DNA from: a virus
Length of the DNA: 27,387 nt
Direction: 5' to 3' (one strand)
IMG/VR virus record: IMGVR_UViG_3300005067_000025
Coordinates: 1 to 27,387 of that record
Notes under the pieces: model-generated
The model's database searches: none
Told to the model about the DNA's origin: nothing
What the model saw: only the letters and a program-made list of their open reading frames with translations
Translations under genes and position numbers: made by a program
Part shown: positions 1-27,387 of the stretch, piece by piece
Position numbering within the stretch: the first letter of the stretch is position 1
Layout: each line of letters starts with the position of its first letter

Positions 1-563
1 CGGACCACGATGCCCCGGCCGTCCACCTCAGGCTGATTGGCCTCGCTGGTCACGGCATCCAAGCCGCAGCCGTGCATCAGGTCCGTGGCCAGGTCCGTAT
101 CGGTCAATCCCCTGGCCAGCCGCCGGATCGTGATGCCGTCCGCAGGCACGGCGTGCCCGTCGCTCGGGGCCACGGGCGTGTCAGCGGTCTGTGCCGCATC
201 CGCCGGGTTGGCATGGCAGCCCCGCGCGGTCATGGTCAGGGTGCCGTTGATCACGGCGTCCCGTTGCGTGTAGGCCATGAGGCCCCGGCAGCGATGCGAG
301 GTGGTCAGGGTCATTCCCGCGTCAACGGTCAAGGATCGGCAGTTGAGCACGATCATGTCCCCGTCCTCGACGGCCGGGACCAGGACCACGTTGCCCTCGC
401 GGGTCCAGCCGGTGATGGCCGTCCACGTCTGGCCGCTGTCCTGGCTGGCCTCGGCACCAGACGCGGACGTGATGCGCACGTCGCCCAGCTCGCCGGTACC
501 AAACCAATTGCGCGGGCCGCCCGGCCCCATGAAAACGAAGGGCTGCACAAACGGGGCACCCAT
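1..563 (-). CDS. Tail-associated protein, 5' part only (cut by window edge)
   Basis: An open frame starts at ATG 563 and runs without a stop through position 1, so only the first 187 codons are visible. Its ATG shares one base with the TAA stop of the preceding tail fibre gene (TAATG), a coupled start. The N-terminus reads MGAPFVQPFVFMGPGG, followed by a Gly/Thr/Asp-rich sequence likely to be beta-structured; I see no membrane segment or enzyme motif. Its place directly after the fibre gene at the distal end of the tail cluster suggests a fibre, receptor-binding or tail-tip accessory protein. I do not recognise a family. That the gene is real is fairly sure, because the frame is long and coupled to its neighbour; the function is inferred from position only. 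Confidence 0.7.
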   Translation of the reverse strand, partial: MGAPFVQPFVFMGPGGPRNWFGTGELGDVRITSASGAEASQDSGQTWTAITGWTREGNVVLVPAVEDGDMIVLNCRSLTVDAGMTLTTSHRCRGLMAYTQRDAVINGTLTMTARGCHANPADAAQTADTPVAPSDGHAVPADGITIRRLARGLTDTDLATDLMHGCGLDAVTSEANQPEVDGRGIVV

Positions 564-1201
564 TACGACACCGCCTTGAAGTCCTGAGCCCCCACCACGC
601 GGATGGTCCCCGCGTCGCCGGAAAGGGTGTACACGTCCACGCCCCAGGCATCGGCGGTGACCTCGGCTGCCGACCCGCCGGGCCAGAGCCAGCCAGCGGG
701 CCAGGCCACCGTGCGTCCGCCCGTGGCGTCCTGCACAATGGTCAGCTCGTAGTGCTCATTGGCGGCGTTCTGGAGCGTGATGGCGGTCACGTTTTCGGTG
801 AGTGTGAGTTTGGCCTTGGGGGCGGCCCCCGCGTCCCAGGTCACGGTCCCGGCGTTGATGGCCAACGCGGCAGGTGCGCCGTAGGTCTGGACCTTATCCC
901 AGGCGTTGGCCGAGGCCAGCAGCGCGGCGATGGTCGCGTGCGGGTCGCTGGTGTCGGTGAGGTGCGCGAGCAGGGCGGACAGGTCCGGGAGGCCCGCCGC
1001 GATCAGGGTTTCGATGGCCTGGCGCAGTTGGGTCAGGTCCTCGCCGTCCAGGGTGATCCCGGCCTGTTCGATGACGTGGGCCAGCTCCTCCTGTACGCCG
1101 TTGAGCCAGTCCGCCGTGACGACGGTTGCAGGCGTCCCCGTGGCCGGATTGCCCTCCGTAAAGAGCCCGTCCGCTGCGGTGCTATGGTCAATCTTTTTCA
1201 T
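563..1201 (-). CDS. Phage tail fibre protein (short)
   Basis: This 212-residue protein begins with the N-terminal signature of many Mu/P2-like tail fibre proteins: MKKIDHSTAADGLFTEGNP followed by a region containing ADWLNGVQEEL and a segment on the pattern LTQLRQAIETL (about residues 1-70). The C-terminal half is Thr/Ala/Gly-rich beta-type sequence ending near VVGAQDFKAVS. Fibres of this kind attach to the baseplate through the N-terminus and contact the host through the C-terminus. It lies directly after the gp48-like baseplate gene, as the fibre gene does in Mu. At 212 residues it is short for a complete fibre, and the next, truncated gene may supply more of the distal structure. Family call is fairly sure; receptor specificity cannot be read. 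Confidence 0.8.
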   Translation of the reverse strand: MKKIDHSTAADGLFTEGNPATGTPATVVTADWLNGVQEELAHVIEQAGITLDGEDLTQLRQAIETLIAAGLPDLSALLAHLTDTSDPHATIAALLASANAWDKVQTYGAPAALAINAGTVTWDAGAAPKAKLTLTENVTAITLQNAANEHYELTIVQDATGGRTVAWPAGWLWPGGSAAEVTADAWGVDVYTLSGDAGTIRVVGAQDFKAVS

Positions 1202-1204
1202 GTT

Positions 1205-1798
1205 TTACTCTCCGTAGCTGTGGATGACCCGCGTGTGCGCGGGCTTGAGCCTGCCGATCACGCATTCCAAAGTCTCATTACCCCAGGACCGCAATGGCTC
1301 CCCGGCGACAGCGCCGCCTGCGGCGAATTCGCGCAGGACGAGACCCGCCGCGTGCAGCTCCCAGACGTGGGTCCAGTCATCATTGGTCAGGGCGTCTCCG
1401 GATGCGGACTGACCTGCACGGAATGGCCTAAACTCCCGCACCTCGCAAAGTTGCCCGCTGTAGGACTCGGCCAATCCCTTGAAATAAGCGCGGCTCTGTC
1501 CGCCCGTGGCCGTGAGCTTGAGCAGCACGGCTGCGCGACGCTCGGCCAGTGTCTGGGCCGAGAAAGAGCAGGCGTCCGGCAAGCCCAGCTCGGACTCCCA
1601 TTCACCGATGAGCCGGACCGTGGTGCGCGGATCGCTCTCCTCGAGCAGTTCCCAGGCTGCGGCATCCACTCTGGACAGCTCCTCGGAAAGCCCGGCGAGC
1701 AGCAGAGAGAGTCGCGACCCAGATTCACGGTTCCAAGCCCATCCGCGCGGCAGTAGTCCTGCGAGCATCCGTGCGTAATCGGCTGCGCTGCGCTGCAT
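1205..1798 (-). CDS. Mu gp48-like baseplate protein (DUF2313 / YmfQ family)
   Basis: The 197-residue protein matches the YmfQ/DUF2313 pattern. The N-terminus contains YARMLAGLLPRGWAW, then a helical segment with ELSRVDAAAWELLEESDPRTT and LGEWESELGLPDAC-like sequence, then a conserved region on the theme ERRAAVLLKLTATGGQS. Proteins of this family sit at the baseplate edge between the J-like wedge and the fibres. The ATG overlaps the stop of the upstream baseplate J gene by one base (TGATG), and the fibre gene follows after 3 bases, so the three are co-translated. Position is the same as gp48 in Mu (after gp47, before the fibre). Confidence 0.85.
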   Translation of the reverse strand: MQRSAADYARMLAGLLPRGWAWNRESGSRLSLLLAGLSEELSRVDAAAWELLEESDPRTTVRLIGEWESELGLPDACSFSAQTLAERRAAVLLKLTATGGQSRAYFKGLAESYSGQLCEVREFRPFRAGQSASGDALTNDDWTHVWELHAAGLVLREFAAGGAVAGEPLRSWGNETLECVIGRLKPAHTRVIHSYGE

Positions 1799-2850
1799 CA
1801 GGCCTCCCAGGTCACGGTTCCGAGCACCGGGAATTCATTGTCCGCGTGGACTGTGTCCGCCGTGGGCGAGAGCAGGACGTGGTCCTCTTCCCCGGCAGCC
1901 ACGGAAACAGCCTCGCGCAGGTGGCTGACGAGGATGGTCGCGCCCGGCGCGGCCTCGCGCAGGAACAGGTCGGCCAGCTCGGCCTGCACGGCGGCGCGCA
2001 CAGCTGCGGTGTCCGGCGCGATGCGCACGCTCACGTCGAGCGGGGCAGCCACCGGGGCAAACACCGTGACCTCGGCGGTCACGGGACGGGCCTCGTCGAT
2101 GCGGGCCTGCACGGCGGCCACGGCCTCGGCATCCGGGATGGGCGTCTCGTCGCCGTCGCGCACGAAGGTCAGGCCCACGGATCCCTCGCCGAGCCAGCCG
2201 GGAAAGGCCCAGGCCCGCGTCACTCCGGAAACCTCCCGCGCCCAGGCCGGATAGTCGTGGGCTGCTCCGCCGTGGGGCGGCTGGCGCAGGCGGTCCAGCA
2301 GTCGCGCCCGCAAGGATGCGTCGTTTTCTTCGTTCGCACCGCCTCTGATGCCTCCCGCACCCACCGCTGCCCGGACCACCCCGGCAACAGGGGAGAGCAG
2401 GGAAAGGGCCGTGCCCTCGTCCGTGTTGGCGGATTCGCCCGGCAGCAGGGCCGTGACCGCGACCGTGGCCGATCCGCTGGAAATCACGGTGTCGGCTGTG
2501 GTGCGGAAAAGCGTGTCGTCGGCCCGGCGCAGCTCGGTGCCTGCCGGAACAACGCCGCCGTCTGCGCCGTAAAACACGACCTGACCGGCAGCGTAGGTCG
2601 CGGCTACGCGGGGCAGGCCCCAGACCGAGGCCTGCCGGGCCAGAAATTCGGCCTCGCTGGTGTCGGCAAACAGCTGGCGAGCAAGAAAATCGAGAAACCC
2701 GTGCAAGAGGTAGCAGGCCCCGGCAAAGACGCGGGCGAGCACGCCCACCACGGAGCGGCGCATTGCTCCGCCGCCGTCGAGCAGGCGGCTTTCCAGATCT
2801 GTGGTGATGCGCTCGGTGAGCTGGGCCAGGGTCGGACGTGTCCAGGGCAT
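1798..2850 (-). CDS. Baseplate J-like wedge protein (Mu gp47)
   Basis: A 350-residue protein of the baseplate J family (Mu gp47, P2 gpJ), a structural wedge component of contractile tails. The N-terminus is MPWTRPTLAQLTERI, followed by a helical region containing ARVFAGACYLLHGFLDFLA and the typical segment ADTSEAEFLARQASVWGL (about residues 62-80). The middle is beta-rich with VVPAGTELRRADD, and a later part contains the family-like VTRAWAFPGWLG. Length is as expected. It starts three bases after the gp46-like stop, and its own stop overlaps the next start. Confident in family and role. Confidence 0.92.
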   Translation of the reverse strand: MPWTRPTLAQLTERITTDLESRLLDGGGAMRRSVVGVLARVFAGACYLLHGFLDFLARQLFADTSEAEFLARQASVWGLPRVAATYAAGQVVFYGADGGVVPAGTELRRADDTLFRTTADTVISSGSATVAVTALLPGESANTDEGTALSLLSPVAGVVRAAVGAGGIRGGANEENDASLRARLLDRLRQPPHGGAAHDYPAWAREVSGVTRAWAFPGWLGEGSVGLTFVRDGDETPIPDAEAVAAVQARIDEARPVTAEVTVFAPVAAPLDVSVRIAPDTAAVRAAVQAELADLFLREAAPGATILVSHLREAVSVAAGEEDHVLLSPTADTVHADNEFPVLGTVTWEA

Positions 2851-2853
2851 GAG

Positions 2854-3315
2854 CTATCCTCCGAGGGGCAGGGTGTAGGAAAATTCGCGGCCGTCCACGA
2901 CCACGCGCAGGGCCAGGAGCGCATCCCCGCCGGGGCCGAGACCTTGACGCTCGGCCTCCACTTCGACGCGCTGGGCCATGCCGTCGGCAATGAGCCAGTC
3001 CAGCGCCTCGGCAGCGTAGGCGCGGGCGCGGGCCACCACGTCGGGCAAGGCCTTTTCGCGGCGCAGCAGCCAGAGCTTGGAGCCGATGCGGTCCTGCGTG
3101 CCGTCCGGAGCGCGGCCCAGGGTCTCATCCGCCCACCAGCCCCGGCGCGAAGTCTCGCCGGCGGGCAGCTCGTCCGTGTCGTCCGCGAGCCGGTCGGTGA
3201 AAAGCGACACAAGCACTGCGGTCTGGAGCGAGTCGTCCCCGGAGAGGTCCAGACCGAGATCATCCAGGGAAAGGTCGCCCGCGAGGTCGGACCAGGAGAG
3301 CAGCAGGTCACGCAT
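2854..3315 (-). CDS. Mu gp46-like baseplate protein (GP46 family)
   Basis: A 153-residue protein that fits the phage GP46 family (Mu gp46, gpW/gp25-like baseplate component). The diagnostic core is the region GWWADE, followed by GSKLWLLRREK and then ALDWLIADGMAQRV (about residues 60-120). It ends in a beta-type segment with DALLALRVVVDGREFSYTL. Start overlaps the end of the gp45-like gene by 8 bases, and the baseplate J gene follows after 3 bases, giving Mu order 45-46-47. Family call is confident; its detailed contact sites are inferred from homologues. Confidence 0.9.
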   Translation of the reverse strand: MRDLLLSWSDLAGDLSLDDLGLDLSGDDSLQTAVLVSLFTDRLADDTDELPAGETSRRGWWADETLGRAPDGTQDRIGSKLWLLRREKALPDVVARARAYAAEALDWLIADGMAQRVEVEAERQGLGPGGDALLALRVVVDGREFSYTLPLGG

Positions 3316-3856
3316 CGGGAACCTCCGGGGGCTGGATGCCGTGCTCGGTAGAGGTCACGGTGGCCCCTTCGGTGTAGCTGTCCCGGTGCCAGGAGGTGCC
3401 GCCAAGATGGGTCAGGGTTTCGCCGTAGCCGGCCACGTCCAGGGTGCGGGATTCGCGGGCGTGCAGATTCAAATGGCGGCAGTGGGCATCCACGACTCCG
3501 CCGCGCTTAAGCACGAGACGGTGTCCTGCCTCGTCCTGATCCTCGTCCGTGTAGATCGCGACCTCGCCCTGGGCGAGACCCTTGATGCGGTAGCGGCGGT
3601 CGTCCACGGCCAGGATCAGACCGTGGTCGCGGTTGCCGCCCACGAACACGCAGGCTGCCTCGGCTCCGGGATGCGGGTGGCTGGTGAAACCGTACTGCTG
3701 AAAGCGCTCCACGCGCTCGCGCAGCTCCCCGGCAAGCAGCTCCACTTGCAGCTCCTGCATGGCCGGGTCGTCGGCCACGGCGCGGACCACGGCGCGGCCG
3801 ACCATGAGCATGACGCGGCGCTGGATCGGGGCGAGCAGCTTCTTGATGCCGATCAT
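3308..3856 (-). CDS. Mu gp45-like baseplate spike / assembly protein
   Basis: The frame is open further upstream, but the start chosen is ATG 3856, because it overlaps the upstream stop as ATGA and gives a 182-residue protein beginning MIGIKKLLAPIQRRV. The sequence shows an N-terminal helix, then an OB-like beta segment containing QQYGFTSHPHPGAEAACVF and a region with GLAQGEVAIYTDED (about residues 55-115), as in the gp45 family of central spike proteins. These pierce the host envelope at the centre of the contractile tail baseplate. The neighbours are the hub protein upstream and gp46-like protein downstream, which supports the call. Confidence 0.88.
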   Translation of the reverse strand: MIGIKKLLAPIQRRVMLMVGRAVVRAVADDPAMQELQVELLAGELRERVERFQQYGFTSHPHPGAEAACVFVGGNRDHGLILAVDDRRYRIKGLAQGEVAIYTDEDQDEAGHRLVLKRGGVVDAHCRHLNLHARESRTLDVAGYGETLTHLGGTSWHRDSYTEGATVTSTEHGIQPPEVPDA

Positions 3857-4971
3857 CGTCCGTAGACCTCCGAGCCGTAATCGATGGGCGCGACCGCCGC
3901 GGGAGTGGGGTCGGCGGAATTGGCCAGCGAAGCCACGACCTCGCGGAAATCCTCCTCGCGGGCAAAGGCGTCTGGCCGGGCCAGCTCCAGCTCGGTGACT
4001 GAGCCGGATTCGGAAAGGCTGTAGCGCACCTGGGTGATGAGCATTTCGCCTTCCACGCGCACCGAAGGGATGCGCACCGGGAGGACGGCATTGACCGGCC
4101 ATAGCTCGTCGCGTCCGGCACGCTGCCGCCAGCCCTGGACCGTGACCGTGCAGCGGGCTGCACGGGCAGCGCGGACAACCGCCTCCCATCGCGCCCGCTC
4201 CCGCGCGGATCGGCTGGTGGTCTGACCCTCAGCCGTGAGCAGCAAGGGCCGCCAGCGGCGCAGGCCGTGGTCCTGGGCAGCGCCCTTGACGTGGGCGACA
4301 TCCGCGCCGTAGCTTTCGTCCGTGCCCTGGGCCTGCCCGCGCACGAAGTAATCCGAAAAGCGGTCCTTGCGGCTGAATCGCGCCGAGGCCGAGAGGACAT
4401 TCTCCCCCTCGACCAGGGCCTCGTCGCAGCTGGCCGCGCCGGGCAGGGCCAGCACGAGATTCCCGAAGGTGTCGCTGGTGGGCAGCACCCCGCGCAACCG
4501 GCAATGGCGCTCCAGGACTTCGTAGGCGGTCTCGCCCGGCTGAATTTTGCAGACGGAAAACTTCTCGCCGCGCGGCGCGAGATTGAGCACGCGCACGCCG
4601 AACAGCTGCGCGAGGCGCGCGGCCAGATCAGGCAGGTCCAGTCCGGACCATTCGCCCGGGTCATGCACTGCGGAGCAGTCCACTAGCTCGGCGGTGCGGT
4701 CGCGTCCAGAGACCGTGAAGGTGTGTCCCTGGGCAGAAATCTCCGCTCCCACCTCGTCGATTGCCCCGGTAATTACCGGGTCGCCGCCGATCTCCACCAC
4801 GCAGTCCATATCCACTGTCAGGGGCAAGGAGGACATCTCCTCGGACCAGCGGTCCAGGAGGGAAATGGAAAAAGCCCCGGCCACGGCCTCCACGGAGCGG
4901 GTCACGGCCACTGATTTCCAGCCGCTCCAGCTTCTCCCGTCCACGCTCAGCGTCAGCTCGTCAGCTCGCAC
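3853..4971 (-). CDS. Mu gp44/P-like baseplate hub protein
   Basis: A protein of 372 residues if the GTG at 4971 is used. A longer upstream frame exists, but the GTG has a strong GGAGGTG just before it and overlaps the previous gene's end by 11 bases, so I prefer it. The N-terminus reads VRADELTLSVDGRSW, followed by an SVEAVAGAFSISLLDRW-type segment and a region with TFTVSGRDRTAELVDCSA (about residues 75-105). This is the pattern of the Mu gpP / gp27-like hub, the late-control-D superfamily. The hub trimer joins tail tube, baseplate and spike. It is followed by the gp45-like spike gene (ATGA overlap). Confidence 0.87.
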   Translation of the reverse strand: MRADELTLSVDGRSWSGWKSVAVTRSVEAVAGAFSISLLDRWSEEMSSLPLTVDMDCVVEIGGDPVITGAIDEVGAEISAQGHTFTVSGRDRTAELVDCSAVHDPGEWSGLDLPDLAARLAQLFGVRVLNLAPRGEKFSVCKIQPGETAYEVLERHCRLRGVLPTSDTFGNLVLALPGAASCDEALVEGENVLSASARFSRKDRFSDYFVRGQAQGTDESYGADVAHVKGAAQDHGLRRWRPLLLTAEGQTTSRSARERARWEAVVRAARAARCTVTVQGWRQRAGRDELWPVNAVLPVRIPSVRVEGEMLITQVRYSLSESGSVTELELARPDAFAREEDFREVVASLANSADPTPAAVAPIDYGSEVYGR

Positions 4972-6145
4972 GGCGCACCTCCAAAGCGTCGCCGCCCGGG
5001 AATCCAGGGTGGCGAATGCGGTTGCGGGCAATGATGTCGTCCAGACCGGCGAGGCTCCCGGTGCTGTCATGCGTCAGGGAAAGCAGCGAAGCCGTGGGCT
5101 TCGGGGTCACGGAAACCACGCTCGGCGCGAATCGCGCGCGGGCGGCCAGGTCGCGCACGCTCTTGGCCCGCAGGCTCGTGAAAGCGGCAAAGACGCTGTC
5201 GTCAGTGGAAGCGTCCAACACGACGTCGATGGAAGAGGTGACCTGCTCGCGCAGCCTCGCGGCCTCGGCTGTGGACGAGGGAGTGATCAGGCTTGCGGAG
5301 CGGGCCAGCTCGGCGACGCTCATGCGCTCGGCAAAAAGGGCCAGGGCCGTGCCGTTTTGCTGCTCCCGCAGGCGGCTCGGCGTGGCGAAGGCCGGGGCAA
5401 CAGGCAACTGCGCTATGTCGAGCAGACTTTGCATCTCAGCATAGCGCGCGGCTGCTCCTGCGGCGCCGAGTGCGGCGTCGCCGAAGTCCTGCCAGAGCGG
5501 GGCCAGCAGGCCGGAAACCGAGGACGCGGCAAAGTCGGTCACGCTCGTGGCGAGGATCGAGGCGCAGCCCTGGACGAAAAGCGCGGCGTCGCCCACGGCC
5601 GTGCGCACGGCAGAGACGCCGGAAGCAATGCCCAGCGCCACCGTGTGCGCCGAGTCGAACACAAAGGACGCTCCTGTAAAGTCCAGGGACGCGTCCAGGG
5701 CCGAGGCTGCGGCAGCCTGGGCCTCGTCCGCCGCCGTGCCCACCAGGGACACGGTGTCCACCTCGCTCGACGGCGAGCCGGGCGCATTCGTGCGGGTGAA
5801 CGTGAGCGAAAATACGGCCATGCCCAGGGTGGATTTGCCCTCGCGCAGGCGAAATCCGGTGCTGGCCACGCGCACGGAGCCGTGGAAAGGGTGCACGAGC
5901 AGGCCGGAGCCTGCCGTTTCCAGGGCGTCAAGCAGGCGGTCGCGCTGCGTGTCGTAGTCGTCGCCGATCACAAAAGCCTCAAAGCTGATTTCGCGCGGCT
6001 TGAGGCCGAGGTCTTCGACGTAGGGCTCAAGCCGCTGCGGAAATTCATGGACCACGCTGCGGCGGCCTCCGGTGAGGTCCGCGCTGTCGACGTGGAAAAC
6101 GACGCCACGGAAGGATGCGGTTTGAAGGTTGTCTTTCCAGCTCAT
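4961..6145 (-). CDS. DNA circularisation protein N-like (Mu gp43/N)
   Basis: A 394-residue protein with the classical N-terminal domain of the DNA circularisation family: MSWKDNLQTASFRGVVFHV, then a segment with GGRRSVVHEFPQR and YVEDLGLKPREISFEAFV (about residues 1-65), then LLVHPFHGSVRVAS. The C-terminal two thirds is a long Ala-rich helical region. In Mu, protein N is a tail/baseplate component needed for infection; the circularisation name comes from early Mu genetics. It follows the tape measure gene by 19 bases and overlaps the hub gene start. Family confident. Confidence 0.9.
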   Translation of the reverse strand: MSWKDNLQTASFRGVVFHVDSADLTGGRRSVVHEFPQRLEPYVEDLGLKPREISFEAFVIGDDYDTQRDRLLDALETAGSGLLVHPFHGSVRVASTGFRLREGKSTLGMAVFSLTFTRTNAPGSPSSEVDTVSLVGTAADEAQAAAASALDASLDFTGASFVFDSAHTVALGIASGVSAVRTAVGDAALFVQGCASILATSVTDFAASSVSGLLAPLWQDFGDAALGAAGAAARYAEMQSLLDIAQLPVAPAFATPSRLREQQNGTALALFAERMSVAELARSASLITPSSTAEAARLREQVTSSIDVVLDASTDDSVFAAFTSLRAKSVRDLAARARFAPSVVSVTPKPTASLLSLTHDSTGSLAGLDDIIARNRIRHPGFPGGDALEVRRAS

Positions 6146-6164
6146 GGCTTCCTCGCTGCCCCGA

Positions 6165-7814
6165 TTACGGGGTGGTCATGGCCCAGCCCATGTCCATGTC
6201 GATGTCGTCTTTTCCGGAGCCCTCGCGCACCACGCGGGAGCCGGGCGGGAGATTGTCGAATGCCACGCGCACTTTGGTTTCCTTTGTCTGGGAAAGCTCG
6301 GTGCGCTCAAGGCTGCGCCGCTCCGCGATCTGCCCGGCGGCGGCGGACCAGGACCCGGACGCGCCGCCCTTTTGCGGCTCGTCGTTGCCCACGGCCCAAT
6401 CCCAGGCCCCGCCCACGGCGTCGGCAATGCCTCCGGCCACGTCCGCCACCACGCCGAATGCGTCCGTGATCCAGGCGATTTTCTCGGAGAACCAGTCGAA
6501 AACACCGGTCCACGCGCCCATGATCGCGTCGCCCACCGAGGTGAAGATGCCCAGGACGCCGTCCCAAAGCGCGCCGATCATGGCTACAAACGACTGAAAG
6601 CCCTCCACGACCCGGCCCCAGAGCCCGGAGAAAAACGCGGCGATGCTGTCCCAGTTGCGGATGATCAGATAAACCGCTGCGGCAACGGCGGCGATGGCAG
6701 CCATGATCCAGCCTACGGGCGTGGCCAGAATCACCAGGCCGAGCTTGGCCACGGCCACGGTAAGCGTTGTAATCGCCAACAGAAGCGGGCCAGCCAGGAC
6801 AAGCCCCACAGCCACAAGAGCGCCCTTGAAACCGCCAATCAAATCCCAAATCCATTCGAGTTTCTTGCCCCATTCCTGAAGCGACTTCAGGAATGCATCA
6901 GCGTCAAAACTGTCCAGCCAGCCGCTGAGCGCCGCCTTGATCCTTCCGAAATTCTGAATGGCCCAGTTTGTGATTTTTTGCAGCAGGGGGGCTAGTTTCT
7001 CGCCGACGAGCCCGAGCAGTTCCTGCCAGCCGCTGCCCATGACGCTCAACAGCGAATTGCTGGCGGTATTAAATTTTTTCAGACCTGCCTCGCCTTCGGC
7101 TGTAAGCAGGTTCATCTTTTTGTATTCCGCAATGAGTTCCCGGACAGACTTACCTTCTGCCTCGGCCCTGGCCCGCAGGTGTCCCATGATCTTGTTGCCC
7201 TCGCCGCCCATGAGCATGTCGATGGCGGATGCCGAAATTTGCGCATCATCCAGCTTTGCTGCAGCGTCCAAAATCTCCTCAAACTGTTGGGCCGGATCAA
7301 GCTTGGCAATTTTGTCAAACTCAAGCCCAAGCATTTTCAAGGACTCCTTGACCGGGGTGGTGGCCTCCAAGCCCTTGCTTTCGCCGATCTTGTTGTTCAT
7401 CTCCTCCATCAGATCAACGACATTCTCGGTGTTGAGCCCCATGTCTTTGACCGCAGCGCCAAACGCTTGCAGGTCGCGCGTGGAGGCCCCGACGCTGGCA
7501 GCCTGTGCGCTGATCTGCGTCAAATCCTGGGCTGTCTGCTGCAAAGCGTAAAATCCTCCGGCGATGCTGCCGGCGATGCCGAGACCGATTTTCCCCAGGT
7601 TCTCGACCACATCACCGGCTGCCTCGCGAACTCCATGAAACGCCTTGCTGAGCCTCTCCGCGCCCGCTTCTTTCCCCAAAGCGCGCGTGGCTTTCTGCAC
7701 CTTGCGGATTGGAGCAACCGCACCTTCCACGAGAGCGTTGTACCGGCGCAGCGGTTCGCTGAACTTGTCCAGCACACCGAGCACGTACTCCAACTTTTGC
7801 TCTTTTTTGCTCAC
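6165..7814 (-). CDS. Tail tape measure protein
   Basis: A 549-residue protein starting at GTG 7814, which overlaps the end of the frameshifted chaperone frame as GTGA. The N-terminal half is long alpha-helical. Residues about 331-385 are strongly hydrophobic and Ala/Val/Leu-rich, followed by the tape-measure signature IIRNWDSIAAFFSGLWGRV (about 384-402). Such proteins fill the tail tube, set tail length and help DNA pass the inner membrane. At 549 residues it is short, implying a rather short tail. It sits between the tail chaperone and N-like genes, exactly as in Mu. Confident. Confidence 0.93.
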   Translation of the reverse strand: MSKKEQKLEYVLGVLDKFSEPLRRYNALVEGAVAPIRKVQKATRALGKEAGAERLSKAFHGVREAAGDVVENLGKIGLGIAGSIAGGFYALQQTAQDLTQISAQAASVGASTRDLQAFGAAVKDMGLNTENVVDLMEEMNNKIGESKGLEATTPVKESLKMLGLEFDKIAKLDPAQQFEEILDAAAKLDDAQISASAIDMLMGGEGNKIMGHLRARAEAEGKSVRELIAEYKKMNLLTAEGEAGLKKFNTASNSLLSVMGSGWQELLGLVGEKLAPLLQKITNWAIQNFGRIKAALSGWLDSFDADAFLKSLQEWGKKLEWIWDLIGGFKGALVAVGLVLAGPLLLAITTLTVAVAKLGLVILATPVGWIMAAIAAVAAAVYLIIRNWDSIAAFFSGLWGRVVEGFQSFVAMIGALWDGVLGIFTSVGDAIMGAWTGVFDWFSEKIAWITDAFGVVADVAGGIADAVGGAWDWAVGNDEPQKGGASGSWSAAAGQIAERRSLERTELSQTKETKVRVAFDNLPPGSRVVREGSGKDDIDMDMGWAMTTP

Positions 7815-8208
7815 GTCTTCCTCGCGCGGTTCAACTCATTGAGTCTTTCGGCCCAGAATTCCAAATCATCGGCGGTCATTTCCCAAAATTCTGACGGCTG
7901 CACGTGCAGGTCTACTGCAAGGACTCCAGCTGCGGTTCGCCAGTCCGAAGGGAATCCGGAAAAAAATCCGTAACCACGCCGATCAGGTGAAACGCGTCCT
8001 CCGACTCCAGCTCGTCGATCAGTTTGGGAGGCACGCCCGCGAGGCTGGCAAGGGTTATGAGCAGGTCGCCCATGGTGGGCTTGCCTTCGATATGCCGCAG
8101 ATCCTTGGCCTTAAGCGGCCGGGTGATCTTGATCTCGTCCAGCAGCACGGATCCCTCTTTGCCGAGCACCGGGACCTTGAGTTTGTAGACAAACGGCAGT
8201 TCAACCAT
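7811..8208 (-). CDS. Tail assembly chaperone, long form made by -1 frameshift
   Basis: If ribosomes slip back one base on the T7 run (7966 to 7960), translation continues in the -1 frame to a TGA at 7813-7811. This gives a 132-residue fusion, with 83 residues in frame zero and 49 in the new frame. The extension reads SGFPSDWRTAAGVLAV, then DLHVQPSEFWEMTADDLEFW. The Asp/Glu/Trp-rich ending resembles the T-domain of other G/GT and E/E' chaperones. The -1 frame is open across the whole 7911-7815 gap that is otherwise unassigned, and its stop overlaps the tape measure GTG start (GTGA). Programmed -1 shifts at this spot are well known for Mu, P2 and lambda tails. Efficiency cannot be judged here. 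Confidence 0.8.
7912..8208 (-). CDS. Tail assembly chaperone, short form (Mu gp41-like)
   Basis: A 98-residue protein, starting MVELPFVYKL and containing DEIKITRPLKAKDLRHIEG (about residues 24-42). This fits the Mu gp41 / Phage_TAC family of chaperones that coat the tape measure protein during tail assembly. It ends at TAG 7914-7912. The position between tube gene and tape measure gene is the standard place for this chaperone. A run of seven T near codons 82-83 allows production of a longer form, described separately. Confident in family from sequence and position. Confidence 0.85.
   Translation of the reverse strand: MVELPFVYKLKVPVLGKEGSVLLDEIKITRPLKAKDLRHIEGKPTMGDLLITLASLAGVPPKLIDELESEDAFHLIGVVTDFFPDSLRTGEPQLESLQ
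7960..7966 (-). promoter_or_regulatory. Slippery heptamer T TTT TTT for -1 ribosomal frameshift
   Basis: On the minus strand the chaperone gene reads GAT TTT TTT CCG, giving the ideal X XXY YYZ heptamer T TTT TTT in frame. The site lies 45 bases before the zero-frame stop. The -1 frame after it is open for 49 codons and ends at the start of the tape measure gene. Confidence 0.8.
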
Positions 8209-8220
8209 GAATTCTCCTCC

Positions 8221-8586
8221 TTAGATTTCGTCGGCGCTTTTGCCCTCGAAGCGGCAGCCGATGTTGCCTTCTCCGGTATTTCCAGTGCCTTCCGAGGCGT
8301 ACCAGGCGTCGCGCAGGCTGATGGTTTTGCCGTTGGCCAGTTCCAGGGTCACGGTCACGCCGTCCAGCTCCACAAAATCTGCCAGGTCCAGCTCCGCATA
8401 GTCCGTGATTTCGCCCTCGATGAACGGAATTTGCGGGGTTTCCTTGTAGCCCACGGTGCGCCCGTCGCTGGCAGTCATGCCTTCTCTCTTGCCTTTGCCC
8501 AGGTTGTAGGTGAAATCGCCTTTGGCCTGGAAAAGTTCGCCGTTGATGCGGAGGTAGATGATGCCGCCAATACGGTTGGAAGCCAT
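8221..8586 (-). CDS. Tail tube protein (Mu gpM-like)
   Basis: A 121-residue protein on the pattern of the Phage_tail_tube family (Mu gpM/gp40). It starts MASNRIGGIIYLRINGELF and contains GDFTYNLGKGKREGMTASDG (about residues 23-42), followed by beta-strand-rich sequence with a DLADFVELDGVTVTLELANG-like stretch. It builds the inner tube of the contractile tail. It directly follows the sheath gene in transcript order, and the chaperone gene follows 12 bases later. The size matches the family. Confident. Confidence 0.92.
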   Translation of the reverse strand: MASNRIGGIIYLRINGELFQAKGDFTYNLGKGKREGMTASDGRTVGYKETPQIPFIEGEITDYAELDLADFVELDGVTVTLELANGKTISLRDAWYASEGTGNTGEGNIGCRFEGKSADEI

Positions 8587-8632
8587 TTTGTTCTCCTTGT
8601 GTACGGAGGGCCTTGTGGCCCCCGGTCATGTG

Positions 8633-10099
8633 TTAGAGCAGGAACTGCATCTGGACGCCGGCCACGCGGAAACCGTTGATCAGGTCCGGGTTCAGACGGA
8701 TGTCCAGGCGTCCCCGATCAGAGACGTTGCGCTCGCAGATCATCGCCGCCTTGAAATAGTCCACGCCCTCGACCAGCCCGGCGGTCTCCCAGAGGCGGGC
8801 GCGGTTCACGACTTCCGCCTTCATGGTCTTGGGCGTGACCACTGCTTGGCCATCGCCGTAACGGGTTCCGTCCGAGGCGAGCTTGTGGCGCGGATATTTC
8901 AGCGCGATCATGGCCCGCAGGTCGTAGCGTAGATAGCCAAGCGTGAGCTTGGCATTCAAATTAAGATAGGCCGTGTCGTCCGCGCCAGCCGCGTTGGTCT
9001 TGTAGGTCGTGATCAGCCGCTCCACGCGCACGGTCCCGTCCTCGTCCACGGTGTGGGTCGAGATGCCGTCGTAGAGCAGCAGATTGCGCTCGGCGCGAGT
9101 GAAACGGTCCGCCTCGGCAGGCGCGAGCACGCCCTCCACCCCCAGCGTCTGGAACGGGCGGGCCGGGTCGACCTCTCCGTAGTACGCGGCCACGGCGCAA
9201 AGCCCGGCGGCCCACTCCCAGGGAGTGGTGGGCGAGGCCGTGCTGGACATGATGCTCAGGTGCGGGCTGTTACGGCTGTTACCGAGCGTGCCCAGGCCGG
9301 AAAGGTCCGAGGCGTCGGCGGCGATACAATGCCCTTCGATCTGCCGGAGCGGACCCCAGCGGTCGTCCAGCTCGGCCTCCAGGGCGGCGAGGCTCGTGGA
9401 GTCACGCCAGGGCACAGCCAGGAGGTGATACCAATCGTCGCCCAGGGCCGCGATGAGCTCGTCCAGATCCGGGTTGGCCGAGCCTCCGGACATGGCCACG
9501 ATCGCGGCGGTCAGCCCTGCAGGGGTGGACTCGTCGCTGGCGTAGTTCAGGCGCAGGTCGATGTCGTTCCCGCTGGTTCCCTTGTTTTTCGCGGTCAGGG
9601 TCAGCACTCCGGCGTCGGCAGCGGCGGTCACAGGCAGGCTCGTGGCGGCGGTCACGGCTGCGGCCAGGGCAGTAGCCACCTCGGCGGCGGTATCGTCCAC
9701 AGCCACGGCCACGCGCACACGCTGGCCGCCCACGTAAAGAGCAAGCGTGCCGGCAGCGGTGGCCGTGCCGGTCAGGGTCAGGGTTCCGCTGGCGGCCTGG
9801 GCCGACTCGTCGTCGTCCACAGCCATGCAATACAGCTCGGTGGTGCTGTTGTTGGCCAGGAAGGCCCCAGCCATGAGCGCGAGCTGAGAACCGGGACCGA
9901 AAGATGTTTTCGCGGTTTCCACGCTGGTGATGCGAGTCTTGACCAATGCGGCCACGCTGCCGGAGCTGGTGCGCTGTCCAGCCAGGAGCACGCGGTAGCG
10001 CTGGCCGCTGATGCCGCCCTGGGCCTGGGACGGGTCGAACTCGACATACACGCCGGGCGTGCGGATGTTCGAGGGGATTTCCAGAAATGAAATGGCCAT
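8633..10099 (-). CDS. Contractile tail sheath protein (Mu gpL-like)
   Basis: A 488-residue protein. The N-terminus contains the sheath signature FLEIPSNIRTPGVYVEFD (residues 5-22) and then QRYRVLLAGQ. The C-terminus has a segment on the theme LDIRLNPDLINGFRVAGV, typical of Mu-like sheath subunits whose C-terminal strand links to the neighbour. Length agrees with Mu gpL. This gene settles that the virion is a myovirus with a contractile tail. Start ATG 10099 lies 3 bases after the stop of the DUF2635 gene. The downstream gap before the tube gene (8587-8632) holds a small GGGCC-TTGT-GGCCC hairpin at 8608-8621, which may stabilise one of the two mRNAs. Confidence 0.95.
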   Translation of the reverse strand: MAISFLEIPSNIRTPGVYVEFDPSQAQGGISGQRYRVLLAGQRTSSGSVAALVKTRITSVETAKTSFGPGSQLALMAGAFLANNSTTELYCMAVDDDESAQAASGTLTLTGTATAAGTLALYVGGQRVRVAVAVDDTAAEVATALAAAVTAATSLPVTAAADAGVLTLTAKNKGTSGNDIDLRLNYASDESTPAGLTAAIVAMSGGSANPDLDELIAALGDDWYHLLAVPWRDSTSLAALEAELDDRWGPLRQIEGHCIAADASDLSGLGTLGNSRNSPHLSIMSSTASPTTPWEWAAGLCAVAAYYGEVDPARPFQTLGVEGVLAPAEADRFTRAERNLLLYDGISTHTVDEDGTVRVERLITTYKTNAAGADDTAYLNLNAKLTLGYLRYDLRAMIALKYPRHKLASDGTRYGDGQAVVTPKTMKAEVVNRARLWETAGLVEGVDYFKAAMICERNVSDRGRLDIRLNPDLINGFRVAGVQMQFLL

Positions 10100-10102
10100 G
10101 GC

Positions 10103-10273
10103 TTACGCCTCCTTTTTCTTGCTGCCGGGAGCGGCCTTCTCGACCTCGCCGCTCGTCAGCCGACGCAGCCAATAGCTGCTCTTTTCCACGCGCTTGCCCT
10201 CCAGGGACAGCGGCTCCTTGGTCACAGGGTCGAGCACGCGGCGACCGTCCACGGGCCTGATAAAAATCTTCAT
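10103..10273 (-). CDS. DUF2635 small tail protein (Mu gp38-like)
   Basis: A 56-residue gene that is easy to miss. It starts at ATG 10273, which overlaps the upstream stop as ATGA, and ends at TAA 10105-10103, 3 bases before the sheath ATG. The protein reads MKIFIRPVDGRRVLDPVTK, then a segment with KSSYWLRRLTSGEV, and ends in a Lys-rich tail. The pattern (R-P, G, V-DP-T, then S-YWLRRL-GDV) is that of DUF2635, which sits just before the sheath gene in Mu-like phages. Its molecular role is not known. Confident in family. Confidence 0.85.
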   Translation of the reverse strand: MKIFIRPVDGRRVLDPVTKEPLSLEGKRVEKSSYWLRRLTSGEVEKAAPGSKKKEA

Positions 10274-10812
10274 GCTTCAACCTCCTCAATTGGCAGTGTA
10301 ATTTTATCTTCCGCGTCAACATCTCCGTACGGATCGGGGGCCAGATCCCAGCCCACAACGGCAGTGCGGAAATCGTCCAGGGTCGGCTCGGGCTGCTCGG
10401 TGCGGTACTCCACGTCAAACGTGAGCATGGCCGCGCCTTTTCCTGGGTCGCTGTCGCGAGCAGGAACGAGCGTCACATTGGTCCCCCGGTAGACGAGATC
10501 GTCGCAGACGCCGCCCAGGAGCGGGTCCACAAGCAGCGCCTCCTCGACCTGGAGGCAAATCGTGTCCAGGGTGTCGTCCAGGGAATCGTCCTCCTGCGCG
10601 ATCACGTCCACGGCCAGGGTGGCGGTGCGGACGTAGGTCCGGGGCCGCGTCTGTCCGTCGTCCGCGCTCTCGTCCGTGACGTAGACGCCGATGGCCGGGA
10701 GCAGCCTTGCGTTGAGCGGACGGGTGCGCGAGGGATAGACGCGCGGTCCGGCATCGGTCGCTCCGGAGAGCGCGGCCACGGCAGCGGCGCGGATCAGGCT
10801 ACGAGGATGCAT
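10270..10812 (-). CDS. Minor tail protein / tail terminator, gpU- or gp37-like
   Basis: A 180-residue protein when started at ATG 10812 (MHPRSLIRAAAVAAL); the frame is open a little further, but this ATG fits better, overlapping the end of the upstream gene by 14 bases. The sequence contains RVYPSRTRPLNARLLPAIGV and YVRTATLAVDVIAQ, the pattern of lambda gpU / Mu gp37 type proteins, which form the ring that ends tail polymerisation and joins it to the head. It precedes DUF2635 and the sheath gene as gp37 does in Mu. The function is inferred from fold-like pattern and position. Confidence 0.72.
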   Translation of the reverse strand: MHPRSLIRAAAVAALSGATDAGPRVYPSRTRPLNARLLPAIGVYVTDESADDGQTRPRTYVRTATLAVDVIAQEDDSLDDTLDTICLQVEEALLVDPLLGGVCDDLVYRGTNVTLVPARDSDPGKGAAMLTFDVEYRTEQPEPTLDDFRTAVVGWDLAPDPYGDVDAEDKITLPIEEVEA

Positions 10813-11128
10813 GGACCACCTCACGCAGACGCAGCATCCAGACGCCGGGATCCTCGCGCTGCGGCTCGATGACCTCGTACTCGCCGCTGTCCATCACCAC
10901 GCGGTCGCCCACGTCCGGGTCCAGCGGCAGGTCAGCCATGCGCAGGCGCAGCACGGGCTGCGTGCTCGCGACGTAGGATTCCCCGTCCGTGTCGATGGCG
11001 AGGTATTCCCGATCGAAAAGACCGCTGACGAAGAACGTCTCCGCGCCGTCCGGGCGGTATTCCACGTCCTCCTCCCAGTCGCCCCAGATCGTCCCCAGGT
11101 CGGCCACGCTGTCGGATTTGATGCTCAT
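10799..11128 (-). CDS. Head-tail joining protein (lambda FII-like)
   Basis: A 109-residue acidic protein beginning MSIKSDSVADLGTIWGDWEE, with a beta-rich middle and end (DPDVGDRVVMDSGEYEVIEP at about residues 73-92, then GVWMLRLREVVH). Size and the 'GD-V-GEYEV' theme resemble the lambda FII / head-tail attachment family, which forms the connector surface. ATG 11128 overlaps the end of the GPZ-like gene (ATGA), and the next gene encodes the likely tail terminator, so a connector role fits. Family call is moderate, since short beta proteins of this class look alike. Confidence 0.62.
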   Translation of the reverse strand: MSIKSDSVADLGTIWGDWEEDVEYRPDGAETFFVSGLFDREYLAIDTDGESYVASTQPVLRLRMADLPLDPDVGDRVVMDSGEYEVIEPQREDPGVWMLRLREVVHASS

Positions 11129-11715
11129 CGCAACCCCGCTTTTTTCAATTCTCGGTCCGCCTCGTGCTCCAGGTTTTTCCAGAGCCGGTCGTTGACCCGG
11201 TCCGTGATGCGCTCGTCCACGGTGTCGCGCTGCAAATAAGGCAGAAAGGTCGGACCGTAGAGCTCTCGTATGGGCAAAGATTTTTTGGACGTGCGCTCGT
11301 AGATGCCGACATGGCCGGACCCCATCCTAGCCACGAAGACCTTGTGCAGTTTTTTGCGCCCGCCGGACGCAAGCACGCGCACGGTGACTCCGGGTTTACC
11401 TTGGGCCGGTCGCGTGGTGCGCGGCGCGCGCGGCAACGCGTTGAAGCTGACCAGGGGGATCGACCGCGCCGTTCGGATTTTGAGTCGCGCTTCAGGGTTG
11501 CGCTTGTGAGCTTTGATCACGCGCATGGTCCCGCGCACGTCCTTGGCCTTGACCGCATAGCGGCTTCGCACCTCGGCGGTGACCTCCGTGCGCAGCCCCG
11601 TGATGGTCTTGTTCAGAGCGCGGGCAGCAGCGGCGGGCAGGTCGCTGATGACCTTTTCCAGATGCGGGCGCAGCGCAATGAGGTCCTCAGCGTCAGCGAT
11701 GAAGCGCAGGCTCAT
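11125..11715 (-). CDS. GPZ-like minor tail / tail completion protein
   Basis: A 196-residue, strongly basic protein. It begins MSLRFIADAEDLIALRPHL and has a helical N-terminus with the family-like ARALNKTITGLRTEV, then RYAVKAKDVRGTMRV (about residues 30-66), then a Gly/Lys-rich middle with HKVFVARMGSGHVGIYER. This follows the prophage minor tail protein Z family, made to complete tails and join them to heads. It is flanked by Rz1 upstream (ATGA overlap) and the FII-like gene downstream. Confident in family. Confidence 0.85.
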   Translation of the reverse strand: MSLRFIADAEDLIALRPHLEKVISDLPAAAARALNKTITGLRTEVTAEVRSRYAVKAKDVRGTMRVIKAHKRNPEARLKIRTARSIPLVSFNALPRAPRTTRPAQGKPGVTVRVLASGGRKKLHKVFVARMGSGHVGIYERTSKKSLPIRELYGPTFLPYLQRDTVDERITDRVNDRLWKNLEHEADRELKKAGLR

Positions 11716-11978
11716 GGCAGCCCCTCCGTGCTTTCACGGATGGCGGCCTTGTCCGCGTTGGCGCGGAGCAGGGCAGCGCGCAGATCCTCGGCGTAGCGAA
11801 GCAAATCCTCATTGACCTCGCACGGGTCGCAGACGGGAACAGGGGTCGGCATGAGCAGATGCCGAGGCGGGCGGACGTGGATGATCTGGGGCACGGTGAC
11901 CACCTCATTCCTGCCGGAGCAAGCCGCGCACGGCAGCAGGCAGAGCAACAGCAGCCCAATCCCGAGCGGTTTCGTCAT
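11712..11978 (-). CDS. Rz1-like outer membrane spanin lipoprotein
   Basis: An 88-residue protein with a lipoprotein signal: MTKPLGIGLLLLCLLPCAAC, with the lipid-acceptor Cys likely at residue 20, followed by SGRNEVVTVPQ and a Pro-rich segment. This is the o-spanin partner of Rz, which joins inner and outer membranes and fuses them in the last step of lysis. Its first 74 bases overlap the end of Rz in another frame, the usual overlapping arrangement. A GGAGG ribosome site precedes the ATG. An o-spanin also implies a Gram-negative host. Confidence 0.82.
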   Translation of the reverse strand: MTKPLGIGLLLLCLLPCAACSGRNEVVTVPQIIHVRPPRHLLMPTPVPVCDPCEVNEDLLRYAEDLRAALLRANADKAAIRESTEGLP

Positions 11979-12306
11979 GGCGTTTGGCCTCCTTCCAGCG
12001 GCGGCGCAACTCGTCGCGCTGGGCTGATGTCTTCTTGAGCTGGGCGTCGCGGGCGGCCAGGGCGCTGTCCAGCCGAGCCGCCTCGTCCGTCAGCGCGGTG
12101 AGCGCGGCCTGCGCGGCCTGTTGCCCGGCGCGCAGGCTGGCGATGCGCTGTTCGGCCTGGGCCACGTCCGCCCGCAGGCTCGCGCGCGACCAAAACAGCC
12201 AGCCCACCAGCGCGGCCACGGCCACGCCGCCGATAATGAGGGCACAGGTCTTGGCGGACGAACCGGACATCCATCCCCAGGCCGTGGACAGCAGCGCTCC
12301 GATCAT
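11905..12306 (-). CDS. Rz-like inner membrane spanin
   Basis: A 133-residue protein with one N-terminal membrane segment (about residues 20-40, CALIIGGVAVAALVGWLFW) followed by a long Ala/Glu/Arg-rich coiled coil (about 45-115). This is the shape of the i-spanin Rz. It starts at ATG 12306, overlapping the end of the endolysin gene as ATGA, and its end overlaps Rz1 in a second frame. Together with the holin and endolysin genes it makes a full lysis cassette. The sequence itself is poorly conserved in this family, so the call rests on topology and context. Confidence 0.85.
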   Translation of the reverse strand: MIGALLSTAWGWMSGSSAKTCALIIGGVAVAALVGWLFWSRASLRADVAQAEQRIASLRAGQQAAQAALTALTDEAARLDSALAARDAQLKKTSAQRDELRRRWKEAKRHDETARDWAAVALPAAVRGLLRQE

Positions 12307-12776
12307 GACGTTCCTCCGGCGAGCGGCGTTTCAAAGAGGGCGCGCTCTGCGGCCCGGCGCTCCACCAGGCCGGGCAAAACCCGGCCCCCGGCCTTGTTCC
12401 AGCGCGGGAATTCCAGGCCCGCCCCAAAGAAATCTTCGTCGTGGATCTTGCGCAGCAGCTTGGATGTCCGGAGCGCGGCCAGCCCGACGTTGTAGGCGAA
12501 GCTGACCAGTGCGGAAAACTGATTTTCGTTGAGGCCCAGGCCGCGCGTCATGTGGGCGACGCCTTGTTCAACGCGGGCCAAATCGGCGCGGAGCAGATCC
12601 TCGGCGCGGGCTTCGTCGATCTGTGCGCCCTGGTGCACGTCCGGTCCGGTGTGGCCGTAGCCGATGGTCCAGACATGGGCAGGGCAGAGATAGGCCCGTA
12701 GCCGCAGGCCTTCGAACTGCTTGATGATTCGCAAGCCTTCGTCATTGATGCGCAGAGGCTGGTCAAAATCTGGCAT
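12303..12776 (-). CDS. Endolysin, phage lysozyme / muramidase (GH24)
   Basis: A 157-residue GH24 lysozyme that cuts the glycan strands of peptidoglycan. The catalytic Glu lies in GLRIIKQFEGLRL (E22), followed by YLCPAHVWTIGYGHTGPDVH (residues 29-48), with Thr37 in the usual TIGYGHT. The position of the Asp of T4 lysozyme is taken by Cys31, as in the P22-type members of this family. The second conserved block is LGLNENQFSALVSFAYNVG (about 81-99), followed by LPGLVERRAAERALF. No signal or anchor helix is seen, so export should depend on the holin encoded just before it (14-base overlap). Confidence 0.94.
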   Translation of the reverse strand: MPDFDQPLRINDEGLRIIKQFEGLRLRAYLCPAHVWTIGYGHTGPDVHQGAQIDEARAEDLLRADLARVEQGVAHMTRGLGLNENQFSALVSFAYNVGLAALRTSKLLRKIHDEDFFGAGLEFPRWNKAGGRVLPGLVERRAAERALFETPLAGGTS

Positions 12777-13257
12777 TGCCCACCTCCGTGCAGTCCCCGC
12801 GCGTCATGCCCCGGCGATAATTGCGCACGCGCGCCAGCAGCCCCGCAGGGAGGATGCCGGGGTGCAGGCTGGCAATATGATTGCAGGCGGAGAGAAATTC
12901 CCCGAGCGCGAGGTACAGGATAAACAGGGCGCGCACAGGGCTGTCGAGAAACGGCAGCCCCCCCACGGCCAGGTCCAGCAGATTGGCCACCATGATCACC
13001 AACCCGTACAGCAAAATTTTGTACAGCCCCCCGCGAAAGCGGGCGGCAGAGAGCTGCTCGTCCCGCCAGGCCAGGCCAAACCCCAGGGCAAAGTCCAGGG
13101 CGTAGAGCACAACCAAGGCCGTGAGCGCCTCGCCCCAGCCGCCCAAAAGCCAGCTCAGGGTCGATCCGGCGCAGGCCCAGAGCGCCCGCCAGGAGAATTC
13201 GGCGCAAAGGTCGTGCAGCCTTGTCGCGGCCTCGGTCATGATCACACTCAAATCCAT
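12763..13257 (-). CDS. Phage holin (holin 4 / toxin-secretion-type family)
   Basis: A 164-residue membrane protein with about three hydrophobic segments: near residues 40-60 (GEALTALVVLYALDFALGFG), 78-100 (LYKILLYGLVIMVANLLDLA) and 105-125. The pattern DFALGFGLAWRDEQLSAARF then GGLYKILLY is that of the phage_holin_4 family. Holins form the timed hole in the inner membrane that lets the endolysin out. It is the first gene of the lysis cassette, directly upstream of the endolysin gene. Start ATG 13257 follows an 86-base gap after the capsid gene that holds a strong hairpin. Confidence 0.88.
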   Translation of the reverse strand: MDLSVIMTEAATRLHDLCAEFSWRALWACAGSTLSWLLGGWGEALTALVVLYALDFALGFGLAWRDEQLSAARFRGGLYKILLYGLVIMVANLLDLAVGGLPFLDSPVRALFILYLALGEFLSACNHIASLHPGILPAGLLARVRNYRRGMTRGDCTEVGNARF

Positions 13258-13282
13258 GCTGCGCTCCGCTGTTGCGGTGGTG

Positions 13283-13327
13283 CCGGTCCGCGAACGCCAA
13301 GGGTGGGATGCGGCGTCCGCAGACCGG
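13283..13327. repeat. Strong inverted repeat between capsid and lysis genes
   Basis: Two 16-base arms (13283-13298 and 13312-13327) pair along their whole length with two G-U wobbles and a 13-base loop. They sit in the 86-base gap between the capsid stop (13344) and the holin start (13257). No T-run follows on the minus strand, so it is not a classical terminator. It may protect the capsid mRNA 3' end or reduce read-through into the lysis genes. Confidence 0.7.
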
Positions 13328-13343
13328 CGGTTTCGGAGGGTCT

Positions 13344-14342
13344 CTAGCTGGTCTTGATCCCGGTGATCACGTAGCCGCAGTTTTTGGAGATGTCGCTCTT
13401 GACGTTGCCGTCATCGCCGTAGGACTTGAGCAGGCGCACGTCGATGTCGTGCCGCACGCGGATGATCGCGCTGCGAGTCTGCTCTTCGTAGTATTCTTCA
13501 ACGATCAGCTCGCTGGTGCTGCCCTCGTTCCAGAGGAAGGTGCGTGCGATGCTCGGCTCGGTGATGTCCGAGCCGGGGTCGGCCACGCGGGCGAGCACGG
13601 CCACGGTGTCCGGCCAGATGTCCTGGAGGTCGGGATTCTTTCCGCGCTTCGCGCCGTTCTGGAGCGCACCGGCCAGGACGATGGGGATGTCCAGGTAAGC
13701 TTCCAGATGCGTCAGCCCGATGCTCCCGGTGCGCTTGGTGTCCGGAAAAATGTAGTAGACTGCGTCAATGACTTTTTTGATCTTGATCAAATCCAGGTAG
13801 GTCGGCCAGGAGATGACTAGACGATTGTAGACGATGCCCTTCTTCCGACCGACTTCGCGGGCGGCGTCGATGTCCGCCTTGGGGTCGGCGGCGTCGGGCA
13901 CGTCCCACTTCGCGGCAGCGGCGCTGTTCAGAAAGTTCGACGCTTTGGTGATTTTCCCGGCCACCTCGATTTCGTAGGCCCGGAGCACCTTGCCCATGCA
14001 CAGGTCCAGGGCGGCGGCGTCCATGTCCACGACCGAGCGGTAGATGGCCTTGAACCGGTCGTCAACGGGCTGCTCATGGCCGCGCTCGCGGCAGGAGTAG
14101 TGCCCGATCTCAAAGGTCTCGGTGCTGCGGCTGTAGCCGGAACCGGAGGCGCGGTGGACGCTTTCCACGTTGAACGCGGACGCAGCCGGGAGCACGGGAA
14201 AATCCGCGCTCTGCGTGGCGACCGGGAAATAAGGGGCAATCATGCTGGCCACGAATCCCTGGGCCGGGGCGGCGGACATGGTCTCGTGAACCATAACCGC
14301 GAGGTCGGGCCGCAGTCTCGCTTTGCCGCTATTGGGAATCAT
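13344..14342 (-). CDS. Major capsid protein (lambda gpE family)
   Basis: A 332-residue protein on the pattern of the Phage_cap_E family, HK97-fold shell proteins. The N-terminal part holds PAQGFVASMIAPYFPVATQS (about residues 26-45); the middle contains FNSAAAAKWDVPDAADPKAD-like sequence and GIVYNRLVISWPTYLDL (about 188-204); the end has ARTFLWNEGSTSELIVEEYY. It is preceded by portal, protease/scaffold and decoration genes, as in lambda. Length is close to lambda gpE (341). Start ATG 14342 lies 17 bases after the decoration gene. Confident. Confidence 0.93.
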   Translation of the reverse strand: MIPNSGKARLRPDLAVMVHETMSAAPAQGFVASMIAPYFPVATQSADFPVLPAASAFNVESVHRASGSGYSRSTETFEIGHYSCRERGHEQPVDDRFKAIYRSVVDMDAAALDLCMGKVLRAYEIEVAGKITKASNFLNSAAAAKWDVPDAADPKADIDAAREVGRKKGIVYNRLVISWPTYLDLIKIKKVIDAVYYIFPDTKRTGSIGLTHLEAYLDIPIVLAGALQNGAKRGKNPDLQDIWPDTVAVLARVADPGSDITEPSIARTFLWNEGSTSELIVEEYYEEQTRSAIIRVRHDIDVRLLKSYGDDGNVKSDISKNCGYVITGIKTS

Positions 14343-14359
14343 ATTCGTTCTCCTTGCGG

Positions 14360-15103
14360 TTATTCGGTAACGGTAATGATGACGCCGCTGCCGGAGGGCT
14401 GGACCAGGATCACGTCGCCGTCATCGGTGGCGGCTTCGAGAGCCGTGCCGATGCGCACCCAGTCTCCGGCCGCCGTGGGCAAAGCCTGGACCTTGCCGCT
14501 TGCGGCGGCAAAGACGGACTCGCCCAGGGTCACGGTTCCGGCGGCGATCATGGGCAGGGGCAGCTGCCCGCCGAAGGTCCGCAGCGACACGGGCGCATCG
14601 GCAGCTGCAGCGGCGAGAGCCGAGCCGACGCCAAGGGCGGACGCGGTGGCCGCGACGAGCTTGCCGGATCCGTTGACATCGAGCCGCAGCCCCGGGGGCA
14701 CCTCCTGCCCGGCGAGCAGGGAGCCGGGAGCCAGTCCGCCCACCTCGGTGGGCATGATCTCCACGAGGTCGCCGTCAGCGGTGGCGGACTCCAGGGCCGT
14801 GCCGATGCGCACCCAGTCCCCGGCCGCCGCGGGCAGGGCCTGGACCTTGCCGCTTGCGGCGGCAAAGACGGACTCGCCCAGGGCAAAAGCTCCGGCAGCG
14901 ACCATGAGCATGGTGCCGGGCTTGTTCCAGTACGCCACGCCGCAGGCCTTCTGCGCGTCGGTGTCGTACTTGGCCACGCCGATGCCGGGCTCGCACGCCC
15001 CGGCGTAGACCAGGTTTCCGTCCGCATCGAGGGCGACGCGGCGACCTTCCAGCAGGTCCACGGCGGCGATGTGCGCGCCGATGCCGGTATCTTTCCAGCT
15101 CAT
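14360..15103 (-). CDS. Capsid decoration / cement protein with internal duplication (DUF2190-like)
   Basis: A 247-residue Gly/Ala-rich protein. It reads MSWKDTGIGAHIAAVDLLEG, RRVALDADGNLVYAGAC and continues as a DUF2190-type capsid cement protein. The block FxLGESVFAAASGKVQALP, then AAGDWVRIGTALE occurs twice (about residues 72-119 and 194-241), so the protein carries two copies of one beta domain. The underlying DNA repeats (14414-14552 and 14768-14906) are close to 89 % identical by hand count. It occupies the place of gpD between scaffold and capsid genes in lambda. Function by family and position; the duplication is seen directly. Confidence 0.82.
   Translation of the reverse strand: MSWKDTGIGAHIAAVDLLEGRRVALDADGNLVYAGACEPGIGVAKYDTDAQKACGVAYWNKPGTMLMVAAGAFALGESVFAAASGKVQALPAAAGDWVRIGTALESATADGDLVEIMPTEVGGLAPGSLLAGQEVPPGLRLDVNGSGKLVAATASALGVGSALAAAAADAPVSLRTFGGQLPLPMIAAGTVTLGESVFAAASGKVQALPTAAGDWVRIGTALEAATDDGDVILVQPSGSGVIITVTE
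14414..14552. repeat. Direct repeat, copy 1 (inside decoration gene)
   Basis: This 139-base stretch is repeated at 14768-14906 with 16 mismatches and no gaps by hand alignment, including an identical run of over 40 bases. It encodes the duplicated domain of the decoration protein. Confidence 0.9.
14768..14906. repeat. Direct repeat, copy 2 (inside decoration gene)
   Basis: Second copy of the 139-base repeat that starts at 14414. The two copies are in the same orientation and same frame, 354 bases apart, so the spacing keeps the reading frame. Confidence 0.9.
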
Positions 15104-15106
15104 GGC

Positions 15107-15598
15107 CTAGCTCCTTTCCCGGCTGGCCAGCCAGGCGCTGTGCACTTCGGGATGTTTGCGGCCCATGGCGAGCACCGCCTCGCTGCCGGAGCAGCCCGTA
15201 GCCTTGCGATGCTCGGCAACAAGGGCCATGAAGTCGGCGGGCTTGCCGCTCGCGGCGGCCTTGCCGTCCTGCCCCACGCTGTCGGCGAGGCTTTCCTGCA
15301 TGGCCTTGAGGGCGCTGCCACGGCCACTGCGCTCGGCCTGGAGCGCGGCCTTGTAGAAAGCCGCAGGCTCGGTTCCTTCCGTGATGGCCTGGAGCGCGGC
15401 CGGGGAGTCGCCCCCGGCCTCCAGGATTTCGGCCACGCGGGCGCGTTCGGCCTGGACGCCCTCGGCGTGCAGGCTGTCGGCCAGCAAAGGATTCTCGGCC
15501 TTGAGCTGCTCGGCGGTGATTGCCGAGAGGGTCACGGCTCCGGAGCCACTTTCAAGCTGGGCTCCGGGGCCACCGGGGAGAGTGGTTCCGGCGGGCAT
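15107..15598 (-). CDS. Nested scaffold protein (lambda Nu3-like internal start)
   Basis: Within the protease gene and in the same frame, an ATG at 15598 is preceded by AGGAGG at the right distance (AGGAGGCAGATATG). The product would be 163 residues, beginning MPAGTTLPGGPGAQLESG and continuing as Glu/Ala-rich helix with AITAEQLKAENPLLADSL. This mirrors lambda, where the Nu3 scaffold is made from an internal start of gene C. The scaffold guides shell assembly and is then removed by the protease. The ribosome site is seen; expression of the separate product is inferred. Confidence 0.72.
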   Translation of the reverse strand: MPAGTTLPGGPGAQLESGSGAVTLSAITAEQLKAENPLLADSLHAEGVQAERARVAEILEAGGDSPAALQAITEGTEPAAFYKAALQAERSGRGSALKAMQESLADSVGQDGKAAASGKPADFMALVAEHRKATGCSGSEAVLAMGRKHPEVHSAWLASRERS

Positions 15599-16462
15599 AT
15601 CTGCCTCCTGGTTAAGTGTGCCGGCGAGGGCACGCGCACGCAAAATAGCCGCGGCGCGGTCGCCGATGAAATTGACAAAGCCTTGGTCCAGGGCCTTTTG
15701 CCCGATGTGGGTCCGACCGTCGGCCATGGTCGAAAGCACCTCGTCCACGCTGCGGCCCAGGTTTGCGGCCACAGCGTCCACGAAAAGCGCATAGTACTGA
15801 TCAACCTGTTGTTGAATGATGGCGCGGGAATCGTCCGAAAGCGGCTCAGCAGGGTTGCCCGCGGCCTTGTACGTCCCGGCCTTGAAAATTGTGCGGGTCA
15901 CGCCGTCCTTGGCGTCCTTGGCCGAGGTCTCAATGTGGATCGCGTACACGCCGATGGAGCCGACGCAGGCCGAGACCGAGCAGCCGATCTCGCTGGCCGC
16001 GCTGGCAATCCAGTACGCCGCCGAACAGCACTGCTCTCCGGTCCAGGCCACCACCGGCTTGACGGACGCGGCCTCGCGGATCTCCGCGGACAGGTCGGAC
16101 AGCCCGTGCACAGCGCCGCCAGGGGAGGTCACGTCAAGGAGGATTGCCTCGACGCCGCTGTCGGAAGCGGCCATGCGCACGTGTTTGCCGATCATCTCGG
16201 TGCTCGTGCCGCCGCTCATGGCCTGGAAAAGATTCATGCGAAAGGCGATGACCCCGTCCACAGGGATGATGGCCACGCCGTCTTCCACCACGTAGGGCCG
16301 GTTCACGCTCGGCCCTTCCCCGGCAATGGCCGCAAACGGCTCCGGGTTGGTGGCCCGGCCCAGGCTCAAGTCTTCGACCAGCTGGGCCACGGCTTCCAGC
16401 TTCTCCGGCTCTAGCGCCCAGGCTTGCCCGGCCAGGAGATTCATTGCTCGTCTAGCTCTCAT
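15107..16462 (-). CDS. Head maturation protease, S49 / ClpP-like (lambda gpC family)
   Basis: I use ATG 16462 (MRARRAMNLLAG), which overlaps the portal stop by 11 bases and has GGGAG before it, giving 451 residues. The protease domain shows VEDGVAIIPVDGVI (about 60-73), LDVTSPGGAVHG (109-120), the nucleophile Ser at about 147 in EQCCSAAYWIAS, then GSIGVYAIH, and the likely general base Lys at about 199 in FKAGTYKAAG. This is the SppA/SohB-type S49 fold used by lambda gpC to process the procapsid. From about residue 289 on the protein is a helical scaffold-like region that also has its own start (15598). Confident. Confidence 0.92.
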   Translation of the reverse strand: MRARRAMNLLAGQAWALEPEKLEAVAQLVEDLSLGRATNPEPFAAIAGEGPSVNRPYVVEDGVAIIPVDGVIAFRMNLFQAMSGGTSTEMIGKHVRMAASDSGVEAILLDVTSPGGAVHGLSDLSAEIREAASVKPVVAWTGEQCCSAAYWIASAASEIGCSVSACVGSIGVYAIHIETSAKDAKDGVTRTIFKAGTYKAAGNPAEPLSDDSRAIIQQQVDQYYALFVDAVAANLGRSVDEVLSTMADGRTHIGQKALDQGFVNFIGDRAAAILRARALAGTLNQEADMPAGTTLPGGPGAQLESGSGAVTLSAITAEQLKAENPLLADSLHAEGVQAERARVAEILEAGGDSPAALQAITEGTEPAAFYKAALQAERSGRGSALKAMQESLADSVGQDGKAAASGKPADFMALVAEHRKATGCSGSEAVLAMGRKHPEVHSAWLASRERS

Positions 16463-17981
16463 CTTCGCTCCCGTTCTTTGAGGCAGCTTCAGGCGTCGCC
16501 GGCTCTTCATCCGCTTCCTCGATGCCGAGGTGGGAGAACAGCGGCAGCTTCACTGCAAATTCATCCTCAAGCGATTTGGCAAAGCGCAGCTCTTTGGCGT
16601 ACTTGCGCAGGGTGTCCTTCCAGGAGCGCCCGCGCTGGCCGCAAACGTCCTCCAGCAGCAGCGTCCCCCCCTGGCGCTCCAGGGCGTTGGCCTTGGCGTT
16701 CTTTTCGCGGTCAATGTGCCGAAACGGCTGCGGCAGCCACTCGCAAGCGGTGTAGGCGTATAGATTTTCCACAAATTCTTTACGCGAGCGGACAGGCAGG
16801 CGGCCACGAAGCATCTCCTCGTAGAGCATCCAGGACCAAACCGGCTGATTGAAGCGGTTGTTCAGGACCATGTGCTCGCGTTCGCTAAACTGGTCGGCCT
16901 TCTCCATGTTCGCCCGGCTCGCGCTGTAGCTGGCCTGAAAGCGGCGCAGGATGTTTTCCGCGCCGCGCCCGGTGCTCATGCCCAGGCGGTCGATGATCCC
17001 GGAAAAGAGATCCCCGTAGCCGCTCGGCGCGGCCTGGTGATCGAAAAATATGGGCTTCTCGTTCTTACCGCCGGCCAGAATCGTGCCCTTTTCCGTCTCG
17101 ATGATGCGCTCGTGCCAGGGAGTGTGCGCGTCCACAGCTCCGGACCCGTAATCCTGAACGAACATGGTGAACAGGTTGCGGAGCATGGCCCCGACCACCA
17201 CGGCTTCGGCCAGGTCATTGGAGTGGCGGATTTCGCCGAGCATGGGGCCGAGCACGGAATCCTGGCGGTATTCGCAGACGTTGCGCACGTCCGTGGTCAG
17301 CAGGATTCGCGGCAGCCCGGTGGCGGCATCCCGGTAGGGGATGCGGGTGCAGTTCGCGGTGGTGGCCGTGCCCATGTACTCCGACGGCTTGCGGAACCAA
17401 ACCGCCAGGGGATTGCCGTCGTTGTCCACTTCGATGCCGTCGTAAATCTCGGCCTTGGTCGCGTCCGATGGCGTGGCCAGCCGAAAGGGGCTGATGGGCA
17501 AAAGAGCCAAGGAGAGCGGGCGGAGATTGTCCACGCGGGCGACAACCTGCGTGACGCCGATGCCGAACAGTCGCCAGTCAAAATAGGCAAGGCCCTGGAG
17601 CCCGTAAATATTCAGGCGGCTCATGGCGTCGCACCAATTGCGGCAGTCCAGTCCCCAGACCTCCCAGGCGCGGCGCGAAACCTCCTGAAAATTGTCCTCC
17701 CACTCCACGTCCAGATCCAGCCAGGCTGTCTTCGGCGACGGCTGCGGCGTGTGGCCGATGCCCACCGCCTCCACGAGCATGGTCTCGAGCACGCCGTGAG
17801 CCATGGCGTCATTGGTGTAGAGGTCGAGGGCGCGTTCTGCGGAGCGCTCCAGCTGGCGGTCCGTCTCGCCGCGGCTGATGATGGAGTTGTTCCAGTTAGC
17901 CAGCGGCCCGCGCAACGACGCGCTCGCGCGCCGCGCATGGCGACCCCGCCGGGGCCGACGCACCAGAGATGCACGGGCCAT
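16452..17981 (-). CDS. Portal protein (lambda gpB family)
   Basis: A 509-residue protein of the lambda-type portal family. Key stretches are ANWNNSIISRGETDRQLE (about residues 28-45), ERALDLYTNDAMAHGVLETM (about 49-68), AWEVWGLDCRNWCDAMSRL (105-123), and the later SASRANMEKADQFSEREHMV and RFNQPVWSWMLYEEML. The portal ring is the DNA gate of the capsid and the docking site for terminase and gpW. The gene starts 2 bases after the gpW stop and overlaps the protease start. The Arg-rich first 25 residues look unstructured, and a later start is possible. Confident in family. Confidence 0.94.
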   Translation of the reverse strand: MARASLVRRPRRGRHARRASASLRGPLANWNNSIISRGETDRQLERSAERALDLYTNDAMAHGVLETMLVEAVGIGHTPQPSPKTAWLDLDVEWEDNFQEVSRRAWEVWGLDCRNWCDAMSRLNIYGLQGLAYFDWRLFGIGVTQVVARVDNLRPLSLALLPISPFRLATPSDATKAEIYDGIEVDNDGNPLAVWFRKPSEYMGTATTANCTRIPYRDAATGLPRILLTTDVRNVCEYRQDSVLGPMLGEIRHSNDLAEAVVVGAMLRNLFTMFVQDYGSGAVDAHTPWHERIIETEKGTILAGGKNEKPIFFDHQAAPSGYGDLFSGIIDRLGMSTGRGAENILRRFQASYSASRANMEKADQFSEREHMVLNNRFNQPVWSWMLYEEMLRGRLPVRSRKEFVENLYAYTACEWLPQPFRHIDREKNAKANALERQGGTLLLEDVCGQRGRSWKDTLRKYAKELRFAKSLEDEFAVKLPLFSHLGIEEADEEPATPEAASKNGSEDES

Positions 17982-17983
17982 AA

Positions 17984-18241
17984 TTAGTCGCGCCTCGCCG
18001 CGCCGTGCATGGCCCGCTGGAAAATATTGCCGTTGCGTTTTGCGCGCCCCTCCGCCAGCAGATCCTCCCGCGCTCCCAGCAGCGTGGAGAGGTTGGGCCG
18101 TTTCACCTTGCGCCCTGCGTACTCGTACTCCTCGGCCTCAGCGCTGCGGGTGATCGCCTGATCCATTTTGGTCTTGATGTCGTCGCTCACGTATCGCTCC
18201 CCTCGGAAAAGCCGGGTTGGTTTTACCGTCCCGTCCGACAT
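17984..18241 (-). CDS. gpW-like head-tail joining protein
   Basis: An 85-residue protein starting MSDGTVKPTRLFRGERYVSD. Its core, IKTKMDQAITRSAEAEEYEY, then GRKVKRPNLSTLLGAREDLL (about residues 22-61), follows the gpW plan of helix, short beta hairpin and helix. gpW sits on the portal after packaging so that the tail can attach. It is directly upstream of the portal gene, as in lambda (A-W-B). It is the first gene after the inserted control block, so its promoter and operator region (18242-18330) may start head-gene transcription. Family call from pattern and synteny. Confidence 0.78.
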   Translation of the reverse strand: MSDGTVKPTRLFRGERYVSDDIKTKMDQAITRSAEAEEYEYAGRKVKRPNLSTLLGAREDLLAEGRAKRNGNIFQRAMHGAARRD

Positions 18242-18276
18242 ACCCCGACAGGGCGGGTATGCGGCAAGCCATCGCG

Positions 18277-18327
18277 CGTATGAGATTTACAGCGCTGTAA
18301 GTTTTACAGGGCTGTAAATCTCATACG
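18277..18327. promoter_or_regulatory. Nested dyads: tandem TTACAG-N2-CTGTAA operator candidate
   Basis: A perfect 17-base inverted repeat (18277-18293 and 18311-18327) surrounds two copies of TTACAG-N2-CTGTAA: 18287-18300 with centre CG, a perfect 14-base palindrome, and 18304-18317 with centre GG. Their centres are 17 bases apart. The element lies between the antirepressor terminator and gpW, about 36-86 bases before the gpW start. It reads like a binding site for a dimeric regulator acting on head-gene transcription, though it could also fold as RNA. Confidence 0.7.
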
Positions 18328-18337
18328 GAACAGGCAC

Positions 18338-18362
18338 AAAAAAAGGCGGACCGAAGTCCGCC
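18338..18362 (-). terminator. Rho-independent terminator after antirepressor gene
   Basis: On the minus strand GGCGGAC-TTCG-GTCCGCC forms a 7-base stem with a stable UUCG-type tetraloop, followed by seven T (18344-18338). It lies 43 bases after the antirepressor stop and should end that transcript before the head operon. Confidence 0.92.
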
Positions 18363-18404
18363 CCTTGTGCGTTGAAAGCCTTTTGCGGCAACGTCTTTCG
18401 CTGA

Positions 18405-19208
18405 TCAGCAATTATCGTGCAAAACGAGGTTGTAGAAAACCTTGTTCACCGGGGAGACGCGGACGATGCCCGGCACGCGGCGCAGGCTCGCCCCAAAGGC
18501 ATTGTGCGTGGGCACGTCGCGGCGGCGCAGGCCGCACTCCCCGAGGCACCAGTCCACGAACGCGGCATAGATGTCTTTGGCCTGGGTCTTGAGGTGGCGG
18601 GGCGCGGCGTTGGGGTCCACTTTGGTCACCCTGGCGCAGCGCTCCACGAATTCGCCTACCAGCGGCATGACCCCGTCCTGCTCCAGCTCGCGGCAATCGG
18701 AGATCACGGAATCCGGCGAAATCAGGCGGCAGAAGTGCGCGAAAAGCCGCGTAACCTGCTGCTCGTCCGCCTGCCCCGTGAGCTTGGCCGTTTGCACCGC
18801 CGCGTTCAGCGCCTGGGCGCGGATGGCGGGCTTGCGCGGATGGGGCGGCAACTCCATCGGGCTGGGCTGGCCAGCGGGAAAAGCGTAGCTCCCGGTCCGG
18901 CGGATCGAGGGCAGGACTTCGGAGGTCACCCACTTGCGGAAGCGCCGCGCCTCGGGCTTGCGGCTGGTAAAGATCAGCGCGTACAGGCCCGACTCGGAGA
19001 CGACGTTGGTTTCCCTGGTCCGGCCTATTGCGTCGGCAATCCCGACGCAATCCCTTTCATCCGCTTCGAGTCGCTGCACGGCGTCTCGTGCATTGCCAAC
19101 CTCCAGCACTCCGCACACGTCCTTGGCCACAAACCAAGGCTCCTGGTCGCGCAGCACAACGCGCACCGCATGGCCGTCAAAGTCAAAGGGGATCAAATCA
19201 GCAGACAT
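18405..19208 (-). CDS. ant: BRO-N antirepressor with helicase-type C-terminal module
   Basis: A 267-residue protein when started at ATG 19208 (MSADLIPFDFDGHAVRV), which overlaps the previous gene's end by 11 bases. Residues 5-105 form a BRO-N/Ant domain, with EPWFVAKDVCGVLEVGNARD (23-42), then SESGLYALIFTSRKPEARRF (71-90) and KWVTSEVLPSIRRTGSY. The last 60 residues (TQAKDIYAAFVDWC ... NKVFYNLVL) closely match the C-terminus of the phage helicase encoded at 25231-26910. BRO-N antirepressors disarm the prophage repressor or silence host functions on induction. The leader contains a C4-type antisense RNA, as for P1 ant. The gene ends at its own terminator. Confidence 0.87.
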   Translation of the reverse strand: MSADLIPFDFDGHAVRVVLRDQEPWFVAKDVCGVLEVGNARDAVQRLEADERDCVGIADAIGRTRETNVVSESGLYALIFTSRKPEARRFRKWVTSEVLPSIRRTGSYAFPAGQPSPMELPPHPRKPAIRAQALNAAVQTAKLTGQADEQQVTRLFAHFCRLISPDSVISDCRELEQDGVMPLVGEFVERCARVTKVDPNAAPRHLKTQAKDIYAAFVDWCLGECGLRRRDVPTHNAFGASLRRVPGIVRVSPVNKVFYNLVLHDNC

Positions 19209-19479
19209 GGCCCACCTCCGGCTCGGTAACCGGGGCCGCAGGGAGCGCGTCGCAGCGATCCAGTCCGGATTCCAGCGGCTCCAGCAGCGCGGCAGCCGCG
19301 TCCGCCTGCGTCTTGAGCAGGCTGGCCAGGCCCAGGAGCCGCGCGCTCTCCAGGGCAGGCCCGCTGACGCCCAATTCGAAAAGCAATCCGGCCAGGCCGC
19401 GCAGGCCGGATTCAACGGCACAGGCCTTGCTGTAAAGCGCGTTCAATTCGGTAAAGGTGAAGTTGATGCTGCGTTCCAT
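19198..19479 (-). CDS. Small helical protein upstream of antirepressor (icd position)
   Basis: A 93-residue protein, MERSINFTFTELNALYSKA, then Leu/Ala-rich helices with GLRGLAGLLFELG and LKTQADAAAALLEPL. A strong AGGAGG (19492-19487) precedes the ATG, and the stop overlaps the antirepressor start, so the two are co-translated. I do not recognise a family. In P1 the short icd gene lies in the same place between C4 RNA and ant, and its translation is needed for ant expression; by position this gene could play the same role, but no sequence similarity is claimed. Confidence 0.68.
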   Translation of the reverse strand: MERSINFTFTELNALYSKACAVESGLRGLAGLLFELGVSGPALESARLLGLASLLKTQADAAAALLEPLESGLDRCDALPAAPVTEPEVGHVC

Positions 19480-19536
19480 GGCGGAACCTCCTGTGATTTT
19501 TAGAATTGGCTGCTCTCATCAAAGAACAGCCGGGTG

Positions 19537-19557
19537 CTTCTAACCGTCACAGGGCGG
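19537..19557 (-). promoter_or_regulatory. Target of the C4-type antisense RNA in the ant leader
   Basis: On the minus strand this stretch (CCGCCCTGTGACGGTTAGAA at its core) is complementary to 19699-19678 of the same transcript, with pairing of about 5+5+7 bases around a small internal bulge. It also lies next to GCCGGGTG/CACCCGGC arms (19601-19594 and 19536-19529), which enclose it in an alternative stem. It sits about 45 bases before the ribosome site of the 93-residue ORF. Confidence 0.65.
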
Positions 19558-19645
19558 CTGGGTAGTTCCCCAAAGGGTCTTGTATTTCCCCAACACCCGG
19601 CGGAATTTTTGGTAGCCGAGCCGCTTTCCAAAGGGGCTGGAAAGC

Positions 19646-19712
19646 AAAAATCCCACGAAGACTGACGGGCGTGGGTGCCGCCTGTGATGGAGTTAGAAGC
19701 TCCTGATTTCTT
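19646..19712 (-). ncRNA. c4: C4-type antisense RNA candidate (P1/P7 immI type)
   Basis: The first part of the leader holds the segment 19699-19678 (CTTCTAACTCCATCACAGGC at its core), complementary to a target 120 bases further down the same transcript. It is followed by the hairpin CCCACG-12 nt-CGTGGG (19675-19652) and ATTTTT, a processing or termination-like end. In P1, P7 and related phages the C4 RNA is cut out of the ant transcript and pairs with sites before icd/ant, stopping antirepressor synthesis in the lysogen. Promoter, antisense, target, small ORF and antirepressor are here in the same order. The exact ends are estimates. Confidence 0.68.
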
Positions 19713-19739
19713 CTTGCCCAATTCGCGCCCGTGTGTCAA
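19711..19739 (-). promoter_or_regulatory. Promoter candidate for the C4/ant leader
   Basis: A perfect TTGACA (19739-19734) is followed after 17 bases by a weak -10 (CAAGAA, 19716-19711). The site points towards the C4 segment and is divergent from the plus-strand gene at 19792. The weak -10 leaves doubt. Confidence 0.45.
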
Positions 19740-19791
19740 GAGGTGGAAAATTTATTTGTTTGTTTGTACATAAAAAGAGTACGGGGACACC

Positions 19792-20490
19792 ATGGAACAT
19801 TTGATTTGGCCACTGTTGTTATTTTTTATGGCTTTCATGATCATACGCACATTTATACGGCTCTGCAAAACAGACGAAAAGCACACGGAAAAAAATCTAG
19901 TGAAGCGTGGCAAAAGCCGTTCCGAACGAATCGTTGATGAATATGAGGACGAATACGACGCGGAGTATGAGGAAATGCTTCGCCAAGACAAACTTGAGGA
20001 AGAACGTGAAGAGCAGGCCTGGAAAAACGAAGAGTTTGAAGAAGAAATTAAATACATTTTACAACGCAAGCCGACTGGAGCAGAACAATCAAACCTGAAA
20101 GCTTTTTTTGGGGGGGAGTGGTCTTGTATAAAGAACATCAATGCACTTAATTGCCACATAAAGAATGGAGGAAAGGCTTTCCGCGTGTCTCCTGCAGAAC
20201 ACAACTTCAATTCGCTACTCTTCCTTTTTCAAGTAGGGATTGTTTCCAGAGGCCTTTCAGTCCCTTTAGGGAAAAGAATGGAAGTTTTAAGCATGGAACA
20301 AATCCGGCAAATCGCAGATTCCCTTGGGGTCAAAAGAGCGCAAGGCAAACTTGCTTCGATTGACCGCATAATGAGTGTTGAAGCCGGCAAAATAGAATCG
20401 GTGTGGCCGACGGCAGTTCCTGTAGAGGAAATTTTTTATATTGACGCGACGGCCGCAAATGAAAAAGTCCTTCGGGCCGCTCAAGACTAG
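19792..20490 (+). CDS. Membrane-anchored unknown protein, moron candidate
   Basis: The only plus-strand gene of the window: 232 residues, and visibly AT-richer than its neighbours. It starts with a membrane helix (HLIWPLLLFFMAFMIIRTFI, residues 3-22), then a basic stretch, then a highly charged coiled coil rich in Asp/Glu/Arg (about 43-90). The C-terminal part contains a SAP-like helix-turn-helix-type motif (SMEQIRQIADSLGVKRAQGK, about 166-185). The stop is 3 bases from the end of the oppositely oriented Ogr-like gene. The upstream 50 bases are AT-rich and could hold a promoter divergent from the C4 promoter. Family not recognised. As an own-promoter gene in the reverse direction inside a late operon it fits a lysogen-expressed moron, for example for phage exclusion, but no function is shown. 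Confidence 0.75.
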   Translation: MEHLIWPLLLFFMAFMIIRTFIRLCKTDEKHTEKNLVKRGKSRSERIVDEYEDEYDAEYEEMLRQDKLEEEREEQAWKNEEFEEEIKYILQRKPTGAEQSNLKAFFGGEWSCIKNINALNCHIKNGGKAFRVSPAEHNFNSLLFLFQVGIVSRGLSVPLGKRMEVLSMEQIRQIADSLGVKRAQGKLASIDRIMSVEAGKIESVWPTAVPVEEIFYIDATAANEKVLRAAQD

Positions 20491-20493
20491 GGA

Positions 20494-20718
20494 TCATTCT
20501 CTCGTCTCCCCTTCCAGGCTTTTGAAATTATGCCCGCAGCGCTGGCAGCGGTGATAGCGTTCCCGTACGCTCCCGCACCAGCTCAATGTCGAGGACACGC
20601 GGCAACGCGCCTGCCCGCAGATCGGGCAGACCGCCCCGCGCTTCGGGCTCCAATCCACCACGGTCTTTGTCCGCACGTCACGAATGACCCGGCGCAGCAC
20701 CTCGATGGGAATCTCCAT
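20494..20718 (-). CDS. Ogr/Delta-like zinc-finger transcription regulator
   Basis: A 74-residue protein starting at ATG 20718, two bases after the TerL stop and behind a GCGAGGTGA ribosome site. It contains CPICGQARCRVSSTLSW, then YHRCQRCGHNFKSLEG (residues 31-46 and 55-70), a C-x2-C ... C-x2-C zinc site with the spacing and the 'RYYQC--CGHTF' end typical of Ogr/Delta proteins. P2 Ogr and P4 Delta bind upstream of late promoters and contact RNA polymerase. Here it may activate head or tail genes; the dyad element before gpW is a possible target. The longer open frame upstream is out of phase with coding of TerL and is not used. Confidence 0.75.
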   Translation of the reverse strand: MEIPIEVLRRVIRDVRTKTVVDWSPKRGAVCPICGQARCRVSSTLSWCGSVRERYHRCQRCGHNFKSLEGETRE

Positions 20719-20720
20719 GC

Positions 20721-22604
20721 TCACCTCGCAAAGGGGTTGAGGTTTCTGCCGGAGAGCTTCCCGGCCAGTCCATTGACAGGCGCACGACGCTGCGCGCGCG
20801 GCGTGTCGAGATATTTGTAAAATGGCGAGGACAGCGTCTGGAGCGCAGGAGTCCAATCCGGATGGGCCAGCGCGGCGGCGTAGACCTCGCAGTCCAGGTA
20901 GTGGTTCGCTGATTTTTTCTGGACCCAGACGCTGCGGCCGTTTTTCCCTTCCTCGCGTTCCTCGGCGCAGAGCTGGCGAATGTAGTCCTCGCCGGTTTCC
21001 GCGTGCAGCCACATGGGCTGGAGCGATTCCGGGTGCATCCGCGTCATGAGCACCAGATCCTTGAGGTCCACCGTGTCGAGGATGTAGAGGTGCATATTCT
21101 CCTGGAACTCCTTGGGTACATCCTTGTCCACTCCGACTTCCGTGCGCCGCACGGTTTTGTCCTGCGCCCGGCTCGCGCCCTTGACGCCGAAGACCCTGTC
21201 CGAATCCCACTCTTGAAGTAGCATCTTGACCTGGAGCGACCTGGACCAGCCCTGTTCGTGGGATTTGTCCTCGGTCCCGCCCACGTCGATGGCCGCGCGC
21301 CAGATCGGCATGACCACGTCATCGCGCCCCTCGACAGGGTAGGCGGTTTTGAAAATCTGGTCGTGCAGGGCTGTGTCGTTGGGCAGCTCGCCGTAATCCA
21401 CAAGCCAGCTTTCCAGCGAGTAGGCCCAGGCGCGGACCACGAAATAGTAGCTGGCTTTCTGGGTGTCGATGCCAAGCGTAAGAGCCACGGCCCCGGCAGG
21501 GACCACCCGTGCCGGGCGGTCATGCAGGACGCGGGCGCGGATATGGTCTTCGCTGGTCTTGACCGACACGACCTTGTACGGCTTTGAGGAGTGCGAATTG
21601 TCGAACCAGGCCATGGCCTTGGGTGTGCCGCGCTCCAGCGCGGTAAACCAATCAGCGGCGACCTTGGAGAGCGACACACTGCGGCTGCACCAGGAGGGGA
21701 TCACCACGCCCACGGCTTGCGGATGCGGGACAGGCGTATCCGTCACCAACCGTCCGCGGGCCACGGCGAGGTTGCGGTAGTGGTCATTCCAGCGCATGGC
21801 GCAGCCCTCGCATTCGTACCAGGCCATGCGCTGCTGGAGGATCACTTTCGGGTCGCGCACGCCTTGCGGCACACGGATACGTTCTTTGGTCATGACCTGG
21901 GCACAGCCGCAATTCGGGCACACCGCCTCGACCTCGTAGATGCACTGGGCTTCGCGGCGCATGTCGCGCCAGATTGTGGATTCGGATTCCGTGCCGCGCA
22001 CCTTGGACGCCCGGAGTATCTTGGCCTCCTCCTCGTAGGAGAGCGCCCGTTCCTCCATACGGTACACGGCCTGCTTGTCCAGGTAGGCGTCTTCCTCGTC
22101 GAGCACGATTACCCGCAGCGACACCGAGGACGCGCTGGCATCCGAGCCGGCAAACATGCCGTAACCAGTGCCAAATCGCATCTGGATTGCGTCGCGCCGG
22201 ATGGCCTGCCGGGCGTCAGCGGATAGCATGTCTCGAAGTACCGGGCTGCGCTTGAAATGCGGTCCCAGCTTCTCTTCCAAAATGCGCTTCATGGTCGATT
22301 CGTCAGGCATTCCCACGCCGAACGACGCTGGATCGCGCCTGATCTCCGAACAGAGGCAGGCGTAGGCGATGGTGGTCTTGGTAGTCTGGGACGGGGCGAC
22401 GAGGAAGAGCTTGCGCAGGCTGGGCATGTCCCAGAGGTCCATGATCCAGCGGGCATAGGGGGCGCGGTCATGCCGGAATTTCTGTCCGGCGTAGGGCCCG
22501 GCCACGAGCACGAAATCCTCGGCAGCGAAATCCGCCGTGCTTTTCCATGGCTGGGATTCGTAAACGCTTCGTTCGCCCGCGTAGAGCTTGATGGGAGACT
22601 GCAC
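20721..22604 (-). CDS. Terminase large subunit, GpA family
   Basis: A 627-residue protein starting at GTG 22604, which shares a base with the TAG of the small subunit gene (TAGTG). The ATPase part has a modified Walker A (LVAPSQTTKTT, about 68-78) and Walker B VIVLDEEDAY (165-174). A zinc-knuckle-like pair follows (C229/C232 and C265/C268). The nuclease domain shows LGIDTQKASYYFVV and AAIDVGGT, and ends with NHYLDCEVYAAALA. This is the lambda gpA type that cuts concatemers and drives DNA into the procapsid. Length fits. Followed by the Ogr-like gene. Confidence 0.95.
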   Translation of the reverse strand: MQSPIKLYAGERSVYESQPWKSTADFAAEDFVLVAGPYAGQKFRHDRAPYARWIMDLWDMPSLRKLFLVAPSQTTKTTIAYACLCSEIRRDPASFGVGMPDESTMKRILEEKLGPHFKRSPVLRDMLSADARQAIRRDAIQMRFGTGYGMFAGSDASASSVSLRVIVLDEEDAYLDKQAVYRMEERALSYEEEAKILRASKVRGTESESTIWRDMRREAQCIYEVEAVCPNCGCAQVMTKERIRVPQGVRDPKVILQQRMAWYECEGCAMRWNDHYRNLAVARGRLVTDTPVPHPQAVGVVIPSWCSRSVSLSKVAADWFTALERGTPKAMAWFDNSHSSKPYKVVSVKTSEDHIRARVLHDRPARVVPAGAVALTLGIDTQKASYYFVVRAWAYSLESWLVDYGELPNDTALHDQIFKTAYPVEGRDDVVMPIWRAAIDVGGTEDKSHEQGWSRSLQVKMLLQEWDSDRVFGVKGASRAQDKTVRRTEVGVDKDVPKEFQENMHLYILDTVDLKDLVLMTRMHPESLQPMWLHAETGEDYIRQLCAEEREEGKNGRSVWVQKKSANHYLDCEVYAAALAHPDWTPALQTLSSPFYKYLDTPRAQRRAPVNGLAGKLSGRNLNPFAR

Positions 22605-23449
22605 TATTCCTCCTCCAGCATGCGCACGTCGTAGCGCTCCAGCAATTCGTTTAGGCAGGACACATCACCACCGGCCTCGGTAACCAGCGCGGACAGCACC
22701 GCCTCCCGCTCGGCAAGGCGTCCTTTTTCGTAGGCGTCCCATGCCTCGCGCATTTCGTCCGTGAACCATTCCCCCGCAGCGAAAGTATTCAGCGCCTCGC
22801 GGATACGCCGTTTGTAAAGCTCCAAAAGCATGGCGCTGCGTGAAAACGCCCACCCGGAAAGCGCCTCGGCCCGGTCCTGGTCCCCCTCCACCAGATTGAT
22901 GATCTCTCTGGCCACATCGACATCCCCACCGAACAGGGAGATGATTTCGGATTTGTTGTCCCTGGCAAAGGAGGTCAGAAACAGGCGGAACGCCTGGGCG
23001 CGTTCGCCAAGCTCGCGCTCGATTGACGAAGTGAGTGTGTACAGCCCAAGCTCTTTTTCCAGGAGCAACTGCTTGCGCTTGGCCTCCACTTCCTTGAGCT
23101 GGGCATCGGCAGTCGTACGCCGCTCCGCCGCGCCAGGCACATGCCCTGCGTCCTGCACGTCGTCAGCGTCCATCTCCGGAGATGCGTCAATAACCTTAGG
23201 CAAATGCGACCGTGCATACGACTCGACCGTGCGCAGAGCATATCCTCCGCCGCGCCGCTGCCGAAGTTTCGGAGGCCCGGCAGAATCATTGCAGTGATTG
23301 TACACGGTTTTTTCGGAGACCTTGTATACCGCGCCCTTGTCTTTGGTTGCCGAGCCGTCACCGCAGCAGACGAACGATTCCCCTAAAGGGCAGGTCAAGT
23401 ACTGATGCACCTGGCGCGGCGTAGCGAACCAGATCACACGGCCACCCAT
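22604..23449 (-). CDS. Terminase small subunit (Nu1-like, putative)
   Basis: A 281-residue protein using ATG 23449 (MGGRVIWFATPRQVHQYL), which lies behind GGAGGTGAAAA and overlaps the primase end by 16 bases; the frame is open a little further upstream. The N-terminus looks like two helix-turn-helix-type DNA-binding segments (TPRQVHQYLTC and YKVSEKTVYNHCND), followed by a long charged helix (AEERRTTADAQLKEVEAKRK-like, about 107-135) and a helical C-terminus. This fits a terminase small subunit that recognises the packaging site, and the TerL gene follows with a one-base overlap. It is longer than lambda Nu1 (181). Call rests on HTH pattern and position. Confidence 0.75.
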   Translation of the reverse strand: MGGRVIWFATPRQVHQYLTCPLGESFVCCGDGSATKDKGAVYKVSEKTVYNHCNDSAGPPKLRQRRGGGYALRTVESYARSHLPKVIDASPEMDADDVQDAGHVPGAAERRTTADAQLKEVEAKRKQLLLEKELGLYTLTSSIERELGERAQAFRLFLTSFARDNKSEIISLFGGDVDVAREIINLVEGDQDRAEALSGWAFSRSAMLLELYKRRIREALNTFAAGEWFTDEMREAWDAYEKGRLAEREAVLSALVTEAGGDVSCLNELLERYDVRMLEEE

Positions 23450-24870
23450 TTTTTCACCTCCAATGCATCGGCGTAGTACGTCTGGACCACGTCGCACAGC
23501 CGGGCTTCGATCCCGTCAAATGACTGGCGCTGGCTGAACTCTATTGATAATTGCCGCAAAACGCTGCGGGCATGTGCCAATTGACTCTGTTTTGCGACAT
23601 GCACAAACGGCAATCCAAAGTCGTCTATAAAAATTTTAAGCTTCGCGCGGGACACCCGCTCGCAAAAACCGACCAAAGCAGCAGACCATTCCGGCAAATC
23701 CGCCATGGCGGAAAGGGCGTGCTGCATGCCGTAGCCTGGGAAAAGCGCATCCGCCGAGCTTTTGGGTTGCGCCGCGCGCTCCTGCATTTTGCGCAAGACA
23801 TAATTGGGGATCCCGGACATGATCCAATCGCGTATACTCAACCCTTTCGCGACAGCCTCACCCACGTCTTTGCCTAGGGCTGGCGGCGCAGGATGACGCA
23901 TTGCATTCGGATACTCGGCCTGCCAAAAATCGAGACTGGCCATTGCTCCGGCCTGGTCAAAATCCATTGCATTCAGGATCAAATCCGCGCGTCGGAGTAT
24001 CGATTCCACGACCCCGGCCGGGCGTTTGGCCGCGCCGCCTGTCCCCATTGCACCCACACCCAATGCGTGCCCCTCCTGCCATACCAGCGCTGCGTCGCGC
24101 TCCGTCTCCACCAGCACCCAGACGCGGATGGAAAGCTTTCCGTAGACATGATACAAACGGTTCGCGCCCCCGCGGACTTCCCAATACTTCCGCTGCTGAT
24201 CCTGCGCCCATGGCAGTCTCGGATCGTCCCTGCGGATTTTTATTTTTACCACACGCCCATCATGCACGGCCGGGATCACGAGACCGGCAGGCAGCCATAT
24301 CTTTTTGCCCTGGCCGTCATCGCGCGTGCCGCGCAGGCCCCACGCCTTTTCCGGCGGGTATTTGTCACGATCATTCCAGCCGATCTTGCAGACGCGCGCC
24401 GTCTCCGCAGTGATCCCGTATTGGGACAGCTCCGCGAGGCGCTCCGGCATGCCCTGGAGCCGCTCCACGGAATGGTCCACAAACGATTCCGCCCGGCTGC
24501 TCCAAACCTCGGGAGGCAGGACAACCTTGCCCACGGGACTGACTGCCTGACGAGCTGGGCGCGGCCCTTGCTCCGGGATGCGGCCCTTGCAATATGCCCG
24601 CAAAAATTCCGCGCACCCATCGGCGTCCGCCACCCCACGACCGTTGACGGCGTTGTAGATACCGACCAAGTCCGAGCTTGTCGCGCAGGAGTGACAATAG
24701 GCGAGGTCCCGCTCGAAGTCGTAAAAAAAAGCACCGCCAGGAGTTGTCTCGACGTGGAACGGGCAGTGCCCCCCAATCTCGGTATATCCGTGAGGGCGAG
24801 GATCCGTCACGAGCTGCTCCGCCAACGTGCGCCGCTCAGCCGTCGTAAGGTGTTCCATGGCGATGCTCAT
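23434..24870 (-). CDS. Phage primase with CHC2 zinc finger and Toprim domain
   Basis: A 478-residue protein with an N-terminal CHC2-type zinc finger (GGHCPFHVETTPGGAFFYDF at residues 34-53, then YCHSC at 58-62; C36, H39, C59, C62). A Toprim domain follows, with the conserved Glu in VLVETERDAALVW and the acidic motif ILNAMDFDQAGAMAS. It should make RNA primers for phage replication, working with the SF3 helicase encoded upstream. In P4 these activities are on one polypeptide; here they are on two genes. Start ATG 24870 overlaps a preceding frame as ATGA. Its 3' end overlaps the small terminase gene. Confident. Confidence 0.9.
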   Translation of the reverse strand: MSIAMEHLTTAERRTLAEQLVTDPRPHGYTEIGGHCPFHVETTPGGAFFYDFERDLAYCHSCATSSDLVGIYNAVNGRGVADADGCAEFLRAYCKGRIPEQGPRPARQAVSPVGKVVLPPEVWSSRAESFVDHSVERLQGMPERLAELSQYGITAETARVCKIGWNDRDKYPPEKAWGLRGTRDDGQGKKIWLPAGLVIPAVHDGRVVKIKIRRDDPRLPWAQDQQRKYWEVRGGANRLYHVYGKLSIRVWVLVETERDAALVWQEGHALGVGAMGTGGAAKRPAGVVESILRRADLILNAMDFDQAGAMASLDFWQAEYPNAMRHPAPPALGKDVGEAVAKGLSIRDWIMSGIPNYVLRKMQERAAQPKSSADALFPGYGMQHALSAMADLPEWSAALVGFCERVSRAKLKIFIDDFGLPFVHVAKQSQLAHARSVLRQLSIEFSQRQSFDGIEARLCDVVQTYYADALEVKKWVAV

Positions 24871-25247
24871 TGCCGCCCCCCCCTGCCGGAGGCATCAAGG
24901 CGGCACACAAGGGGAGCAAATCTCGAAAAGCAGGCCGCACAAAATAAAGAGGTCGAAGCTTCGATGTTATTAACGGGGAGGTCTTCTTGACTAACCAAGC
25001 GCGATGATTTAATTTTGTGTCTCAGCTTAGACAAGACGACCTTTTTCCAGCAAAAAACCCTCTTACTAAAAAAATATTCCTTTACCATTTTATCTTTTTC
25101 TCTACATACTTTCTTTCTTACAAAGGTATAAAGGTCTAAGAAGGTAAGGTAGAATAAAGGCAACCGTCCAAAATCACGTCCAAAAGAGAAAAGCAGAGCT
25201 CGCTTAGACTTCTCTTCGGAGCTTCGATCTTCAATACGGCAGATCAT
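24867..25247 (-). CDS. Uncertain 126-residue frame between helicase and primase
   Basis: From ATG 25247 a frame runs to TGA 24869-24867. Its start overlaps the helicase end and its stop overlaps the primase start as ATGA, as expected for a coupled gene. The product begins MICRIEDRSSEEKSKRALLF and is rich in Lys, Phe, Leu and Ser, with no family I know; composition is unlike its neighbours. The same stretch is AT-rich and holds AAGGT repeats, so it may be a non-coding origin region with an accidental open frame. I rate coding as less likely than not. Confidence 0.3.
   Translation of the reverse strand: MICRIEDRSSEEKSKRALLFSFGRDFGRLPLFYLTFLDLYTFVRKKVCREKDKMVKEYFFSKRVFCWKKVVLSKLRHKIKSSRLVSQEDLPVNNIEASTSLFCAACFSRFAPLVCRLDASGRGGRQ
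25123..25160. repeat. AAGGT iteron-like repeats in AT-rich region
   Basis: AAGGT occurs at 25123, 25131, 25141 and 25146, with a further AAGG at 25157. They lie in the AT-rich 24960-25170 gap between helicase and primase genes, beside long A/T-rich tracts. The arrangement resembles origin iterons, but no initiator-binding evidence exists. Confidence 0.45.
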
Positions 25248-26910
25248 GACCCTGCCCCTCGGTCTGCCACTCTGCGCGAATGATGACATTGTAAAAAACC
25301 TTGTTTTTCGGCGGGACCTTGACGAGTTCAGTGCGGTTGGTGAAGTCTTTGCCCAGCGCATTTTGGCTCATGATTTTTGATTCAGGGATGCTTTTCTCCT
25401 CTTTGCACCAGCGCTGAAAGACCTGGTAAATGTCCTTCATCTGTGTGCGCGTCCAATCTGTAGCCGCTGTCGGCGTCGCATCGGTGACCTCCAGACACTG
25501 CTCCAGGAACTCTCCCACGAAATCGTTCGAAGCCATGTAGTCCTCGGTGGTCGCGAGCACCGAAGCCGGCGGCGTCAGGTCCATGGTCTTGAGAAATTCG
25601 ACAGCTCCCCGCACAGCCCAGGCCAGTATCCCGGAAAGGTGTTCTGGCTGGTGGAGCTTGTGCTCCAGCTGCGGGTCCATGGGATAGACACGCGCCTCAG
25701 GGTCGGCCTCGGCTCCCTGCCGGAACGTGCAGCCGAACTTGATGATCCGCAGCCGCTCCTGGAAAGCTCTGTCGTCTCCGGAGACAGACGGGACTCTGTT
25801 CGTCACGAACAGCATTTTGAATTTCGGGATGTATTCCGTGATATTGTTCGAGTAGAGCCCCCGGCAGGTGATGGGGTCACCTCCGGAGAGGGCCTTGATT
25901 GCCCCCTCGGAGAAGCGCGCGCGCTTCGGCGCTTCGGAGGCGCAAGCAAGCCGTGTATGTTCCAGGGACACCAGGATTTGATCCGGCTTGTCAGAGGACT
26001 GAAGGGCTTTTTCGTCGAGCAGAAATTTGGGGGGTATCTGCTGGAAGTACGTGCCCATGATCTGGCGAATGGTGCGAAAGAAAACGCCTTTGCCATTGCG
26101 CCCCTGTGGACCCCAAAAGCAGTAAAATTCCTGGACGTTTGAGAGTCCGGTTATCCAGTACCCCGTGCATCGCTGGACGTAGTCGATGAGCTCCTGGTCT
26201 CCGGCAAACACCTGCTGCAAGAACGTCTCCCACAGATCGCTCTCTGCCTGGAGTTTGTCCCATAGAATGCCCGAAGCGCGGTTGATGTAGTCAAGAGGGT
26301 TTGCCGGGAGGGCCTTGCCAGTGCGCAAATCGATTACCGCATTGGCGCAGGCAAAAAGGTACGGGTCGGCGTTCCACTCCGTACCCAAAATCCCCAGGTA
26401 GCCAGGGTTGGCCACGCTCGCCAGATCAAGCACTTTTCCAATTCTACCAGGGTCTTTCAGTTCTTTTGCCCGACGATCCCATGCGGCCTGCTGCCGCAGC
26501 AAGGGATCAAGCATCTCCCGCTTTGCAGTTTTGGTTTCCGCCGCGAGATATTCAGCAGATTTCTGCATTTCTTTAGCGGCCTGTCCGTAGAACCTCGCCT
26601 GCTGGCGGTAGTCTTCGGCGATATACGTCAGGCTGTGACGATGCGTCCGTCCCATATCTTCACCCCAATGGGTCTCCTTGAACCGGAACCACCTCCCCTG
26701 GGTGTTGTCAAAAATCAGCTTGCCGCCGAACCGCTCGGAAAATCGCCGAGCGTCGCCCATGTGGTTGTCGTCGTAGTCCGCCTTGAGCTGGTCAATGTAT
26801 CCCGTTGGCGTCGTTGTTTCAGACGGCGGTTCCTCTTTTGATTTTTGATACTGCTCTTGCTCCGTGCGCACGGCCTCGTCCACTTGCCGCTTGATTTCTT
26901 CCTTACTCAT
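25231..26910 (-). CDS. Replicative SF3 helicase, P4/D5 primase-helicase family
   Basis: I use ATG 26910 (MSKEEIKRQVDEAV), 559 residues, because GGGAGG precedes it and it overlaps the prior frame as ATGA; the open frame begins at an in-frame GTG inside that ribosome site. A D5_N-type region (WNADPYLFACANAVIDLRTG, about 179-198) leads into the SF3 ATPase: Walker A GPQGRNGKG (about 267-275), LVSLEHTRLACASE (about 313-326) and the motif C segment FKMLFVTNRVPS (about 364-375). The last 60 residues (TQMKDIYQVFQRWC ... NKVFYNVII) match the antirepressor C-terminus. It unwinds the phage origin. The primase domain seen in P4 alpha is absent here and encoded separately. Confidence 0.93.
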   Translation of the reverse strand: MSKEEIKRQVDEAVRTEQEQYQKSKEEPPSETTTPTGYIDQLKADYDDNHMGDARRFSERFGGKLIFDNTQGRWFRFKETHWGEDMGRTHRHSLTYIAEDYRQQARFYGQAAKEMQKSAEYLAAETKTAKREMLDPLLRQQAAWDRRAKELKDPGRIGKVLDLASVANPGYLGILGTEWNADPYLFACANAVIDLRTGKALPANPLDYINRASGILWDKLQAESDLWETFLQQVFAGDQELIDYVQRCTGYWITGLSNVQEFYCFWGPQGRNGKGVFFRTIRQIMGTYFQQIPPKFLLDEKALQSSDKPDQILVSLEHTRLACASEAPKRARFSEGAIKALSGGDPITCRGLYSNNITEYIPKFKMLFVTNRVPSVSGDDRAFQERLRIIKFGCTFRQGAEADPEARVYPMDPQLEHKLHQPEHLSGILAWAVRGAVEFLKTMDLTPPASVLATTEDYMASNDFVGEFLEQCLEVTDATPTAATDWTRTQMKDIYQVFQRWCKEEKSIPESKIMSQNALGKDFTNRTELVKVPPKNKVFYNVIIRAEWQTEGQGHDLPY

Positions 26911-27251
26911 GCCGCGCACCTCCCGAGTTCACGATCAAGATCATGCGTACAGGTGCTGCCGATCAGCGCACGCATTGTAAAATTGTAAAAATCATTTTGC
27001 ATACCACTCGCGCGAAACTTGCGGTCGAATGGTCCCGTATTAGGAAAAGCTGCGGGAGGACCCAACGGCACTACGGGACTGATTGTTTTCGCCTTAGACC
27101 TAATCGAAAGCTTTCTTATAAAGGGGGAAAGAGGGGAGGACGCAGTCGCGGCGTGCCCCTTGGTGGAAGCGGCCGCAGAAGCGGCCGCATTGACGACCAG
27201 ATGCTGGTCAGGAAGCGCAAAGAAAAGCGCAAAGAGCTCGCGTGAATCCAT
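26907..27251 (-). CDS. Small unknown protein upstream of helicase
   Basis: A 114-residue frame starting at ATG 27251 (MDSRELFALFFALPDQHLVV), with an Ala/Ser-rich low-complexity stretch (NAAASAAAST) and a more protein-like end (NDFYNFTMRALIGSTC). The stop overlaps the helicase start as ATGA. No ribosome site is visible before ATG 27251, so the true start may be further in. It would be the first gene of the early transcript after the attachment site. Family not recognised; coding is likely because of the coupled end, but not certain. Confidence 0.42.
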   Translation of the reverse strand: MDSRELFALFFALPDQHLVVNAAASAAASTKGHAATASSPLSPFIRKLSIRSKAKTISPVVPLGPPAAFPNTGPFDRKFRASGMQNDFYNFTMRALIGSTCTHDLDRELGRCAA

Positions 27252-27263
27252 AGGGTTGGTAGC

Positions 27264-27292
27264 ATTACCCCTGAGACCAACGAGCTCTGCAA
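27264..27292 (-). promoter_or_regulatory. Weak promoter candidate for the early operon
   Basis: On the minus strand TTGCAG (27292-27287) is followed after 17 bases by GGTAAT (27269-27264). It lies between the attachment site and the first early frame. Both boxes are only partial matches, so this is tentative. Confidence 0.25.
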
Positions 27293-27339
27293 GGCGCTGG
27301 ATTTTATTGGATATGATCTGGCATGAAGGGCAGGAATCC

Positions 27340-27387
27340 AGCCTCCTAAGCAGTAGGCCGTGCGTTCGAATCGCGCCGGGGGCACCA
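27340..27387 (+). other. tRNA-Arg(CCT) 3' half: attachment site
   Basis: The sequence carries an anticodon loop CTCCTAA (27343-27349, anticodon CCT), variable loop, a paired T arm (GTGCG-TTCGAAT-CGCGC, 27360-27376), acceptor strand CGGGGGC, discriminator A and CCA (27385-27387). The acceptor partner GCCCCCG is absent where the 5' end of a tRNA would be (about 27311), and the anticodon stem only pairs in part. So this is a 3' tRNA fragment, the usual sign of tRNA-directed integration. The complete tRNA should lie beyond the left edge. Identity as Arg rests on the anticodon. Confidence 0.8.

Follow-up and report, generated by a model that had tools for sequence, protein, structure and literature searches.

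We propose that the leader of a BRO-N antirepressor gene (ant) in the viral record IMGVR_UViG_3300005067_000025 is an antisense RNA switch of the P1 immI type acting on the antirepressor, with an antisense RNA of the sRNA-Xcc1 family, a reading that we regard as very probable. The sequence itself shows the layout of the leader, the fold of its RNA, a pair of complementary targets that covary with it, and the antirepressor gene. The window analysed is the whole stretch of 27,387 nucleotides, and on its minus strand the P1 immI layout is present together with covarying antisense complementarity to two sites, one upstream (A1) and one at the ribosome-binding site (A2). The original prediction of a P1 immI-type switch controlling the antirepressor is thereby strongly supported, by layout and by covariation.

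The antisense RNA lies in the middle of the leader (19602-19520, minus strand) and matches the Rfam model RF02221 (sRNA-Xcc1) over its full length with 51.9 bits (E 6.6e-8), just below the gathering threshold of 53; the nearest homologous leader, L012, has the same layout and reaches 63.7 bits, above the family threshold. The window RNA has the Xcc1 core ATACAAnACCC..GGGGAA in hairpin 1 (here ATACAAGACCC...GGGGAA), and its two hairpins are set within a closing stem that pairs 19601-19593 with 19537-19529. Recognition sequences are found in the loop of hairpin 2 (b', CCTGTGA, about 19553-19547) and in the linker before the closing stem (a', GTTAGAAGC, 19544-19536). Among the matches listed, 176 elements show a covarying closing stem with several pair types per position and 99.2% paired cells, a value biased upward because these elements were picked for a good stem. 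RNAalifold on a MAFFT alignment of 46 elements recovered only the inner 3 bp, since variable spacers and the alignment displaced the stem arms, and explicit arm parsing was used instead. An RNase-P-like RCC 3' of the closing stem is seen in 95 of the 176 elements among the matches listed; it is absent in the window, and RNase P processing was therefore dropped from the evidence.

Searches with the models for C4 (RF01695) and c4-a1b1 (RF03163) against positions 18300-20100, and for isrK (RF01394) against the window leader, gave no match at E values up to 10, which rules out these names for the window RNA. The expectation of a C4-type antisense RNA thus holds for the mechanism, which would be of the P1/C4 type, and fails for the Rfam family, the RNA matching RF02221. 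Using blastn, the window leader found no match in known phages, and an Xcc1 consensus query matched 40 phages. The sRNA-Xcc1 has been observed in Xanthomonas as an 88 nt RNA (PMC2996969), where it is described as an integron-borne, trans-acting sRNA that is activated by HrpG/HrpX and reported 5' of symE in integron cassettes (PMC12444791); it is also expressed in Xylella, in which Rfam places C4, isrK and Xcc1 near each other (PMC12189769). The window RNA matches this sRNA in sequence and structure along its full length and differs from it in context; no paper linking Xcc1 to an antirepressor was found in the openly searchable literature.

A1 (GGAGCTTCTAACTCCATCACAGG, 19703-19681, minus strand) is complementary to the recognition region of the Xcc1 RNA and covaries with it across 154 loci among the matches listed. 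It folds into a GGAG/CTCC hairpin with the a-box in the loop and the b-box next to it, and by analogy corresponds to a1b1 of P1, in an IsrK-like form. As predicted, a TTGACA box precedes it (19739-19734, minus strand), the putative -35 box of the switch promoter, accompanied by a weak -10 box; among the matches listed, 104 of 154 Xcc1 loci have TTGAC 5' of A1 (expected 21), as do 60 of 94 loci of a further RNA class described below (class 3; expected 11). The predicted hairpin with a T-run is likewise found 3' of A1, as an intrinsic terminator at 19675-19646 (minus strand) in which the hairpin CCCACG-CCCGTCAGTCTT-CGTGGG (19675-19652) is followed by an A and then TTTTT (19650-19646). Comparable terminators occur at the same position after A1 in 97 of 154 Xcc1 loci among the matches listed, against 3.7 in shuffles. 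The terminator loop CCCGTCAG (window 19669-19658) is conserved in both RNA classes. CCGTCAG recurs in the upstream regions of 36 of 154 Xcc1 loci (expected 1.8) and 16 of 94 class-3 loci (expected 1.1) among the matches listed.

A2 (TTCTAAAAATCACAGGAGG, 19505-19487, minus strand), overlooked in the original prediction, repeats the A1 sequence and spans the Shine-Dalgarno box that serves the small leader ORF. The Xcc1 RNA is thus complementary both to A1 and to the ribosome-binding site, and A2 would be the equivalent of a2b2 in P1. In the window A1 reads GCTTCTAAC..CACAGG, the RNA CCTGTG..GTTAGAAGC and A2 TTCTAA..CACAGG; the corresponding triplet of L012 is GCTCGTAAC..CACAGG, CCTGTG..GTTACGAGC and TCGTAA..CACAGG. 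The two complementary segments that had been predicted are real and can now be assigned, 19703-19681 being A1 and 19557-19536 the 3' recognition part (hairpin-2 loop and linker) of the Xcc1 RNA; their alignment score was reached by none of 5000 dinucleotide shuffles, and that of A2 with the same region by 5 of 5000. The duplex energies are -36.6 kcal/mol for A1 and -20.6 kcal/mol for A2.

Covariation of the segments in relatives, to which the original prediction had looked for confirmation, is overwhelming in Xcc1 and in third-core elements. The Xcc1 core was scanned in IMG/VR and in GTDB genomes, and for the elements among the matches listed the complementarity of own and swapped partners was compared. 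Across 189 distinct elements among these matches, own partners stood out upstream (z = 46) and downstream (z = 23; 0 of 5000), and did so when partners were swapped within relatives only (z 32 and 19). Unrestricted RNAduplex energies for A2 were discarded, as they chose GC-rich off-target stretches, the window included, and the test was redone on the region from 30 nt before the Shine-Dalgarno box through the start codon, with a stretch within the ORF as control. For 154 Xcc1 elements among the matches listed, A1 then scored 22.4 with its own against 12.8 with swapped partners (z 44) and A2 14.5 against 10.2 (z 27), with 0 of 5000 shuffles in both cases, and the own-partner excess of the in-ORF control was not significant (z 1.8). 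The Xcc1 RNA lies at a median of 52 nt from the start codon in these elements, and among the matches listed the A1 match is everywhere stronger than the A2 match.

The small ORF and the antirepressor with its own terminator were found in the order predicted. The ORF (19479-19198, minus strand; 93 aa) occupies the position of icd or orf45, has AGGAGG 7 nt 5' of its ATG at 19479, overlaps the start of ant by 11 nt and matched nothing in Pfam or PHROG. Ant (19208-18405, minus strand, ATG at 19208; 267 aa) is assigned to Bro-N by Pfam (PF02498, E 4e-24, 85.5 bits against a cut-off of 25.6) and to the anti-repressor Ant by PHROG (E 1.4e-47), and is followed by the intrinsic terminator GGCGGAC-TTCG-GTCCGCC-T7 (18362-18338, minus strand). 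The C-terminal part of Ant (KTQAKDIYAAFVDWC...NKVFYN) resembles that of another protein encoded in the window, a D5-like primase-helicase (25231-26919, minus strand), and phrog_1156 matches both proteins, Ant weakly (E 0.021).

In P1, according to established knowledge together with the notes of record AF234172, the middle RNA C4 represses by masking the ribosome-binding site of a small ORF that is coupled to ant. The annotation of that record (promoter, a1, b1, C4, a2, b2, icd, ant1) has the same order as the window, with a promoter, an a1b1 element, an antisense RNA, an a2b2 element at the ribosome-binding site, a small ORF and ant. The topology of the C4 model (a closing stem, two hairpins of which the second bears the recognition loop, and a single-stranded linker) is the same as that of Xcc1, with recognition in both systems residing in the loop of hairpin 2 and the linker. 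The systems differ in the core of the RNA, which is C4 in P1/P7 immI and of the Xcc1 type in the window; the window Ant is a BRO-N protein whose C-terminal part is D5-like. A second parallel is the IsrK-orf45-anrP region of Gifsy-1, where a short upstream RNA also ends at a terminator, read-through enters a small ORF to which an antirepressor is coupled, and complementary sequence lies downstream; it is distinguished by RF01394, absent from the window. This model matches the a1b1 region of P1 too. IsrK activates in trans by a mechanism that was established experimentally (PMC4825925). The counterpart of the middle RNA in Gifsy-1 is STnc1160, to which the repressor role is not assigned.

By analogy with P1 C4 and Gifsy-1 IsrK we infer transcription, processing, repression at A2, decoy action of A1 and translational coupling. 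A single minus-strand transcript from near 19705 would comprise A1, the terminator, the Xcc1 RNA, A2 with the ribosome-binding site, the small ORF and ant. The Xcc1 segment would fold into its closed stem and two hairpins and be freed as a stable species some 83 nt long. In the lysogen, pairing of A2 with the loop of hairpin 2 and the linker would make the small ORF's ribosome-binding site inaccessible; with ant translationally coupled to this ORF, the antirepressor would be off. A1 would be an additional target copy with stronger pairing which, as the short terminated RNA or in cis, competes for the Xcc1 RNA and leads to derepression, as IsrK does. The short upstream RNA is thus likely a decoy and an IsrK-like activator, a role that suits the stronger duplex of A1; conversely, given the weaker pairing of A2, repression there would hinge on free Xcc1 RNA that A1 has not captured.

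The stronger A1 match, seen always in the elements among the matches listed, could also be accommodated by attenuation alone, in the style of the P4 CI RNA: the Xcc1 RNA, by pairing with A1 while the leader is still being transcribed, would favour the terminator (or Rho), repression would be transcriptional and A2 secondary. In the short A1 RNA an alternative GGCG/CGCC fold replaces the terminator stem, and this possible antiterminator would be disrupted by binding of Xcc1. The symE loci of Xanthomonas fit such a scheme as well, for the A1-Xcc1 match is retained in L204, L226, L257, L273 and L296 and inspection of the start site of these symE loci revealed no A2; part of the Xcc1 family must accordingly act via A1 alone. 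P4 resembles the window in having a processed middle RNA with complementary sites on both sides (seqA/seqC), and structural homology of P4 CI/seqA to IsrK has been noted (PMC4825925); P4 differs in that replication genes are controlled by premature termination and no antirepressor ribosome-binding site is involved. Against attenuation as the sole mechanism, A2 covaries in both RNA classes and lies exactly on the Shine-Dalgarno sequence, which attenuation alone does not require. We therefore consider this explanation unlikely, with a contribution of P4-like attenuation to the P1-type switch being possible.

Even less probable is the assignment made in the original prediction, in which a short upstream RNA of 60-80 nt (19646-19712; about 19705-19646 in our delineation) is the C4-like repressor and 19557-19537 its mRNA target. 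The two segments are indeed complementary and a terminator does follow the upstream one. However, 19557-19537 sits within a conserved self-folding RNA (RF02221), some 50 nt away from the start codon and off the ribosome-binding site, and the ribosome-binding site holds a copy of the upstream segment that is unable to pair with the upstream RNA. The antisense RNA is moreover central in the P1 annotation, and the antisense element here is the middle one (19602-19520). As the upstream segment corresponds to a1b1/IsrK, which activates in Gifsy-1, the sign of the proposed repressor is reversed. That the leader is an ordinary one, lacking a regulatory RNA and with a repeat due to chance, is a reading to which the slightly sub-threshold Rfam score of the window alone might point; it is already refuted by the comparative data, given the window A1 score (0 of 5000 shuffles) and the covariation in 154 and 86 elements of the two classes among the matches listed.

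The nearest homologues of Ant (L002-L008 and L010) share this layout, including the small ORF, and carry a middle RNA with another core. From this we conclude, at the level of sequence comparison, that RNA cores are swapped between cassettes under a constant layout. A third core beside Xcc1 and C4 has the consensus ATGTCCARGGCnnnnGCCTAAA (L002, L003, L005-L008, L010 and L327-L406; e.g., L002:2602-2675) and is common in IMG/VR, with at least 94 loci. The third-core loci tested against Rfam had no family match at E 0.1, and others gave only cross-hits of 28 bits to Xcc1. The triple match is present here too, with z = 32 for A1, 23 for A2 and 0.1 for the control in 86 elements among the matches listed. 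In L009 (2400-2670) the core GTGTCCCGGATGCCGTGAGGCCCGGGGA... is flanked by a1 and a2 copies ahead of a BRO-N antirepressor, and this RNA apparently represents a fourth core.

The genes behind Xcc1 belong mostly to unrelated antirepressor families. Among the matches listed, 115 such genes gave Pfam matches to Bro-N (20), Rha (13), P22_AR_C (13), KilA-N (9), AntA (8), ORF6N (8), P22_AR_N (7) and SymE (5), where one protein may match more than one family. Xcc1 lies immediately 5' of ant in the annotated phages Rac-SA53, Aaphi23, S1249, IFTN1 and 3927AP1, is followed by a small ORF and a DNA-binding protein in VPBES, and by a KilA-N protein in 4316. All of these phages show a clear A1 match; for A2 this holds in Rac-SA53, VPBES, 3927AP1 and IFTN1, whereas the others have a weaker match or one that could not be discerned.

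The position of the block between terminase/ogr and gpW-portal, originally singled out as unusual, is real but no exception. L002 has the cassette between terminase and portal, and L005 has it ahead of the portal; in Aaphi23 it is flanked by Q and holin, in VPBES and Mcat15 it is surrounded by tail genes, and in 4316 it precedes the tail spike. A special status of the late-operon site was rejected since late-gene placement recurs in relatives and named phages. The cassette carries its own promoter-like box and terminators.

On balance, we favour the view that phage-immunity RNAs form one large superfamily with sRNA-Xcc1, the ATGTCCARGGCnnnnGCCTAAA class and C4 as interchangeable cores, in which a hypervariable loop and linker would set the type of superinfection immunity before many unrelated antirepressor genes, and that the module has also been recruited elsewhere, e.g., for the SymE toxin of Xanthomonas. 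The window would be one member; the wider point suggested by these sequences is that Xcc1 represents a C4-type antirepressor RNA of hypervariable specificity and that it has a sister class which is un-catalogued. To our knowledge, sRNA-Xcc1 has been a widespread family with a name and no agreed function. Our proposal offers (i) a testable function for an orphan RNA family that is annotated across many bacterial genomes and has hitherto been treated as a virulence sRNA, and (ii) a starting hypothesis for its position before symE in integron cassettes. It also implies that antirepressors are under P1-type antisense control far more often than would be judged from the C4 family. As the recognition sequences are nearly unique per element (distinct in 161 of 176 Xcc1 elements among the matches listed), they may mark prophage immunity groups that could be read from sequence.

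Two further observations concern copy number and the surroundings of the cassette. Xcc1 is present in 13 copies in the genome of L204 and in 6 in that of L257. The segment of the window that separates the ant terminator from the gpW-like gene contains a perfect 16-bp inverted repeat (GTATGAGATTTACAGC / GCTGTAAATCTCATAC, 18278-18326), which is possibly an operator or a recombination site.
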